From contig JAFZQU010000019.1 in assembly GCA_017620255.1 (NCBI GenBank), forward strand, positions 1-64,000: a stretch of 64,000 nt of DNA. Reading direction: 5' to 3'. A program made the translations under genes and the position numbers. Source of the DNA: Lachnospiraceae bacterium. GTDB lineage: Bacteria > Bacillota > Clostridia > Lachnospirales > Lachnospiraceae. The stretch's first letter is position 1, and every line of letters starts with the position of its first letter. Positions 1 through 64,000 of this stretch are shown here, in pieces. The notes below the pieces were generated by a model. That model did no database searches, was not told the origin of the DNA, and worked only from the letters and a program-made list of their open reading frames with translations.

Positions 1-47
1 CTTATTTCTGTCTGTTCTGTTCCTACTACTATTAAATTTTGCAATGC

Positions 48-339
48 CTACGTGTACGCTCTGATACTTTTATGTTTTACACGTAGTTTTTCACCGCTTT
101 TGTCTCTGGCCTACGTGTAACCGAAGCGATTATTGGTTATTTACACGTAGTTTTTCTCTGTTTTCGTCCATATACTACGTGTAAACGGAACGTTTTCGCT
201 TACTTACACGTAGCCAGCCTCTGTTTCCGTCCATATACTACGTGTAAACGGAACGTTTTCGCTTACTTACACGTAGCCATCCTCTGTTTTCGTCCATATA
301 CTACGTGTAAACGGAACATTTTCACTCACTTACACGTAG
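48..339. repeat. Periodic inverted-repeat array 1 (CTACGTGTAA / TTACACGTAG)
   Basis: Ten half-sites of ten bases alternate in orientation, starting at 48, 77, 111, 141, 175, 204, 238, 267, 301 and 330. CTACGTGTAA is followed after 19-20 bp by its complement TTACACGTAG, then a 24-bp linker, so the unit is 63-64 bp. The last three units are nearly identical in loop and linker, which points to tandem duplication. Each pair could form a hairpin or cruciform with a 9-10 bp stem. No good open reading frame or T-tract is seen. The array lies just past the 3' end of the xre gene, and whatever lies further left is outside the window. The function is unknown. Confidence 0.93.
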
Positions 340-355
340 CCACCCCGCGAAATGC

Positions 356-385
356 AATTGCATTGTTTGAAATTGCATTGTTTGA
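356..385. repeat. 15-bp direct repeat
   Basis: AATTGCATTGTTTGA occurs twice end to end (356-370, 371-385), followed by a degraded third start. A perfect palindrome ATGCAATTGCAT overlaps its left edge at 352-363. It lies between array 1 and the stop codon of the xre gene. No function is apparent. Confidence 0.8.
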
Positions 386-400
386 ATCTGCATTATTCTA

Positions 401-709
401 TCATGAACAGCGTAGCTGTGAAAAGGAAATTATGCTCTCAATATTTTCCCCTATACGTGGAAGAAGAGAGCTTTCGCTCTCTTCTTCCTTACCCCGCAGG
501 ATCTCGTCGACCGAAGTCTCGAACAACCTGCTTAGGGCGAAAAGGTTATCCACAGTCGGGAGACTGTCGCCTCTCTGCCATTTGTAAATGGCCTGACCGG
601 ACTCGAAGCCCATGAAGTGGCTGATCTCCTCAACCGTGAGGTGTTTCTGTTTGCGGAGCTCCCTGATCCTCGCTCCCGTTGCTTTGGGGTCTAACACAGG
701 ATAGTTCAT
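401..709 (-). CDS. XRE-family helix-turn-helix regulator
   Basis: A 102-residue protein whose residues 10-70 form a Cro/C1-type helix-turn-helix. Visible parts are GARIRELRKQK, then VEEISHFMGF as the recognition turn, then YKWQRGDSLPTVDNL and FETSVDEIL, the usual end of the XRE fold. It should bind DNA as a dimer. The remaining 30 residues are not recognised and may carry dimerisation or sensing. The ATG is preceded by AAAGGAGG at good spacing. It stands alone, with array 1 beyond its 3' end and a 446-bp intergenic stretch before its start. A perfect 13-bp hairpin lies inside its 3' coding part. Its targets are not known, and the two repeat-rich flanks are candidates. Confidence 0.85.
   Translation of the reverse strand: MNYPVLDPKATGARIRELRKQKHLTVEEISHFMGFESGQAIYKWQRGDSLPTVDNLFALSRLFETSVDEILRGKEEESESSLLPRIGENIESIISFSQLRCS
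459..488 (-). other. Perfect 13-bp hairpin with GAAA loop inside xre
   Basis: The arms 459-471 and 476-488 are exact complements of 13 bp around a four-base loop. On the coding (minus) strand the loop reads GAAA, a GNRA tetraloop closed by C-G. It covers the codons for EEESESSLLP near the C terminus. It could slow RNA decay or act as a processing site; that is inference. Confidence 0.7.
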
Positions 710-989
710 AGCATCGCCTCCTTTTGTAAATAGAGTGACTTAACCTACAAGTTACATATTTACAGCATCCTCTGGCTCTACGGCCGATCGGCACCCCTGC
801 CTCCGGGGGATGCAAGGCTATATGACCTACGCTCATTATATATCGGCAGACAGGTCAAAAAGATAAACCGGTAGTTTATTTTTCTTCCGGTCTGCACGTT
901 GTATCATGATAGCATAAAACACAGACAGACGCAACACGAAAATCACATAAATAATCATATAAAAAAATCACATAGACAGAACACATAAA

Positions 990-1065
990 AAGACCAATAT
1001 CAGGCAGAAGATGAGCATGACGGGATCAGTGTATCCACATGCCGGAAAGGCCTGATATCGGTCTT
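990..1065 (+). ncRNA. Nested-hairpin leader or small RNA candidate
   Basis: A 15-bp inverted repeat (990-1004 with 1051-1065, one G-T wobble) encloses a second stem, GCATG/CATGC, which encloses GGAT/ATCC. The outer stem is followed by CTTTTGTT, a weak T-tract, then TTGAAAACTGCATAT. It lies 90 bp before the start of the plus-strand gene at 1156. It could be a structured 5' leader, a terminator-like switch, or an independent small RNA. No known riboswitch class was recognised. The rest of the 710-1155 gap holds only the direct repeat at 1101 and AT-rich sequence. Confidence 0.5.
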
Positions 1066-1100
1066 CTTTTGTTCCTTGAAAACTGCATATAGTCCACACC

Positions 1101-1127
1101 CCAAAGTACCAAATTACCAAAGTACCA
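1101..1127. repeat. Paired CCAAAGTACCA direct repeat upstream of the 1156 gene
   Basis: CCAAAGTACCA occurs at 1101-1111 and 1117-1127, a 16-bp repeat distance, about 30 bp before the ATG at 1156. The position would suit an operator or an RNA-binding site in the leader. No regulator can be assigned. Confidence 0.6.
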
Positions 1128-1155
1128 GACAAACATAAGAAAGGAGCATTCAAAA

Positions 1156-1668
1156 ATGCAAAAGCAAAGAAAACGCTACAAAGAAGTAAAACTTCCTGAC
1201 AACAGGTTCTACGGAGCCTACAGGAATCCGCTCGCCGGAACCTTCCGGTATGAGTACGCACTCTATGTGACCGTCTCGGACTTCTTCGCCTCGGTCACCT
1301 GCAGGTCGCTCTGCATGGAACGGCTGCGGCTTTATTTTACGGAGCTGAAGCGCGGATCCGATACGGAGATCGAGGCAGATGCAGCGCCTCAGGAATCCCC
1401 TGACGTATCTTCGAAGAAGACGCAGGAGAGCGTCCTGAAAGAAGTGTCCGTCCTGGTTGACCGGGATGTGCGCGGCAAGGTCAACTTCCCTGCCATGCAC
1501 GAATGCCGGGCCGAGTTCCGGGCCATCCCTGAGAGAGACGGTTCGCACACCTTCGTCTTTACAGACGGGGTGTACGGCTTCTCCCTCAGGCTCGACATGA
1601 CAAAGAAAGGTTCGCCAAAGCGCATCCTTGTGGCGGACCTTTTCCCGGACGAAGATGCGGCTGCATAG
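1156..1668 (+). CDS. Hypothetical protein, 170 aa
   Basis: I do not recognise a family. The protein is soluble, with a basic N terminus (MQKQRKRYKEVK), an aromatic-rich first third, an acidic or polar linker near residues 70-95, and a second domain rich in beta-type segments ending in LFPDEDAAA. No signal peptide or membrane segment is seen. The start is supported by AAAGGAG nine bases upstream, and the 3' end by a strong terminator at 1675. It is one of only two plus-strand genes, isolated from its neighbours. It is preceded by a nested hairpin (990-1065) and a direct repeat (1101-1127). The long frame on the opposite strand lacks such support and was rejected. Confidence 0.75.
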   Translation: MQKQRKRYKEVKLPDNRFYGAYRNPLAGTFRYEYALYVTVSDFFASVTCRSLCMERLRLYFTELKRGSDTEIEADAAPQESPDVSSKKTQESVLKEVSVLVDRDVRGKVNFPAMHECRAEFRAIPERDGSHTFVFTDGVYGFSLRLDMTKKGSPKRILVADLFPDEDAAA

Positions 1669-1674
1669 CCCACG

Positions 1675-1707
1675 AAAAATGGCTGCCACATGGCAGCCAT
1701 TTTTTTC
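1675..1707 (+). terminator. Rho-independent terminator after the 1156 gene
   Basis: AAAAATGGCTGC and GCAGCCATTTTTTT form a GC-containing stem with a short loop followed by seven T. The A-run before the stem means it may also stop minus-strand transcription coming from the gene that ends at 1737. Confidence 0.9.
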
Positions 1708-1736
1708 ATTTTTTTAATGCTTAGAAGACCCGTGCC

Positions 1737-2177
1737 CTACAGCTGTTGCAGCAGATCCGTAAGTCCTGCTGTGCCGGCGCCGGCAACGACAAGTGCCATG
1801 ACAATGGCAACAACGATCGAGATGATGATGAAGAAGCAGAATTTGGATCTTGCAAAGTTCTTCACATTCTTATTGGCCGGTGCAAAGCACATGATGAGCA
1901 GGATGATAAATCCGATACACGGAAGCGCAAACAAAAGCTCGTAGCCGAAATATCCCCACATGCTGATCGGACGGTATTCCTCCGGAATGTACATGGTGGC
2001 AAACGCCGGCTGCGGCTGCGGTTGCGGCTGCGGTTGCGGCTGTACCGGCGGTGCCGGTTGTGCAACGTCATCTGCCCAGTTATCTTTCTTCGCTGCGCCT
2101 TCCGTCAGGCTTGCACCGCATTTCGGACAGAACGCAGGCTGCCCTTCGATATTTGTCCCACATTTCTGACAAAACAT
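1737..2177 (-). CDS. Zinc-ribbon membrane protein with Pro-Gln repeat
   Basis: A 146-residue protein. Residues 3-21 form a zinc ribbon (CQKCG then CPKCG, the zinc_ribbon_2 type common in Firmicutes membrane proteins). A linker near residues 42-58 is a run of Gln-Pro dipeptides encoded by a GGCTGC/GGTTGC hexamer repeat. Two hydrophobic segments follow, around 78-97 and 112-135, with a basic stretch between them. It is probably an inner-membrane protein with a cytoplasmic metal-binding head; the role is unknown. AGGAGG precedes the ATG. It follows ybaK in the same direction, with 94 bp between them. The hexamer tract could vary in length by slippage. Confidence 0.8.
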   Translation of the reverse strand: MFCQKCGTNIEGQPAFCPKCGASLTEGAAKKDNWADDVAQPAPPVQPQPQPQPQPQPAFATMYIPEEYRPISMWGYFGYELLFALPCIGFIILLIMCFAPANKNVKNFARSKFCFFIIISIVVAIVMALVVAGAGTAGLTDLLQQL

Positions 2178-2271
2178 TTCATAGCCCTCCTCATAGTGTT
2201 TGATTCAAAACTTATATTGACAGTTTGCCACAGTTTGTCACATTTCGCAAGATACAAAACAGTTTTGAAGA

Positions 2272-2751
2272 TCACTCTCCCGCAATATCCGCCACGGTAC
2301 ACCCGACCATGGCGATCAGGTCGGCAGGCGCCAGTTCCACCTGGAAGCCGATCTTCCCTGCACTCACAAAGACCGAGTCAAATCCCGGTGCCGTTTCATG
2401 AATGAAAGTCGGGAACGGTTTCTTCATCCCGATGGGGGAACAGCCGCCATGCACGTAACCGGTCAAGGGCAGAAGGTCTTTCTGTTTGATCATGGCAACG
2501 GCTTTTTCTCCGGCTGCTTTTGCCGCTTTCTTAAGATCGAGTTCCGCCTGCACCGGCACCACAAATACATAGTAGGAACCGCTCTTTCCCTGCGTGACCA
2601 GTGTCTTGAAAACCTTTGCGGGATCCTCTCCCAGGATCCCTGCGATCGTCTCACCGGTCATCGTCGGATCCGGTTCATAGGAATGACTCCTGTACGTGAT
2701 CTTCTTACCATCCAAAAGCCGCATTACATTTGTCTTCTCATCCTTTTTCAT
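2272..2751 (-). CDS. ybaK: Cys-tRNA(Pro)/Cys-tRNA(Cys) deacylase YbaK
   Basis: A 159-residue YbaK/EbsC-family editing protein. These enzymes hydrolyse cysteine mischarged on tRNA-Pro in trans to prolyl-tRNA synthetase. Visible family features are NVMRLLDGKKI near the N terminus, the DPAKVFKTLV segment with the conserved lysine, YVFVVPV, LDLKKAAKAAG, and YVHGGCSPIGMKK with the conserved GG-SP-G loop. The length is normal. It starts nine bases after the sbcC stop and is likely co-transcribed with sbcD and sbcC. The paralogous families ProX and EbsC are alternatives, but the length and the GCSPIG motif favour YbaK. Confidence 0.93.
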   Translation of the reverse strand: MKKDEKTNVMRLLDGKKITYRSHSYEPDPTMTGETIAGILGEDPAKVFKTLVTQGKSGSYYVFVVPVQAELDLKKAAKAAGEKAVAMIKQKDLLPLTGYVHGGCSPIGMKKPFPTFIHETAPGFDSVFVSAGKIGFQVELAPADLIAMVGCTVADIAGE

Positions 2752-2760
2752 CTCTTGTCC

Positions 2761-5700
2761 TCAAACACCTTCGATCTCAAACCTGCTGCCGTCCCGCCTC
2801 TTCTCCACACGGATCTGCTGCGGGATGTTCTCGATCAGCTCTTCCCTGTGGCTGATCACGCCGACCAGTTTATGCGCGCCGGACAGATTGATCAGCGTCT
2901 CCAGTGCGCATGCGATCGACTTACGGTCCAGCGTTCCGAACCCTTCATCCACAAACAGCGCATCCATCTGCACGCCGCCGTTGTTGGCGGAAACGGTATC
3001 GGAAAGTCCGAGCGCCAGACTCAGGGACGCCTTGAAGCTCTCACCGCCTGAGAGATTACCGACAGGCCTTCTGTGCCCCGTGTAATTATCAAGCACTTCC
3101 AGATCCAGGAAATGCGGTTTATCCCTTTCCTGTCCGACTTCCTTCCTGAACAGTTCGAACTGGCCCTCGCTCATCGGGTAGAGCCGCCGGTTCGCCGCAG
3201 CGATGATCCCGTCAAACCCGGTCGCCTGAACATACTGCTCAAGCGTGATCTTCCCCTGTCCGGTCGTTCCGCGCACCAGCGCATACAAACGCTTGCAGAT
3301 ACTGAATTCCTTTTCGGCCGCATCAAGATCATCCTTCAGATCCGCCATATGGTCTCTCTTGTCTATATTGGTCGTGATCCTGTTGTGCAGTGTGTTTTCC
3401 GCTCTTCTGATCTCAGCGACCGCATCTGTTTCCGCCTCACACACAGCCGTCAGTTCACTGATGTCGATGCGTGTTTTTCCCGCCGCATCTTCTTTCGCCT
3501 GTGCAAGCTGCGTTTTGTTATTCGAGACCGCCTCGCTGTAAGCGCGGATCTTTCCTTCTGTCTCTTCCAGTTCCTCTGCAGTCACGACAAACGAAAGCAT
3601 TTCTTCCGCCCCGTCAAAATCATGCGCCGCCAGTTTGGCATCAAGCGCCTTCTTTAGCGTCTCCTCATCTGCCTGCTGGATGGCGTACGTCTCTTTGAGC
3701 GTCTGCAGCGTACTCTCTGCCGCGGTAACTTTTTGATCGGCTTCCGTCCTGGCTTCCGTTGCCTGCCCGATCGCATCCGTGAGCGTCTTTACTTCTTCCT
3801 GCGCTTTTTCTTTATGCGCGCCGGCTTCTTCCCAGTCTGCAAACTGCAGGGTGGCAAGTGTATGCAAGGTCGTGCGTGTTTCCGTAAGCGATGCCTCCGC
3901 TTTCCTCTTGCGCTCTGCCATCTCTTCTTTTTGACCGGATAAGGCTTCCGTTTCCGCACCTTCCGCCTGCAAAAGCGATGCCTCTGACTCATTTAACAGG
4001 TTGCAGTCTTTTTCGGCTGCGATCTGTACCGCCGTATTCTCTTTGATCTTTGCATCCACATCTGTGCGTGCATCTTTTGTCTTCGTAAGCAGTTCCTGAA
4101 GAGCAAGGCCTTTTGTATCCACGCCAAGGACATGATCTTCGAGACACTCCAGAAGGTCTGTGCGAAGCTGTGATTCAAACTGTTCCAGTGCCGTCTTCGC
4201 TTTTTCCGCTTCCGTGTTGTCCGCGGCCTTTTGTTCCTGCGCCCGGTTTTCCTTATTCTTCAGTCCCTCGAATTCTTCCTCGCTGATCACTTCTTCAGGC
4301 ATCGCCGCAGGTTCCGGATGATGCGTCGAACCGCAGACGGGGCATTTCTCTCCCTCTGTCAGGGACTGCGCCAGAATGCCGGCCCTGTTGCAGGACAGGA
4401 TCTTGTCCGCCCGAAGCAGTTCCCTGTTTGCTTCTTCATAAGCCTGCAGGGATTCCCTGAACCGGTTTTGTTTATCCGCAAGGTCCTGCTCCATCTGCAC
4501 ACGCTCTGCAAGTTGTACATCGAGGACATGCGCGATCTTTTCCTTCAGTTCGCCAAGGTCTTTTCCCGTTTCCCTGATACGCACCAGTTCTTCCGGCCGC
4601 TCCTTCAGATCCGTGATCGTCTTTTTCAGGGCTGCGATCTTCTCTTTTAAAGCCTTCTCTGCCTCCTGCAGGCCGGCTTCGTCTGCTTTGATCTTTTCCT
4701 CTTCTGCTTCGAGGTTTTTCAGTTTTTCCGTCAGTTCGCTGCGCTGCCGGTATTTGCTCTCTTCTCCCTCGATCTGTGCGATCGTCTGCTTGAGTGTCTC
4801 CACTCTGGGTTCCTGCTCTTTTGCAGCCGCAAGCAGATCTGCCGCTTTTACGGCATCTTCTTTCGCCTGCGCCAACGTCTCTTTTTGTATTTCGATCTGC
4901 TCTTTTGTGGCCGCTGCTTCCGCACGTTTGCCGGACCATGCGGTATAGGCGGGATTCACTTCATGCGTAGCCGCTTTCCGGCGTTTGACTTTTTCTTCCG
5001 TTTCCCTGATCTCATCCGCCTGTTTCTTCAGCTCTTCCTGCTCGGTTTCAAGCGCAGCAAGCCTGTCGATAAAACGGTTGTTGGTCTCTGCCGTTGCAAG
5101 TTCCGCCTGCCGTTTGTTCAGTTTTGCTTCTGCCTCTTTCAGTTCTTTTTGCAGACTCTTAAGGCGCTCTTCATCTTCCTTCAGGATCTGCGCAAGCAAA
5201 GTCAGCATCTCATCCAGGTTCCAGGCACTGCCCGTCTTTTGGGCACTCTCTCTTAACTGCGCAAGTTCCGCCGCATACGCACTTCCCGCATCCGTCTGCA
5301 CGTCGTCAAAATACTGCAAAACGCTGCGCTCCGTCCTTGTTTTTTCATCCTTGCCGCGGTCCATACGGTTCTTTAACACATCCACCATTCTCTCGTAAGG
5401 CTGTGTCATGAAAATGTTGCGCAGGATCACCGTACGCGTTTCCGTTTTGGCGTTTAACAGACCCCAGAACTCGCCCTGTGCGATCATCACGATCTGCTTG
5501 AACTGCTTCTCGTCGATGCGCAGCAGCTCCTTCACGGCTTTTTCCACGTTGGTAAGACCCTCTATGGGCGTCATCCCCTCTTCGTAAAAGACGGTTTTTC
5601 CCTTTTCCGTAAGCGTACCGCTGCCGGTCTTTTTATCACGCTCAAATGAAGGCTCCCTGTAGACATGGAAAGACCTTCCCTGATGCGTGAAGTAAAAATC

Positions 5701-5940
5701 AACATAGCTCTGCACGCTCAGCGGCGCATACTCGCTGCGCAGGCCGTATTTGTCGCGGTAAGTCCCGCTGGTCACTCCGTAGAGTGCAAAGATGATCGCA
5801 TCAAAGATCGTGGTCTTACCGGAACCTGTATCACCGGCGATCAGGAACAGGCCCTTGTCTTCAAACTGTTCAAAATCGATCCATGGCATTTCCCCGGCAT
5901 AGGGTCCGAATGCGCAGATCTTTAATTTAACCGGCTTCAT
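2761..5940 (-). CDS. sbcC: Exonuclease subunit SbcC (SMC-like ATPase)
   Basis: 1059 residues with the Rad50/SbcC layout. The N-terminal half-ATPase has Walker A GDTGSGKTT near residue 37. Long charged coiled coils follow, interrupted by the zinc hook CPVCG near residue 531. The C-terminal half has the ABC signature LSGGESFKASLSLALG and Walker B FVDEGFGTLD. With SbcD it forms the SbcCD nuclease, which cleaves hairpin and cruciform DNA and blocked ends. It overlaps the sbcD stop by 14 bp, as is typical of sbcDC operons. The window holds several long inverted repeats, the kind of structure this complex acts on. Length and motifs are complete. Confidence 0.98.
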   Translation of the reverse strand: MKPVKLKICAFGPYAGEMPWIDFEQFEDKGLFLIAGDTGSGKTTIFDAIIFALYGVTSGTYRDKYGLRSEYAPLSVQSYVDFYFTHQGRSFHVYREPSFERDKKTGSGTLTEKGKTVFYEEGMTPIEGLTNVEKAVKELLRIDEKQFKQIVMIAQGEFWGLLNAKTETRTVILRNIFMTQPYERMVDVLKNRMDRGKDEKTRTERSVLQYFDDVQTDAGSAYAAELAQLRESAQKTGSAWNLDEMLTLLAQILKEDEERLKSLQKELKEAEAKLNKRQAELATAETNNRFIDRLAALETEQEELKKQADEIRETEEKVKRRKAATHEVNPAYTAWSGKRAEAAATKEQIEIQKETLAQAKEDAVKAADLLAAAKEQEPRVETLKQTIAQIEGEESKYRQRSELTEKLKNLEAEEEKIKADEAGLQEAEKALKEKIAALKKTITDLKERPEELVRIRETGKDLGELKEKIAHVLDVQLAERVQMEQDLADKQNRFRESLQAYEEANRELLRADKILSCNRAGILAQSLTEGEKCPVCGSTHHPEPAAMPEEVISEEEFEGLKNKENRAQEQKAADNTEAEKAKTALEQFESQLRTDLLECLEDHVLGVDTKGLALQELLTKTKDARTDVDAKIKENTAVQIAAEKDCNLLNESEASLLQAEGAETEALSGQKEEMAERKRKAEASLTETRTTLHTLATLQFADWEEAGAHKEKAQEEVKTLTDAIGQATEARTEADQKVTAAESTLQTLKETYAIQQADEETLKKALDAKLAAHDFDGAEEMLSFVVTAEELEETEGKIRAYSEAVSNNKTQLAQAKEDAAGKTRIDISELTAVCEAETDAVAEIRRAENTLHNRITTNIDKRDHMADLKDDLDAAEKEFSICKRLYALVRGTTGQGKITLEQYVQATGFDGIIAAANRRLYPMSEGQFELFRKEVGQERDKPHFLDLEVLDNYTGHRRPVGNLSGGESFKASLSLALGLSDTVSANNGGVQMDALFVDEGFGTLDRKSIACALETLINLSGAHKLVGVISHREELIENIPQQIRVEKRRDGSRFEIEGV

Positions 5941-7081
5941 CGTTCACTCCTGCCTCTCCTGCTGCCATCTGCATGATCTCCATTTCCTCGTCGCTGATCT
6001 CACAACCGTACATCATTTGGTAAAAATCACGCACCAGATCCGTAAACGACTTTTCCTGCGTGAACGCGGAGATGCTGCTCTGTGCGATCTTTCTTGTATG
6101 CGAATTGTCGTAATCGATCTTGACTGTGTTGGGATAGGTCTGCTGGAAAATGGCCATCGCATCGTTGATGATATCTTCATCCGTCAGCGTCGCATAGATA
6201 AAATCATCCGGTGCCTTCACGTTCTTTTTATCCAGCAGTTCTTTCAGCGTACCGCGGATATGCCGCATGTCGCGAAGCGGTTTCAAAGGATGCAGTTCTA
6301 CCTCCACCTCTTTTTTGTTGACCGTGATGATGGGCACTGATTTTTCGTTATTCACTTCACTTAGGGAATACTTCAGCATGGATCCCGCATAGCGTACCGT
6401 GTCCCGTCCGACACGCTGCGGGGAATGGATATGACCGAGCGCCACATAGTCAAACGCGTCAAACACATCATAACCGATCTTCTCGACAAGTCCCACGCTC
6501 TGGGTACCGGCGCTCTCGGATCCGCCCAGCGCGGGATCTTCACCCCGTCCGGAAACAAACTGATGCGCGATCAGGATGTTCGTCTTCGATTCGTCGATCT
6601 TTGTATGTGCGAGGATCGTGCGGACGGCTTCCTCATAGTTGTCGATGCCCTCGTCCGGATAATAATGCTTCACGCGCGAAGCCTTGACGAAGGGCAGCAT
6701 GTAAATGCAGACTTCCGTGTCGCCGTCCTTTATCACCTGATGTTCCAATGTGCCATCATAGAGCGCGGAAATATAGATCTGATGGGCCTGCAACCCCCAG
6801 CTTCCGAAGTTCAGCCGGTCATCCGAATCATGGTTGCCGCTGATCATAAAAGTCTTTACCTGCATCGTGGAAAGCCTGCTTAGAAACGAATCCAAAAGGC
6901 GCACCGCCGCTTCGCTCGGGATCGCCTTGTCATAGACATCGCCCGCGATCAAAACGGCATCTGCCTTTTCCGTTTCGATCAGCTTTAAGATCGCATCCAG
7001 CATGTACTTTTGATCTTCGATCAGGTCAAAATCACCTAAGGACTTTCCCAGGTGCAGATCACCCAGATGTAGCAGTTTCAT
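5927..7081 (-). CDS. sbcD: Exonuclease subunit SbcD (Mre11-like)
   Basis: A 384-residue calcineurin-type phosphoesterase. The metal-binding motifs are in order: GDLHLGK near residue 7, GDVYDKAIP near 48, SGNHDS near 82, then a distal histidine segment and GHIHSPQ near 215. The C-terminal part matches the SbcD cap and SbcC-binding region. It is the nuclease subunit of SbcCD. The ATG follows GGGGTGGG. The gene lies 36 bp after the double-glycine zinc-ribbon gene and overlaps sbcC, so it is the central gene of an operon. Confidence 0.97.
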   Translation of the reverse strand: MKLLHLGDLHLGKSLGDFDLIEDQKYMLDAILKLIETEKADAVLIAGDVYDKAIPSEAAVRLLDSFLSRLSTMQVKTFMISGNHDSDDRLNFGSWGLQAHQIYISALYDGTLEHQVIKDGDTEVCIYMLPFVKASRVKHYYPDEGIDNYEEAVRTILAHTKIDESKTNILIAHQFVSGRGEDPALGGSESAGTQSVGLVEKIGYDVFDAFDYVALGHIHSPQRVGRDTVRYAGSMLKYSLSEVNNEKSVPIITVNKKEVEVELHPLKPLRDMRHIRGTLKELLDKKNVKAPDDFIYATLTDEDIINDAMAIFQQTYPNTVKIDYDNSHTRKIAQSSISAFTQEKSFTDLVRDFYQMMYGCEISDEEMEIMQMAAGEAGVNDEAG

Positions 7082-7117
7082 AACCCACCCCGTTTCTGTA
7101 CTGCGTCGCCGTTTCTG

Positions 7118-7351
7118 TTATACACTTTCCGGAGATGCTTTGCCCCGTACGACCGAAAATACCTTGTGGCAGAACGGACACTTGGTAAGCGGTTTCGAGA
7201 GTGTCCGGAAGAATTCGTTGCAGTACGGGCATTCCACTCTCCTGCCGCCATCCTGACCGCCCACATCCGCTCCCGTCACGGTTGCGCCGCCTGTTGCCAT
7301 TTCCAGTTCTTCCGGCGTGAGCTCCTCTTCGTTTCGCAATGCTTCGTTCAT
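7118..7351 (-). CDS. Small zinc-ribbon protein with a double-glycine leader-like N terminus
   Basis: A 77-residue protein. Residues 9-22 (EELTPEELEMATGG) look like the leader end of double-glycine peptides such as Nif11-type or class II bacteriocin precursors, which are normally cut after GG by C39 peptidase transporters. After a Gly-rich stretch comes a zinc ribbon with Cys41, Cys44, Cys58 and Cys61 (CPYC and CPFC). A strong AGGAGG site precedes the ATG, and the gene sits tightly between the phosphatase gene (28 bp) and sbcD (36 bp). No peptidase-transporter or modification enzyme is next to it. It may be a plain zinc-ribbon protein that resembles a leader by chance, or a leader-bearing peptide processed elsewhere. 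Confidence 0.8.
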   Translation of the reverse strand: MNEALRNEEELTPEELEMATGGATVTGADVGGQDGGRRVECPYCNEFFRTLSKPLTKCPFCHKVFSVVRGKASPESV

Positions 7352-7379
7352 GTTCTTCCTCCTGTGATCTTCGCGCAGC

Positions 7380-8087
7380 CTATCTGGAATAATATTCGTA
7401 ACCGTTGTCCAGACAGATCGCTGCCAGGCGGCCGCCCGGGAAGCAGGCGCCGCAGTCGATCGCGATATGGTTGTTCTTCCGGTAGATGTAACCCGGATTC
7501 GGATTGTCGTCTATTAACTGTGTCGGCGTATGGCCCGTGATGACATAGGTGTCCGGGAAATACATGGTCTCATAATCGGCGCGGTCCCACATCAGTTCCT
7601 TGAGCGAGTAGTCATCGATCTCCTTATCCGGAGAGTAATTGCCGAGCCCCGCATGTACCAGCAGGTATTTCTGTCCGTTCACGATGATCTCTTCGCAGAC
7701 GGAGAATTCGCGGATGTAATCGATGACGGCCTGCTGTCTCTCGGACTGCAGTTTGCGGAATTCCTCGATGGTCGGGGCGCTGCCGTTTTCTGCCCAGGTG
7801 AAAAAGTTTTCGGTGACCTCGGGCGTGAGTTCGCGGATTGATTTTTCCGTGATCTCCTTCCGCAGAAAACGCAGGCAGTCGAGCGCCATGAGTTCGTGAT
7901 TCCCTGCGATGGGAATGACATTTTTCATCCCCATGAGGTGGATCAGCGTCCGGATGGGCTCGGGTCCCCTGTCGAGCACGTCCCCCAGGATATAGAGGGA
8001 GTCATCCGGCTGCAGGTTGATCTGCGCCAGCAGGGACAGGAACTGCTCATATTCACCATGAATGTCTGAAATCACATAAGTAGCCAT
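7380..8087 (-). CDS. PPP-family metallophosphatase (ApaH / Ser-Thr phosphatase-like)
   Basis: 235 residues with the full PPP signature: SDIHGEYEQ near residue 7, LGDVLDRGPEP near 35, AGNHELMAL near 61, VHAGLG near 145 and GHTPT near 178. Members remove phosphate from phosphoproteins or cleave diadenosine tetraphosphate symmetrically. The sequence alone does not decide between these. It is the first gene of the cluster leading to sbcDC. It has AAGGTAGG before the ATG. A protein-phosphatase role is of interest because the window encodes a Ser/Thr kinase without an adjacent phosphatase. Confidence 0.9.
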   Translation of the reverse strand: MATYVISDIHGEYEQFLSLLAQINLQPDDSLYILGDVLDRGPEPIRTLIHLMGMKNVIPIAGNHELMALDCLRFLRKEITEKSIRELTPEVTENFFTWAENGSAPTIEEFRKLQSERQQAVIDYIREFSVCEEIIVNGQKYLLVHAGLGNYSPDKEIDDYSLKELMWDRADYETMYFPDTYVITGHTPTQLIDDNPNPGYIYRKNNHIAIDCGACFPGGRLAAICLDNGYEYYSR

Positions 8088-8130
8088 AACGATCCTACCT
8101 TCTATTATACGATTTCAAAGTCGCTTTGGT

Positions 8131-10506
8131 CTATGCGGTTTTTCCGATCCTTGAAACCCGTTTGAAAAGGGCGGCACATGCGAACCGGAAAAGGGCGCGG
8201 CTGTTTTCTTCCATCTGTGTGACCTGCAGGACCGCTCCTGCCTGCGAAGTATGCTCTGCCGCCGAAGCCTGTCCATCCTGCATAACCGGTGCGTAGAGCA
8301 ACCGCTCATATGTATCGATAAAGGAGAGGAACCGGTCGGGAACGCTTTCCGTAAGGCGTGTCCTGAATTCAGACAGTGTTTCACCATTCTGTAACCGGAA
8401 TCCCAAAAGCTGCAGCGTGCGTACATTTCGCCTGCAAAGTGTCAGGCTCTTCTCTCTATCATCCATCCGTCTGTAGCGGTAACGCCTGCCTGTCAGATCG
8501 GTCAGAAGGAACAGGGCCAGGAAGGCAGGTACCAGTAAAAGCGTGATCTTTAGGAAACGTCTGCCTGCTGCCATACGCTCCGCTCTTTCTCTTTGTTCCC
8601 TATCCGCACCGGCGTCCTGTAAATCCACGGAAACATCCGTATCCGCAAACGGGTCTCCCGTAAGCTCCGTATCGCCGACATATTCCGTGTAAAGCGGATC
8701 GTTCGGATTCAGCGCATAACTTGCATAGTCGGGATCATCCGGATCAAGCACGTAGCCCTGATAGAGCACGCCTGCCTCATCCGTGACCGCCCAGCCCGTG
8801 ATCCGTTTGTATCCGGGCGTCGGTTCAAACGTGATCCAGCCGGCGCCGTCCAGATAGGCTTCCGGCCAGGCGTGCGCACGGTTTGACTGCACTTCGAAAT
8901 TGCGATTGCGGGATAAAATACTGTATCCCTGATGGAACCTTGCGGGGATCCCTGCTGCCCTGGACAAGAGCACAAAAGCAGTCGCATAATGCGTGCAGAA
9001 TCCTTCCGGTTTTTCAAACAGGAAATAGTCAAGATAGTCTTCTTCCGAACGGATCCGTTTCGGCAACTGTCCCGGCGACCTGTTGTATTGCTGCGTCGAC
9101 AGATAATGCTCGATCCGCTCGAGTTTTTCCATGTTGTCTGCAGCGCCTGCAAGCAGATCGTCCAGGAAGTCCTGCGTACGTTTTGTCACCGTCACGGGTT
9201 TCCCGTACAGGTCAAACATCCGCTCCCTGTAGGCGCGGTAATTATCCATGCTGTATGCTTCGCTTTCATCCGGCACATATCTGTCAACGGCTTCATCCCA
9301 TGCTTCTTCACTGACGCCTCTGCCCTGCCTTGATTTTTCCGTAGCGGCAAGCATCTCCCGAAAGATCTTGTGGTCGCGGTTGATGCGCATATATCTGACA
9401 GTATAATCGGCCCACTTTCTGCCCTGCAGCATCCAGTCGCCGCCCTGCTCATAGAGGGCCGCATTCTGTGCCACGAGGTCTCTTCTGATCACGCCGTTTG
9501 CATCCGTGTTACGCATATCGATCGCGGATCTTGCAGGCAGAAACAGATGCGAAGTGCGGATCCCTTTATAGGTGATGTGCAACGGCACCGCGCGGATATA
9601 GTCCTTGATATGGTCGCTGTCGTAAGAGAGGATCGCGGCACTCATCTCCAGCCGGTCAAAGGTCCGGTAATCCATCTCTGAATCATCGGTCTTGATCCAC
9701 TCCCTGCCCGTGAACGTATCGAAACTTTTGCCGCTTAAGTAAACGCGGTAATCATTGTCAAAATCAGCGCTGACCTGCATTACCGTATAGGGACTCCCCT
9801 GGACCTTGCCGTTAAGCAGGGCTTTGTCCGAAAACCCGATGTTGTCGGTACCGTCCCATCCCCGGTCGGACAGTAGCGTCTGCACGATGACCTCGTAGCG
9901 GATCCTGACTTCCTTTGCAATGTCTTTTACAAACTTCCAGTCATAGGGTTTATCCGGTGCTTTTACAAGGATCGGCAGGATGAACGGAAGCAGAAGGAAC
10001 GGCAGCATGAATACGATATGTTTTGTCCTGTCCGTATAGCCTTCTTTTTTCCAGCCGCGTTGGATCAGTTCCGCCACTGTGACAAAGAAATAGAAAAACA
10101 GGGCTGCAAAGTTCATGCGGCTGACCGGATATTCGAAGACCATGAGCAGGATCAGGGCCGCAAGGAATAAAAGCGCCGTTGTGATCCTGACAGGGAAGTA
10201 GCGTCCCGCGACCTTGGAAAGCAGGAACGTTGCCACCGTGAGCAGTGCCGTATAAAGGAACGGCAGCAGGGAGGCATCCGGTTTCATATGTCCCGCATAA
10301 ACGGCACCTGACAGGGCTGCCGCAAGAATGCAGCCAAGCACGATCCGTCCGCGGTTATGCAGATGGATGAACAGGGTGCTTATGATACAGACGGTAAAGA
10401 TCAGGATTCCGGTGGGAAGTCCCCTGTCCAATTCCCGGAAAAAGATGCTTCCGGTCAGGATCAGGCCAATACTCATCGGCAGTGCATACAGGAGGTCGTA
10501 TAACAT
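8131..10506 (-). CDS. Transglutaminase-like membrane protein (TgpA-type)
   Basis: 791 residues from the ATG at 10506. This start overlaps the upstream stop as TGATG and has AAAGGAGG before it; a start 51 bases earlier is possible but would overlap more. The N terminus has five or six membrane segments, then a large, probably outward-facing region. It contains a transglutaminase core near residues 470-560: GFCTHYATAF with the catalytic Cys, AHAWPEAYL with the His, and GWITFEPTPG. A further membrane segment lies near residues 640-660, with a cytoplasmic tail. It forms an operon with DUF58 and MoxR, the known TgpA/YebA neighbourhood. The substrate is unknown; a role at the cell surface is likely. 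Confidence 0.9.
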   Translation of the reverse strand: MLYDLLYALPMSIGLILTGSIFFRELDRGLPTGILIFTVCIISTLFIHLHNRGRIVLGCILAAALSGAVYAGHMKPDASLLPFLYTALLTVATFLLSKVAGRYFPVRITTALLFLAALILLMVFEYPVSRMNFAALFFYFFVTVAELIQRGWKKEGYTDRTKHIVFMLPFLLLPFILPILVKAPDKPYDWKFVKDIAKEVRIRYEVIVQTLLSDRGWDGTDNIGFSDKALLNGKVQGSPYTVMQVSADFDNDYRVYLSGKSFDTFTGREWIKTDDSEMDYRTFDRLEMSAAILSYDSDHIKDYIRAVPLHITYKGIRTSHLFLPARSAIDMRNTDANGVIRRDLVAQNAALYEQGGDWMLQGRKWADYTVRYMRINRDHKIFREMLAATEKSRQGRGVSEEAWDEAVDRYVPDESEAYSMDNYRAYRERMFDLYGKPVTVTKRTQDFLDDLLAGAADNMEKLERIEHYLSTQQYNRSPGQLPKRIRSEEDYLDYFLFEKPEGFCTHYATAFVLLSRAAGIPARFHQGYSILSRNRNFEVQSNRAHAWPEAYLDGAGWITFEPTPGYKRITGWAVTDEAGVLYQGYVLDPDDPDYASYALNPNDPLYTEYVGDTELTGDPFADTDVSVDLQDAGADREQRERAERMAAGRRFLKITLLLVPAFLALFLLTDLTGRRYRYRRMDDREKSLTLCRRNVRTLQLLGFRLQNGETLSEFRTRLTESVPDRFLSFIDTYERLLYAPVMQDGQASAAEHTSQAGAVLQVTQMEENSRALFRFACAALFKRVSRIGKTA

Positions 10507-11672
10507 CAGAGCACCTCCTTTAAGTCCGCATCCCCGGCGATCCTGCAGACCTGACATCTCGGAATGACCGGTTCGGTCGATATAACTGTGCCGCTCTCAG
10601 GTGCGCCCACAACATAGACCGTGACCGCGAGCCCGTTCATGCTGAGCGTGCGAGCAAATTCCTGTGTGGCAGTATTCCATTCCGGCACGATGAGGAAGGC
10701 CGCATGCTTCAGATAGAGACCCGGACAGTGCAGGATCTCTTCGTACTGCAGGCTGTCCTCATTGTTCTGTGTAAAGGTTACCGCCGAGATCTGCTCATAG
10801 AACGGATCAAACTGACTCTTCCGGTCAACATCCGTTTCCATGCACTGCTTCGTCCTGTAATAGACGCCTGCGGGAACGCCGTGGGAACAAAAGTACAGAG
10901 TCAGCGCGATGGCGGTCTCAAGCATCTTGTTTTCAACCGGCAGGTAGATCTCATTGCGCTCACTCATACGTCTGCAGTTCAGGATCACGGCGATCCCCTG
11001 CCGTCTTTCATCACTCTGCTCTCTCACCATCAGAGTCTGCGTCGCGGCAGATGCGCGCCAGTGGATGAGACGCTTGTCATCATTGGGCACATACGGGCGG
11101 ATGCTCACATCCGGTACGTTTCCTCTCATCTTATCCTGCAGCGCGTTGATCGAGATCTTTGCACTTTTCAGTTCGCTGAGGGTCACGATCCCGGGTTTTA
11201 CGACCACGCGGAGTGGCTCCCGGTTCTTATAGGAGATGGTAAAGAGACGCAGGAAATCCTGCGCCACGATCGTTTTGATGCCGACGTCATATTCGCCCCT
11301 GTATTTGCAGACCATCCGCGTCTGCCTGCGGACGCCGGTATGCGGCAGGAGTTCGTATTCGGTCTGATCGTCGAGTCCTGCGATCGTGGAAAACGTGGAA
11401 TAGAAAAGAACGCGGATACCCGCGAAAGCCATCAGTCCTTCATTTTGCAGCGTGAAATAAAAAGTTGACGTGGTGCCCGCGATGAGATTGCGCATGTCCA
11501 TCTTCTGATAGATCTTGAACTGCACGATCACGCAGAGCAGGTATAACAGGGAGACAACGGGGATCAGTGTCATCACCATGAAAAAGCCGTAGCTGACGCT
11601 CCCTCCGTAGAAGGAGATCGAAAGAACGGACAATATCCATAATACGAGCAGGATGATCCTGTTTCTTCGCAT
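10506..11672 (-). CDS. DUF58 protein (locus 1)
   Basis: 388 residues. Two membrane segments at about residues 7-23 and 27-50 are followed by a cytoplasmic region with the DUF58 hallmark YVPNDDKRLIHWRASAATQTLMVRE near residues 190-220. DUF58 proteins have a VWA-like C-terminal half and are coupled to MoxR ATPases, probably as clients or adaptors. The start lies four bases after the moxR stop, with GGAG upstream. Its stop overlaps the transglutaminase ATG. Gene order MoxR-DUF58-TgpA is the standard one. Confidence 0.93.
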   Translation of the reverse strand: MRRNRIILLVLWILSVLSISFYGGSVSYGFFMVMTLIPVVSLLYLLCVIVQFKIYQKMDMRNLIAGTTSTFYFTLQNEGLMAFAGIRVLFYSTFSTIAGLDDQTEYELLPHTGVRRQTRMVCKYRGEYDVGIKTIVAQDFLRLFTISYKNREPLRVVVKPGIVTLSELKSAKISINALQDKMRGNVPDVSIRPYVPNDDKRLIHWRASAATQTLMVREQSDERRQGIAVILNCRRMSERNEIYLPVENKMLETAIALTLYFCSHGVPAGVYYRTKQCMETDVDRKSQFDPFYEQISAVTFTQNNEDSLQYEEILHCPGLYLKHAAFLIVPEWNTATQEFARTLSMNGLAVTVYVVGAPESGTVISTEPVIPRCQVCRIAGDADLKEVL

Positions 11673-11676
11673 TGAT

Positions 11677-12612
11677 CTACTCCATGGGAACTTTGACTTT
11701 TAAGATCAGGCCTTTTAAGATCGAATCCGGATCTTCGCCGCCGATCCTGCCTTCGGCCGTTAACACCAGCCGGTGATGCAGTACCTGCAGGGCCACGGCT
11801 TTGACGTCGTCCGGTTTGACAAAATCACGGCCGCAAAGACAGGCTCTTGCCCTGCTTGCCGCGATCAGGTTCAGCATAGCACGCGGACTGGCACCGAGCA
11901 CAAAGCGTTTCTCCATCCTGGTCGCTGCAACGATCTCCCGGATATATGTAAGAAGTGCTTCACTTACATGCACATTTTCAACTGCCTCACGGAGCTTCAG
12001 GATGTCTTCGGCGCTGCAGACAGGCGCTGCGGTCTCCGCCGTTTTCTTCTGCATATGATTTTGCGCCATCCTGATCTCCTCTTCCGCATCCGGATACCCG
12101 ATCGAAAGCCGCATCATAAAGCGGTCGATCTGCGCTTCCGGCAACGGATAGGTGCCAAGGAATTCCACAGGGTTCTGCGTGGCGATCACAAGGAACGGAC
12201 GCGGCAGCGCATAGGTCTTTCCGTCCACGCTGACCTGCCCTTCCGCCATCGCTTCCAGCAGGCTCGCCTGCGTCTTCGGCGGCGTGCGGTTGATCTCATC
12301 GGCAAGGATCAGCTGGTGCATGATGGCACCTTCCTTGTAGGAAAAATCACCGCTCTTCATATCATAGACGGACATCCCGACCACATCGCCGGGCAGCGTG
12401 TCCGGTGTGAACTGGATCCTGGCAAAACTCGCATCGATCGATCTGGCCAGCGTGCGCGCCAGTGTCGTCTTACCGACGCCCGGCACATCTTCTATAAGGA
12501 TATGTCCGCCCGCGAGCAGACAGGTCAGTACATCGTCGACCACTTCTTCTTTGCCGACAAAATAGGTGTTGATCTGTTCCTGCAGGGCTTTCAGGATTTC
12601 CGTATATTCCAT
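11677..12612 (-). CDS. MoxR-type AAA+ ATPase (locus 1)
   Basis: 311 residues with Walker A EDVPGVGKTTLAR near residue 42, Walker B LILADEINRTPPKTQ near 107, the sensor region VIATQNPVEFLGTYPLPEAQIDRFMMRL and arginine fingers. MoxR ATPases act as chaperone-like remodelers for VWA or DUF58 partners, here the next gene. GGAG is present before the ATG. It is preceded by a 76-bp gap after the MATE fusion gene, in which I see no terminator, so co-transcription is possible. A paralog with its own DUF58 partner lies at 28189-29127. Confidence 0.95.
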   Translation of the reverse strand: MEYTEILKALQEQINTYFVGKEEVVDDVLTCLLAGGHILIEDVPGVGKTTLARTLARSIDASFARIQFTPDTLPGDVVGMSVYDMKSGDFSYKEGAIMHQLILADEINRTPPKTQASLLEAMAEGQVSVDGKTYALPRPFLVIATQNPVEFLGTYPLPEAQIDRFMMRLSIGYPDAEEEIRMAQNHMQKKTAETAAPVCSAEDILKLREAVENVHVSEALLTYIREIVAATRMEKRFVLGASPRAMLNLIAASRARACLCGRDFVKPDDVKAVALQVLHHRLVLTAEGRIGGEDPDSILKGLILKVKVPME

Positions 12613-12688
12613 GGCGTCTTACTCCGTTTAGCGTTGCTGTATCCGTTTCTTTTCTGTTACTGTCTCTTTCTGTGCCATACGCACATAC

Positions 12689-14500
12689 TCACGCACCCGG
12701 CAGTTCGATCGTGAGCACGTTGAGACCTAAGATATTCTGGTAATTGATCTTCTCCGTCATCTTGTAGATCATGCGGATCCCGATATTTTGAAGGAGTGTA
12801 TCGGAATCAGTGATCTTGTCTGCAGTCCCTTCTTCTGCCCGCACGTTACCGACACGCACGGCAGGATCAAAAGCAACGCAGTCATCCTTGATCCGAAGAA
12901 GAACGGTGTCATCCTTATGGACCACACGGATGTCGACCGTATGATTTTTCTTATCCTTTGTAAACCCGTGTGAGACCACGTTCCCTGCCATCTCTTCGAG
13001 TGCGAGGGCCGCATAATAAGCGCGCTTTCCGTCGATCCCGCGCTTTCTGCAAAACTGCTGCACGGCTTCTGCCACGCCGACCACCTCTTCGAGATTTTTC
13101 ACGCTGATATCCATGCGCGCTTCCGCAGGTACGCCGAAGTCCTCCGGGATCACCATGAGTTCGTCGACGTTTCCCGGAAACTTTCTATGCCGGATGACCG
13201 CATAGCCCCAGACGATGATCGTGGTCACGACACCGTTTAACACGTTTGCGATATAGACACTGTTCATGCCGATGGGTTTGATGAGAAGTGCGGTAAAACC
13301 GGCCACGCAGATCACGCCGTCCACAACGGAGAGCAGGTTCACAAGGCCCTGTTTGCCGGACGCCTGCCCGTAGCAGGTAAAATGCATGCAGATGATACTT
13401 AAGGGCATACAGAGCGGCAGGATCCGAAAGCCCCAGACCGTCATCATGAAGACCGGTTCTGTCGTGTCCCTGTAAAAGCACATGGTGAGCGGTTTGGCGC
13501 AGAGTATGATCAGGGCGCAGATCGCGCTCATGAGGGGCAGGAACCGGTAGAACATGTTGCGCATGGTATCGACCAGCGTCTGTCTGTCCTCTTCTCCGAC
13601 GCTGATACTGATCAGCATTCTGGACACCGCGACCATACCGGTCGGCAGGGCCCACGCGATCCCCATGAGCGTATTGGCCGCCGTGAAAGCCGAGATCCCG
13701 ACGGTACCCACAAACAGTTCCAGCAGTTTGTTAACGATCAGGCCGCGGACCGTCTGATACCCGAAGGAGGCTGCTCCCGGGAAACCGATCTTGATGATCT
13801 GGATCGTTTCTTTCCAGTGGTATTGTCTTGTGAAAAACCGGAGCGGTGATTTTGCCGTAAAGAAATACTGTGCCTGAATGAGCAGGAAGACCCACAGGCC
13901 GATCGAGGAAGCAAGCGCCAGGCCGAATGCCTCCATCCCCATCCTGACCACAAAGACATAGTTCAGGGCCACATTGACCACGATGTATACAAAACTCGCG
14001 GTTGTGGTACGGCTGACTTTGTTTTCAAGCGACAGAAAGGAAGCCAGCTGGTTTCCGATGATCAGCGGCAGGACACCGATGGCCTGTCCCAAAAGATACT
14101 CGTTAAAGATCGGACGCACATCCGTATCCGAGGTTATGAATCCCGTCAGGTTGAAAGCACCGCAGACCACAAAGAGCACGATGAATACAGCTGCGACGAG
14201 CAGGGAAAGCAGGTTATCGAGGGTAAAGATCCCCTGCACATTCTCCTTCTCGTTCCTGCCCATATATTTGCCGCAGATGATCGTGGCACCGCCCATCAGC
14301 ATCGTACTGATCGCAGAGAAGAACATGGCGATCGGGGCATAGAGACCGATTGCTGTCATGGCATCGATCCCGATGTAGTTCGTCGCGAACAGCCCCGAGA
14401 TAATGGCATTTAAGCAACTGACCAGTGCCAGGAAAAACTGCACCGGCAGGAGGCGGAACAACAGCCTGGATACCAGTTGCATGTTGGATTCCTTTTTCAT
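12689..14500 (-). CDS. MATE transporter fused to an RsbW-like ATP-binding domain
   Basis: 603 residues from the ATG at 14500, chosen because CGGAG lies upstream; a TTG start 24 bases earlier lacks this. Residues 1 to about 440 form a twelve-helix MATE/PST-type transporter (GLFATNYIGIDAMTAIGLYAPI; SIGLWVFLLIQAQYF). Residues from about 475 to the end form a GHKL ATPase of the anti-sigma-factor type: YYAALALEEMAGNVVSHGF is the N-box, IKDDCVAFDP the G1-box and NIGIRMIYKMTEKINY the last box. The fusion suggests that drug or metabolite transport is tied to a cytoplasmic kinase or anti-sigma-like switch. No sigma factor or STAS partner is adjacent. Confidence 0.9.
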   Translation of the reverse strand: MKKESNMQLVSRLLFRLLPVQFFLALVSCLNAIISGLFATNYIGIDAMTAIGLYAPIAMFFSAISTMLMGGATIICGKYMGRNEKENVQGIFTLDNLLSLLVAAVFIVLFVVCGAFNLTGFITSDTDVRPIFNEYLLGQAIGVLPLIIGNQLASFLSLENKVSRTTTASFVYIVVNVALNYVFVVRMGMEAFGLALASSIGLWVFLLIQAQYFFTAKSPLRFFTRQYHWKETIQIIKIGFPGAASFGYQTVRGLIVNKLLELFVGTVGISAFTAANTLMGIAWALPTGMVAVSRMLISISVGEEDRQTLVDTMRNMFYRFLPLMSAICALIILCAKPLTMCFYRDTTEPVFMMTVWGFRILPLCMPLSIICMHFTCYGQASGKQGLVNLLSVVDGVICVAGFTALLIKPIGMNSVYIANVLNGVVTTIIVWGYAVIRHRKFPGNVDELMVIPEDFGVPAEARMDISVKNLEEVVGVAEAVQQFCRKRGIDGKRAYYAALALEEMAGNVVSHGFTKDKKNHTVDIRVVHKDDTVLLRIKDDCVAFDPAVRVGNVRAEEGTADKITDSDTLLQNIGIRMIYKMTEKINYQNILGLNVLTIELPGA

Positions 14501-14548
14501 CTTTTCTTCTCCGTTTGTTCTCAAAACCGTTTCTTAGACTGTACCGCC

Positions 14549-14923
14549 TTATTTCAGGTCCTGTTCTTCATCCACTTCCCGAAATGCTCCGTCAACAGCG
14601 TCTTCCGTGCTGAATGTATTGTCATCCAGCGCCTTTGTACTGTCATCGTCGTCATTTTGTTCCGCCTCTTCCGCACCATCTTCCACTTCGATATCAGCCG
14701 GTCCGCCGGCATACATGCCTTTCATATACAGGTAAGCGGAATGTGCGATCACGCCGACCGCGCAGACGACAAAGACCGCCATGATCAGCGCCAGCGCCCA
14801 CGGCTGGATCGACCCTGCGGCACGGTCTTTGTAGAGCGAATAGGATAAATACAACAGATAGCCGCCGACCGCGACACGGATCGCCAGCATGAGTTTGGTA
14901 GGAAAACGCGAATTGTTTTTCAT
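14549..14923 (-). CDS. Small two-helix membrane protein with acidic tail
   Basis: 124 residues, not recognised. Two membrane segments (about residues 11-27 and 42-65) are followed by a strongly acidic tail containing EVEDGAEEAEQNDDDDS. AAGGAG precedes the ATG. It lies 48 bp upstream of the MATE fusion gene and 44 bp downstream of yitT, in the same direction. It is probably an accessory membrane protein of unknown role. Confidence 0.75.
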   Translation of the reverse strand: MKNNSRFPTKLMLAIRVAVGGYLLYLSYSLYKDRAAGSIQPWALALIMAVFVVCAVGVIAHSAYLYMKGMYAGGPADIEVEDGAEEAEQNDDDDSTKALDDNTFSTEDAVDGAFREVDEEQDLK

Positions 14924-14967
14924 GACGGGAGTCTCCTTCGGATATTTACGGATATTATACCATATTC

Positions 14968-15912
14968 CTAGTGGCTCTTAAAGCCTTCCCCGACTACTTC
15001 ATTGGACTCCATGATCACGAAAAAGCAGTTCGGATCGACCTTTTTGGCCAGCTTCCTGATGCCGTACATCTGCTTATTGTTGCAGGCGCAGAACACCACG
15101 TCTTTGTTGTCCCCCGTATAACTGCCGATGCCGTTTAAAATAGTGGAGCCGCGGTCCGTTGTCACCGAAATGGCGTCGCACATTTCCCGGCCTTTGTCTG
15201 TGACGATCAGGGTGACTTTACCGCTGTCCGTCCGATACAGAAGCTTGTCTACAACGATGGCGATGATGACTGCGATCAGTGTGCCGTAGATCAGGCTGTC
15301 GATATCCCTGTAAACAATGATCGTACCGCCGATCACAACAGCCGCATCCAGGGCAAGCACGATATTGCCGATGGAGATATGCGGGATCTTTGAGCGGATG
15401 GCCATCATCAGGAAATCCGTGCCGCCGGTGGAGGACTCCCGCATATAGATCAGGGCGTAGCCGATGCCGGAGATGGCGGAACAGCAGATCGCCGCCAGTA
15501 GCTTGTCACCGGTATAGAGAGGAAAATAGGGAGCCACGTAGTCAATGATCAGGGAGGTGATCACGATGGATTTCAGGGATTTTACCAGGAACCGCCGTCC
15601 CACCCTCCTTACGCAAAGTAAAACGGCCGGAATGTTCAGGCAGAATACGGTGGCGCCGATGGGCAGCCGGAACAGCTGATACAGGATCAGCGCGATCCCG
15701 TTAAAGCCCACCATGGGAAAGCCCTGGGCCGCCGCGAAGTTGTACACCCCTGCCGCGATGAACATGCCCGCAAGAATGTCCACGAGAATGTCGATCAGCA
15801 TCTCTTTGGGGCTGATCTTCTGCGACATGTAGGCAAGCATGGATCTTCCCGGAAGTGTCTGTTTTACGGTTTTCTCCTGCTTATCTGTACGGGTTTTCTT
15901 TTTGTCTTTCAT
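14968..15912 (-). CDS. YitT-family membrane protein
   Basis: 314 residues from the ATG at 15912 (MKDKKKTRTDKQ). The longer frame starts inside the terminator of the upstream gene and was not used. Five or six membrane segments form the YitT_membrane domain (GMFIAAGVYNFAAAQGFPMVGFNG; YMRESSTGGTDFLMMAI). A C-terminal DUF2179 domain follows (VTLIVTDKGREMCDAI; DVVFCACNNKQM). YitT proteins are widespread in Firmicutes; the function is not firmly known. The length is normal. Confidence 0.92.
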   Translation of the reverse strand: MKDKKKTRTDKQEKTVKQTLPGRSMLAYMSQKISPKEMLIDILVDILAGMFIAAGVYNFAAAQGFPMVGFNGIALILYQLFRLPIGATVFCLNIPAVLLCVRRVGRRFLVKSLKSIVITSLIIDYVAPYFPLYTGDKLLAAICCSAISGIGYALIYMRESSTGGTDFLMMAIRSKIPHISIGNIVLALDAAVVIGGTIIVYRDIDSLIYGTLIAVIIAIVVDKLLYRTDSGKVTLIVTDKGREMCDAISVTTDRGSTILNGIGSYTGDNKDVVFCACNNKQMYGIRKLAKKVDPNCFFVIMESNEVVGEGFKSH

Positions 15913-15985
15913 AGGATTCTCTTCTTTCTTCTTTTTTTCGATCTCACATGGTAGGGCAGGGCAAAACCTGCCCGCAAACTCCTGC

Positions 15986-16033
15986 AAAAAAAGAGCTCCG
16001 GCGATTATTCCATATAATCCGCACGAAGCTCTT
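15986..16033 (-). terminator. Terminator after the 16081 response-regulator gene
   Basis: On the minus strand AAGAGCT pairs with AGCTCTT, with an inner CGG/CCG pairing around an AT-rich loop, followed by a run of seven T. It separates the two-component genes from yitT. Confidence 0.8.
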
Positions 16034-16080
16034 CTAAAATTCATTTCTATTTTACAAAATTTAACGTGTGAAAGTCAAGT

Positions 16081-16848
16081 TCACCCGTTTTTCGCGAAGA
16101 ATTCCTCCACTTTTTTCAGCAGATCTTCGCGGCTCACGGTCTTTAGGATATAGCCCTGGGGTTTCAGGGCCATGACCTGTTCCACGCTCTCCCGGGTGCC
16201 CACGCCTGTCAGGAAGATCACCGGGATCTTTGCCATGTTTGGATCGCTGCGAAGCATCTGCAGCACCTGCGCACCGTTTACCACGGGCATTTCGTAGTCC
16301 AGCAGGATCAGATCCGTATCGTTCTTTGTCAGATAGGTGATGGCATGCATACCTGCGCTGACCATGTCCACATGGTAGAGGTCCTTCATCCATTCGCGGA
16401 TGATCTTGGCGTAAGCGGGATCATCGTCCACGATCAGGATCCGCTTCATCCCGCCCGCTTCAGAATGCGCCGCAAGTTTCCGGTTCATATAATTGACCAG
16501 CGCATCGATATCCACCGGCCGCTTCATAAAGGGCAGGGCTCTCAGGTCCGGAACGGCGGAAAGGAGTTCCGGCAGGTGTTTTTCCTCGCCGATCACCAGT
16601 GCCGGGATCTTCTGGTCTATGAGCAGTTTCGTGATCTGCGGGAGGATATTCATGGACTTCGCATTTTCCGTGATGGTCTCTGACAGATAAAAGAGGTAAA
16701 AAGAGGCCGCCGAAGCATAGCGCGAGATCTCTCCCGTGCTCTCCGAACAGAAAACGACCTGGTTTCCCATATCCTGCAGTTTTTTGACGATGCCGCGTAC
16801 GACTACACCCTCATGCTCCGTGATAACGACGATGGTTTGATTTTCCAT
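16081..16848 (-). CDS. Response regulator with a C-terminal receiver domain
   Basis: 255 residues. The N-terminal 120 residues resemble a receiver fold without the acidic pocket (MENQTIVVITEHEG) and may be a pseudo-receiver. Residues 132-253 are a typical receiver: RILIVDDDPAYAKII, the phospho-acceptor Asp in LILLDYEMPV, then PVIFLTG and the Lys of YILKTVS. There is no output domain, so it probably acts by protein contacts in a phosphorelay. It lies 105 bp after the DegV-containing hybrid kinase. A TATAAT-like hexamer at 16886-16891 may give it its own promoter. Its terminator is at 15986-16033. Confidence 0.9.
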   Translation of the reverse strand: MENQTIVVITEHEGVVVRGIVKKLQDMGNQVVFCSESTGEISRYASAASFYLFYLSETITENAKSMNILPQITKLLIDQKIPALVIGEEKHLPELLSAVPDLRALPFMKRPVDIDALVNYMNRKLAAHSEAGGMKRILIVDDDPAYAKIIREWMKDLYHVDMVSAGMHAITYLTKNDTDLILLDYEMPVVNGAQVLQMLRSDPNMAKIPVIFLTGVGTRESVEQVMALKPQGYILKTVSREDLLKKVEEFFAKNG

Positions 16849-16953
16849 GGATTTCCCGCCTCTTCAAAGAATAAACCGTAACAAGATTATATACCGTTTC
16901 AAAATATCATGCCATTACAAATCAAACAGAAAGATAGGATCGCAAACAAAAGA

Positions 16954-19900
16954 TCACAGCAGCGCAAGCATTCCGTCATAATCAAAGCCGTCAAAGCAGG
17001 CCTTCAGCGCCTTGTATTTTTCAGCCTCCGCTTCAGGGATCTCGTAGCCCTCCATCTCCGCAAAGGCATCCTCCAGCTTGCTGTAATCCATATCCTGCGC
17101 GCCCTCCTTGAGGGTTTCGTAGACACTCTCCATCAGCGCTGCATCGGCCACCGGCCGCTCCTCCTGCGTATCGTTTTCTTCGGCCGGGTTTTCAAACAGG
17201 CCGGAGAGATACTCCCTGTAAGCCTGATAGTCCGCCATGAGCTGCTCGTGTTCTTTCCGGATCAGGCCCGTGTTGCCGGCCTTTCCCGCCTCTTCCAGGC
17301 GGAGGGCTTTGTCCGACAGATCCTTTGCGCCGATGATCCTTGCGGAACTCTTCAGGGCATGCACCTTGATGGTGTAATTCTTCCAGTCTTCCTTTGAGTA
17401 AAAATCACACAATTCGGCTTTGCGCTCCTCAATGGAATCATAGAATACCTGCAGCGCGAACCGCAGGGTTTCTTCGCCGCCGCTGTTTTTCAGGGCTTCT
17501 CTGCCGTCAATCCCGGTCAGGGTCTCGTACCATTCCGTGCCCGCCGGCTCTTCCGTATCGTCCACCGCCGTATTCTCCGCGTTTCCGGTTCTGCCCGCAC
17601 CGGCGTTGCCGGCTGCCCCGGTGCCGTCCGTCTGTTTGCCGTTCTGCGCAGACTCCGCGGTTTCTGCGGCGGTGGCCGGTCTGGCGTCAGCAACTGTCTG
17701 GTTTTCGGCGGAACCTTCCCGCTCCTTGCCAAACAGGGTGTCTAAATGATAACTCTTTTCTCCTTTGTCCATGTAGAGCAGTCCGAAGGTCCCCGGTCCG
17801 CAGTTACTTGCGATGGCAGCGGTAGCTTTCTGGAAGATGATCCGGCTGAACTTGCTGCGTTTGCGGATCTCTTCTTCGATCCATACCAGTTCTTCTTCCG
17901 CGATATCCGCATAAGTCACGAACAGAACGTCGGGATCCGGGTGGAAACCGATGGGCAGCGACATCCGGATGTATTTTTCATAACACTGCAGTCTCGATCC
18001 CATGAAGATCCGGCCGATGGTGAGCCGGTTGTTTCTGGTCCGGATGGAAGGACGCAGCCACAGGGTCTTCATGATGGCGTTCCGTCTTTCATTGATATAC
18101 CCGCTTCTGGTCATGAATCCGGTATCCGCCAGAATAAACGAGCAATGGATCTTCTTTCTGACGGTTTGCAGTTCACTGATGATCTTCTCTACGGGTTCGT
18201 TCTGCTGCGCCAGTTTATAGGCGATAAGCGTCAGGATACCGGTGGCGCTGGAAACGCCGCCGGAATCGATGACGGTCACGTTTTCAAAAGTCTGGGCGGC
18301 TTCGGTGGCCAACGCATGATCGCGGCTCGCGCCGTCTGCCATGGAAATATAAATCACATGCTGGGATCTGCGCAGCAGTCCCGAGAAGAAGGCAACATAG
18401 TCTTCCACATCCGGCGCCGTGGACCTTGCATGGTGTCCCTCCACGCTCATGTAACGGATCAGTTCATCGGATACGATCTCCGTCTTATCACGGAAGAGAT
18501 AATCATCCGTATCCACAAGGAAAGGGAGCAGTTCGATCTGCAGCTGGGCCACCAGTGTATCCGGCAGATCGCAGGTGGTGCTGGAAGCGATGAGGACAGG
18601 GATCTTTCTGCGGTAACCCTTGGCCGTGTTCATCTCTTCTTTTTCGTAGGAATCGGCGCTTAAGCGGATGACTTTTTCTTCCGGCAGGTGCATGAGCAGC
18701 GTTCTCTCCAGCTGCATCCCCGAAACCGGCTTGACCAGATATCCGTCAAATCCGCTGGTATTGTACAGTTCCCGGTTCTGGGAGCCGGCGTTGGCAGTCA
18801 GGACTACCACAGGCACATCCTGGTTTAAGCCTCCCGTCTGGGAACGGATCCGTTTCAGGCACTCGATGCCGTCCATCTCCGGCATCAGGTGATCCATCAG
18901 GATCACGTCATAGCGGAGTGACAGCGTCTTTCCGAGGGCTTCCAGAGCGCTCGTGGCCGTATCGATCATAATGATGGTATCCTGCAGAAGTTTCTGCTCC
19001 ACCTGCAGGTTCATTTCATTGTCATCCACGATGAGGATCCGGCATTCCGGCGCAATGAAGGAGGCCTCATATTTGGTCCGTTTCACCGCGTCGCTGTCGC
19101 TGGAGATATTGATGTCTCCCACCGCATCCGGGTCCGAGATATTCTGCATCAGGGATACGGTAAAAGTCGACCCCTGGGTGTAAACACTGTTCACGGTGAT
19201 CTCACCGCCCATCAGTTCCACCAGCTGCTTCACAATGGATAAGCCGAGGCCGGTCCCTTCGATGAAGCGGTTCTTTTCCTGGTCGACTCTGCGGAAGGCG
19301 TCAAATAAGTAAGGCAGGGATTCCTGCTTGATGCCCATACCGGTATCGATGACGGAGATGTTTAAAAGCACCTGGTTATCCACCGAGTATTCACTCTCCA
19401 CGTGCAGGGTCACGGAACCCTCCTGTGTGTATTTGACCGCGTTGTTCAGCAGATTGATCAGGATCTGTTTGATGCGCACCTCATCGCCGTAGAGGCCGGA
19501 GGGAACATTCGGGTCGATGTACACATGAAAAGCAAGGCCCTTTTCCTGGGCTTTGAGCCAGATCATGTTGACGATCTCCGAAACCAGGTCGCCCACACGG
19601 TACTCCACCGGGACAATGTCCATGCTGCCGGCTTCGATCTTGCTGAAATCCAGGATATCATTGATGAGGGCAAGCAGCATCTTGCCTGCGCCCTGAATAT
19701 TGTTGGCATCTTTTATGATCTCATCCGATGCGTCTTCCTGCCGGAGAATGAGCTCATTCGATCCTAAGATCGTATTGATGGGCGTACGGATCTCATGGCT
19801 CATGCTGGAGAAGAAGCGGTTCTGCGAGCGGTTTATCTCCTCCACCTTTTCCGCCTCTTTTCTGGCTCTCTTGTTTTCCTCGGAAAAGAGCCATTCCTCA

Positions 19901-20466
19901 AACCACACCATCAGGCAGCATACCAAGCCGACGATGATGATGGAGAGAAGGGAATCCACATAGAACATGCTCCTGGAATGCTGGACAACTCTTTCCGGAT
20001 GAAAATAGGCATCCAGGTAAAAGCCGATGGCTTCGATGGTCAGGACCACCACCATCACGCCTCTCCACATTCCGCTTAAAACGAGGCCCGTATAGAGATA
20101 AGCAAAGATCAGCCACAAAACGCCGCCGCCTTCCACACCGCCGCCAAAATAGAACAGGATCGGCAGCAGCAGAAAGACCATGCCGCTCACGATGATCAGC
20201 ACCGCTGCCTGCACTTTCTTTTTCCGGACGGCAATGAAGGTGATCACCGGTACCAGAAGGATGGTGGCGATGATGGCGATGATCTCCGCCATGCTTTCCT
20301 TATAAATGATATCGCCGACGAGGGCGAAGATAATGACCACATCGGTCACCATTGTGAGCAGGATAAAAACACGTTCCTTAAAGCTTCTGGAGGGGTCTCT
20401 CAATCTGTCGATGATCTTTTCAAAAAACGAGCGGACCGCGGCAATGACGCCTTTGATCAGTTTCAT
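16954..20466 (-). CDS. Hybrid histidine kinase with inserted DegV domain and HPt
   Basis: 1170 residues. Five or six membrane segments lie in residues 32-195. The HisKA box is SMSHEIRTP near 224. The HATPase has NNAVKYT, DTGMGI and GTGLGLSIV. The receiver at about 472-590 starts RILIVDDNEMN with Asp in LMDHLMPEMDG. Residues about 620-900 match DegV, a fatty-acid-binding fold: SSTTCDLPD at the start, HARSTAPDVEDYVAFF, VIDSGGVSSATG, and ASNCGPGTFGLLYM at the end. A low-complexity Ala/Gly/Thr linker (about 915-975) leads to an HPt domain with HALKSSARIIGA near 1040. It overlaps the preceding kinase by 4 bp. A DegV domain in a phosphorelay is unusual and suggests lipid sensing. Confidence 0.93.
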   Translation of the reverse strand: MKLIKGVIAAVRSFFEKIIDRLRDPSRSFKERVFILLTMVTDVVIIFALVGDIIYKESMAEIIAIIATILLVPVITFIAVRKKKVQAAVLIIVSGMVFLLLPILFYFGGGVEGGGVLWLIFAYLYTGLVLSGMWRGVMVVVLTIEAIGFYLDAYFHPERVVQHSRSMFYVDSLLSIIIVGLVCCLMVWFEEWLFSEENKRARKEAEKVEEINRSQNRFFSSMSHEIRTPINTILGSNELILRQEDASDEIIKDANNIQGAGKMLLALINDILDFSKIEAGSMDIVPVEYRVGDLVSEIVNMIWLKAQEKGLAFHVYIDPNVPSGLYGDEVRIKQILINLLNNAVKYTQEGSVTLHVESEYSVDNQVLLNISVIDTGMGIKQESLPYLFDAFRRVDQEKNRFIEGTGLGLSIVKQLVELMGGEITVNSVYTQGSTFTVSLMQNISDPDAVGDINISSDSDAVKRTKYEASFIAPECRILIVDDNEMNLQVEQKLLQDTIIMIDTATSALEALGKTLSLRYDVILMDHLMPEMDGIECLKRIRSQTGGLNQDVPVVVLTANAGSQNRELYNTSGFDGYLVKPVSGMQLERTLLMHLPEEKVIRLSADSYEKEEMNTAKGYRRKIPVLIASSTTCDLPDTLVAQLQIELLPFLVDTDDYLFRDKTEIVSDELIRYMSVEGHHARSTAPDVEDYVAFFSGLLRRSQHVIYISMADGASRDHALATEAAQTFENVTVIDSGGVSSATGILTLIAYKLAQQNEPVEKIISELQTVRKKIHCSFILADTGFMTRSGYINERRNAIMKTLWLRPSIRTRNNRLTIGRIFMGSRLQCYEKYIRMSLPIGFHPDPDVLFVTYADIAEEELVWIEEEIRKRSKFSRIIFQKATAAIASNCGPGTFGLLYMDKGEKSYHLDTLFGKEREGSAENQTVADARPATAAETAESAQNGKQTDGTGAAGNAGAGRTGNAENTAVDDTEEPAGTEWYETLTGIDGREALKNSGGEETLRFALQVFYDSIEERKAELCDFYSKEDWKNYTIKVHALKSSARIIGAKDLSDKALRLEEAGKAGNTGLIRKEHEQLMADYQAYREYLSGLFENPAEENDTQEERPVADAALMESVYETLKEGAQDMDYSKLEDAFAEMEGYEIPEAEAEKYKALKACFDGFDYDGMLALL

Positions 20467-22532
20467 AGAACCGTCCCTCCTTTCGGCGTATTGTCTTCAT
20501 ATGTGATATATTCCTCGGGCAGGACCCTCTTCATGACACGTTCAAAATCAAGCAGGTCAATGGGTTTGGCAATGAACCCGTCGAACCCTTCCCGTATGAA
20601 CATTTCCCTGGCGCCGCTGACGGCATTTGCGGTAAGAGCGACGATGCGGGGTACCTTTCCCCGCTCCCTGGCAAGTTTCCGAAGTCTCTTCATGCATTCG
20701 ACGCCATCCATTTCCGGCATCATATGATCCATGAAGATCACGTCATAATCATTCTCCGCGTATTTGGCAAGAGCATCCTTTCCGCTCTCCGCCGTATCCG
20801 TACTCATCCGGTAATCACGGAACAGGCCCGTGGCCACCACCAGATTCATGGGCTCATCATCCACGATCAGCGCTTTCACGCCGTCAAACATGGGTTTGCG
20901 CAGGCTTTCATCCGCCTCGATATCCACCGCCTGCGGCCCTTCGTTTAAGATCTTCGCGACGGGGAAACCGTAGAGGGGCTTTGGCATGACGATCACTTTG
21001 CTGTTCCCGGCCGGACGGAAACCGTTGTGGGCTGAAACAGCGATGACGATCCCCTGCTTGATCAGTCCTTCAAAATAGACCGGATCGTCGGTGTATTCCT
21101 CTTCTCCCATAAAGATATAGGAGATCTTCTGTTTTTCGATCAGCCGCTCGATCTCTGTCCGGTTATCCGCGGAGTACAGGGCCAGGCCCAGTCCGTCCGC
21201 CATGTGGATCGCCATGTTGCGATAGAATTCACGAACCTGCGGTACATCGTATTTCTCGGAATGTACATGGAACAATACATCCCCGGTATTCATATTGCCG
21301 ACCCTTAAGCAGGGCGCATGATCCACTACCTTCTGCGGGATGGTGACAAGTACCGTGGTACCCATGCCCAGTTCGCTTTCGATTTTGACAAAACCGCCCA
21401 TCCTGTGGACAAAGCCGTACACGATGGGGAGTCCCAGTCCGATGCCGCCGGTGCTGCGGTTTCTCTCCTTATGGGCCTGATAGGAACCGGCCGATACGGC
21501 AGCGATCTCTTTTCTGCTCATGCCGATCCCGGTATCCGTTACTTCCACGCAAAGGTTCACACCGTAATCTCTCTGGATGGCGTGGACTTTGATATAGACG
21601 CCGCCGCGGTGGGTGAACTTCAGGGCATTCATGACCAGATGCCGGAAGATCTTGTGCAGCTTCTTGATATCGCCCATCATCACATTCGGAACCCTCGGAT
21701 CCAGATCCACCACCAGTTCCAGTTCGTCCTGCTTCTCATGGAGGCGGAAGCCCGTGACCACATCGTTGATGAGGGACGTGCACATATAATTTTCTTCTTC
21801 CAGCGCCACCGCGCCGCGCTTGACTTCCGTGAAATCCTGAATGTCCCCGATCTGGAAGGACAGCCTGGCGCCGGCAGATCCGATGGCGGCGATCTCTTCC
21901 CCGTTCTCGCGTTTGGAAAGAAGGGTGGACATACCGTTTACCACGTTCACGGGAGTTCTCAGTTCATGGGAAATGTTGGACAGGAAATCTTCCATGTCGC
22001 TGTCGTTTGCCTGCATCTGCGCAGCACTCTTTGCCAGCAGTTCCGCGGACTCGATCCGGTTGCGGATGGTGACGCGGCAAAATACATAGACACAAAGGAC
22101 GATCCCGAAATGGAGCAGGATCCTGGAAATGTTTAAGGCATCAAATGCCATGGTTTCGTTCATGCCGGCCAGATGGATCTGTATCCCCATGACCAGAACG
22201 AATTCCGCCAGGATCAGATTCATCATGAAGGTCCGGTCCATCATGGAAAACAGGATCAAAAGCAGGATCGAAACCACCGCCACATCAAAAAAGCTAGTTT
22301 CATGGACGCCGTGATAGAAAGCGATCATCATGCCGTAGACCAGATACAGATTCTGGCGGTACCTTTCCTCCATCTTCTGGGTGATGTGCATGACCCAGAG
22401 GGCTACGGCCCCCGCAAGGAGCAGCGGCGGTACCCAGAATTCCCAGTCCATCAGATAGTTCTCTGTGATACAGGCTATACAGGCTATGGTGATGACTGTG
22501 ATGACAAAGCGGTCGGTTCTGATCTTGTTCAT
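20463..22532 (-). CDS. Hybrid sensor histidine kinase
   Basis: 689 residues from the ATG at 22532, which has AAGGAAAG upstream; the longer frame runs into repeats and was not used. Six membrane segments occupy the first 150 residues. The HisKA box is NISHELRTP. The HATPase has MNALKFTH, DTGIGM and GIGLGLPIV. A region near residues 440-540 looks like a receiver without its acidic site. A C-terminal receiver carries ALIVDDEPMN and Asp in FMDHMMPEMDG. The stop overlaps the next kinase start as ATGA, so the two kinases are translated together. Array 3 lies 70 bp upstream and may hold regulatory sites. Confidence 0.92.
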   Translation of the reverse strand: MNKIRTDRFVITVITIACIACITENYLMDWEFWVPPLLLAGAVALWVMHITQKMEERYRQNLYLVYGMMIAFYHGVHETSFFDVAVVSILLLILFSMMDRTFMMNLILAEFVLVMGIQIHLAGMNETMAFDALNISRILLHFGIVLCVYVFCRVTIRNRIESAELLAKSAAQMQANDSDMEDFLSNISHELRTPVNVVNGMSTLLSKRENGEEIAAIGSAGARLSFQIGDIQDFTEVKRGAVALEEENYMCTSLINDVVTGFRLHEKQDELELVVDLDPRVPNVMMGDIKKLHKIFRHLVMNALKFTHRGGVYIKVHAIQRDYGVNLCVEVTDTGIGMSRKEIAAVSAGSYQAHKERNRSTGGIGLGLPIVYGFVHRMGGFVKIESELGMGTTVLVTIPQKVVDHAPCLRVGNMNTGDVLFHVHSEKYDVPQVREFYRNMAIHMADGLGLALYSADNRTEIERLIEKQKISYIFMGEEEYTDDPVYFEGLIKQGIVIAVSAHNGFRPAGNSKVIVMPKPLYGFPVAKILNEGPQAVDIEADESLRKPMFDGVKALIVDDEPMNLVVATGLFRDYRMSTDTAESGKDALAKYAENDYDVIFMDHMMPEMDGVECMKRLRKLARERGKVPRIVALTANAVSGAREMFIREGFDGFIAKPIDLLDFERVMKRVLPEEYITYEDNTPKGGTVL

Positions 22533-22602
22533 AGACTTTCCTTTACGGCTTCTTGTTTTTATATTAAAGATTTCTCTATCTTTAGTCGTTTCTTCGAACC
22601 GG

Positions 22603-22767
22603 ATACACTCGGTTTCTTGTTTTTCGCCCAATCAAGTGTCTCCTTAGAAAAAGCGCTTGGAGCAGAGACACTCGGGTCTTCGTTTGAAGTGCATCCGAGT
22701 GTATGTTGACGAAATATCCGGCATATCCATACACTCGTAAACAGCATCCATCTTCAATGGAGTGTTC
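22603..22767. repeat. Periodic inverted-repeat array 3 (ATACACTCGG / CCGAGTGTAT)
   Basis: Six half-sites alternate in orientation, starting at 22603, 22632, 22666, 22695, 22729 and 22758. Gaps are exactly 19, 24, 19, 24 and 19 bp, so the period is 63 bp, as in the arrays at 48 and 60362. Three sites match ATACACTCGG at nine or ten of ten positions (22603, 22695, 22729), one at eight (22666), and two keep mainly the AGTGT core. It lies in the 414-bp gap between the kinase at 22532 and dus at 22947. Overlapping short frames on the minus strand exist here, but none has a credible start. Confidence 0.8.
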
Positions 22768-22870
22768 ATCCTGATCTGCATGATCCAATCATGAGCAACA
22801 TAAATCAAATATGTAAGACAGTTACCACAAATATACAATATACGGGGTGTGTTTTCAAGAAATCCGGGGC

Positions 22871-22966
22871 GGATCTGCCATGGGATCTGCCACAGGATTC
22901 ACCACAGGATTTACTGCCGGCTTCACCATGGGATCTGCCACCGGTTTCACCATGGGATCTGCGCGC
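22871..22966. repeat. 12-bp tandem repeat, eight units, at the 3' end of dus
   Basis: Eight adjoining 12-base units with consensus GGATCTGCCATG run from 22871 to 22966. The dus stop codon (22947) lies inside the tract. In the neighbouring minus-strand frame the tract would encode a tetrapeptide repeat of the type ADPM-VKPV. Copy number could change by slippage. A role as coding extension, RNA structure or neutral repeat cannot be decided. Confidence 0.85.
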
Positions 22967-23933
22967 AGGCCAGCCGGTATTCCGAAAGCGTTGCCGCCTT
23001 TTTGATCGCCTTTTTCGCCCGCTCGTATCCGGGAAAGGAGTTGCCGAAATACAGCCAGAATTCCTTCATGCGCATCACGGCATGCTCTTCGCACTGCATG
23101 GAGGAAAGGTAACCTTCTTCCAGGGCACGGACAAAATCATGGCGCTTCTTTCGTTCCGCCGGCGGGATCTCCTCATCCCCGAAAACCAAATCCGGCAAAG
23201 CGGACAGGCGGGATACCAGAAGGGGATCCGCCACGATCCCTCTGCCGATCATCACACGGTCGAGTCCCGGAAATAGTTTACATAACTCCATGTAGTCTTC
23301 CACACTGCGGATGTCTCCGTTATAGCAAAGCGGCACCTGCAGATGCTCCCTGGCATAGGCAAAGGCCTCCGTCCTGCAGGCCCCCTTATACTGATCTGCC
23401 CTGACGCGCGGATGGATGATGATCTCCGAAAAAGGATAATCCGCATAGATCCGCACGATCTGCTCCCATTCCTTTTCATCCGACCAGCCGATGCGCGTTT
23501 TCAGCGAGATCTTCACGCCCTGAAGTGAGGGACTGCTCTGAAACCCTGCGAACAGCCTGTCCAGAAGATCATCCATCGCGATCAGGTCTTTGAAAATACC
23601 GGAGCCGCGATTTTTACCTGTGACCGTACCGGACGGGCAACCGAAATTCAGATTGATCTCTGCAGGGTTCGTCAGGTCCCTGATCTCTTCTGCAAGCCGG
23701 ACCACTCTGTCCGCCTCATTTCCGAGGATCTGCGGCACGAGCGGAGCTTGCAGCAAACCCGGCGCATCCTGCCCCTCTGCGATCCCCAGTTCCCGCGTCG
23801 TCTTGTTGTTCAGATGATCGTTAGCCGACAGAAACGGGGTGAAATACTTGTCTATGTCATGAAAGATACGGTCGTACGCTTCGCGGAATACATGCCCTGT
23901 GATCCCCTCAAGCGGGGCTAAATAAAACTGCAT
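22947..23933 (-). CDS. tRNA-dihydrouridine synthase
   Basis: 328 residues of the Dus family, FMN-dependent reductases of uridine in tRNA. Visible motifs: YLAPLEGITGHVFR for FMN binding at the N terminus, INLNFGCPSGTVTGKNRGSG with the catalytic Cys near residue 98, SLKTRIGW, IIIHPRVRADQYKG, YNGDIRSVEDY, and DRVMIGRGIVADPLL. The C-terminal helical domain is present. Its start overlaps the FliB-like gene by 26 bp. It is the last gene of the second MoxR operon. Which Dus subgroup it belongs to is not decided here. Confidence 0.95.
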   Translation of the reverse strand: MQFYLAPLEGITGHVFREAYDRIFHDIDKYFTPFLSANDHLNNKTTRELGIAEGQDAPGLLQAPLVPQILGNEADRVVRLAEEIRDLTNPAEINLNFGCPSGTVTGKNRGSGIFKDLIAMDDLLDRLFAGFQSSPSLQGVKISLKTRIGWSDEKEWEQIVRIYADYPFSEIIIHPRVRADQYKGACRTEAFAYAREHLQVPLCYNGDIRSVEDYMELCKLFPGLDRVMIGRGIVADPLLVSRLSALPDLVFGDEEIPPAERKKRHDFVRALEEGYLSSMQCEEHAVMRMKEFWLYFGNSFPGYERAKKAIKKAATLSEYRLACAQIPW

Positions 23934-25083
23934 GCAGAAATTCCTCCAAAGCGTTTAGGTTAAGATCCGAATGTTCCACTTCCCGGACATAGCGGTAGGC
24001 GACTTTCTCGCAGGCATCGCGGCTGATCGCAGGCTTACCGGCTGCTGCCTGTGCATCCGCTCCCGCAAGCCATTCGTTCATGATGAATTCTTCCGTGAAC
24101 ACGACGGAAAAAACACCCAGCATGATCTTGGTATCGATCCAGTCGTCATAGACAGCGCCGCAGAAGTAGGTGTAGACAAACGACATCAGGTAGTTCTCTA
24201 AGAAAACGGGCCACCAGTCCTGCGTTTCCATGATTTTAACAAACGCTTCGCGAAACTGCGCATAATGTGTCCTGCCCTGCGCCAGCATGTTCTTTTCGGC
24301 CGTCAGCACCTCCTGCCAGTCATCGCGTAACAGTTCCAGTTTCAGCAGGATCGAGAAATTCTCCTGGAGAAAATCATAGCGCTGCAGGGGATCACTCAGA
24401 TCCGGCAGGTCATCATCGTCGCAGAGTTCGGCAAGCGTTCCCGCATCCTGCGCTTTCGCAAATTCGCGGTAGATGTCCTGCATATCGCTGATGCGGTTCT
24501 CTTCCACGCAGGTCTGCAGCTGCTTCCCAAGTTCCATCAGGTAGCGGATCCTCTCATCGATCGTATGTGAGCGGTCCTGCAGGATCTTGTAGATCACTTC
24601 ACGCGCATCCTCGAGCTCTGTAAAGAGCAGGAAGTCAAAATCATCGAATTCATTGATCAGCGGATCGTCGTCATCGTCGTTTTCTTCCGTAAAATGTACG
24701 GGTTCCTCGCAGGATAACACGATGTGCGCCGCTACCGGACACGAAACGGAGAGCGACCATTCCCTGAGCCCCTCGAATTCCTCCACATGACGCGGGTATA
24801 ATTTGCACGTCCGGCACAGGTGATTTTCACCCATATTTATGATCATGTCGCAGAGATTGTCGTCATTGAGCATGCTGCATCTCTTGTCTTTGCCCTGCTT
24901 AAAGCAGCCCCCGTTCCAGTCGATCCCCTTTGCGAGGCGCTCTGAAAACGAACCGACATACTGCTCATAGCGCTCCATGCTCCCATCGTCGATCATGATC
25001 TGCCAGCCTGCGCAGCAGGTGTCCGGACAGTCTCCTGCCGTACATGCAAAATCATGGTAGTAATGCGGATAAACATATCTCAT
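23908..25083 (-). CDS. fliB: FliB-like flagellin lysine-N-methylase
   Basis: 391 residues. The N terminus has the FliB cysteine pattern CTAGDCPDTCCAGW, then further Cys at CFKQGKDKRC, NLCDMI and HLCRTCKLYPR, enough for an iron-sulfur cluster or zinc sites. FliB methylates lysines of flagellin in Salmonella, and clostridial homologs are common. An acidic run of five Asp lies near residue 138. It overlaps the phosphopantetheinyl transferase by 32 bp upstream and dus by 26 bp downstream. No flagellin gene is in this window, so the substrate is inferred from the family only. Confidence 0.85.
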   Translation of the reverse strand: MRYVYPHYYHDFACTAGDCPDTCCAGWQIMIDDGSMERYEQYVGSFSERLAKGIDWNGGCFKQGKDKRCSMLNDDNLCDMIINMGENHLCRTCKLYPRHVEEFEGLREWSLSVSCPVAAHIVLSCEEPVHFTEENDDDDDPLINEFDDFDFLLFTELEDAREVIYKILQDRSHTIDERIRYLMELGKQLQTCVEENRISDMQDIYREFAKAQDAGTLAELCDDDDLPDLSDPLQRYDFLQENFSILLKLELLRDDWQEVLTAEKNMLAQGRTHYAQFREAFVKIMETQDWWPVFLENYLMSFVYTYFCGAVYDDWIDTKIMLGVFSVVFTEEFIMNEWLAGADAQAAAGKPAISRDACEKVAYRYVREVEHSDLNLNALEEFLHAVLFSPA

Positions 25084-25765
25084 GTATCATGCCTCCTTGC
25101 CCGTTGTCTTTTTCTGTATTTTCACCGTTCATGCGGCAGACGGATAAAACATAACCATCCGGTGCCTCAAGGATCTCGCCTGTGTAGGTGTGATCGTCGT
25201 GATCCTGCCGTACCGTAAAGTCTCCGTTCTCCCCGATCACGGAAAATGTATCGAGCCCTAACTTCATACCCTGTCCGGTCGCTTTTAGGAAGCTCTCCTT
25301 TAAGGTCCAGATCTGCGTGAACGCAAGGTCTGTTGCGGCAGGACGCGAAAGGCCTGCCTGCCTCTTTCCTTCCCCGTTGATGAACGCCTGCTCTTCCCCG
25401 GAAAAGAATCGTCTGATGATCGAATCATTGCATGTCCGGATCCGCTCGATATCAATTCCGACAGGCGTATTGCCTGTTGCCACTGCCACGTAGGAGCCGG
25501 TGTGGCTGATGCTGAAGTAAGGAAGGGGTGATGGTGCGTCCTCTAAGATCACCGGCTTTCCGTTGTCATCGTGTGTCAGCCGGATCGCCTTTAACACCTT
25601 TCCGCCCGCATCCGTGTATGCATATTGTAAAAGCAGGGCACATGCAAGCGAACGGATCCTGTCTGCTTCCATCCTGTATTTCAATGCATACTCCCGGCGC
25701 TCTTCACATACAAGCGGCAAAAGATCATCCGCCTTGCATGTGTCGATGCTGGCAATATAGATCAT
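25052..25765 (-). CDS. 4'-phosphopantetheinyl transferase (Sfp-type)
   Basis: 237 residues from the ATG at 25765, which overlaps the upstream stop as ATGA and has GGAGGAG before it. Sfp-type enzymes move phosphopantetheine from coenzyme A to carrier proteins. Motifs seen are YFSISHTGSYVAVA, VGIDIERIR with the Mg-binding acidic residues, RRFFSGEEQAFI, and WTLKESFLKATGQG with the catalytic Lys-Glu pair. No NRPS, PKS or carrier protein is nearby. It sits between DUF4129 and fliB in one operon, an uncommon pairing. Confidence 0.93.
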   Translation of the reverse strand: MIYIASIDTCKADDLLPLVCEERREYALKYRMEADRIRSLACALLLQYAYTDAGGKVLKAIRLTHDDNGKPVILEDAPSPLPYFSISHTGSYVAVATGNTPVGIDIERIRTCNDSIIRRFFSGEEQAFINGEGKRQAGLSRPAATDLAFTQIWTLKESFLKATGQGMKLGLDTFSVIGENGDFTVRQDHDDHTYTGEILEAPDGYVLSVCRMNGENTEKDNGQGGMIHEICLSALLP

Positions 25766-27084
25766 GTAAGCTCCTCCATCTGCGCGACATCCTGTGCAGG
25801 TATCCCTCCCGCACTGTATCGCGCCCTGTTGTATAAGCATGTTATGTCAACCAAATCATTCCGGGGTCTGCCGGAGGTCTCTTCCAGATCCGTCACCCTC
25901 TCAAGGGGGGTCTTTGAAGGCGTCAGCACCAGTCCCTTTTTGACCTGGGAACGGATGAAGCCTTTATACATCCTGCGCACTTTGCCGGCATTGTCTTTTG
26001 GCATTCTTTCCCTGTATCTCCTGCCATGCTCTCCTCTGCCGATCCGCTCGCGCACTTCTGTCATGTCGGCATATTTATCTTTCTTCAGCCGGTTGATGCT
26101 TCGTCCCGAGAACTTCCGGATAAAGAACGCAATACCCTTGATCAGAAAATACAGCACGACGCCGATGAAGAGGATCGTCAGTCCGTATTCCACGATTTTA
26201 TCAAAGACGGCGACCCAGGCGGGGGCTTCGCTGATCGCCTCGGGCATCTGATTTTTCTCGATCGGTACACCGTATGTCGGATCCGATCTAAAGTGCCGCA
26301 CGATGAAGAAAAGGATGTTGAGCGCGATCCAGCCGATCGTTTTCATGAGCCAGAGCAGCGACTGTTCAATGAAGCGGATCACCGTATCCGATTGGATCAA
26401 AAACATCGCAAGGATCGAGACACCGATGCAGGGCAGTGCCAGTCTGGCGTTTGCCCACAGGATCCGCGGCTGGTGTTCGCCGGTCTCGCGTCCCATATCC
26501 CGAATCAGTTCCGACATCTTGCGGAAGTAGCTGCGCAGGAAGTAAAGGCCGATATAGAGCACGCCGAGGACATAGGCCATGCGGCCGTAATACGGTTTCT
26601 CCGCATATAATGCAAAAGCGAGCGCCAGCACAAATATCCCCACGAACAAAAGCGGCAGATACAGAAGCCCTTCTTTGTAGATGGGCACAAAGCCTTCGAT
26701 CGCCCTGCCGGTTTCGGAAACGGGCAGGCTCTTTTCATCGCGGATGGCGTTCATCCAGAACACGATGTCTGCCAAGATCATACAGCCGCAAAAGATCACC
26801 CAGAGGATGGCGACGGCTTTCGTATAAGGCGTGTTCATCAGGGTGGCGACAAAGATCGTGACCGCAAAGAGCAGGACATGTGCGCCGACAAACACCGGCA
26901 TCTTTTTCACAAACGCACGCAGGCAGTAGGATGCAAGCAGGATCAGAAAGGCGCCTGCAAGCAACAGGCCGGCAGGCTGGTCCGCATTCATGGTGGCGTC
27001 CAGCAAAAACAGGCCTGCGATGGAAACGCAGAACGCATACATGATCACATTCAGAAGATCCGCGAGCCGTTTGACTTTATTCAT
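25762..27084 (-). CDS. DUF4129-type multi-pass membrane protein
   Basis: 440 residues from the ATG at 27084, with GGGAG upstream; the earlier GTG lacks a good site. Eight or more hydrophobic segments are followed, near residues 340-440, by a cytoplasmic tail similar to DUF4129: RRMYKGFIRSQVKKGL, TPLERVTDLEE and YNRARYSAGGIPAQDV. DUF4129 tails usually occur at the end of TgpA transglutaminases. Here the transglutaminase core itself is absent. It overlaps the DUF58 gene by 8 bp. It likely partners with the MoxR and DUF58 proteins of this locus. Confidence 0.82.
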   Translation of the reverse strand: MNKVKRLADLLNVIMYAFCVSIAGLFLLDATMNADQPAGLLLAGAFLILLASYCLRAFVKKMPVFVGAHVLLFAVTIFVATLMNTPYTKAVAILWVIFCGCMILADIVFWMNAIRDEKSLPVSETGRAIEGFVPIYKEGLLYLPLLFVGIFVLALAFALYAEKPYYGRMAYVLGVLYIGLYFLRSYFRKMSELIRDMGRETGEHQPRILWANARLALPCIGVSILAMFLIQSDTVIRFIEQSLLWLMKTIGWIALNILFFIVRHFRSDPTYGVPIEKNQMPEAISEAPAWVAVFDKIVEYGLTILFIGVVLYFLIKGIAFFIRKFSGRSINRLKKDKYADMTEVRERIGRGEHGRRYRERMPKDNAGKVRRMYKGFIRSQVKKGLVLTPSKTPLERVTDLEETSGRPRNDLVDITCLYNRARYSAGGIPAQDVAQMEELT

Positions 27085-28192
27085 GGATGATCTCCCAGGG
27101 TATGGCAAAATCACAGCTTTCCTTCTGCGGTTCCCGCTTCAGGAAGGCGTTGATCATATATAGCTGTTTATCCGATCCGTTCCGCAACGCCCGCAGTTCG
27201 TCAAGGAATGTATCCTTGCGGTCATTGGTCAGTAAGAGGATCTCCTCGTGATTTTTAAGCCGCATCCGCTCTTTTAAGATCGGCAGGATATCGGGACAGG
27301 GCTGCTTTGTATCGATCCTGCCAAGCGTCATCTCGATCGTGCGGACATGCGCTTCGTCCGCACCGGCGCGTACGCTTTCCGGCTCATGACTCAATATGTC
27401 ACAGCCGTTTGAAAGCAGTCCCGTCGGGATCTTTTTCCCGACAAAATAAGCACAGAGCGTGGCGGCGATCCGGATCAGTTCCTCGCGGATCAGATCTTCC
27501 TGCAGCTGCGCATGGGTGTTGAGGTCGAGGATGATCACGAGTTCCCGCTGCACCGTGGTCCTGAACGTGTTGACCATCAGTTTGTCCATCCTGGCGGACA
27601 CTTTCCAGTTGACGGCGTGCATCGAATCATAGGGCTGGTACTCGCGGATCATGGAAAACGCGAACGGATCTTCCTGCAGTTTCAGATCTGTTTCGATCTC
27701 TCCCAAAAGCCGCAGGCAGTCAGAGGGGATCTCGCGCTCGTGCACTCTTCTGGGCATCACGAGCAGCGACGCTTTATGCTCGATCGAAGCATACATCTCT
27801 TCGCTCATGAACAGATCCTTGCAGATCAGGTCCATGTTCTTCATCGTGAAGAGGCCCCGTCTCGTGCAGGTAAAGGGATAGGTCCTGGTAACGCGTTCGT
27901 ATGATTTTAACGTAAAATACTCATTCCGGTAGTACTGATCCGTCACGTCCCCACCGGCGTCTTTGGCAAACCGGAAAGTCCGCGTGATCGCAAACTTGAT
28001 CTGCAGGATCGGCAGCGGCAGGAACTTGTCGTTGGTGATGACTTCCTGCAGCGTTCCTTTGTCCCCTTCCCGAAGAACACGGTCCGGAAAAGCGACCTCA
28101 ACCTGCAAACCCTCGTCCCAGGTTTTTCTGTACATGAGCCTGATCAGCCAGAATACGGCAGCGGCGATCAGGATCGCAACAATCAGTTTCAT
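27077..28192 (-). CDS. DUF58 protein (locus 2)
   Basis: 371 residues. One N-terminal membrane segment (IVAILIAAAVFWLIRLMY) is followed by a beta-rich region and the DUF58 core REYQPYDSMHAVNWKVSARMDKLMV near residues 183-207, then a VWA-like end with VIILDLNTHA. It is a MoxR client by gene order: its ATG overlaps the moxR stop by 4 bp. It is clearly a different copy from the protein at 10506, with low visible similarity outside the core. Confidence 0.92.
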   Translation of the reverse strand: MKLIVAILIAAAVFWLIRLMYRKTWDEGLQVEVAFPDRVLREGDKGTLQEVITNDKFLPLPILQIKFAITRTFRFAKDAGGDVTDQYYRNEYFTLKSYERVTRTYPFTCTRRGLFTMKNMDLICKDLFMSEEMYASIEHKASLLVMPRRVHEREIPSDCLRLLGEIETDLKLQEDPFAFSMIREYQPYDSMHAVNWKVSARMDKLMVNTFRTTVQRELVIILDLNTHAQLQEDLIREELIRIAATLCAYFVGKKIPTGLLSNGCDILSHEPESVRAGADEAHVRTIEMTLGRIDTKQPCPDILPILKERMRLKNHEEILLLTNDRKDTFLDELRALRNGSDKQLYMINAFLKREPQKESCDFAIPWEIIHE

Positions 28193-29127
28193 CTGCGCGT
28201 AAAGTCCTCACTAGGCACGGTTGTTTTGGACAGGGCGGCGTCTATCACTTCTGAGCGCTCACTGTTCTGGTGATAGGTCAGCATACGGTGTGAAAGTACC
28301 GGAACGGCCAGTTTCTTCACATCATCCGGCAGTACATGATCCCTGCCGTCCACATATGCGTAAGCCTTCAGCGCATGTAAAAACGAAAGCGTCGCGCGCG
28401 GGCTAAGCGGCATGCGCACGCGATCATCCTTACGTGCACTGTCGACGATGGATACGATATAGGCAAGCAGATCGTCATGCACATAGACCTGCTTCACTTC
28501 TTCTCTCATCTGAAGGACATCTTCGCCTGTCAGTACCGGCTGTAGGCTGCTTAGCGGCTCGTCCTTTTCAAAGCGCTTTAAGAGCGCCACTTCTTCGTCT
28601 TTGTCGGGTAGTCCCATGGACAGCTGCATCATGAATCTGTCCAGCTGCGCCTCGGGCAAAGGATAGGTTCCTGCAGTCTCGATCGGGTTCTGCGTTGCGA
28701 TGACCATGAAAGGCGCGGAAAGATCGTATGTCTTCCCGTCGACCGTGACCTGTTTCTCCTGCATGGCTTCGAGCAGGGCCGACTGCGTTCTCGGTGTTGC
28801 GCGGTTGATCTCATCCGCGAGCAGGATGTTGGTGAAAACAGGGCCTTCCAGAAATCTGAATTCGCCGGCTTTCTGGTCGTAAAGGTTCAGTCCGCTGATA
28901 TCGGCGGGCAGAAGGTCCGGTGTGAACTGGATGCGTTTGAACGTACAGCCGAGTGATGCGGCGATACTTCTTGCAAGCGTCGTCTTCCCGCTTCCGGGCA
29001 GGTCCTCGATCAGTACATGTCCGTCTGCGAGCAGTGCCGCAAGCAGCAGCCTGATCACTTCCGTCTTTCCGATCATGACACGTGCAATGTTTTCATTGAG
29101 TTGTGTGAGTAACTTCCGGTCCGCCAT
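28189..29127 (-). CDS. MoxR-type AAA+ ATPase (locus 2)
   Basis: 312 residues with Walker A EDLPGSGKTTLARS near residue 40, Walker B ILLADEINRATPRTQ near 105, and the sensor region VIATQNPIETAGTYPLPEAQLDRFMMQL. It starts the operon MoxR-DUF58-DUF4129-PPTase-FliB-Dus, in which each gene overlaps the next. The rplT terminator at 29181-29208 lies just upstream, so a promoter within 29128-29180 is expected, but I could not see a clear one. Confidence 0.95.
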   Translation of the reverse strand: MADRKLLTQLNENIARVMIGKTEVIRLLLAALLADGHVLIEDLPGSGKTTLARSIAASLGCTFKRIQFTPDLLPADISGLNLYDQKAGEFRFLEGPVFTNILLADEINRATPRTQSALLEAMQEKQVTVDGKTYDLSAPFMVIATQNPIETAGTYPLPEAQLDRFMMQLSMGLPDKDEEVALLKRFEKDEPLSSLQPVLTGEDVLQMREEVKQVYVHDDLLAYIVSIVDSARKDDRVRMPLSPRATLSFLHALKAYAYVDGRDHVLPDDVKKLAVPVLSHRMLTYHQNSERSEVIDAALSKTTVPSEDFTRR

Positions 29128-29180
29128 TTTTTCTTCTCCTGATCCGCTCTGCCGTAAGGGGCAGAGGTATTTTTTGCAAC

Positions 29181-29208
29181 AAAAAAACCGCTACAAATAG
29201 TGTAGCAG
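29181..29208 (-). terminator. Rho-independent terminator after rplT
   Basis: On the minus strand CTGCTACA pairs with TGTAGCGG around a five-base loop, followed by seven T. It ends the infC-rpmI-rplT transcript. Confidence 0.88.
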
Positions 29209-29214
29209 TTTTTT

Positions 29215-29270
29215 GGTTCGTTTGCACGATAAATTAACGGACTCAGCGCATGAGAATTCGCTTCACGAAT
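29215..29270. repeat. Double-hairpin element, copy 3 (rearranged)
   Basis: It contains the left half of the element (GGACTCAGCGCATGAGAATT, then a TTCGC...CGAAT hairpin) at 29239-29270. A shortened remnant of the right half (GGTTCGTTTGCACGATAAAT) lies at 29215-29234, in swapped order. It lies between the rplT stop and its terminator. Confidence 0.65.
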
Positions 29271-29273
29271 AGC

Positions 29274-29630
29274 TTATGCGATCTTGTCTTTAGCAAGTTC
29301 TGCCAGCGTTGCAAAACCTTCCGCATCGTTGACTGCCATCTCGGCAAGCATCTTTCTGTTGATGTCGATGTTAGCAAGCTTTAATCCGTGGATCAGTTTG
29401 CTGTAGGAAAGTCCGTTCATTCTTGCAGCTGCATTGATACGAGCGATCCACAGCTGTCTGAACTGACGCTTTCTCTCTTTTCTGCCTGCATAGCTGGTTG
29501 TCAGCGCTCTCATAACGGACTGCTTAGCGATCCTGTACTGTTTGGAGCGTGCACCTCTGTAACCTTTTGCAAGCTTTAATACTCTATTGTGTCTTTTCTT
29601 GGCGTTCAGGCCACCTTTGATTCTAGCCAT
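29274..29630 (-). CDS. rplT: 50S ribosomal protein L20
   Basis: 118 residues, full length, with the standard start [19 protein letters not shown] and the conserved segments [31 protein letters not shown] and [14 protein letters not shown]20 binds 23S rRNA early in 50S assembly. In Bacillus subtilis it also represses its own operon by attenuation in the infC leader, and a matching leader is seen here upstream of infC. Confidence 0.99.
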
Positions 29631-29659
29631 TTTTCATTCCTCCATATTCTCTTTCATAA

Positions 29660-29734
29660 GGACTCACCGCAATAGAATTCGCTTCGCGAATGGCGGTTCG
29701 TTACCATCAAGCATCCTTCGGATGCTCGATAAAT
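29660..29734. repeat. Double-hairpin element, copy 1 (rpmI-rplT spacer)
   Basis: GGACTCACCGCA is followed by ATTCGC-TTC-GCGAAT, then GGCGGTTCGTTACCATC, then GCATCC-TTC-GGATGC and CGATAAA. On the transcribed minus strand both loops read GAA. It fills most of the 105-bp spacer between rpmI and rplT. Compared with the copy at 30643, the stems differ by paired changes, so the structure is kept. Confidence 0.85.
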
Positions 29735-29735
29735 A

Positions 29736-29936
29736 TTAATGCAGATACGGTGTGATCTTCTTCATGTTTGCTGCGTTCGTCGGGTCGATGACTGCAGCTT
29801 TTCTTAAGTTTCTCTTTACCTTGGTTGACTTCTTGGTCAGAATATGGCGCTTGTAGGCTTTATTTCTCATGATCTTACCTGTACCGGTAACCCTGAAACG
29901 CTTCGCTGCTGATCTGTTTGTTTTTACTTTTGGCAT
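29736..29936 (-). CDS. rpmI: 50S ribosomal protein L35
   Basis: 66 residues from the ATG at 29936 ([14 protein letters not shown]), the normal L35 start. An ATG two codons earlier sits only two bases from AGGAGG, too close to be favoured. The basic core [21 protein letters not shown] is typical. It is the middle gene of infC-rpmI-rplT. Confidence 0.98.
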
Positions 29937-29987
29937 TGCCATTTCCTCCTGTGTTCTGTATATTTTTATCTTACCGTTAAAAACACC

Positions 29988-30497
29988 TTACTGGCGCTTC
30001 TGGACTAAGAACATGGTCATGCTCCGGCCTTCTGCCTTCGGCGGTTTCTCAACGACCGCTATGTCCGAAAGTGCCTCTGCAAAATCATCCAGAATGTACT
30101 TGCTCTGGTTCATGTGTGCCATCTCACGTCCTCTGAAGCGCAGGGTGACTTTCACTCTGTCTCCCTTCTCCAGGAACTTTCTGGCTGCATTGGTCTTTGT
30201 ATTCAAATCGTTGGTGTCAATGTTCGGAGACATTCTGACTTCCTTGACTTCGATCACGCGCTGTTTCTTCTTCGCTTCTTTCTCGCGGCGCGTCTGTTCG
30301 TATTTGAACTTACCGTAGTCAACGATGCGGCATACCGGCGGTTTCGCGTTCGGTGCGATCTTGACCAGATCCACACCTGCTTCGTCCGCAAGAGCCTGTG
30401 CCTCTTTTACAGACATGATCCCTAACTGTTCCCCATCTTCTCCAACTACACGAACTTCCTTATCACGGATCTGTTCGTTGATCATCATTTCGCTAAT
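29988..30497 (-). CDS. infC: Translation initiation factor IF-3, ATT start
   Basis: 169 residues if translation starts at ATT (30495-30497), reading I-S-E-M-M-INEQIRDKEVRVV. GGGAGGA lies eight bases before this ATT. The ATG three codons downstream is too far from that site and has no other. A rare AUU start is well known for infC in Escherichia coli, where it lets IF-3 limit its own synthesis. Domain features are complete: the N domain, a Lys/Arg linker (EQTRREKEAKKKQRVIEVKE) and the C domain with KGDRVKVTLRFRGREMAH. The encoded first residue would be fMet. Confidence 0.95.
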   Translation of the reverse strand: MSEMMINEQIRDKEVRVVGEDGEQLGIMSVKEAQALADEAGVDLVKIAPNAKPPVCRIVDYGKFKYEQTRREKEAKKKQRVIEVKEVRMSPNIDTNDLNTKTNAARKFLEKGDRVKVTLRFRGREMAHMNQSKYILDDFAEALSDIAVVEKPPKAEGRSMTMFLVQKRQ

Positions 30498-30533
30498 AGT
30501 CGTTTCCTCCCATATGCTTGTGCTTTTTACGAT

Positions 30534-30562
30534 AAAAAAAGTGGATAGCAGCAACTATCCAC
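30534..30562 (-). terminator. Attenuator terminator upstream of infC
   Basis: On the minus strand GTGGATAG pairs perfectly with CTATCCAC around the loop TTGCTG, followed by seven T. It lies 37 bp before the infC start inside the leader, so it must be conditional. Confidence 0.9.
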
Positions 30563-30642
30563 ATAAAATCAAAATCACGGCATATCATGCCTGAAAGAAA
30601 GATTTTAGAACGCCTGCTAATGTTACCTGCCATATGGCACAT

Positions 30643-30715
30643 GGACTCACCGCATGAGAATTTGCTTCGCAAATGGCGGTTCGTTACCATCGCACATCTT
30701 CGATGTGCGATAAAT
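30643..30715. repeat. Double-hairpin element, copy 2 (infC leader)
   Basis: It has the same order as the copy at 29660: GGACTCACCGCA, stem ATTTGC-TTC-GCAAAT, GGCGGTTCGTTACCATC, stem GCACATC-TTC-GATGTGC, then GATAAAT. Stem bases differ from the other copy in compensating pairs, while the loops and the connecting 17 bases are identical. Confidence 0.85.
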
Positions 30716-30752
30716 TGCAGGGTGAGAGTGGATACTCTGCTTGCCGAATGTG

Positions 30753-30781
30753 ATGATAACACAGCCAAAATGGCTTGTCAA
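30753..30781 (-). promoter_or_regulatory. Promoter of infC-rpmI-rplT
   Basis: On the minus strand TTGACA (30781-30776) and TATCAT (30758-30753) are 17 bp apart, a near-consensus vegetative promoter. The predicted start is near 30746. The -35 box begins three bases after the stop of the small gene at 30785. Confidence 0.82.
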
Positions 30782-30784
30782 CCA

Positions 30785-30952
30785 CTAAAACTTCAATTTT
30801 TCATTGATCTTCTCTATTTGTTTTTCAGCTTTTCTGATGACTTTTTCATCACCTGCTTCTTTTGCATACTCAAGAACTTCCTTCCAGTCCTCCAGTTCAT
30901 CCAGAAGCATTCCTTTATATTGTTCATTGGTCATGCCCATTTCTTCTACCAT
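30785..30952 (-). CDS. Small charged protein, 55 aa
   Basis: The frame begins MVEEMGMTNEQYKGMLLDEL and ends KINEKLKF. It is very rich in Glu and Lys, probably two helices, with no Cys and no membrane segment. GGAGG lies six bases plus a G before the ATG, which supports it as a real gene. It is the last small gene of the secretion operon direction, 18 bp after the 177-residue gene. The family is not recognised. It could be an accessory or immunity-like protein, but nothing proves it. Confidence 0.7.
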   Translation of the reverse strand: MVEEMGMTNEQYKGMLLDELEDWKEVLEYAKEAGDEKVIRKAEKQIEKINEKLKF

Positions 30953-30970
30953 ACCTGTCCCTCCGATATC

Positions 30971-31504
30971 TTACATTTCCTCATATGAAATATTGTATTT
31001 ATCAAAGAATTTGCGCACCATGGCATCCCATGCGTGCTCGACCGACCGGTCGGTTGAAAAGATGTTGAGACTTGCTGCACATGTGCAAACCAGATTTGAA
31101 CCGTCATATTTGAGATTGAGCGAGAGGCCCGCAATATCTCCGGCCTTCAGCGTGGTGTCAACGCCTGCCAGGAATCTTACGATATTCTCTTCCGCCAGAT
31201 ACAGCGTGATCAGAAAACGCAGCGGCGTGTGTGTTCCTTTTATGAATTCAAAGCACTGTGATTTGGCCTGTGCCCAGCGGATCATCTGTGTAGAAAATAC
31301 CCTGCCTGCTTCTTCGGCTTCACGCTTCATATCATCGAGTTCCGCAGCAGAATAGAATTCCGGATGGAAATGGCCGTCGATCGTCATCTGCGCATAGGTC
31401 GTAAAGGAAGCCTCCGCCAGAAGAAACGAATCAAACGCCGTTTCATTCTTGTCCAGCAGAAGCCGCATCGCCTCTTTGATATTTGTGATCCTTAATGCCA
31501 GCAT
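30971..31504 (-). CDS. Conserved hypothetical protein, probably DUF5721
   Basis: 177 residues, soluble, beginning MLALRITNIKEAMRLLLDKNETFDSF-like and ending in FSTDRSVEHAWDAMVRKFFDKYNISYEEM. From memory this resembles the clostridial DUF5721 family, but I cannot run the profile. GGGAGTAGGGG precedes the ATG. It lies 21 bp after the 73-residue gene and 18 bp before the 55-residue gene. A position next to infC or next to a secretion operon gives no function. Confidence 0.72.
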   Translation of the reverse strand: MLALRITNIKEAMRLLLDKNETAFDSFLLAEASFTTYAQMTIDGHFHPEFYSAAELDDMKREAEEAGRVFSTQMIRWAQAKSQCFEFIKGTHTPLRFLITLYLAEENIVRFLAGVDTTLKAGDIAGLSLNLKYDGSNLVCTCAASLNIFSTDRSVEHAWDAMVRKFFDKYNISYEEM

Positions 31505-31525
31505 CCCCTACTCCCGCGCATCTTT

Positions 31526-31747
31526 TTATCCGGCCATCTCTCTCAAATCCGAACCGAATTCATGAAAATCCGGCTGTTCCATGACAAATTTTACAACGTC
31601 GGATGATTTCAGATTTGCAGATGAATCCATGTACTGTAATACCCTTTGGAGCCGTTCCGGCTTTTGTTTCACATAGGCTGCGATTCCAGCAACAAATCCG
31701 AAATAAGAATCGGGGATCGCATTGAGTTTCGTGATCAGTTCCTCCAT
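31526..31747 (-). CDS. Small hypothetical protein, 73 aa
   Basis: The start at 31747 (MEELITKLNAIPDSYFGF) has AAAGGAG eight bases upstream. A TTG 42 bases earlier would overlap the preceding small gene and has no site. The protein is helical, with YVKQKPERLQRVLQYMD and SSDVVKFVMEQPDF. The family is not recognised. It lies in a row of small genes after the lipase-like gene, where immunity proteins of secreted toxins are often found; that is inference only. Confidence 0.72.
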   Translation of the reverse strand: MEELITKLNAIPDSYFGFVAGIAAYVKQKPERLQRVLQYMDSSANLKSSDVVKFVMEQPDFHEFGSDLREMAG

Positions 31748-31769
31748 ACCGGACGCTCCTTTCCTGAAT

Positions 31770-31949
31770 TCAGAATTCATATCGTTCAACTATATTGTAG
31801 TCATTAAATCCGTGATTTTCAAAGAAGTATAAATAGTAACGGTTGTCCAATTTTGCATACTCTTTTGTATCCAGTTCATAAGCCGAAAATTCAAACCGGA
31901 TTCCCAGAGAATCATATTCAAAATCTTGGTCCGTTTTCCTTCTTTTCAT
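31770..31949 (-). CDS. Small hypothetical protein, 59 aa
   Basis: The frame starts MKRRKTDQDFEYDSLGIRFE and ends DYNIVERYEF. It is rich in Tyr and Phe and has a credible protein composition. The ATG lies six bases after the stop of the lipase-like gene, and GGGGTG at the end of that gene could serve as ribosome site, so it looks translationally coupled. Its close link to the lipase-like gene makes it a candidate partner or immunity protein. The family is unknown. Confidence 0.6.
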   Translation of the reverse strand: MKRRKTDQDFEYDSLGIRFEFSAYELDTKEYAKLDNRYYLYFFENHGFNDYNIVERYEF

Positions 31950-31955
31950 ATTATA

Positions 31956-33257
31956 TCACACCCCGGCGATCTGTGCCGCAAGATCCTGCTCCTTGCGCAC
32001 GTAAAGATCACGAACTTTTAAGAGCGTGTTCGAATAAGTGTCCAGGATGCTGATCTGCTCCTGCATTTCAGACTGCAGTGCATTTAATTGTTGGTTAACA
32101 TAATATCCAATCCGGTCCTCCGGATCGACGCCTGCTGCCAGTGCGGTGAGCCGTTCCCGGATGTTGCGCATGCACTTTCCTGCCAATTCGATCTGGCCGG
32201 AGCCGTTTTCAAGCGCCTCTGTCTTCACATCCTTCTGCAGGGTATGGATCGCCACGCTCTCTATCAGCGTCCGGTCATAGCCGGGCAGAAACTGCAAAAG
32301 ATATCTGCCCACATCTTCTTGCGCCGCACGGATCTGCTCCTGCTCATATACTTCGCCCCTGTCCTCACTCATGATCGCCGCAACATATGCGGCAAGCAGC
32401 GCAGAGATCTCACGGTTGCCGCCATCCGGCAGCGCATCCATCTGTTCCGTGACCTCTTTCAGTGCTTCCTGCAGTGCAAAGGCCGCAACCGACTGCTCGC
32501 GGGTGCTGATCAGATTTCCATTTTCATCGAATGTATTGCCGGTAAGAAGATAATAGGACGAGTGCGCATCGATCCCGTTTGCCGGATTCTGCGCAAATAC
32601 GCGTTCCCCTGCGATGCAGTGCAGCAGGATATTGACAAAATCATTGTGCGCACTGACGGACTTGATCTTCCCGGACACCTCCGCGATCCGTGCCATGTTC
32701 TCGTGTAGAAAAGCAAGGGAAAATCCCTGCCCGTCAAACGATACGCAGACAGCAACGGATGCGCACATGACCGTTGTGTACATGGCAAGATTCCCGCCCT
32801 TGGAATGACCGGTCACCGTCAGCTGGTCAAATCCCATACAGTCATAATTGACAAAATCAGCCGCCTGTTTCTGGATTCCGGTCGATGGCAGATACTCCCC
32901 GAGCACGTTGTCATGCCAGGCATTATAAGTGCCGCCTGTTCCGCGGAACACAACGGTTCCCTCACCGCCGTCCATCTCGCCCTGCGTATAGCAGATCCCG
33001 CGTAGGTCAGCACTGTTTTTGATCCTGGACGGATACAGTTCCTGAAAGGAAGCGGGCATCGCATCCATGCGCGTGAACAGGTCCGCTGCCTGCGCACGCG
33101 TCATCCCGCCGCCGATCCCTGCGGCTGCCACGCTGTTTTCATCAAACGTTCCCTGCGCATTCCGAAACCGGTCAAGCGATTCTCCGATCGTCATCGGATC
33201 CGTGCTGGCTTCCATATAGACATAGTTCGACAAAAGCAGCAGTTCTTCTTCGCTCAT
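31956..33257 (-). CDS. DUF2974 (Mbeg1-like) alpha/beta-hydrolase, possible secreted effector
   Basis: 433 residues. The first 270 residues form a lipase-like fold of the DUF2974 type. They include GTVVFRGTGGTYNAWHDN, the nucleophile elbow GHSKGGN near residue 148, SFDGQGF and VSAHNDFVNILLH with candidate Asp and His. The last 160 residues are helical, with a coiled-coil end (MQEQISILDTYSNTLLKVRDLYV). No signal peptide is seen. It overlaps the VWA-FHA gene by 4 bp within the WXG100/EssC operon. A lipase in such an operon could be a type VII substrate. The helical tail may help export or binding. Confidence 0.82.
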   Translation of the reverse strand: MSEEELLLLSNYVYMEASTDPMTIGESLDRFRNAQGTFDENSVAAAGIGGGMTRAQAADLFTRMDAMPASFQELYPSRIKNSADLRGICYTQGEMDGGEGTVVFRGTGGTYNAWHDNVLGEYLPSTGIQKQAADFVNYDCMGFDQLTVTGHSKGGNLAMYTTVMCASVAVCVSFDGQGFSLAFLHENMARIAEVSGKIKSVSAHNDFVNILLHCIAGERVFAQNPANGIDAHSSYYLLTGNTFDENGNLISTREQSVAAFALQEALKEVTEQMDALPDGGNREISALLAAYVAAIMSEDRGEVYEQEQIRAAQEDVGRYLLQFLPGYDRTLIESVAIHTLQKDVKTEALENGSGQIELAGKCMRNIRERLTALAAGVDPEDRIGYYVNQQLNALQSEMQEQISILDTYSNTLLKVRDLYVRKEQDLAAQIAGV

Positions 33258-34408
33258 AGTTTCACCATCAGTTTCGCCCGTCCGACCGTGATCACATCCG
33301 CACTGTGCAGTTCCATTTCACGATAGATCCGCTCGCCGTTTAGGTACGTGCCCTTCTCGGATGCAAGATCACGCAAAAAGCATTTCTCATCCCTTCTTAA
33401 CAGTTCGCAATGTCTGTCGGATACATCCTCATCATGTTCGATACAGACGTCCGCTTCCCTGCGGTTCTTACCGATCACGATCGAGCGCAGGATCGGCATA
33501 TGGAAAAACCGCATCGGATCGTTCAGATCTTCCAGCGTGATCTCCCGCACCTCCGGTTCCCTGCTCCCCGGAACGCCTGCCGTTTCGCTCACATGCTTTC
33601 TGCCAAGATAACGGATCAGCATGAGCAAAAGAAGGATGACCGCCGTGATCCCCGCGGCAATGGCGCCGAACAAAACCGTTCCCTGCCCGGTCTTTGTCAG
33701 CGTGCCGGCGCTTACTTCTTCCGCGTAGGCAGCAAGGTTCTCTTCCTGCTCATATTCCTCCGTCAGGGGATCTGCCGCCGCCTCTTCCTCTGCCGGCTGA
33801 TTTTCCCCTGCTGCCGTTTCAGCTGCCCCGGCATCCGCATCCTCCCTGCGCGCTTCCTGCATGGCGGAGAGGATCTGCTCCGTGAGTTTGCGCTCCACCT
33901 CCGCCTCGCTGTCCTCAAAGTCCGTCGGGAAATACTTCCCGTGACTGATCCGCGCCATCGAGGCTGCGCGGTTTAACTGCATCTGGTTCGTCTGCTGCGT
34001 CAGCCCCACCACATACAACGGATAGCCGCTCTCATTCAGGCGGAAATAAACCTCCTCGACCGGATAGGTCTGCGACTCCGCACCAAGCCCGTCCGTAAAC
34101 ACCAGGATGGACCGCATGGCAAAATCAGCATCCCGCCATTCCGTCAGCGTATGCATCAGCACATCCGGCAGGCAGGTGTCTTTTTCCACGTAGACGATCT
34201 TCTCAATGGCGTCCAGATAGTCTTCCTGCGCACTCCCGTAGCCGACCAGCAGTTCCGTCTGCCCCGTATATGTCGCTAAGGCAAAATCATTCTCCGACAT
34301 CCCGTGCCGGATCAGGTACTTTAACGTCTCCTTTACGATCTCCCTGTTTCCCATGGAGACCGAGGCCGAATTATCGATCAGGATCAAAGTCTTATAGCCG
34401 TATTCCAC
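33254..34408 (-). CDS. VWA - membrane segment - FHA protein of the type VII locus
   Basis: 384 residues from a GTG at 34408, chosen because AAAGGGGAG lies five bases upstream; a TTG 36 bases earlier, right after the WXG100 stop, has no good site. Residues 1-165 form a VWA domain with MIDAS motif DNSAS, the Thr in ATYTGQT and FTDGLG. An acidic Ala/Glu linker follows, then one membrane segment near residues 240-262 and an FHA domain near 300-384 (VIGKNRREADVCI, DVSDRHCEL, SEKGTYLNGERI). FHA domains bind phosphothreonine. In classical EssC proteins FHA domains are part of the ATPase; here EssC lacks them. The basic residues after the membrane segment favour a cytoplasmic FHA side. Confidence 0.88.
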   Translation of the reverse strand: MEYGYKTLILIDNSASVSMGNREIVKETLKYLIRHGMSENDFALATYTGQTELLVGYGSAQEDYLDAIEKIVYVEKDTCLPDVLMHTLTEWRDADFAMRSILVFTDGLGAESQTYPVEEVYFRLNESGYPLYVVGLTQQTNQMQLNRAASMARISHGKYFPTDFEDSEAEVERKLTEQILSAMQEARREDADAGAAETAAGENQPAEEEAAADPLTEEYEQEENLAAYAEEVSAGTLTKTGQGTVLFGAIAAGITAVILLLLMLIRYLGRKHVSETAGVPGSREPEVREITLEDLNDPMRFFHMPILRSIVIGKNRREADVCIEHDEDVSDRHCELLRRDEKCFLRDLASEKGTYLNGERIYREMELHSADVITVGRAKLMVKL

Positions 34409-34445
34409 CGGTACTCCCCTTTCCAAAACAGCCGGCAAAGCCAAC

Positions 34446-34760
34446 CTAACTTACAACATCCGAAAGCAGCGCTGCGCTTTCCTGCGCACTCGCATCTTCC
34501 GCCGCCTGATAGGTACGCGCCATCTCATTTAAGTCATTGACATGTTCCGTGATCATGTTGTTGATGCGCGCGATATCATCACTGAGTCCCGTAAACTTTC
34601 CGGTATAACTCTCTGCCGCTTCGCCCTGCCAGATCCCTTTCAGGGAATTGACGATGGACATCATTTCCGAAGTGAGATTGCCGATATTCTGTCCGGCCTG
34701 CGCAAAACTCTCCGCCGCTTTGATCAGCTGCTCGGGTGTGACTTTTAAATAACCTTCCAT
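34446..34760 (-). CDS. WXG100-family protein
   Basis: 104 residues, a helical hairpin with the central turn GIWQGEAAESY near residue 43 (W-x-G). The start is MEGYLKVTPEQLIKAAESFAQAG. WXG100 proteins are secreted as dimers by type VII systems. AAAGGAGAG precedes the ATG. It is the fourth of four helical-hairpin genes between yukD and the VWA-FHA gene. It is the most typical ESAT-6-like member of the set. Confidence 0.93.
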   Translation of the reverse strand: MEGYLKVTPEQLIKAAESFAQAGQNIGNLTSEMMSIVNSLKGIWQGEAAESYTGKFTGLSDDIARINNMITEHVNDLNEMARTYQAAEDASAQESAALLSDVVS

Positions 34761-34775
34761 TTTGCTCTCTCCTTT

Positions 34776-35075
34776 CTAATAATTTCTGGTGCCGGCGATC
34801 TGCGTATTTCTGGCTTCCGCCTCTTCATACTTCGCCGCGATCGTAAGCAGGGCCTGCACATAGTGCACGATCGCCTCATGAAAGGCGTCCATCTGCCCTC
34901 TGTCCCTGATAAAAGCCGCATGAAAAGCATCGTTTGCACTGCCTTCCCACATGCCCTTTAAAGCTGTTTCCGTTCCGTCCAGTTCCTCCGTTGCCGCCTG
35001 GAAGCGGCTGTTTAACTGCGTCAGTTCTTCTGCGCCAGCACGCAGTCTCGAACTTGTCACACAAAAAAATGCCAT
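34776..35075 (-). CDS. WXG100-like protein
   Basis: 99 residues with the turn KGMWEGSANDAF near residue 42 and long amphipathic helices on each side. The N terminus MAFFCVTSSRLRAGAEEL is slightly longer than usual. AAAGGAG precedes the ATG. It is next to other WXG100-like genes and probably pairs with one of them as a heterodimer. Confidence 0.87.
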   Translation of the reverse strand: MAFFCVTSSRLRAGAEELTQLNSRFQAATEELDGTETALKGMWEGSANDAFHAAFIRDRGQMDAFHEAIVHYVQALLTIAAKYEEAEARNTQIAGTRNY

Positions 35076-35090
35076 AGTTTCTCCTTTCTT

Positions 35091-35387
35091 CTAAAAGATC
35101 ATTTCCGCGCTCTTTTCCGCACGGTAGATCACTTCCGCACTGAACCTGATATTGCGTGCTGCGATCATCATGCGGTCCGCAAGTGTCAGCAGCGCAGGCT
35201 CCATCTTCGCGCTCTTTTCGCGAAACCGTGTACCGTTCTCCCCGCCGAACCCTTCCGCGATCATCTGCAGGGTTCCGGGGATCCCGTTCTTTGCCAGTTC
35301 GTACAGGCGGGCCGCCATATCTTCCAGTTCCTGTGCCCGCTCCAGTGACCTGGCAAAATCAATCTCTATCTTCTCTCTCCTGCTCAT
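35091..35387 (-). CDS. WXG100-like protein without the tryptophan
   Basis: 98 residues, helical hairpin by pattern, with GFGGENGTRF at the expected turn in place of W-x-G. It begins MSRREKIEIDFARSLERAQEL. The size and position match the other hairpin genes of this operon. It may be a diverged WXG100 or an LXG-like partner or chaperone. The ribosome site GGAGAGAGG is present. Confidence 0.78.
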   Translation of the reverse strand: MSRREKIEIDFARSLERAQELEDMAARLYELAKNGIPGTLQMIAEGFGGENGTRFREKSAKMEPALLTLADRMMIAARNIRFSAEVIYRAEKSAEMIF

Positions 35388-35412
35388 TTTTCCCTCTCTC
35401 CTTTATCTTCCG

Positions 35413-35703
35413 TCAGAGTGCATCGAGCAGGTCCGCGATCACCCCTTCCGTCTTCTGGTATTTGGCGAGGACATCCGAGAGCAGTTCGATCGCCGCATGC
35501 AGCCTGTCCATGATCTGCTTGATCTCCATGTGATCTGCTTCCAGCCGGATCATAAACTGTTTCTGCGCACTGCCTTCCCATGGGAGCTGCAGGGCCTGCG
35601 CCATTTTCTGCAATCCCTCGATCTCCGTGACCATCTGCTCATACAGTTCGAGAAACCGTTCCCGTTTCTCTTCCATTTGCGCATACTCGCTCAGAAGATG
35701 CAT
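35413..35703 (-). CDS. WXG100-like protein
   Basis: 96 residues with the turn LPWEGSAQKQF near residue 42. The helices are rich in Glu, Met and Leu (EKRERFLELYEQMVTEIEGLQ; ILMDRLHAAIELLSDVL-like second helix). CGGAGG precedes the ATG. It is the first hairpin gene after the ubiquitin-like gene, 38 bp downstream. Confidence 0.88.
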   Translation of the reverse strand: MHLLSEYAQMEEKRERFLELYEQMVTEIEGLQKMAQALQLPWEGSAQKQFMIRLEADHMEIKQIMDRLHAAIELLSDVLAKYQKTEGVIADLLDAL

Positions 35704-35741
35704 AACTGTCCTCCGTTTCTATCCGTATATTCTTTTCTTTC

Positions 35742-36017
35742 TTACGTACTGGCCGGTGCAAGCCTTAACCTGCAGCCGCTTCCGATCCCCTGCTCAAAGA
35801 GCGTCATCTGGCCCTGCAACTGTTTCCCGGATCCGTCGTACAAAGCCAGTTCCTTCTTCTGCCGGTACAGCGCTGCCTTGCAGGCACCCGGCGGAAGTCC
35901 CGTACGCCTTGACAAAAACAGCAGCAGTTCTTCGAGTACGTTGTCTGTCCCCGCCTGTTCATCCAGCCAGAAATAATAGGTCTTTTCATCCGGCATGACC
36001 ACGTCCGTAAAGATCAT
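35742..36017 (-). CDS. YukD/EsaB-like ubiquitin-fold protein (probable)
   Basis: 91 residues, small, beginning MIFTDVVMPDEKTYYFWLDEQAG. It has a central helix (NVLEELLLFLSRRTGL) and an end that reads as beta strands, ELALYDGSGKQL and SGCRLRLAPA. The pattern and the 4-bp overlap with the EssC gene fit the ubiquitin-like YukD/EsaB family, a regular part of Firmicutes type VII loci. The sequence similarity is weak, so the call rests on size and context. Confidence 0.68.
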   Translation of the reverse strand: MIFTDVVMPDEKTYYFWLDEQAGTDNVLEELLLFLSRRTGLPPGACKAALYRQKKELALYDGSGKQLQGQMTLFEQGIGSGCRLRLAPAST

Positions 36018-38950
36018 TTCACCCTCCCGTCTGCATCCGTCATAGTCATAAAAGATACGATCTGCTCCCCTCTTCTGACATAACCTCTGCCGGGACCAAG
36101 TCCCGTACTTCCCTTAAAATGCGGATCCCTTAAGATCTCCGCATAGCGGAATTTATCCTGCATGCGCAGACAGAAACATCTGTCCATGTAAGTGAGCATG
36201 GTCTGGCTCATCTCGCCAAGGCCGATCCCGTTTGCGCTTATGATCACACTGATCTGTTTCCGGATGCCGTCACGCAGCAGTTTCAGCAGCAGCTCCGAAG
36301 CGCCGGGACACTCCGCGAGCAGCACGGACAGCCCGTCCAGAATGAGGACCGCATCTTTTTCATGCGCATGCAGCTCAGAAAGGAGGGCCGGTATTTCCTG
36401 CACCGCTTCCTCCGAAAGACAGGTCACGCCCTGCTTTCGTTCTGCAAAAGAGGAGAGAAGCCCGCCGCCAAGGTCACACACAAACACCTGCGGATGATAA
36501 GGCTGACAAAGCAGTCCCGTCAGATAGGTTTTTAAAAAGACACTCTTCCCGCTCCTTGGCATACCGCAGATCAGATGATGCCCCATGCGATGATCAAGAT
36601 ACAGCGGTCCCTGCAGCACATTTACTGGGTCATCCCATAGTCCTACCAACACACCGGTACCCAAACTTCCTGCCATGATCCCATCCGCACCATCTGCCGC
36701 ACAACTGCCATGCCCGCTACTGTTGTCCGCCAAACGCCCCTTCAGATACCCGCGAAGTTTCTCCCTTGTCAGGATCTCCGGCAGTTCCGGAAGCCAGAGA
36801 CTCCTGACTTTTCTGCTCTTGCGGATTACGCTGCCATACGGATCCTGTGGCTCTGCCCTGCAAACTTCTTCCGCACAGGACCGGATCTCGGCAAGCAACA
36901 GGTCCATTGCCGTCTGCGTACATCCCGCTCCGTCTTCCTCCTGCATAAGATCTGCTTCCGGAAGTCTTCTCCCAAAACGGTCGGCCGGATAGACGCAGCG
37001 CTTCTTTGCTTCCGCTGCAGGGGAAAGTGCATAGGCACACTGGAAGGTTTCATAGACCTCGTCGTTACCGACGCGGAGGATGGCACGTCCCGGGTTTTTA
37101 AGATCCGCCGCATCCGGGTGGCGCAGGACCTCCTTGGAATCGAGCGGATCCTGCAGGCGCAGCGCGATCTGAAAGCGCGCATTCGTCATGATCGTGTTGT
37201 CCACGCTCCCGGACGGTTTCTGCGTGCAAAGCAGCAGGTGGATCCCAAGGGATCTGCCGACTCTTGATAATGCGATCAGTTCCTGCATGAAATCCGGTTC
37301 TTCCGCCTTCAACTGTGCGAATTCATCGACGATGAGAAAGATGTGCGGCAGGGCTTCCAGGCCGTCTTCTTCTGCATACTTCCTGTGATAATCCGAAATG
37401 TGGTTGACTCCGTTTTGCAAAAACAAACGCTGTCTGCGCTCGTTTTCCGAACGGATACTTAAGAATGCCCGCTCAATGGTATGGCCGGACAGATTGGATA
37501 TGCTGCCGATCACATGCGGCAACCCGGCAAAGGCAGCCGACATGCCGCCGCCTTTATAATCTATGAGAAAGAACGCGACTTCCCAGGGCGGATACCTGAC
37601 AGAGAGCGAAAGGATATAGGTCATGAGCAGTTCACTCTTCCCGCTGCCGGTCATACCCGCGATGAGTCCGTGCGGCCCGTCCCGTTTATCGTGCGCATCC
37701 AGATATATGATCTGCCTGTTTGCCGCGATCCCAAGCGGCACCCGAAGAGATGATCGCGTATCGGACCTTGCCCAGTTTTCTGCGATGCTTACACTCTCTT
37801 CCTGAAGCATCGAAAGGATCGGATAAACATCCGGGATCCCCTCCTCATCCCCGGGTTCCTTCTTCAGCCTGCAAAGCGCCCTTGCAGCAAGCTCTGCTTC
37901 CCGTTGCCCGATCCGGTCAAAATCAAGCACGACCCGTTTCCCGTCCGCCAGTACAAGCCCCGTAAACTGTTCCGTGATCATGGCGGTTGTACTTCCTGCA
38001 GGACCGCTTTGATCCCCGGAGTGCATCTTAAGCCGGACGAGGATCCTGTTTGGATGCTGCAGGAATTCTTTTGACAGCGATGCCTGATCCGTGAAGATCA
38101 AAAGGTAAACATCTTCCGGGAGCGATCCTGCGTCCGTCTCCGATATCAGGTGCGGGAGGAAAGCCGTCCACTCTGTCCGTTCTCTAAGCAGTTTATCCTC
38201 TGTATCAAGCAGGATCTTCACCGCTCTCTCCTGATAAGTCAGCGCACATCTTACAAGGAGGAGCGTAACGAGATGATAGAGGTCACTTGCCCGCCGGCTT
38301 AGAAGCGTCAGTTCGTCTTGACCGATTAAGTCAACACAGATCGGAACACGCTTCAGGCGACTGTATTTCTTTTGTAACAATTCAGCTTCCCTGCCGAGAA
38401 TATCCCTGTTTTTGGCAAACCCGCCGCTTTGTTCCATCCGGATGGGATATGGGATCTCTCCAAGTCCAAGCCGCAGTCTGATCGCAGGGTCCGGTTCTTC
38501 CCTGCTGCAGCATACCCTCTCCCTTGCCGTATCGATCCACTCCTTCGGATCCGGATCGTGGTTCCTGTATATGTTTTCAAGATAGTTGATCTCTTCCTTT
38601 ATCTTTGCTTCAAAGTCCTGCAGATATTTCCGGTAGGAACGTTTCCGCAGCCGCTCATTAAACCGCATCTTCAGGGTCCGCCTGCGGCAGTTTAACGTTC
38701 CCCAGACGGTTCCCAGCAGCGCAGAGCCGACAGCCGTCGTCAGTCCCATGGTCATGTAGTGCATGCCGTAACTGTTGCTTTGGTACATCAGATAAAAACC
38801 AAGCAGCATCGGCAGCGCCATGGTAAAAGATGGTGCAATGGTAAGAAGGACGGACGACGACTCGATCGGACTCCGTTTTGGAGGAGATGCCAGCTCCGGC
38901 GGATCTATGTCAGGCAATGAGATCCGTCGGGACAAAAAGTCCAGTTCCAT
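36014..38950 (-). CDS. essC: EssC/YukBA-type FtsK-SpoIIIE ATPase of type VII secretion
   Basis: 978 residues. Two membrane segments lie at about residues 33-80. An FtsK domain has Walker A GMTGSGKSELL near 437 and Walker B IFLIVDEFAQL near 540. A second domain has GMPRSGKSVFL near 797 and VLILDGLSVLL, where the catalytic acidic residue is replaced by Gly. It is the motor of WXG100 export. It is shorter than Staphylococcus EssC (about 1480 residues) because the N-terminal FHA pair is missing. It is the first gene of the operon; AAGGAT precedes the ATG, with a hairpin-rich leader before it. EssA, EssB and EsaA are not found in the window. Confidence 0.92.
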   Translation of the reverse strand: MELDFLSRRISLPDIDPPELASPPKRSPIESSSVLLTIAPSFTMALPMLLGFYLMYQSNSYGMHYMTMGLTTAVGSALLGTVWGTLNCRRRTLKMRFNERLRKRSYRKYLQDFEAKIKEEINYLENIYRNHDPDPKEWIDTARERVCCSREEPDPAIRLRLGLGEIPYPIRMEQSGGFAKNRDILGREAELLQKKYSRLKRVPICVDLIGQDELTLLSRRASDLYHLVTLLLVRCALTYQERAVKILLDTEDKLLRERTEWTAFLPHLISETDAGSLPEDVYLLIFTDQASLSKEFLQHPNRILVRLKMHSGDQSGPAGSTTAMITEQFTGLVLADGKRVVLDFDRIGQREAELAARALCRLKKEPGDEEGIPDVYPILSMLQEESVSIAENWARSDTRSSLRVPLGIAANRQIIYLDAHDKRDGPHGLIAGMTGSGKSELLMTYILSLSVRYPPWEVAFFLIDYKGGGMSAAFAGLPHVIGSISNLSGHTIERAFLSIRSENERRQRLFLQNGVNHISDYHRKYAEEDGLEALPHIFLIVDEFAQLKAEEPDFMQELIALSRVGRSLGIHLLLCTQKPSGSVDNTIMTNARFQIALRLQDPLDSKEVLRHPDAADLKNPGRAILRVGNDEVYETFQCAYALSPAAEAKKRCVYPADRFGRRLPEADLMQEEDGAGCTQTAMDLLLAEIRSCAEEVCRAEPQDPYGSVIRKSRKVRSLWLPELPEILTREKLRGYLKGRLADNSSGHGSCAADGADGIMAGSLGTGVLVGLWDDPVNVLQGPLYLDHRMGHHLICGMPRSGKSVFLKTYLTGLLCQPYHPQVFVCDLGGGLLSSFAERKQGVTCLSEEAVQEIPALLSELHAHEKDAVLILDGLSVLLAECPGASELLLKLLRDGIRKQISVIISANGIGLGEMSQTMLTYMDRCFCLRMQDKFRYAEILRDPHFKGSTGLGPGRGYVRRGEQIVSFMTMTDADGRVK

Positions 38951-39074
38951 GTGGTGATCCTTAGTTGTTGATTGGAATGACCGGTAAGGACGGTCTTGCC
39001 GGGACCGGCAGATTGAAACTGCCGGATCAGACAGGCGCGCGCGGACTTAAATCCGCGCGCTGTTGATCTGTTGT
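38951..39074 (-). other. Hairpin-rich 5' leader of the type VII operon
   Basis: Three hairpins follow each other: a perfect 9-bp GCGCGCGGA stem (39037-39060), a perfect CCGGCAG stem (39005-39025), and GACCG/CGGTC (38979-38995). None has a T-tract. They lie between the predicted transcription start near 39074 and the essC ribosome site. They may stabilise the message, bind a regulator, or include the end of the MATE transcript. Confidence 0.65.
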
Positions 39075-39080
39075 AAAATG

Positions 39081-39109
39081 ATTTTAACACAATGTGTAAT
39101 ACTGTGCAA
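39081..39109 (-). promoter_or_regulatory. Promoter of the type VII operon
   Basis: On the minus strand TTGCAC (39109-39104) and TAAAAT (39086-39081) are 17 bp apart. The predicted start is near 39074, giving a leader of about 124 nt before essC. It lies just after the MATE stop at 39121. Confidence 0.72.
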
Positions 39110-39120
39110 GTGATTTTTAT

Positions 39121-40503
39121 TTAATTTTCATTGACGATCGTATTCATCCATACACCGCTTCGAAGCAGGATCGTTCCGATCACGATCTTGATGCTCTCAA
39201 CAAGCAGGCAGCATAAATAGATCCACACGATATACATGCCGGTGAAATGCGTCAGAACATACGCAAGCGGCACGGCCACTACCCACAGGAAGAACGAATC
39301 GAATAAGAACGTCACGATCGTCTTGCCGCCTGAGCGCAGCGTGAAGTAGGTCGAGTGCAGATAACCGTGCAACGGCATGCAGACTGCCGCACAACGGATG
39401 AAGCGCCCTGCGAGGTCTTTTACTTCCGCGGAGGTGTTGTAGATATCCGGGAAGAACGGGCCCACGATAAACAGGATCGAACCGACGACCACACAGCTTG
39501 TCACGGAAAACGCAATGATCTTGTACGCCGTATCCCGCGCCTTTTCATGCTCGCCGCTGCCCAGCTGCTGCCCGACGATGATCGCAACGGCATCTCCGAG
39601 CGCGATAAAGACGATGTTGAACACGTTCGTGATCGTAGAGCTGATGTTGAGCGCCGCAATGACGGACAGGCCTCTGACCGAATAACACTGGGTCTGTGTG
39701 GCGATGCCTGCTGCCCAGAGTCCTTCGTTGACAAGAAGCGGCGTACCCATGATGGCGATCTTCCTGATCAGGTCAAACGGCACGTGCAGGCTCTCGTAGG
39801 TGCCAACCATATACGGCACTTTGGCCGTGTGCATATGCGCCCACGAAATGACGATGCCTGCCTGCACAAAACGCGAAACGATCGTCGCGGCCGCGGCACC
39901 CTGTACGCCCAGTACCGGGAACCCGAATTTACCGTAGATCAGCACGTAGTTCAGTACGAGGTTCACAAAGACGGCGATGATGCTCGCACGCATCGGCACG
40001 ACCGTCTCGCCGGTCTCACGGAGCGTGGAGGAATAACTCTGTTCCACCGCGAACGGGAATAACCCGATCATCATGATCCAGAGATAGTCTTTGCCGTATT
40101 TGAGCGTAGCTGCAAGATCGCCCGTTGCCGAGCCGTCATGCAGATACAGTGAGATCAGCGGATCCTGAAATACAAGCAGGATCGTTACCGCGATCCCCGT
40201 GATGACGAGGCAGATGATCATCTTAAACCGGAGCGTATCCCGTACGCCCTTCATGTTCTTCTGCCCGAAGAACTGCGCTGTAAAAATGCCGGCGCCGGAG
40301 ATGGCGCCGAAGATGCATAGATAAAATATAAAGATCAGCTGGTTGACGATGGAGACGCCGGACATCTGTTCCGTGCCCACGCGTCCTACCATGATGTTGT
40401 CCAGCATGCCCACAAAATTGCTGATCCCGTTCTGCAACATGATCGGCAGTGAGATTGCGAGCACCTGTTTATAAAAAGCTTTATTCCCTATCAGTTTCCT
40501 CAT
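39121..40503 (-). CDS. MATE-family efflux transporter
   Basis: 460 residues with twelve hydrophobic segments and the MATE-type N-terminal start LPIMLQNGISNFVGMLDNIMVGRVGTEQMSGVSI. The second half has the matching repeat (GTPLLVNEGLWAAGIATQTQCYS). It exports cationic drugs or metabolites using ion gradients. The start overlaps the thrS stop by 23 bp and no strong ribosome site is seen, so translation is probably coupled to thrS. It is distinct from the ATPase-fused MATE at 12689. Confidence 0.92.
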   Translation of the reverse strand: MRKLIGNKAFYKQVLAISLPIMLQNGISNFVGMLDNIMVGRVGTEQMSGVSIVNQLIFIFYLCIFGAISGAGIFTAQFFGQKNMKGVRDTLRFKMIICLVITGIAVTILLVFQDPLISLYLHDGSATGDLAATLKYGKDYLWIMMIGLFPFAVEQSYSSTLRETGETVVPMRASIIAVFVNLVLNYVLIYGKFGFPVLGVQGAAAATIVSRFVQAGIVISWAHMHTAKVPYMVGTYESLHVPFDLIRKIAIMGTPLLVNEGLWAAGIATQTQCYSVRGLSVIAALNISSTITNVFNIVFIALGDAVAIIVGQQLGSGEHEKARDTAYKIIAFSVTSCVVVGSILFIVGPFFPDIYNTSAEVKDLAGRFIRCAAVCMPLHGYLHSTYFTLRSGGKTIVTFLFDSFFLWVVAVPLAYVLTHFTGMYIVWIYLCCLLVESIKIVIGTILLRSGVWMNTIVNEN

Positions 40504-42439
40504 TTAGTTCATCGCGAATCACTTTCGATGCAATCTCGTCCAGTACCTGTTCTATAAATTCATCAAGATCTCTAGCGCCTTCGTCCCCCAGGAACCGGCT
40601 TCTGACTGCGATCTTTCCTGATTCTTCTTCTTTCTGTCCTAAGACTAACATATAGGGTACTTTCTCAAGCCTTGCTTCCCGGATCTTATATCCGATCTTT
40701 TCCGTCCGCATATCCATTTCCGCGCGGATACCGGAAGCTTTCAGTCTTGCAAGTACCGATTTACTGTAATCAACATATTTGTCTGAGATCGGCAGGACCT
40801 TCACCTGAACCGGTGAGAGCCATACCGGGAATTTCCCTTTGGTCTCTTCGATGATGTATGCCATGAAGCGGTCAAGTGATCCCAGGATCGCGCGGTGAAG
40901 GACCACGGGGGTCTTCTCACTGCCGTCGGAATCAATGTACTTCAGATCGAACTTGGCCGGCAGGCAGAAGTCTAACTGGCAAGTGGAGAGCGTATACTCC
41001 ATGCCGACCGCGGGCTTGACGTTGACGTCCAGCTTCGGTCCGTAGAAGGCTGCCTCACCGATCTCCTCGGTGTATTCGATGCCGATATCATTGAGCACCT
41101 GACGCAGCGCATCCTCCGCCATATTCCACATATCATCATCCGGATGATACTTCTTCGTATCGGCCGGATCACGGAGAGAAAGCACACATCTGTAATCCGT
41201 GATACCGAAATCCTTATATACGTCGAAGATCAGATCGACCACGCGGCTTACCTCATCCTTGATCTGCGACGGAGTCACAAACAGATGGGCATCATTCTGG
41301 CAGAAATGCCGTCCGCGTTCTATTCCTTTTAACGATCCGCTCGGCTCATACCGGAAGTCATGAGCGATCTCACCGATCCTGATCGGAAGATCACGGTATG
41401 AATGTAGCTTGTTGGCATAGATCATCATATGGTGCGGGCAGTTCATGGGACGGAGAACGAAATTCTCGCCTTCCACTTCCATGGCCGGGAACATATTCTC
41501 TTTATAATGATCCCAATGTCCGCTCGTCTGGTAAAGAGCCACCGTGCCCACGCAGGGGGTCATTACATGCTGGTATCCCAGGTCGCGCTCTTTTTCCTTG
41601 ATGTAGTTTTCCAGTTCCATCCAGACCGTATAACCTTTGGGAAGGAACATGGGAAGTCCTCTGCCTACGAGATCATCCGTCATGAACAGCTGCATGTCTT
41701 TGCCGATCTTACGATGGTCTCTCTGTTTGGCTTCTTCGAGCTTGGCCAGATACTCTTCCAGTTCCGCCGCCTTGGGGAAGGAAGTACCGTAGATACGGGT
41801 CAGCATCTTGTTCTCCACGTTGCCTCTCCAGTAAGCACCTGCCAGTTTGAGCAGTTTAAATGCTTTGACATATTTGGTGCTCATGAGGTGCGGCCCCGCG
41901 CACAGGTCGGTAAACTCGCCTTGTTTATAGAAACTGATGACCGCGTCTTTTGGAAGATCGCTGATCAGTTCGACCTTGTAGGGTTCGTCCTGATCCTTCA
42001 TAAACTGAAGTGCCTCTTCTCTCGGCATCGTGAAGTATTCAAGCGGCAGGTCCTCTTTGACGATCTTCTTCATCTCCGCCTCGATCGCTTCAAACGCTTC
42101 TTCGTTGATCGGTGCGTCAAAATCAATATCATAATAGAATCCGTCGTCAATAGAAGGTCCGATCGAAAGCTTTGCTGTCGGATACAGACGCTTGATCGCC
42201 TGCGCCATGATGTGGCTGGTCGTATGGCGGAACGCATCCGCGCCGCCTTTGTCTGCAAACGTTAAAATATTGACGCTGCAGTCATGGTCCACCATGGTCC
42301 GAAGATCCACTCTCTCCCCGTCGATCTCTCCGGCACAGGCATTTCTTGCCAGGCCTTCACTCAAATCTTTTGCTATGTCCAGGACGCTAAGTGCGCCCGC
42401 GTATTCCTTACAGGAACCGTCTTTCAAAGTGATCTTCAT
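40481..42439 (-). CDS. thrS: Threonyl-tRNA synthetase
   Basis: 652 residues, complete. In order: the TGS domain (residues 1-60), the editing domain with HTTSH near 76 and the later AYWRGN segment, and the class II core with VLRPMNCPHHMMIYA, RIGEIAHDFRYEPSGSLKGIERGRHF and VVLHRAILGSLDRFMAYIIEE. The anticodon-binding domain follows (PVWLSPVQVKVLPIS). AAGGAAT precedes the ATG. It follows the SEC-C gene after 32 bp. No T-box leader is present directly upstream; the operon promoter lies before the SEC-C gene. Confidence 0.98.
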   Translation of the reverse strand: MKITLKDGSCKEYAGALSVLDIAKDLSEGLARNACAGEIDGERVDLRTMVDHDCSVNILTFADKGGADAFRHTTSHIMAQAIKRLYPTAKLSIGPSIDDGFYYDIDFDAPINEEAFEAIEAEMKKIVKEDLPLEYFTMPREEALQFMKDQDEPYKVELISDLPKDAVISFYKQGEFTDLCAGPHLMSTKYVKAFKLLKLAGAYWRGNVENKMLTRIYGTSFPKAAELEEYLAKLEEAKQRDHRKIGKDMQLFMTDDLVGRGLPMFLPKGYTVWMELENYIKEKERDLGYQHVMTPCVGTVALYQTSGHWDHYKENMFPAMEVEGENFVLRPMNCPHHMMIYANKLHSYRDLPIRIGEIAHDFRYEPSGSLKGIERGRHFCQNDAHLFVTPSQIKDEVSRVVDLIFDVYKDFGITDYRCVLSLRDPADTKKYHPDDDMWNMAEDALRQVLNDIGIEYTEEIGEAAFYGPKLDVNVKPAVGMEYTLSTCQLDFCLPAKFDLKYIDSDGSEKTPVVLHRAILGSLDRFMAYIIEETKGKFPVWLSPVQVKVLPISDKYVDYSKSVLARLKASGIRAEMDMRTEKIGYKIREARLEKVPYMLVLGQKEEESGKIAVRSRFLGDEGARDLDEFIEQVLDEIASKVIRDELNEETDRE

Positions 42440-42471
42440 ATTTCTATTCCTTCTTTCCTATTCCATACTTG

Positions 42472-42981
42472 TCAGGCTTTGCGCAGGCAGCAATTCTTAT
42501 ACTTCTTGCCGCTCCCGCACGGACACGGATCGTTTCTTCCGATCTTCGCGCCCTCTCTCTTGAAGGTCGTGGAACTCTTCTGCTCTTTGTAGAGTTTCTT
42601 CTGCGTGTCCGCATCAAAAATGTCGTTCCACTCTTCCAGACCGTAAAGCCAGTCTGCGCCTGCCGCAACCATATTTTTGTAAAGTTTCTCCTTATCAAAC
42701 TTCAGGGAAACCTTTGTGTCTTCTTCCATCTCTTCGATCGGATTCGGCGTGACCAGAGAGTCATTGATCCCGTCTAAGAATCCCGTCATCGTCATGATGT
42801 CAACGTCGTATTTTTCGGCAAGCTCCTTAACGGAACCTGCCACCTCTGTGTCTGGTGACGATAACAGATCGATATAGATCTCCTTTTCTTTCAGGAAATA
42901 ATCTGCCCACATTTTCTGCAGTTTTCCCTTATCTGCTGTCTCTGAATACGCCATATCGCGCCATTTTTTCAGTAATGCCAT
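42472..42981 (-). CDS. SEC-C motif protein
   Basis: 169 residues. A helical N-terminal region ([22 protein letters not shown]) is followed near residues 150-166 by the SEC-C zinc motif [16 protein letters not shown], as in the SecA tail. The zinc-binding tail can mediate protein or ribosome contacts. It is the first gene after a good promoter and leads into thrS and the MATE gene. The N-terminal part is not recognised. Confidence 0.85.
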
Positions 42982-43039
42982 GATTTATTCTCCTTATCCC
43001 GGTATTCCGTTCAAATTGTTATTTTCTGTTCCGTTTTAT

Positions 43040-43062
43040 GTGCCGCGTGAACCACGTGGCAC
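43040..43062 (-). other. 5'-terminal mRNA hairpin before the SEC-C gene
   Basis: GTGCC-CGTG pairs with CACG-GGCAC with one mismatch in the stem. It starts almost exactly where the transcript from the promoter at 43070-43098 should begin. It could protect the 5' end of the SEC-C-thrS-MATE message. There is no T-tract, so it is not a clear terminator for greA. Confidence 0.6.
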
Positions 43063-43069
43063 TTGCCAT

Positions 43070-43098
43070 ATTATACAACAACCGTGACTTTCATTCAA
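43070..43098 (-). promoter_or_regulatory. Promoter of SEC-C-thrS-MATE
   Basis: On the minus strand TTGAAT (43098-43093) and TATAAT (43075-43070) are 17 bp apart, giving a start near 43063. Confidence 0.82.
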
Positions 43099-43136
43099 TC
43101 GGCATTTCGCATGTATGATATGTCATCCGGAAACGA

Positions 43137-43640
43137 TCAGTACTGCCTGATCGCATCCTCCGCATCATCCGACGACTTGTCGATCTCTTTGATCGTGACT
43201 TCATACGTCGTCTTGTCGTCCACATGCACCGTAACGGTGTCGCCGGCCCTGTGTCCCATCAGTGCCTTTCCGAGCGGGGATTCGATCGAGATCAGCCCTT
43301 TGAGCGAATTCGCGCGCACGGTCGTGACGATCTTATAGGACGCCGTTGTATGGTCATCGCAAAACTCCACCAGGATCGTATTGTTGATGCCCACTTCGTC
43401 ATCCGCAGAAGAATCGTCGATCACGACCGCAGTCCTTACCATCCTTTCCAGATAGCGGATCCGGCTTTCGTTCCGGTTCTTCTCCTGTTTGGCCGCTTTG
43501 TATTCGAAATTCTCCGACAGGTCTCCCTGTGCTCTGGCAACCTTCACATGCTCAAGCAGTTCCTTCCTGAGCGTTACCTTTCTGTACTCGATCTCTTCTT
43601 CCATCTTCCGGATATCGGAAGCCGTCAGTCTGTCCTTCAT
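43137..43640 (-). CDS. greA: Transcript cleavage factor GreA
   Basis: 167 residues. The N-terminal coiled coil carries ARAQGDLSENFEYKAAKQEK, the acidic tip motif that enters the RNA polymerase channel and rescues backtracked complexes. The C-terminal FKBP-like domain has ISIESPLGKALMGHRAGDTVTV. The start overlaps the ABC-F stop as ATGA. The length is normal. Confidence 0.96.
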   Translation of the reverse strand: MKDRLTASDIRKMEEEIEYRKVTLRKELLEHVKVARAQGDLSENFEYKAAKQEKNRNESRIRYLERMVRTAVVIDDSSADDEVGINNTILVEFCDDHTTASYKIVTTVRANSLKGLISIESPLGKALMGHRAGDTVTVHVDDKTTYEVTIKEIDKSSDDAEDAIRQY

Positions 43641-45664
43641 TCTTTCTCTCCGATCACCTGATTAGCGCTTTTCAGCTGCTCATCCGTTTTTTCGTATTCT
43701 TCCATGAGCGTCAGGATCTGCTCATCCTTGGCGTCGATCGCATCCTGCAGTTCCTTTAGTTTCACGTAGTCACTGGCAAGAGCCGGATCCATCAGTTCGT
43801 CTTTCAGTTCCTGCAGTTCTTCTTCCGCACGCTCCAGTTCTTCTTCTGTCTTTTGCAGGCGTTTCTGCAGTCTGGCCAGTTCTTTTCCGGCCTGATAGGA
43901 AAGCTGCGCCTTGGTCGGTTCCCTGCTCTCTTCTGATTTTGCCGCACCATAGGTTCTGACTGCATCAAGCGTTGCCGCCAGCAGCGGGTCGTTCGCTTTC
44001 TTGGTTGACATAACTATATTGCCGGCATCGCCCGGTTTCCGTCCGCTCTTTTCGAGATAGTCCTCATAGCCGAACGGATAGAGTTTCGCTTCGTGCGGGA
44101 GGATCTCCAGTACGCTTGTCGCGACACGGCTGATGAAGTAACGGTCATGCGACACGAAGATCACGGTTCCCGCGTATTTTAACAGCATGTCCTCAAGCGT
44201 TTCCTTGCCGATCATGTCCATGTGGTTCGTCGGCTCATCGAGGATCAGCACGTTGGGCCTGCGCTGAAAGATCTTGGCCAGAGCCAGCCGCACCTTCTCA
44301 CCGCCCGACAACATGTCAACAGTCTTGTACACTTCCTCCTGTGTGAACAGGAAAGCGCCGAGCGCACTGCGTACATCCTGCTGCATCAGTTTCGGATAAA
44401 CATCCCAGAAATCATCCAGCACCGTTTTGCGCGAGGAATACTGCGCCATCTGCTGGTCAAAATAGCCCACCTCCACATTGACGCCGTACCTGTAAGTGCC
44501 GGACAGCGGATCGATCTGTCCCACCAGCGTTTTTAACAGGGTTGATTTTCCAAGTCCGTTTCCGCCGAGGATCCCCAGTCTGTCGCCCCGCTTGATCGCA
44601 AGGGACACTGTACAGAGCGGATCGTTCTGTGCATAACCGATCGTCAGGTCTTCCGCAAAAAGAATATCCTTTCCGGGTTCTCTTTCCGGCGTAAAGAACG
44701 CATGGAACGTTCTGGTATCCGCTTTCTCCGGAGAGTCGATCTTGTCCATATGCTCGATCGCTTTTTCCTTGGAATGCGCCATGGACACCTTGGTCGGATG
44801 ATGTTTCATCTTCTCGGCCAGGTCGGACAGCCGTTTGATCTCCGCCTGCTGCCGCCTGTAATCCTTGAGCTGCTTTTCGTAGTCTTCTTTTTTGCGCTTC
44901 GCAAAAGCAGTGTAGTTGCCGGGATAGCAGGTCATGGTCTGATGTTCGATCTCATAGACCGTATCCACGATCCTGTCGAGGAACATCCGGTCGTGCGATA
45001 CCACCACAAGGGCATAGGGATAGGTCTTCAGATATCCCTCCAGCCATTCGATCGCGTTGATATCCAGATGGTTGGTCGGCTCGTCAAGGAGCAGGACTTC
45101 CGGCTTTGACAAAAGCAGTTTGATGAACGCGAGCTTCGTTCGCTGGCCACCGGAAAACTCCGAGAGTTTTCTCTGTTTGTCCTCCTGTGAAAAGCCGAAT
45201 TTACGAAGCATCGTATCGTATTCTTTTTCGTAGTAATAACCGCCCAGGTCCTGGAAGGTTTCCTGCAGCCTCGTGTATTCTTCGATCAGGGAATCGTGGT
45301 CCGCACCCTCCGCATGTTCTTCCATCAGATGCACCAGTTCTTCCATGCGGTCCTTCATATCGATCAGGCGCCTGAACACCTTCTGCATCTCGGCGTCCAC
45401 TGTCAGGTTCTCATCGGAAAAAGAGATCTGGCGCAGGTAGCCGATTGAAGGATTTCCCGTACGTGAAAGAACAGATGGCGCGTCATTCTCATGCTGCGTC
45501 ATCTGCATCTCGCCGCTGATGACCTTCAGGAAGGTGGTCTTGCCGCATCCGTTCCGTCCGACAAGGGCGATCTTTTCATTTTTATTCTTGATGACAAAAT
45601 CAGCGTGCTCGAACAGGATCTCGCCCGAGAACTCCACTCTGCCATTTGTGATCTGTAAAATCAT
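43637..45664 (-). CDS. ABC-F family ATPase
   Basis: 675 residues with two ABC domains and no membrane segments. First domain: GRNGCGKTTFLK near residue 39, SEFSGGQRTKLAF and VLLLDEPTNHLD. Second: GGNGLGKSTLLK near 355, LSGGEKVRLALAK and VLILDEPTNHMD. A charged linker lies between them, and a C-terminal coiled coil (LQKRLQKTEEELERAEEELQ) follows. ABC-F proteins act on ribosomes, in translation quality control or antibiotic protection. The coiled-coil tail resembles the Uup or YdiF type. It lies 2 bp after the radical SAM gene. Confidence 0.93.
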   Translation of the reverse strand: MILQITNGRVEFSGEILFEHADFVIKNKNEKIALVGRNGCGKTTFLKVISGEMQMTQHENDAPSVLSRTGNPSIGYLRQISFSDENLTVDAEMQKVFRRLIDMKDRMEELVHLMEEHAEGADHDSLIEEYTRLQETFQDLGGYYYEKEYDTMLRKFGFSQEDKQRKLSEFSGGQRTKLAFIKLLLSKPEVLLLDEPTNHLDINAIEWLEGYLKTYPYALVVVSHDRMFLDRIVDTVYEIEHQTMTCYPGNYTAFAKRKKEDYEKQLKDYRRQQAEIKRLSDLAEKMKHHPTKVSMAHSKEKAIEHMDKIDSPEKADTRTFHAFFTPEREPGKDILFAEDLTIGYAQNDPLCTVSLAIKRGDRLGILGGNGLGKSTLLKTLVGQIDPLSGTYRYGVNVEVGYFDQQMAQYSSRKTVLDDFWDVYPKLMQQDVRSALGAFLFTQEEVYKTVDMLSGGEKVRLALAKIFQRRPNVLILDEPTNHMDMIGKETLEDMLLKYAGTVIFVSHDRYFISRVATSVLEILPHEAKLYPFGYEDYLEKSGRKPGDAGNIVMSTKKANDPLLAATLDAVRTYGAAKSEESREPTKAQLSYQAGKELARLQKRLQKTEEELERAEEELQELKDELMDPALASDYVKLKELQDAIDAKDEQILTLMEEYEKTDEQLKSANQVIGEKE

Positions 45665-45666
45665 GA

Positions 45667-47115
45667 TTAATGTCTAATAATATTGACAAGCATCTTAACG
45701 CCGTACTTCACGTAATTCGCGAACACCCTCGGCTTTGTGATGCACTCGGCAAACTTCCGGAAGATATACTTCGGCCGCAGATAGAATGAAAGCAGGATGT
45801 TCTTGCGAAGCTTCTCCACTTCCGCCTGCGAGAGGTACTTCGTTCCGCTCATGGCCGAATGGAAGAAATCGGATCCAAGCGGCGACTCTGCGAGCAGGCC
45901 GAACTCCTTTGCAGCATCGTAGAGCGGTGTCCCGTAGAAGGGCAGCGCCATCTTGACTTCGATAAAGGTCGGGTCCGCCTGCAGGATCAGTTTTTTCGTG
46001 GCCAGGATGTGCTCCCTGTTTTCCCACGGGAAACCGATCACAAAGAATCCCCAGAACGGCAGTCCCACCTCGTGACACCACTTGGCGGCGCGCAGGTTCA
46101 TCTCGACCGTCGTTCCCTTTTTCAGTGTCTTTAACATCTCATCCGATCCGCTCTCAAATCCGAACGCGACCATAAAGCAGCCGGCGTCTTTCATCAGCTG
46201 CAGGGTTTCTTTCGATAACGGATTCACGCGCGAGTTTGCCGTGAACGCGATCTTCCCGTGCAGCGGCGATGCGATGATCAGTTCACACATCTCCTTGACC
46301 CATGCGGGATCGATCGTGAACGTATCCGCCTTGAAGAAGAAGTTGCGGATCCCGTGCTTTTCATAACACTCCGTCAGCTCGTCCATGACGTTCTGCGGGC
46401 TGCGCATACGCACACATTTTCCGGAGATCACAGGCGTTAAGCAGAACACGCAGGAAGAAGGACAGCCGCGTCCCGTCTGGATCGTTGCCATGGGCTCATC
46501 GGTATCGGGTCGTTTGTAAAGCGCATTGTTCATCAGCTCCCTGGCAGGGAACGGTCTCGAATCCAGGTCCTCTCCCCAGACATGGAACTTCGTGCGTGCA
46601 AAGCTCCCGTCTTCTTTCCGGTACAGGATCGAGAGGATGTCATCCGCATTCCCCTCGCCGCGCAGTGCCAGATCCGCGATCTCGCCGATGGCAAAATCAA
46701 CCTCGCCGCCGATCATGTAATCCACGCAGGACAGATCGAGAAGGTCTAACATCTCCTGCTCGGGATCGTAAAACAGCGCGCCCTTGATCACGATGACGGG
46801 ATCGTATTTTTCCTTGATCTCCTTTAACAGTTTCAGGTCGTCAAAGATCGTCGTATTGGTGATGCTCATCATGATGAGATCGGGCTTGAACGCATCAAAC
46901 TCCGCATACATTTCAGGGAGGCTCACACCCTCCGTCTGGTAATCGCGCAGTTTGACCTCATATCCCTTTTTCAAAAGGATCGCGGCACCATAGCCTAAGT
47001 CGTTGCAGGCACGCATGGCTTCCGCGGAAGCGTCTTTGATATTCTGCTGGCAGCGGTCTTCTCCGCGCTGGAAAAGCATCCCCGGCGGATAGAACAGCAT
47101 GATCCTGTTTTTCAT
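45667..47115 (-). CDS. B12-binding-type radical SAM protein
   Basis: 482 residues. The N-terminal 150 residues form a cobalamin-binding Rossmann fold (RDYQTEGVSLPEM; IVIKGALFYDP), with no clear DxHxxG motif. The radical SAM core has QTGRGCPSSCVFC near residue 215 (Cx3Cx2C for the 4Fe-4S cluster), ANSRVNPLS and FGFESGSDEMLKTLKKG. Members include methyltransferases, hopanoid enzymes and methylthiolases; the product here is not known. It heads the run radical SAM-ABC-F-greA. Confidence 0.9.
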   Translation of the reverse strand: MKNRIMLFYPPGMLFQRGEDRCQQNIKDASAEAMRACNDLGYGAAILLKKGYEVKLRDYQTEGVSLPEMYAEFDAFKPDLIMMSITNTTIFDDLKLLKEIKEKYDPVIVIKGALFYDPEQEMLDLLDLSCVDYMIGGEVDFAIGEIADLALRGEGNADDILSILYRKEDGSFARTKFHVWGEDLDSRPFPARELMNNALYKRPDTDEPMATIQTGRGCPSSCVFCLTPVISGKCVRMRSPQNVMDELTECYEKHGIRNFFFKADTFTIDPAWVKEMCELIIASPLHGKIAFTANSRVNPLSKETLQLMKDAGCFMVAFGFESGSDEMLKTLKKGTTVEMNLRAAKWCHEVGLPFWGFFVIGFPWENREHILATKKLILQADPTFIEVKMALPFYGTPLYDAAKEFGLLAESPLGSDFFHSAMSGTKYLSQAEVEKLRKNILLSFYLRPKYIFRKFAECITKPRVFANYVKYGVKMLVNIIRH

Positions 47116-47152
47116 TTCAGATCCTCCATCGTTTCAAAACCCTTATCCACAT

Positions 47153-47180
47153 AAAGAGCTGTCCTTGCGGGCAGCTCTTT
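47153..47180. terminator. Possible terminator hairpin after the EAL/HDOD gene
   Basis: AAAGAGCTGTCC pairs with GGGCAGCTCTTT (one T-G pair) around a four-base loop. Only three T follow on the minus strand, so termination may be weak. It lies between the HDOD gene and the radical SAM gene. Confidence 0.5.
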
Positions 47181-47225
47181 GTATCCTGACATTGTGCGTC
47201 GATCGCTATTGCTGATCTGTAAAGA

Positions 47226-48452
47226 TCATGCAAAGAATACGTCTCTGTACCAGCGTACCGCATTGATGTACGCTTCATAAACATCGTTGGTATCCTGTCC
47301 GTTTACCATCATCTGGCGGGATACTTCCTGCCAGTTCGCATTTTCATATTGTGTGATCAGATCCAGGACCGGAGCAAGTGCGCCGTCATGATCCACAAGG
47401 GCTGCAAAGATGTCCTTGGATACATTGACTTTTTCAAGCGCCTCTGCCATCGGCATATCGAGAATCAGATCGAGGACGGAGAACAGTCCCATTAAGAAGA
47501 GCTCGGAAGATTTCAGTTTCAGATCGTATAACGGAGCCAGATCTTCCGCGAACTTCGCACGCAGCAGGGAAAGTCTCGTGATCTCGTTCGGTTTGTCGGA
47601 GCACAGTTCCTTTGTGACCGCTGTGTTGATCCACCGCTTCAGTTCTTTCTGTCCGAGCATCGCAGCCGCGTGGCGGATCGTTGTGATCCCGTTGTTGATC
47701 GTCATACGGTTGACCATCTTCAGCAGTTCCAGAACCAGAGCTGTATCGCGTCCGATGACATCCGCTGCTCTTGTCAGTTCAAAATCAGGATCGTTGACCA
47801 TCTGCAGCAGCTGTAAGTAGTTCGCCTTCAAAGGAGATACCGCCGAATCGCCCTTGTTGATCGGGATACGGTAGAACTCACCTTCAAAGGCCGCATACGC
47901 TGTGTCTTCCTTCAGCGCATCGAATTTATCCATGTCGGTCAGATTGCCGACGATGATGCTGATCTTCGGATGAACCTGTCCGAAATAGATCTTCGCCTTG
48001 GTCACATCCACTTTCTTGCAGTCGATAAAGATATAATCCATTAAGGACAATACCGGCTTGAACTCTTCAAACTCGGAAACCTGCAGCTTGCGCATCGCCA
48101 GTCTGTAGCCCGCCTTGCGAAGCTCTGTCAGTCTCTCGATGTAGTTGTCTTCCGGTCTGATCAGGTGATCGAATAAAAGAACGATCCTCTTGCGCGGTAC
48201 AAAATCCTGCGCCTCGATATCCGGAGAGAAAACCGCGATATTGCCGACCGGGACGAATACGTCCACATCATTGGCAAGCGTGTCAATTCCCATATCTTTG
48301 ATCAGATCGAGACCGTTTACGGAGCCTGCTCCGTCGTTGCGGCCAAAGCCCTGCATACCCGGGTTCTTCAGCAGATCGACTTTCTGCGAGAACAGCGAAT
48401 ACGCAAACACTTTTAAATCTTTATCAAATAAGGGAATCAAGGTTGCAAGCAT
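47226..48452 (-). CDS. EAL-like plus HDOD signalling protein (YuxH type)
   Basis: 408 residues. The N-terminal half is a degenerate EAL domain (GYRLAMRKLQV where active enzymes have the EAL-site residues; IFIDCKKVDVTKAK). The C-terminal half is HDOD: LLQMVNDPDFELTRAADVIGRDTALVLELLKMVNR, IRHAAAMLGQKELKRWI. Such proteins bind or sense cyclic-di-GMP or act as scaffolds; catalysis is unlikely. Upstream TATCCTCC (AGGAGG on the coding strand) gives a strong start. It is a single gene with its own flanks. Confidence 0.88.
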   Translation of the reverse strand: MLATLIPLFDKDLKVFAYSLFSQKVDLLKNPGMQGFGRNDGAGSVNGLDLIKDMGIDTLANDVDVFVPVGNIAVFSPDIEAQDFVPRKRIVLLFDHLIRPEDNYIERLTELRKAGYRLAMRKLQVSEFEEFKPVLSLMDYIFIDCKKVDVTKAKIYFGQVHPKISIIVGNLTDMDKFDALKEDTAYAAFEGEFYRIPINKGDSAVSPLKANYLQLLQMVNDPDFELTRAADVIGRDTALVLELLKMVNRMTINNGITTIRHAAAMLGQKELKRWINTAVTKELCSDKPNEITRLSLLRAKFAEDLAPLYDLKLKSSELFLMGLFSVLDLILDMPMAEALEKVNVSKDIFAALVDHDGALAPVLDLITQYENANWQEVSRQMMVNGQDTNDVYEAYINAVRWYRDVFFA

Positions 48453-48534
48453 AGGGGGTATCCTCCTAATGAATCTTTGATATTTTGTTTATTATACAAC
48501 ACTTTTCACAAAATAACCACAATAAATATGAGAT

Positions 48535-49893
48535 TCAGAGATTGGAGCGGTTCCCATAAATGATCTCGTACCATTCATTTCCGAGTTCCTTTCTGAAAAC
48601 CTCCTCCTGCGTCGGGTCTTGTACGGTGGGATCCGGATCATGATATACACGGACCTTTGCATTCTCTTCTATATTTCTGATATTTCCTTCCAAATTTCTG
48701 ACTTCTGCCTGCTTTGCCCACAGTCTGGATTCTAATTGTTTTTTTCTCGCAGAGGAAACCCCGTAGCCATATGCATCAACTCGCAACTGAGAAATCTCTC
48801 CTTTCAGCATTGCGATCTGTGTCTTGTTGTTCTCTATGGCAAGAAATTCTGATTGATTCAACGCACGCTGTTCCCATGACCAATAACCGTCGCGCTGCAT
48901 TTGCGCAAATCTCAGAGCTTCCTTATATGCTTTCTCTGCTTTGGATTTTCTGCGTCTCACCGAAAAATTATCATGTCCGTTGGCTGCATTGTGTTTGTTC
49001 GTTTGCGCAATAAGAAATACACATACCGCTATTCCACCGATCAGTAGCAGATAGACCAGAATGGACTGAACGATTCCGGAAAAAAAGATAACCGCCAGTA
49101 GCCCGATTCCTGCAAAATACGGCCATGTGATCTTCTTGGCCCCTTTTATCCTCTGTTCTCCCTGCGGTGCAGCATTTGTCTGCCCGGACGAGTACACCTT
49201 CTCTTCCTTGGACGGCTGATCATCTGCCGTTTTGCCGGGTTCCTTCGTATCAAGTTGTTCCTTCCTGTTTGTTCTTCCTATGGGTGCATCATCGTCATCT
49301 GTCCCGGCCCTGTCAATTACGCGGCGAACGATACCACCGTACTCAAAGCCCTGCTTCTCGGCATCTTCCAAATAGTATTCAGCTTTACTGAATCTGCGTT
49401 GCTTCGCCATGGCAAGCGCACATGCCCCTTTGATATCCGCATATCTTTCATCCCCGGTCGTAATGTTCTTCAAAGCCTGGTCGTAATACGTTACCGCTTT
49501 ATCATGATCTTCGGATAACTCGTATGCAGTGGCTAGGTTATACAGGGCAGTTACATATAAAGGATTAAGTTCTGCTGCTTTTTTCAGCAAGCGGATGGCA
49601 TCTTTGTATTTCTTTTCACCGACAAGGGCTAAACCGTAAAGATTGAGAATCGGCGGGATCTCCATTTCATCCGCATACAATGTCCTGCAAGCCGTAGCCG
49701 GCTTCCCGTTTTCAGGTCTGAGTTGTGCTCTGACCCTCATATAATTCTTTTTAAAATCTTCACTCGTTAAATGCTCGGCAAAAACGGTTCCATCTTCGTT
49801 GAAAACAACCGTGCTCAAGCAGTCATCACAAATCTGCATATGATCTGTCATTATGATATGAATACTTCCGCATTTCTTGCAGGTTTCCGGCAT
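48535..49893 (-). CDS. Zinc ribbon - TPR - membrane - coiled-coil protein
   Basis: 452 residues from the ATG at 49893 with GGAAGGAG upstream; longer starts would run into the kinase gene. Residues 4-22 form a zinc ribbon (CKKCG, CDDC). TPR-like repeats follow near 80-190 (IRLLKKAAELNPLYVTALYNLATAYELSEDHDKAVTYYDQAL). A polar linker, two membrane segments near 258-300 and a coiled coil near 340-420 follow. It is the last gene of the kinase/AAA+ operon. Its TPR face probably binds another member of the set. The function is unknown. Confidence 0.83.
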   Translation of the reverse strand: MPETCKKCGSIHIIMTDHMQICDDCLSTVVFNEDGTVFAEHLTSEDFKKNYMRVRAQLRPENGKPATACRTLYADEMEIPPILNLYGLALVGEKKYKDAIRLLKKAAELNPLYVTALYNLATAYELSEDHDKAVTYYDQALKNITTGDERYADIKGACALAMAKQRRFSKAEYYLEDAEKQGFEYGGIVRRVIDRAGTDDDDAPIGRTNRKEQLDTKEPGKTADDQPSKEEKVYSSGQTNAAPQGEQRIKGAKKITWPYFAGIGLLAVIFFSGIVQSILVYLLLIGGIAVCVFLIAQTNKHNAANGHDNFSVRRRKSKAEKAYKEALRFAQMQRDGYWSWEQRALNQSEFLAIENNKTQIAMLKGEISQLRVDAYGYGVSSARKKQLESRLWAKQAEVRNLEGNIRNIEENAKVRVYHDPDPTVQDPTQEEVFRKELGNEWYEIIYGNRSNL

Positions 49894-49948
49894 TTTCACA
49901 TCTCCTTCCTGTCGATGATCCGGTTTAGGATCACTGTCCATACGACGG

Positions 49949-52900
49949 TCAGTTTCCAAGATATGCCTGATTAATGGTTATGATCGTAACATATGTACCG
50001 GCATTTTCATGGTATGTCATTCTGTAATACAGTGAATCATAATGGACAAATCCTACATTAGGGTCGTCCGGTCCCAGGTCTTTTACAAAAGAAACGATAC
50101 GATCCATGGGAGTATTCGGGCGGAGCAGAGAGATAAGGATCGTAGGCAGTGCAGTGGTGTCCGATAGCATCGTGACCGTTTGAATGCTTCCGTCCGTGTC
50201 CTTCTGAAATCCGATCTGTCCGATGTGTGCATTTCCTTCTTCAGAGATGATATCATAAGCGATCCATCCGTCACTTTCGTTCCGTTCCCCGTAAACGATC
50301 TTATAGTAATTTCCGTTCTCAACATTCGGTGCAACTTCGTTCCTCAAATGATCCCGATATGTTTCAAGAAAGCTCTCTTCCGAAACATAATACTTCGAAA
50401 AATCTATCATCGGAGTATTCTTTGCGCTGTAAGAGTCCTCTCTGTCCTCATTGGGTTCCGCGTCGGACATCTGCGTTTCCGCTGCCTCTCCTTCATACAA
50501 TATCTGCCCGGTGGCTTGATCCGCGGCCTTTTCCTCCGCTATTTTTTCCTTTATACCGCTCACTATACCAAACGCAACAAAGATTCCGACCAGAATCCAG
50601 ATAACCTTGTTTTTTCTTTTCTTTTTCGGCGAAGTCGGATGCGCTGACGATGAGCTTGAAAAACTGTCCTGCGCAGATCGCAAAGGCGGTTTTGATCCGG
50701 CCGGTTCAGGATGAGATTCCTGTGGTGCGGACAGCGGTTCCTGCGACACGGGCTTTTGCTTTTGGAAAAGCGGTATCATATACATCGCAATGTCATATGC
50801 AGTGCAGTCTTCCTTATTCCAGTCATCCGGTTCTTCCGGCTGCCCTTCCGTGCTCTCCTGTTGTGTGCCCTGAAGAATATCATCGTCCGCATAGGCGACC
50901 GGTTCTGATTCGATACACAGACCTTTGCCGTTTTCTCCAAGCGCCTCCTGTGCCAGACTGACAATCCGGAAACTGTCAAAGAATCGATAGATCATAATGC
51001 CGTCTTTGATGCAGATAATGTAATTATCCTTGGGCACTGTCTGATCGAGATATGCTTTTTTCCTTGCATCATCAAATACAAGAAAATCGTAAAAAATATC
51101 CAGTCTGTCCTTCAGATTTGTAAAAAACTCTCCCAGAGTTCTCCACATTGCAGGAGACTTTCGCTCATAAACGATCTTGTTATATGTATTCTCCGCCTCA
51201 TGGATCTGATTCAGATTCTGGCAGGCCAGTTCACCGTAGCCTACAAACAATCCGTTGTGCTCACTCTTTCGGATATGCCAAAGAAAGTATCCCAAAATGC
51301 CCTGTCCGGAAGAAAGCACTTCGTTCGCAAACGCTGCGCGATCTTCACAGAATGCCGCTACAACTGTTATCGCACGAAAAATATCCTTCATGAGGATCTG
51401 CCCCTTGTTTTTCGGAGCAAGAAGTTTCCTGTATCCTTCGCCATATCCGCCGCAAACAAACAGTGCATCGAAGACGTAGGTATGATTGCAGAACTGGACA
51501 AAACTGGCAAAAGCACTTCTTGGCTTGCCATCTGCATAGAAACACTGCATCGCAGAATCGATCCCGCCGTTTACGATATCTTTACGCAATGTCATCATGT
51601 ATTGCGTAACAAATGCCTTCACGGAATTAAACTTCCCTTTGCCAAGGATTCTGACCAGCGTTCCGGGACTTAATGCTTCGGCATAAAGAAGCTTCTTCAT
51701 TTCCGTTTCTGCAAACCCCGAAATATCATTCAGATGATCCCGCAATTTTCTGTCGCTAGCGTCCTGTCCGAGACGAAGTCTGTATCTGAAAACGATGTCA
51801 TTTTCAAACAGTGCATCAAACTGATGCCCGCTGCTCAGCACATCCTTGACAATGGCATCTGAAGCATTTCGGATCTGGTCATAAGGATAGATCACATCAT
51901 CCCATGCAAAATCGGCATAAGGATCAAGCACGCGGATGATCGCATAAACAAATGCTTTCTGCCAAGGTTGGAGTTCACGTCCTTCCGGCGCGCCCTGTTC
52001 CCTGCTCTTATTCTCATACTCTCTTTTGATCTCAAACAGGCCGTCATAAAGAGGCTTATAATCATCCCTGATCTTCTCAGCGTAGCGGAAGAGGCCTCCG
52101 TTTTCCCATTGCAGGATACAGTCATAATTGTTCGTGGAAAAATAAACAGCCAAAGCTTCCGGTGAATCAAACTGCCGGTCTCCGATCTCATAATGGAATC
52201 CCATGATCGGCGAACGGTATTTCTGATGAACAAACGTGCCCGGATCTGAGAGCCATGAAACAACTTCTTCATACCCGGCCCTTTCTCTAGACTTGTAACA
52301 CATAAGCGCCTTTACAAGATTGAGAACATTCGGGTTAGTCTCAACAGAGGCCGGGAAAGTGATCTCGTCATATAAAACCTGTCGGTTCAGATCTCTCGCA
52401 TCTTTAAACAGACTCTGCCGCAGCAGATTCATTCCGGAATATATTTCGGTAAGCGTTACACCAAAGGAAAAATAATCACTTGCAGGTTCTGCATAACCGC
52501 TGCTTTCGTTTCTGGTTTCCGGAGGCGCATATTGCGGTGTCAGGAAAGCGCCGTTTGTTTCTGCGTAGTCCAACCCTCCTGCTTTCTGATCCAGTAAAGC
52601 CGCTGCGTCAAAATCAATGATCACCGGGAGGTCTGTTGCCGGATCCAACATGATATTCTCCGGTTTGATATCCCTGTGGACAAGATTTCCATCCGTATGG
52701 ATCTCATGTAGTGCTTCGTTCAAGATTCCGACCCACTTAACGAATGTCGTATCATCAGGTCTCTGACGGATGGGCTTATATTGCGGAAAGACGAAATACC
52801 ATCTGGCAGTAGAAGACGGATTTCCTAGTTCGTCAATCTCCTGCATTTCACCAAACTCCTGCAACCGTGAAACGCCCGGATTCCTGCTTCTTTGCAGATA

Positions 52901-53287
52901 CGCTCCTACAGCATCAAATACTCCTTTGTTTTCATAATCCCGGCGGTATCTTTTTAAAACACGCGTTACACCCTGCATGTCTTTGACAAGATAGATATCG
53001 GAATCTTTGCTTCGTAGATATTCTATGATTCCAAATATGTTTCCCGTCTCATCAACAGCCCTGTACACGTTTCGTCCGTTATTAACACCCGCCTGCTGAA
53101 TACTGTAAAGATGCTTCCCTGCCTTTATTCTGCGTATAACAGTCTGCTGTTTTTTTTCTTTTACGGAAGAGGAGGCGGCCGATTCCGGCGCAGACACCGG
53201 CATATACTCGGTCCTGCCTGCTTCCCGGGCAGGCATATATTCAGTTTTGCCGCCTTCCGGCACCGGCATATATTCAGTCTTATTCAT
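49949..53287 (-). CDS. Membrane Ser/Thr protein kinase with TEYMP repeats
   Basis: 1112 residues. The N terminus has three repeats, KTEYMP, KTEYMP and RTEYMP, at residues 3, 14 and 25. The kinase domain is at about 60-345: a candidate lysine in RVLKRYRR, LVHRDIKPENIM near 205, IIDFDAAAL near 225 (DFD in place of DFG), and TPQYAPPE. Residues 350-880 are a large helical region I do not recognise. A membrane segment lies near 893-915, then an outside domain of 195 residues. It overlaps the AAA+ gene by 4 bp. Probable target motifs are its own TEY repeats, read by the FHA protein of the same operon. The kinase-membrane-outside layout recalls EssB, but EssB is a short pseudokinase. Confidence 0.9.
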   Translation of the reverse strand: MNKTEYMPVPEGGKTEYMPAREAGRTEYMPVSAPESAASSSVKEKKQQTVIRRIKAGKHLYSIQQAGVNNGRNVYRAVDETGNIFGIIEYLRSKDSDIYLVKDMQGVTRVLKRYRRDYENKGVFDAVGAYLQRSRNPGVSRLQEFGEMQEIDELGNPSSTARWYFVFPQYKPIRQRPDDTTFVKWVGILNEALHEIHTDGNLVHRDIKPENIMLDPATDLPVIIDFDAAALLDQKAGGLDYAETNGAFLTPQYAPPETRNESSGYAEPASDYFSFGVTLTEIYSGMNLLRQSLFKDARDLNRQVLYDEITFPASVETNPNVLNLVKALMCYKSRERAGYEEVVSWLSDPGTFVHQKYRSPIMGFHYEIGDRQFDSPEALAVYFSTNNYDCILQWENGGLFRYAEKIRDDYKPLYDGLFEIKREYENKSREQGAPEGRELQPWQKAFVYAIIRVLDPYADFAWDDVIYPYDQIRNASDAIVKDVLSSGHQFDALFENDIVFRYRLRLGQDASDRKLRDHLNDISGFAETEMKKLLYAEALSPGTLVRILGKGKFNSVKAFVTQYMMTLRKDIVNGGIDSAMQCFYADGKPRSAFASFVQFCNHTYVFDALFVCGGYGEGYRKLLAPKNKGQILMKDIFRAITVVAAFCEDRAAFANEVLSSGQGILGYFLWHIRKSEHNGLFVGYGELACQNLNQIHEAENTYNKIVYERKSPAMWRTLGEFFTNLKDRLDIFYDFLVFDDARKKAYLDQTVPKDNYIICIKDGIMIYRFFDSFRIVSLAQEALGENGKGLCIESEPVAYADDDILQGTQQESTEGQPEEPDDWNKEDCTAYDIAMYMIPLFQKQKPVSQEPLSAPQESHPEPAGSKPPLRSAQDSFSSSSSAHPTSPKKKRKNKVIWILVGIFVAFGIVSGIKEKIAEEKAADQATGQILYEGEAAETQMSDAEPNEDREDSYSAKNTPMIDFSKYYVSEESFLETYRDHLRNEVAPNVENGNYYKIVYGERNESDGWIAYDIISEEGNAHIGQIGFQKDTDGSIQTVTMLSDTTALPTILISLLRPNTPMDRIVSFVKDLGPDDPNVGFVHYDSLYYRMTYHENAGTYVTIITINQAYLGN

Positions 53288-55197
53288 ACGATTATCTCAG
53301 GCACCCCGTTGCTATCCAGACCCTTTATCTCCCTGATCACAAGATCGCCTTCACGAAACTCACTGTCAAATACGTAAGTGGAAAGTGGTGTGATAAAGCA
53401 TTCTTCCACTACGTTGCCCACACCGCGTCCCCCTTGTATTCTGGCTCTTTCCACTGCCATGGAGCATAATTTTGTAAGTGTGCTTTCATCTGCAAACCGA
53501 ATCCGTATTCCTTTTTCCGCAAGGATCTGAACCGTCTTATTAATCTGCGCCTGAAAAATCTCACGGGCAGCCTCTTCGGATATAAAATTGAACACAATCA
53601 GATTGTTTCCGATTCGGTTCAGTACTTCAGGCTTTCCAATTTCATGAAAATAGTTTTCTATCTCGGTCTTGACCCGCCCTCTTACTTGTGTTTCCGACAT
53701 CTCCGCAGTCACGATCTGTTTCTTCTCTCCGAGAACGTTTTTATAAATCCCGAGGTTGCTCGTGAAAACGATCAGACACTCCGAAAAATAGACGGTATTT
53801 CCCTGTCCGTCCGTCATACGTCCGTCTTCCAGGATTTGCAGGAACTTGTCCCAGATGGTCGGCGATGCCTTCTCTATCTCATCAAAAAGCAGAAGAGAAA
53901 ACGGATGCTCCTTGATCGTATTGGTAAGCTGTCCGCCCGCCTCATATCCCACATATCCGGGAGGCGCACCAAACAGTTTCTGTGCGGCATGGCTTTCGGA
54001 ATATTCGCTCATATCAAATCTCCTGCATTCATTTTCGTTTCCGAAAAGCAACTCTGCCAAAGCTTTTGCCATTTCTGTTTTTCCCGTTCCGGTCGGCCCT
54101 GCAAAAAACAGGATCCCTTTCGGTTTTGAAAACGAACTGTGGGTGAGACTGGAAAAACCGCTTTTTGCTCTCTTAACCACAGCCACACAGCGTTTTACGG
54201 CATCATCCTGTCCTTTGACACGCGCCATGATCTGTGCTTCCGCGGTCTTAAGTCTGGGACTTTCGATATCATCCCACGGATTCTCCTTGATTCCGTATTT
54301 ATATAGTGCGACAATATCCGATATTTTATGCAGTCCCGTTTCAGGTTTGCGTTTCAGTTCCCATATGCCCCTTAGGTCCAATACGGTCATATCTTCCGTG
54401 ATGTCGATAAAGTGCTTGATCTCATTTTCATCGTTCACATCATCTGCAAATCGGTCCCGATAGGTTTCTACGTACATTTCACGCACCGATCTGCCGGGGA
54501 TGGAAATACTGATGTCTTTTACATTTGGATTATTCAGATAAAACCATGTCGGAATATCATTGATCTTATCAGCAACCATCAGCAGATGATTTTGGTATAT
54601 AACACCGTCGATCAGTCTCTTTTGCGCTCTTAGTCCCGCATACATCAGTTGTGTGAAGATCATGTTTTCATTGATGTTCATCCGTGCAGGATCTGTGATC
54701 GCGCGGGAAGCAAAATTCACACAGATCACAGTCGGACTGACAGGATCTGTGATCAGAAGCTTTATGATTTCAGAAGCGATCTCCATAGAACATTCCAGTT
54801 TTCTCTCACCGGCACCGTCATTCTCCACTGAAACCTTGTTCTTTTCCGCGTTCACAATCTCCTGATAGCCTGCTGACATCCGCCGGAAGGTTTCGGCATT
54901 TTTTGAATCCGCCGGTTCATCATCCATAGACGCTATAATGTCCCGGAATATTTCTATCATGTCTTTGTTCAGTCCGGTAAACCCATTTACCAGATCATAA
55001 AAACAGATCCGGTATCCTTTTTCATGCGCGAATTTTGTCAGGAACCGGTCAAGGTTGAGAAAGTCGACCCGTTCAACGCCATTCTTTTCAGATACATAAG
55101 GATATTCATCATAAATATTCCCTTCGAAGATCAATGTATCCTTGATATCAAAAAAACACTCCAGTTCCCTGATCCATTTAGGCATATTCCTCTTCAT
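53284..55197 (-). CDS. Clp/Hsp100-like AAA+ ATPase with degenerate first module
   Basis: 637 residues. Residues 1-320 look like an AAA+ module without a P-loop, keeping strands such as TVICVNFASRAITD and a sensor-like LLMVADKINDIPTWFYL. Residues about 320-637 are an active Clp D2-type module: GPTGTGKTEMAKALAELLF near 366, the pore loop GAPPGYVGYEAGG, LLLFDEIEKASP near 436, VFTSNLG, and a C-terminal small domain. There is no N-terminal Clp domain, M-domain or ClpP loop. It should thread or remodel a protein. It lies between the radical SAM gene (20-bp overlap) and the kinase gene (4-bp overlap). Confidence 0.9.
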   Translation of the reverse strand: MKRNMPKWIRELECFFDIKDTLIFEGNIYDEYPYVSEKNGVERVDFLNLDRFLTKFAHEKGYRICFYDLVNGFTGLNKDMIEIFRDIIASMDDEPADSKNAETFRRMSAGYQEIVNAEKNKVSVENDGAGERKLECSMEIASEIIKLLITDPVSPTVICVNFASRAITDPARMNINENMIFTQLMYAGLRAQKRLIDGVIYQNHLLMVADKINDIPTWFYLNNPNVKDISISIPGRSVREMYVETYRDRFADDVNDENEIKHFIDITEDMTVLDLRGIWELKRKPETGLHKISDIVALYKYGIKENPWDDIESPRLKTAEAQIMARVKGQDDAVKRCVAVVKRAKSGFSSLTHSSFSKPKGILFFAGPTGTGKTEMAKALAELLFGNENECRRFDMSEYSESHAAQKLFGAPPGYVGYEAGGQLTNTIKEHPFSLLLFDEIEKASPTIWDKFLQILEDGRMTDGQGNTVYFSECLIVFTSNLGIYKNVLGEKKQIVTAEMSETQVRGRVKTEIENYFHEIGKPEVLNRIGNNLIVFNFISEEAAREIFQAQINKTVQILAEKGIRIRFADESTLTKLCSMAVERARIQGGRGVGNVVEECFITPLSTYVFDSEFREGDLVIREIKGLDSNGVPEIIV

Positions 55198-55780
55198 TCT
55201 GGCTGATCCCTCCTGACCGGTTGTGAATTCCGACTGATATTAAACTGTTTCCATAAAAAACATTTTCGATGATCCTGCCCTGTTGCATGTATGCTTCATA
55301 CAAAGACAGAAAAGATTCGTTCTCAAAAACGATCTCCTGATTTGAAGAAGCAACCAGAGCAGTCTTATTGTCGTTTGCTTCATCCTGATACGGACCTGTT
55401 ATCAAAACAGAGGCAAAAGATCTGCATATAGCGATTGCCGGTTCTGTTTTTTCCATGTGTTCCAATTCTGTGTTTGTATATCCGCTGAAGATCAGAATAT
55501 CATCTGAGTATTTCTTCATTTCAGGAAGAAAACGCGTCAGCGCTTCTGCCTGATCAAACGGCTCTCCTCCAGTCAACGTAAACCCGTCAATTTCCCGGCC
55601 TTCAAACGCCTTCAGCACATTTGAAAAAGTCCGCAGATTCATCTCCTTTGACAGATCAAACTCTCTCAATTCCGGATTTGCGCATCCCACGCAATTTTTA
55701 CTGCATCCAACCGTCCAGATCACGATCCTTTTGCCGGGTCCCAATGCCCGAATGGGATAAAGGATCCTGTCGATCAACAT
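55178..55780 (-). CDS. Radical SAM protein of the NrdG (activase) type
   Basis: 200 residues. CSKNCVGCANPEL near residue 26 provides the Cx3Cx2C cluster motif, preceded by RIVIWTVG. FTLTGGEPFDQAEALTRFLPEMK near 67 is the GGE region that binds S-adenosylmethionine. It is longer at the C terminus than NrdG (about 155 residues) and has no NrdD partner here. It may activate a glycyl radical protein elsewhere, or modify a protein of this operon. The pairing with a kinase, FHA and AAA+ ATPase is unusual. Confidence 0.88.
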   Translation of the reverse strand: MLIDRILYPIRALGPGKRIVIWTVGCSKNCVGCANPELREFDLSKEMNLRTFSNVLKAFEGREIDGFTLTGGEPFDQAEALTRFLPEMKKYSDDILIFSGYTNTELEHMEKTEPAIAICRSFASVLITGPYQDEANDNKTALVASSNQEIVFENESFLSLYEAYMQQGRIIENVFYGNSLISVGIHNRSGGISQNEEEYA

Positions 55781-56394
55781 AGACTAACCTCAAATGTGAT
55801 ATCCGCAAAACAGATCCGATCACCGTTTTTCAATTCGACCCATTCTCCAGGGCGCAATGTTCTGTCATTTACCCTGGTTCCGTTGGTACTGGAATCTTTT
55901 ACACGGATGCTGTGTTTTTCAACACTGATATGTGCATGTTCACGGCTCACATACCGGCATGTGCTGAAATACTCCGCATCTACATCTCCTTCTTTACCAA
56001 TTATATGCTCTCCCTCATTTATGGAGATGCACCTTTTTTCTTTTTCGTTTACCAGCTTTAATACCGTTCCCGCATCCCCGGTTTCCTGTACCGTCTCTCC
56101 CGCCGGGTTTTGGAATCCTTCCGCCCTTTCATATTTGATATCATCCTCTGTTGCATTTCTGATATCGTCCTGATCGCAGGCTCTGCAGTATCTTATATCT
56201 CCTGCCGACTGTCCCTTCCCCAGCGGATTTTTAGCTCTGCAGACCGGACAGATAAGATATCTCTCTTCAGAGTATGCACTCTCATCAATAAGAGCAGGTG
56301 CAACCATGATCAGATTAAAACCACATGATCTGCAAACATCTGCACTTGCCTGATTATTCTGTTTACATTTTGGACAGACCTTTACCATGTTCAT
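55774..56394 (-). CDS. Double zinc-ribbon FHA protein
   Basis: 206 residues. Two zinc ribbons lie at the N terminus (CPKCKQNN with CRSCGFN; CPVCRAKN with CRACDQ). A linker of about 30 residues leads to an FHA domain near 110-206: HIIGKEGDVDAEYF, CRYVSREHAHI with the conserved Ser-x-x-His, and DSSTNGTRVND. It should read phosphothreonine, most simply on the TEYMP repeats of the kinase two genes away. It overlaps the neighbouring genes by 4 and 7 bp. Confidence 0.92.
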   Translation of the reverse strand: MNMVKVCPKCKQNNQASADVCRSCGFNLIMVAPALIDESAYSEERYLICPVCRAKNPLGKGQSAGDIRYCRACDQDDIRNATEDDIKYERAEGFQNPAGETVQETGDAGTVLKLVNEKEKRCISINEGEHIIGKEGDVDAEYFSTCRYVSREHAHISVEKHSIRVKDSSTNGTRVNDRTLRPGEWVELKNGDRICFADITFEVSLC

Positions 56395-57941
56395 AACTCT
56401 CTCTCCATATATCCTGCATTTTTGCCGACATTTTCCATATATCTCCGAACATCCTCATTGCCTGAAGGAACCAGATCCCAGATTCGGCCAAAGGAATATC
56501 TTTTCCTTTTTTTGTCTCTGTTTGCACTGATTGGAATATTCTTTGCAGTATCTGCAGACACAGGCGTACAAATCTCACTCTCGATATGGATTCCTTTCTG
56601 CTCAAGTTCTGTTTTGATCTCCGGATAGATCCTGCACAATTCTCCCTGATTTCTGACCAGTTTTTCCGTTTCCTCGGGCGTAGGAGGATGTTCTCCGTCC
56701 CCCACAACCTCGATCATAATCATGTCATCATTCAGGGAAGCTCTGATATTCACGTTTTCTTCATTTTCAAAGATCAGGCTGCCGAGTTTCTTCTGTTCGT
56801 CAACTGTGGTGGTGCAGACCGAAGTATACCCTTTTGTCCGCATAACCTCCGTAATGGTTTCCTCCATATACTCCCGCAACATTCTTTCCATCGCAGCTTC
56901 CCGAAGCTCTTTTACACGCTCCGCCAGCTCTTCAATTTCCATACTGCAGGGTTCTTCCGACGTCAGTTCCAGCATTCTTGCATATGTCAGATATTCGGCC
57001 TCCAGCGATCCCCGCTCCGTCATTCTTTCCGTTCGTGCCACCCTTCTTGCGGCGATCATACAATTCAAGGAATTATAGTTCATTTCAAGACGGTTCAGGA
57101 TTGCCTTTTTCCCGTTTTGGGAAAAGAACTCATTATTGTCTGACAGATTTTCCAGATCTGCTTTCAGATTCTGCAAGAGTTCCTTTTCCCTCTCATCAAA
57201 GCCAAGTTCCTGCAAAATAGATTCCATATCACTTTTGATCATATCGATTTTTGCCTGCTCCGATATGGTGAAGCAGGTTTGGCGTGGCTTTGCTTTCTCA
57301 TGTAGGGTGGAAGTTCGGTCAAACACCTCCCATTCTTCCGTCTCCTCCAATTCAATCCGCTCAGCTAGTGATTCCCTGTATTGTTCTGATTCCATCTCGT
57401 AATCACTCGCATTCTTTTCGTAGGTTTTCCGTTCCAGTGCTTTTCTTTGCGCTTTCTTTTCAGCTATTCTCTTTTCAACTTCTTTTTGCCTTTCATACGC
57501 CTCTTCTTCCGAGTGTTTTATAATCTCGTCGAGATACTGCATGGTTTCTGAAATTTCTTTGATGAAACGTTCCTTTATACGCGGTAACAGTTCAACCACA
57601 CGTACCAGCCTCGTATTGATCTCTGCAGTTTCAGCATGCTCGACAATCTCTTTGTCAATGATCTCCCGTCGTAATTCAGCTGCATACCTATTCTTTATTA
57701 TCTGCAGTTTTCGCAAAGCATCACGAGTTTCTTTTTGTTTTGGCGTTCCCATTTGCGTGATTGATGACCGGATCTGTTCATCATATCGTTCAAACCAGCC
57801 GATCTCATTTTGTACATCAGAATTGACACCGTCTATTAGCGGTGAAAAATAGGCAACTTTCCCAATAGTCATCATGATCCTTGCATTGATCAGCCGTTCA
57901 ATCGGATCGGTTGTCACATGCATCAGTTTAGGACCGCTCAT
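56391..57941 (-). CDS. Coiled-coil protein of the kinase/AAA+ operon
   Basis: 516 residues, not recognised. It begins MSGPKLMHVTTDPIERLINAR. A long Glu/Lys/Arg-rich coiled coil spans about residues 60-200 (EEEAYERQKEVEKRIAEKKA), a second helical region lies near 235-370, and a small alpha/beta region near 380-450 (VNIRASLNDDMIMIEVVGDG) precedes a basic tail. It has no membrane segment. It is the first gene of the operon, with AGGAAAG upstream. It may be the structural or substrate-like partner of the AAA+ ATPase. The inverted repeat TGACC/GGTCA at 57958-57974 lies just before it. Confidence 0.82.
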   Translation of the reverse strand: MSGPKLMHVTTDPIERLINARIMMTIGKVAYFSPLIDGVNSDVQNEIGWFERYDEQIRSSITQMGTPKQKETRDALRKLQIIKNRYAAELRREIIDKEIVEHAETAEINTRLVRVVELLPRIKERFIKEISETMQYLDEIIKHSEEEAYERQKEVEKRIAEKKAQRKALERKTYEKNASDYEMESEQYRESLAERIELEETEEWEVFDRTSTLHEKAKPRQTCFTISEQAKIDMIKSDMESILQELGFDEREKELLQNLKADLENLSDNNEFFSQNGKKAILNRLEMNYNSLNCMIAARRVARTERMTERGSLEAEYLTYARMLELTSEEPCSMEIEELAERVKELREAAMERMLREYMEETITEVMRTKGYTSVCTTTVDEQKKLGSLIFENEENVNIRASLNDDMIMIEVVGDGEHPPTPEETEKLVRNQGELCRIYPEIKTELEQKGIHIESEICTPVSADTAKNIPISANRDKKRKRYSFGRIWDLVPSGNEDVRRYMENVGKNAGYMEREL

Positions 57942-57979
57942 TTATCGTTCACTTTCCTGACCGTATACGGGTCATATAC

Positions 57980-60184
57980 TTATTCAAATTTTAAATTTAC
58001 GTTCTGATCCCCGGCCGTGAATATATACTCACCCGGCAAGAATATGCGTTTACCTGTCTCAAGCACCGTGGTCAGGCTCCATACACTGACGGGCAGCGTT
58101 ACGGTCTTCTCTTCGCCGCGTTTCAGCGCCACTCTTCTGAATGCGCACAGGCTCTTTACAGGCTGGTTTGCCGGATCGAGTGCAGCGGTAATGGTGGCAT
58201 CCGACAGGTCGTTTTCCTTCTTTTCCGCCGGACATTTATCGACGTATGCAAGGATCACTTCTTCTGCGTCAAGATCACCCACGTTCTTTACGGTCACGGT
58301 AAGGGTGACCGCAGGCCTTTGCATGGCGAAATAGTCACAGTCCGAAACAGGAACTGTATCCTGTGTGATCTTACCTGACAGGGCATACGTAAAGTGGGTG
58401 TAACTCAAGCCGTATCCGAACGGGTAGAGCACCTCTCCCCGGAAATAACGGTAGGTGCGGTTTTTCATCGAATAGTCCTCAAAATCAGGCTGCTCACCGT
58501 CTTTGTAGAATGTGACCGGAAGTCTGCCGGATGGGCTCACTTTGCCGAAGAGCACATCCGCAAGCGCGATGCCGCCGCGTTCGCCCGAATACCAGCAGGT
58601 TAAGATCGCAGCCGCGTCCCCCTTAAGAAAAGACAGGTCGATCGCGGAACCCGCGTTCAATACCACGATCACTTTTTTGCCTGCTGCTTTTGCAGTTTTC
58701 ATCACGCATTCGGCAAGCCTTAACTGGGAAGCGGGAAGCAGAAGGGAAGTCTTGTCGCCTGATGCGAACATGTTTCCGGTATCGCCTTCTTCACCCTCGA
58801 TCGTGGCATCCAGACCGAGACAGAGGATCGTGACATCGGAATGCATAACAACCGCAGCCGCTTCCGAAAGCCGGTCATCCGGTTTTGCAAGGTCGCTTGT
58901 TCCGTCCATGTACAGGTGTGCACCGAGCGAGTACAGGATCCTGCCGGCAAACCCTCTGCGGATCCCCTCCAGATTGGTCACATATTCGGATGCCGATCCG
59001 TTGTAATTGCCTTCCAGCACGCTTACCAGATCGGCTGTCGGACCGATCACGCCGATCGTTTCCAACTTTGCCGCATCAAGCGGCAGTGTCCCGTCGTTTT
59101 GCAAAAGCACGATCGACCTTCTTGCTGCCGTAAGCGCCAGTCCGGCATGTTCTTTTGTATCGTTTTCAAGGTAGGAGATCGCATCATAGACTGCCGTTTT
59201 TTCCATGGCAGCAGCGTCGCTTCTCTCAAGGATCCCAAGTTTCATCCGGGTCTTCATGAGCCGTTCGCAGGCTTTTCGCATCTGCGCTTCCGTGATAAGT
59301 CCGTCTTTGAGTGCGCCGAGAATGCAAAGATAGGTATCGCCACAGTTCAGATCACAGCCCGCGTTCAGCGCGAGCGCCGCGGACTGTGCCGGTGTGTTTG
59401 TGATCTTATGATTTTCATGAAAATCCTTTATCGCCCAGCAGTCGGAAACGAAATGTCCCGTGAACCCCCATTCGCCGCGCAGTTTCTCTTCGATCAGGGT
59501 TTTGGAGCCGCAGCACGGTTCCCCGTTGGTACGGTTGTAGGCACCCATGACCGCCTCGACTTTTCCTTCTTTCACAGCTGCTTCAAAAGCCGGAAGGTAG
59601 GTCTCTTCCATGTCTTTGGCAGTGGCCCTTGCATCAAAAGAATGCCGCTTGCTCTCAGGTCCGGAATGTACCGCATAATGCTTCGCGCAGGCCGCAACCT
59701 TCAGGGTGTCAAGCGTCGTGCCCTCCGCATCTTCCGCATAGTTCTCAAGCCCCTGGAGCCCTTTGATAAAAGCCACGCCGAGACGGCTCGTCAGATACGG
59801 GTCTTCGCCGTAGGTCTCATGGCCTCTTCCCCATCTCTGGTCACGGAAGATATTGATGTTCGGAGACCACATGGTCAGACCTTTATAGATATCCCTGTCA
59901 TTTAAGGACGACTGCATATTGTATTTTGCCCTGGCTTCCGTTGCGATCACTTCCGCGATCTTTGTCAGCAGGTCCTCATCAAACATGGCGGCCAGTCCGA
60001 TCGCCTGCGGAAAGACCGTGGCCGTACCGGCTCTTGCGACACCGTGCAGAGCCTCGTTCCACCAGTTATAGGCAGGCACATGCAGTCTTTCTACAGCTTC
60101 CGCATCATACTTCAGCTGCTTTGCGACTTCTTCGATCGTCATTTTGGCGACGAGTGCCCTTGCATCTTCTGTCAGGTTTGCCAT
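57980..60184 (-). CDS. Glycoside hydrolase family 3, beta-xylosidase-like
   Basis: 734 residues from the ATG at 60184, which has AGGGAGG five bases upstream. The GH3 N domain has YNWWNEALHGVARAG near residue 37, a pattern typical of xylosidase or arabinosidase subgroups, then WSPNINIFRDQRWGRGHETYGEDPYL and the nucleophile Asp in HFVSDCWAI. The second domain and a fibronectin-III-like end (TLTVTVKNVGDLDAEEVILAYV) are complete. There is no signal peptide, so it acts in the cytoplasm on imported oligosaccharides. Array 2 lies 178 bp upstream of its start. Confidence 0.93.
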   Translation of the reverse strand: MANLTEDARALVAKMTIEEVAKQLKYDAEAVERLHVPAYNWWNEALHGVARAGTATVFPQAIGLAAMFDEDLLTKIAEVIATEARAKYNMQSSLNDRDIYKGLTMWSPNINIFRDQRWGRGHETYGEDPYLTSRLGVAFIKGLQGLENYAEDAEGTTLDTLKVAACAKHYAVHSGPESKRHSFDARATAKDMEETYLPAFEAAVKEGKVEAVMGAYNRTNGEPCCGSKTLIEEKLRGEWGFTGHFVSDCWAIKDFHENHKITNTPAQSAALALNAGCDLNCGDTYLCILGALKDGLITEAQMRKACERLMKTRMKLGILERSDAAAMEKTAVYDAISYLENDTKEHAGLALTAARRSIVLLQNDGTLPLDAAKLETIGVIGPTADLVSVLEGNYNGSASEYVTNLEGIRRGFAGRILYSLGAHLYMDGTSDLAKPDDRLSEAAAVVMHSDVTILCLGLDATIEGEEGDTGNMFASGDKTSLLLPASQLRLAECVMKTAKAAGKKVIVVLNAGSAIDLSFLKGDAAAILTCWYSGERGGIALADVLFGKVSPSGRLPVTFYKDGEQPDFEDYSMKNRTYRYFRGEVLYPFGYGLSYTHFTYALSGKITQDTVPVSDCDYFAMQRPAVTLTVTVKNVGDLDAEEVILAYVDKCPAEKKENDLSDATITAALDPANQPVKSLCAFRRVALKRGEEKTVTLPVSVWSLTTVLETGKRIFLPGEYIFTAGDQNVNLKFE

Positions 60185-60361
60185 ATTTCCTCCCTGATCC
60201 ATATGATCGTTTTATTTTCTATAAATCTATCATATTTTCAGCGTTTTTTGAAGTAAAACATGCACGGGAATCCATAGGAAATTCGCTTTTGCTTTCCTGT
60301 TATGGGGTCGGGTGGAAAGCAGGATGGGAATTATGATCTGAATTATGATCTGCCGGCACGG

Positions 60362-60700
60362 CTACGTGTAGATTTGCCTTTCCTGCTCATTTTACACGTA
60401 GTCTCAGCTTGAAATCCGGGATTGACTACGTGTAGATTTGTCATATCCTCTCATTTCACACGTAGTCTCAGCTTGAAATCTCGGAATAACTACGTGTAGA
60501 TTTGTCATATCCTCTCATTTCACACGTAGTCTCAGCCTGAATTCCGGGAATTATTACGTGTGATTTTGCCATATTCCCAAAAGTTACACGTAGTCCCAAC
60601 ACAGAATACGTAAATGACTACGTGTAAAACCATCAATATAATAAAAAATACACGTAGCCGCCCGGAAAACCGGCCCAAAACCACGTGTAAAGCATAAAAA
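60362..60700. repeat. Periodic inverted-repeat array 2 (CTACGTGTAG / TACACGTAG)
   Basis: Eleven half-sites alternate in orientation, starting at 60362, 60392, 60426, 60456, 60490, 60520, 60554, 60594, 60628, 60658 and 60691; the last has no partner. Loops are 20 bp, except one of 30 bp, and linkers are 24 bp (the last 23). Half-sites are nearly the same as in array 1, but the loops and linkers are different sequences. It fills most of the 60185-60758 gap, between the GH3 start and the terminator of the 84-residue gene. The remaining 60185-60361 stretch shows no clear gene. Confidence 0.93.
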
Positions 60701-60728
60701 CCTAAAGCAAATAAAACCCCCGCCACGC

Positions 60729-60760
60729 AAAAGACCGGCCAAAACACAGGCCGGTCTTTT
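60729..60760 (-). terminator. Terminator of the 84-residue gene
   Basis: AAAAGACCGGCC pairs perfectly with GGCCGGTCTTTT around an eight-base loop. Its upstream arm on the minus strand overlaps the stop codon at 60759, and four T follow the second arm. Confidence 0.85.
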
Positions 60761-61013
60761 AGCTGTACTGCTTCATTTTGACTTCCGTACGAAACGGTTT
60801 GGCCGCTCTCGTATATCCGGTAGCGTAGTACTGGATCTCGCCGCCGCCAAGTTTCGCACTCTCCTCCTCGAGTTTTCCTGCGAACAACCCCTTAGTTACT
60901 TTCTTTTTCGCGCTGGACTCTTCTCTTTTCTTTTTGTCCGGATTACTGTGCGCCACGCCGGACACGATGGCGATGGTGGGCTGCTGATACAGCTCCTGCA
61001 ATGCATATGTCAT
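60759..61013 (-). CDS. Small hypothetical protein, 84 aa
   Basis: From the ATG at 61013 with AAGGAGGG upstream. It begins MTYALQELYQQPTIAIVSGV. A central Lys/Glu-rich part (PDKKKREESSAKKKVTKG) is followed by GGGEIQYYATGYTRAAKPFRTEVKM. No membrane segment or Cys is seen. It stands alone with its own terminator. The family is not recognised. Confidence 0.75.
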   Translation of the reverse strand: MTYALQELYQQPTIAIVSGVAHSNPDKKKREESSAKKKVTKGLFAGKLEEESAKLGGGEIQYYATGYTRAAKPFRTEVKMKQYS

Positions 61014-61230
61014 AGTTCCCTCCTTGGAACACGTCCGCACCCGACCGTGCGGATCCATGTTTAAAGCGTCCGGTTTTCATTAACCACTCCACTACATGCA
61101 ACATATGAATCCTATATGAATCCTTTCATTTACTATATCGGCATTTTTACAGTAAACATAACACTTTTTTACACAGAAACGCAGATTCTTTAAGCCCTTG
61201 TAAAATCTGTCAAAAATAGCGTTATTTCGG

Positions 61231-61259
61231 TTGACATATGTGACAGTTTCGGTTATAAA
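61231..61259 (+). promoter_or_regulatory. Promoter of the DUF975 gene
   Basis: TTGACA (61231-61236) and TATAAA (61254-61259) are 17 bp apart on the plus strand. The predicted start is near 61266, about 30 bp before the ATG. The rest of the 61014-61296 gap holds only AT-rich sequence. Confidence 0.85.
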
Positions 61260-61296
61260 AATAGAGTAAAATAATAGTTCTTCCGGGGAGGTTTTT

Positions 61297-61980
61297 ATGT
61301 GGATCAGAAGTGAGATCAAAGAAATCGGTAAAACGAACTTCAAAAACAACTACTGGAAGTCGGTTTTGGTCGCATTTATCTATCAGATCTTCTTTACTGC
61401 GACCTTTATTTCCACCAGCAAAAAAAGGGAACAGATCGGGGAAAGCTATTATAGCGATCCGGATAAGGCAAGGATCATCGGGATTGTAGTTGCGGCAGTC
61501 GGTGTGATCATGTTGATCATGTACCTTGTCGACGTCTTTCTTTTCAACCCGCTCGAAGTCGGCTGCAACCGGTTCTTCCTTGTGAACCAGGACGCAGAGG
61601 CGGACGTGAGCGAGCTGGCTTACGGCTATAAGAACGGCTACTTCCGTACCGTGATCGCCATCTTTTTAAGAGATCTTCTAAAGGCTATCGGCTTTGCGCT
61701 GTGTGTGATCCCGGGGCTGATCCTTCACTATTCGTACAGAATGGTTCCTTTTGTCCTGTCGGAAGATCCTTCGGTCAGCTGTATCGATGCCCTGAAAAGA
61801 TCCAGGATGATGATGAAAGGTCAGAAGTGGAAAGCCTTCGTTTTCGATCTTTCCTTTATCGGATGGTATCTCTTAACGTTCATTACCTGCGGAATCGTAT
61901 CTTTCTTCTATGTGCATCCCTACAAGATGAACGCAGACGCCGCACTTTACAAGGCGGTCCGAAAGGAATACGGACTATAA
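61297..61980 (+). CDS. DUF975 membrane protein
   Basis: 227 residues with five or six membrane segments. Family features are EIKEIGKTNFKNNYWKSVLVAFI at the N terminus, FNPLEVGCNRFFLVNQ near residue 85, IPGLILHYSYRMVPFVLSEDPSVSCIDALKRSRMMMKGQKWKAF, and the end YVHPYKMNADAALYKAVRKE. GGGGAGG precedes the ATG. It has its own promoter and faces the carboxypeptidase gene tail to tail, with 7 bp between stops. The function of DUF975 is not known. Confidence 0.9.
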   Translation: MWIRSEIKEIGKTNFKNNYWKSVLVAFIYQIFFTATFISTSKKREQIGESYYSDPDKARIIGIVVAAVGVIMLIMYLVDVFLFNPLEVGCNRFFLVNQDAEADVSELAYGYKNGYFRTVIAIFLRDLLKAIGFALCVIPGLILHYSYRMVPFVLSEDPSVSCIDALKRSRMMMKGQKWKAFVFDLSFIGWYLLTFITCGIVSFFYVHPYKMNADAALYKAVRKEYGL

Positions 61981-61987
61981 GTGAAGA

Positions 61988-63304
61988 TCAGCCTGCCGGT
62001 TTGAAATAGGCGGAATAGATACGGACATGATCGTAGATGCATTTCCAGCTGCTGCCGGAATTCACGGTCACGCAGATATAAGGCTGTCCGTCATCGTTCT
62101 GTGCATAGCTGACCGCGCAGTAACCGGATTCCTTCACGTAACCGGTCTTGGCAAAGAGTACGTCCGCGCCGCAGTCCTTATCCTCGATCCTGCGCAGGAA
62201 CCAGTTGGAGATCTCGATCCCCGCCGGATGCTGTGCGGTAGGCACGGTCGTATATTTATGCTCGGTCAGGATCTGTCTGCACAGTTCATTGTTCAAAGCC
62301 GCCTGCATGATCATGGCGATGTCATAACAGGTACTGTAGTGATCTTCATCATAGAGTCCGACGCAGTTGGTGAAATGCGTTGTTTCGGCAAGGCCAAGCT
62401 GCGCGACTTTTGCGTTCATCATATCGACAAAGCCTTCGTGCGATCCGCCCACATAGGTGGCGAGCGCCATGGCCGCATCTCCGCCGGACGGCAGGATCGT
62501 GCCGTAGAGCAGGTCCTTGACCGTGACCACTTCGTCCGTATTGAACCCGACGATACTTAAGTCATGTTTATGCGCATAGTCGCCGATCTCCGGCGTGATC
62601 GTGACAGTGTCGTTGAGATCTTTGATGTTCTCGGCTGCCACGAGCAGTGTCAGCACCTTTGTCATGGAAGCCGGGATGATCCTGGTCTTTCCGCCCTTGT
62701 CCGCGATGATCGTGTGCGTTTTGGGATCGATCAGGATGCCTTTTTCGGCAAGCACGTCCGCACCGAACGTCCCCGTGTATTCCGTCTTTTCCGCATACAG
62801 GGAACCGTTCGTGGCAAGATCCGCATCGTTACCGCCGACCGTCTCTTCATCGGTGAAAGCGATCACGCTGTTCTGCCCCGTGATCTTCTCTGTACTCTCT
62901 TCTTCTTCGGAAGATGCCGCATCCGCGCCGTCTCCCGGAACCGCATCCATGGTCTCTGCAGCGTCTGCCTCGGGAGCTTCTTCCTGCTCTGTCGCAGCAT
63001 CCGCCACGATCGTGGTCTCTGCAGGCTCACCCTCTTTTTCCGCAAGTGACTCCGCATCAGCGACCATCTCTGTCTCCTGTGCGTTCACACGGTCACGGAC
63101 CAGAATGAAAAGTCCCCTGATCCCGAAGCCGATCCCCGTAAGGAGCAGCAGACAAACCAAACAAAAAGGAACGATCCTCGTAAACAGCCAGCGCATGCGG
63201 CGTTTGAACCTCCTGCGCTTACGCGCCTGAAGGGACTGCGCCCTGCGTCTCTGCATACGGATCTGTTCCTGTGCATCTTCTTCGTACTGATTATAATATT
63301 CCAT
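61988..63304 (-). CDS. D-alanyl-D-alanine carboxypeptidase (low-molecular-weight PBP)
   Basis: 438 residues from the ATG at 63304 with AAGGGG upstream. A basic cytoplasmic head (RRRAQSLQARKRRRFKRRMR) precedes one membrane segment near residues 43-65, then an acidic low-complexity linker rich in Ala and Glu. The serine peptidase S11 domain has SMTK near residue 210, LPSGGDAAMAL (the SxN-type site is SGG) and FAKTGYVKESG. It trims peptidoglycan stem peptides outside the cell. The head is longer than in most DacA proteins. Confidence 0.92.
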   Translation of the reverse strand: MEYYNQYEEDAQEQIRMQRRRAQSLQARKRRRFKRRMRWLFTRIVPFCLVCLLLLTGIGFGIRGLFILVRDRVNAQETEMVADAESLAEKEGEPAETTIVADAATEQEEAPEADAAETMDAVPGDGADAASSEEEESTEKITGQNSVIAFTDEETVGGNDADLATNGSLYAEKTEYTGTFGADVLAEKGILIDPKTHTIIADKGGKTRIIPASMTKVLTLLVAAENIKDLNDTVTITPEIGDYAHKHDLSIVGFNTDEVVTVKDLLYGTILPSGGDAAMALATYVGGSHEGFVDMMNAKVAQLGLAETTHFTNCVGLYDEDHYSTCYDIAMIMQAALNNELCRQILTEHKYTTVPTAQHPAGIEISNWFLRRIEDKDCGADVLFAKTGYVKESGYCAVSYAQNDDGQPYICVTVNSGSSWKCIYDHVRIYSAYFKPAG

Positions 63305-63404
63305 TAGACCCCTTCCATCTGCGGGGAACACCCGGTTCCACGCACAACAGCTGCCGCTGCCGGAACATTTACTCCCGCGCCCCTCTGCACGGTTGTAAAC
63401 GCTG

Positions 63405-63995
63405 TTACATTAGTATAAAACCCGTCACGATCAGCAGTTTTGCCAGTGTGTATGTCAGCATCACGTTAAAATGCTTCCCGTAGAACGGTAATTTCTTATC
63501 AAACCGGACCAGAAACAGGATCGAATCCGAGGCCAGGAAGAGAAGTGCGCCAAACAGGATCAGTTCGCTTCCCATGCCGCCGTCTGAAAAAGCCTGCAGT
63601 GCGGCAAACAGATTCATCAGCGTGTTCATGCCAAGGTAAAATGTCATCATACAGATGATCGTCTTTGGCAGGTAACGCCGCATCCAGATGTACCCGGATC
63701 TTAAAACCCCGAAACCAAGGATGAGGTACGGCACGACAATGATCAGATCGACCGGACTCCACCTGATATGCGGGATATATAAAACGATCAAAAGAACATG
63801 CGTAAGTAAAAAACTGATCCCGCCGCTCGTAAACCATTTCATGCCGTGGATCATCAGCAGGACATCCCCGATGAAACTCGTCATGATCAGTGCCACCACC
63901 AGCCAGTTGACCGGGTCCGCGCTGCAGATATAGAACGCTGCGAGTGCGGGCATCAGCAACGGTTTCGTGATGTTGCGGATCCTTTGATCATGCAT
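63405..63995 (-). CDS. YhhN-like membrane protein, start near the window edge
   Basis: 196 residues visible from the ATG at 63995. Seven or eight membrane segments fit the YhhN/TMEM86 family, with KPLLMPALAAFYI at the N terminus, FIGDVLLMIHGMKWFTSGGISFLLTHVLLIVLY and a final hydrophobic pair. TMEM86B members are lysoplasmalogenases; bacterial activity is less clear. Only five bases lie before this ATG in the window, so the ribosome site cannot be checked and the true start may be further right. Confidence 0.78.
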   Translation of the reverse strand: MHDQRIRNITKPLLMPALAAFYICSADPVNWLVVALIMTSFIGDVLLMIHGMKWFTSGGISFLLTHVLLIVLYIPHIRWSPVDLIIVVPYLILGFGVLRSGYIWMRRYLPKTIICMMTFYLGMNTLMNLFAALQAFSDGGMGSELILFGALLFLASDSILFLVRFDKKLPFYGKHFNVMLTYTLAKLLIVTGFILM

Positions 63996-64000
63996 GGCAC

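Follow-up and report, generated by a model that had tools for sequence, protein, structure and literature searches.

The BIME arrays of enterobacteria are clusters of alternating, inverted extragenic units built from REPs, in type III toxin-antitoxin loci such as ToxIN the nuclease gene is preceded by a repeat array, and CRISPR loci carry regular repeats of about 60 bp, with unique spacers, beside a nuclease gene. Among the PD-(D/E)XK nucleases, to which TnsA belongs, we know of no cognate, phased half-site array for Bax1, I-Bth0305I, Vsr or TnsA itself. The REPtron, in the outline given of it, comprises dispersed extragenic palindromic repeats and a single enzyme gene dedicated to them, with cognate repeats on its flanks, the enzyme (TnpA-REP or RAYT) and the repeat co-evolving with each other (PMC8266576). 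REPs may be grouped and many bear GTAG at one end, and the parts of the survey drawn upon here report GTAG REPs from Proteobacteria, Cyanobacteria, Chloroflexi and PVC, and not from the phylum of the present host genome (PMC3733652).

The host genome analyzed here (2.93 Mb in 48 contigs, 99.81% complete) contains arrays that resemble a REPtron in joining dispersed extragenic palindromic repeats to a dedicated enzyme gene beside cognate repeats; all of the 23 arrays examined were dispersed, multi-copy, extragenic and palindromic, with none overlapping a called gene at a tolerance of 45 bp. They differ in the enzyme, RAYT being an HUH tyrosine transposase whereas a PD-(D/E)XK-type nuclease is predicted here, in having units that are inverted repeats of about 37 bp with long loops and phased over 5 to 9 helical turns, and in half-sites that behave individually, as duplex DNA, instead of as the two sides of a paired stem. 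With regard to a GTAG tag beside the palindrome, either GTA or TAC was present in 43 of 68 array words (16.2 expected from shuffled letters), but as part of the half-site itself. A search for the Y1/HUH (RAYT) transposase, PF01797, gave no match at E ≤ 0.001 in the host genome and was positive in 5 of 14 control genomes, so that no RAYT partner for the arrays was found in this assembly. Because no such transposase and no hairpin constraint were found, the nuclease and its arrays would work like a REPtron without being a member of that class. Similarly, the arrays share with BIMEs the clusters of alternating, inverted extragenic units, but have other sequences and come from a genome in which no RAYT was found. 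The position upstream of a nuclease gene is shared with ToxIN, whereas the units here are inverted, DNA-phased and also scattered without a nuclease, with no RNA-pairing signal. A nuclease gene accompanied by regular repeats near 60 bp in length recalls CRISPR; however, the half-sites here are very short and inverted, and the intervals are related within and between arrays. Thus, in comparisons between host arrays, similarity was 46% for linkers and 40% for loops, with random strings giving 30%, so that these are not identical repeats with unique, unrelated spacers, while half-sites were 97% alike, a value inflated by the acceptance of up to two mismatches in eight positions. The open-access literature, covered mostly at the level of abstracts and with subscription papers and bioRxiv largely outside it, yielded no description of a nuclease paired with a phased array, and a nuclease with helically phased arrays is apparently an undescribed bacterial system.

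The window, by which we mean the whole stretch of 64,000 nucleotides analyzed, starts at base 1 of its contig (C25), and since only 48 bp separate array 1 from the contig end, the array could extend further to the left. An array of this family lies within about 350 bp of both ends of the contig (1-339 and 213793-213959 of 214159), and for that reason the assembly may have broken at arrays. All ten alternating half-sites described in the sequence-only reading were present with the linkers and loops given there (Table 1), nine of them as exact CTACGTGTAA and the first as CTACGTGTAC, and its remark that the last three units are near-identical was borne out by near-copies spaced at 63 bp. With at most one mismatch, the half-site word matched 22 times in the window, compared to 1.18 expected, and none of 100 shuffles reached 22. 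Rfam 15 gave no match at gathering score in the whole window, and array 1 overlapped no called gene; tRNAs were also not found in the window. A third window array had the same geometry as array 1 (steps 29/34, period 63); it has no assigned nuclease and may be an orphan of a lost one. Other observations in the window were two short tandem repeats (22878-22962 and 53195-53279, with periods of 24 and 33 bp) and, immediately to the right of array 1, a 102-aa frame (401-709, minus strand) that is absent from the gene calls and by eye has the appearance of a small XRE-type helix-turn-helix regulator. Two overlapping frames about 2.4 kb from array 1 (2761-7081, minus strand) resemble, by eye, SbcC and SbcD; the SbcC/SbcD complex acts on DNA hairpins.

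Table 1. Coordinates of the half-site arrays in the window and of the units of array 1.
Feature	Position	Strand	Half-sites	Spacing and composition
Array 1	48..339	.	ten CTACGTGT half-sites, alternating +/-	five inverted-repeat units, four linkers, each of 24 bp
Array 1, unit 1	48..86		48-57 +, 77-86 -	19-bp loop
Array 1, unit 2	111..150		111-120 +, 141-150 -	20-bp loop
Array 1, unit 3	175..213		175-184 +, 204-213 -	19-bp loop
Array 1, unit 4	238..276		238-247 +, 267-276 -	19-bp loop
Array 1, unit 5	301..339		301-310 +, 330-339 -	19-bp loop
Array 2	60362..60690	.	eleven, CTACGTGT word	five units, at 60362, 60426, 60490, 60554, 60618, then a lone half-site, 60681-60690
Third window array	22604..22737	.	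five, word CGAGTGTC and one-mismatch forms	

The host genome has at least 17 CTACGTGT arrays, and the 17 examined had 140 half-sites in 68 units, in which loops were 20 bp in 52 units and 19 bp in 16 (thus 19-20 bp in all 68) and linkers were 24 bp in 52 of 54, counts that are tight yet biased because sites were accepted only at preset steps of 28-30 or 33-35 bp. The unbiased part of the spacing evidence is the genome-wide search for the exact pair CTACGTGT-N22-25-ACACGTAG, with gaps of 22-25 permitted, which gave 55 pairs in the host genome and none in the reversed pattern, thereby speaking against a random spacing of the half-site; the same pair was found in none of the 396 other genomes of the bacterial family. 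Genes flanking the CTACGTGT arrays appeared functionally unrelated, as judged by eye from their names, and some arrays were scattered without an adjoining nuclease gene.

The protein partner of the arrays was found without being assumed, as one family of about 270 aa lying beside arrays in five genomes. Relatives were present in 18 of 19 other array-bearing genomes (best E ≤ 1.8e-56), in 122 of the 397 genomes from this bacterial family and twice in the host genome. One host gene (contig C11:41478-42281, minus strand) lies 47 bp from an array with the CTACGTGT word, and the other, on contig C33, has CACCCTG half-sites upstream; both genes are thus located outside the window. Three congeners were tested, of which G193 and G410 were without the nuclease and G427 gave a weak match only, inside a 1150-aa frame. 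The E164, D195 and E210 motifs occurred in all of the 106 full-length proteins, and the C-terminal domain, with its invariant E, PD and E, gave fold matches to PD-(D/E)XK nucleases including Bax1, I-Bth0305I and Vsr, and PADLOC gave nuclease-domain matches for all five members tested, so that both the core fold and the conserved acidic residues of this superfamily were found; the protein thus probably has a PD-(D/E)XK-type nuclease domain, with its activity predicted from these features. The N-terminal domain gave fold matches to prefoldins, ATPase stalks and other long-helix proteins, which we took as uninformative. Sequence searches of Pfam, NCBIfam and PDB with the nuclease gave nothing useful, and PHROGs gave weak endonuclease and Holliday-junction-resolvase matches (best E 3e-4). 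Viral contigs held no relative of the nuclease, the five plasmid matches were partial and fell in genes with an ATPase or helicase annotation, and phages gave three matches, one of them nearly full-length (31%) on an unverified faecal contig and with no array within 1 kb upstream. The same nuclease domain was also seen as the end portion of far larger proteins that carry AAA ATPase or helicase annotations; these proteins are a possible source of the solo nuclease.

The pairing of nuclease and half-site word was analyzed with a word-blind detector of 8-mers (at most one mismatch) in an alternating chain with regular steps, within 700 bp on each side of the nuclease gene; inversion being built into this detector, it is not itself a finding. 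The input was 108 distinct nuclease proteins from 121 matches, sampled from 20 regions (one from the host and 19 hand-picked among array-bearing genomes) and 40 further regions in the order of the family-genome list, with some places skipped, mostly near contig ends, and with some flanks cut by contig ends. At scores of at least 5 there were 64 upstream and 12 downstream arrays, covering 68 of the 108 genes on either side, and at scores of at least 3 there were arrays at 89, leaving 19 with an array on neither side; for the 64 genes with a strong upstream array the start codon lay a median of 98 bp beyond the last half-site. Among 306 control flanks of other genes, six rows scored at least 5, these being four true arrays of this kind, one flank-slicing artefact and one unexplained. 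The nine control rows scoring at least 4 were window array 2 (two rows), the array at 22.6 kb (three), the L166 array (two), L178 (one, from a slice spanning the entire locus) and L162 (one, unexplained). The downstream flank of L162:7733-8956, one of the controls, held TTCCGAAA half-sites at regular 49/48-bp steps, with no assigned nuclease.

Array words differed between nuclease copies (TACGTGT, TACGCGC, TACGGGT, TTACAGT, ACCGTAA, CCGACTG and many more), and more identical proteins had slightly more similar words (Mantel r 0.23, 0 of 2000 permutations), from which it follows that the words change quickly. Genome-wide tests covered two words. For TACGCGC, abundance was predicted only where the nuclease adjoins that word, and over 397 genomes we found 48 and 43 pairs in the two predicted genomes (G073 and G377), one each in six others and none in the rest, with the reversed control pattern occurring once or twice in 13 genomes. 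For CACCCTG the host genome had 11 pairs at five places, all with a 19-bp gap although 14-30 was permitted, and none in the reversed control. Each nuclease tends to have its own putative half-site word.

The periods of the 68 nuclease-linked arrays fell into groups of 51-54 bp (27 arrays), 62-65 bp (28), 71-75 bp (9), 84-86 bp (3) and 94 bp (1), corresponding to 5, 6, 7, 8 and 9 helical turns. As many as 64 of the 68 deviated by at most 1.5 bp from a multiple of 10.5, compared to 29% expected, with a detector open to all steps between 20 and 62 and without a built-in helical preference. The best-fitting repeat was 10.6 bp (Rayleigh p about 7e-24, with kinship ignored), and of the weaker arrays, not used in finding the rule, 20 of 21 were also near multiples of 10.5. 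Allowing for kinship by average linkage, the phasing held in 57 of 60 clusters at 50% identity, in 26 of 28 at 40% and in 10 of 11 at 35% (p about 0.002), and period changes between nearest relatives were near multiples of a turn in 21 of 26 cases; these two tests were added because single linkage collapsed to few clusters, with eight at 40% (seven near a multiple, p about 0.01) and one at 35%. Irregular steps within arrays were near multiples of 10.5 in 11 of 15 cases, which is weak taken alone. In the 32 arrays where a TAC/GTA anchor was placed, the TAC-to-GTA distance was 32-35 in 27 and the GTA-to-TAC linker was 18-20, 28-30 or 38-39 in 27, so that the unit is nearly fixed while the linker steps by turns. 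The proposal in the sequence-only reading of an undescribed binding array on one face of the DNA thus gained support from periods near whole turns across 68 differently worded arrays.

In a search of one genome per species over 84,980 species, a looser three-half-site pattern was found at 29 loci, in 19 genomes by isolate name. Titles of these included 12 Lachnospiraceae, one Butyrivibrio, one Pseudobutyrivibrio and three other Clostridia-type bins, together with a buffalo-rumen Treponema bin contributing four loci and a WOR-3 bin, whose single three-site match is probably due to chance; most were metagenome bins, in which a wrongly binned contig is possible, above all in the Treponema one. 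Spacing of 28-30 / 33-35 recurred across these genomes, with loops and linkers differing between them, and viral contigs held no array matching the pattern. Beside argS, the gap to the neighbouring gene is 337 bp in the host genome, with an array inside, compared to 19 to 201 bp in nine congeners, where no such array was seen by eye; with regard to MITE or insertion-sequence hallmarks, the congener gaps were too diverged to display a junction. The 201-bp gap, in the congener at L064, holds by eye a different inverted repeat, a long one, perhaps another small mobile repeat. In two sister species with TACGCGC arrays, the arrays were at a shared position in all three loci checked, the best pieces of the flanks were 85-89% identical, and the array spans were 291 versus 1187, 677 versus 357 and 953 versus 621 bp. 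The argS gaps and the sister-species loci together suggest that arrays seem to arise within a lineage, and then stay and alter in length. Array 1 had been said still to grow by duplication; of this the near-copies stand, and a change in unit number is plausible given the length differences at these three loci.

We consider it likely that array 1 is one of the extragenic copies, scattered over the genome, of an array cognate to a dedicated nuclease of PD-(D/E)XK type, an enzyme that would bind and spread such arrays. The half-site, in most families TAC with a variable 4-5 bp, would be read as duplex DNA, and two half-sites in inverted orientation would make up a unit whose length hardly varies (TAC to GTA, about 37 bp). 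Linkers between units would vary in steps of about one helical turn, as a result of which the bound proteins could align on one face and assemble side by side. The nuclease may bind this platform as a multimer, both beside its own gene, with self-control, and at the scattered copies, and its action followed by repair could give array copies at other extragenic sites and altered unit numbers. In that case the nuclease and its arrays would act as a REPtron does, but with an unrelated enzyme. The sequences themselves show the arrays and their dispersal, the pairing of word with nuclease, the helical phasing, a constraint acting on half-sites one by one and the array-length differences between sister species. 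From these patterns we infer DNA binding and cleavage, array spreading and any advantage to the cell.

Two rival explanations weigh most, namely a regulator acting on operators and a defence nuclease for which the arrays are loading sites. It is rather unlikely that the protein is a nuclease-derived DNA-binding regulator, with the arrays as operators of its own and other genes and with nuclease activity playing no role in their scattering. The strong arrays close upstream of 64 of the 108 nuclease genes and the array positions kept at all three sister-species loci agree with such control, as does the finding that no CTACGTGT array among the 15 classified lay in a convergent gap. That avoidance is, however, not significant, given that just 5 of 69 background gaps are convergent, and of four classified CACCCTG arrays three did lie in convergent gaps, which offer no gene start for an operator to act on. 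A rule placing CTACGTGT arrays always upstream of a gene was dropped for the same two reasons, the background frequency and the CACCCTG positions. Catalytic-type residues invariant in every full-length protein would be unexpected for a pure regulator, and the apparently unrelated functions of the flanking genes also argue against it. A defence device, in which the nuclease is stored or loaded on arrays to attack invading DNA and its words change as fast as in restriction systems, would fit the wide differences between words, the patchy presence of the family and the PADLOC matches to candidate defence proteins (PDC-S68, E 8e-27, and HEAT_CxxC_PDDEXK). Those matches are nevertheless confined to the nuclease domain, the host's own genome is loaded with the recognized words, and the nuclease loci had neither a modification gene nor a constant neighbour, the largest recurrent neighbour cluster covering six loci, so that we find this explanation quite improbable.

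That the arrays act as RNA or extruded DNA, forming hairpins or cruciforms such as a type III toxin-antitoxin RNA antitoxin or protected mRNA ends, would agree with their position mostly upstream of the nuclease gene and with inverted-repeat units that could pair. The eight core positions of the host half-sites were 95-99% conserved, a range inflated in the same way as the likeness figures above, but none of the 13 host units with one changed half-site had a compensated core change, and matching within units (604 of 680) was not in excess of a shuffled-partner mean of 610, both in the host genome only. The host genome thus gave no sign of a repeat read as a base-paired hairpin, as in a REPtron, and the cruciforms or RNA hairpins offered as one option in the sequence-only reading found no backing. 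Whole-turn periods over 68 arrays fit duplex DNA and not RNA, and scattered arrays without an adjoining nuclease add to the case against pairing, which we regard as very improbable. With half-sites conserved singly, as expected for protein binding, and no compensated change, the array looks like a candidate duplex-DNA binding platform rather than a hairpin. It is scarcely credible, finally, that these are ordinary selfish or structural repeats beside a nuclease by accident; an extragenic location, alternating orientation and multiple copies are traits shared with BIME or REP clusters, but an adjacent array at 68 to 89 of 108 nuclease genes, a word search over 397 genomes that singles out the two predicted ones, and the lack of a Y1/RAYT transposase match in the host genome disfavour this.

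Returning to a nuclease that binds and spreads its cognate arrays, our confidence is evenly divided as to a wider description of a genetic element, in which a solo nuclease of fast-evolving specificity would form a multimer in helical register along arrays of its half-site and propagate them, the array being both the copying substrate and the control region of the nuclease. Diversification would have given it dozens of specificities, spread over roughly one in three Lachnospiraceae-type genomes, with relatives also present in a Treponema bin from the rumen. The analysis links an orphan repeat to a widespread and unnamed nuclease family, and provides a large natural set of protein-word pairs with which to follow how a small DNA-binding protein shifts its specificity, while the quantised period makes cooperative assembly on one face directly testable. 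If the nuclease does spread the arrays, the origin of dedicated extragenic repeats, a question raised by REP/RAYT, would have a second, independent answer in this system.
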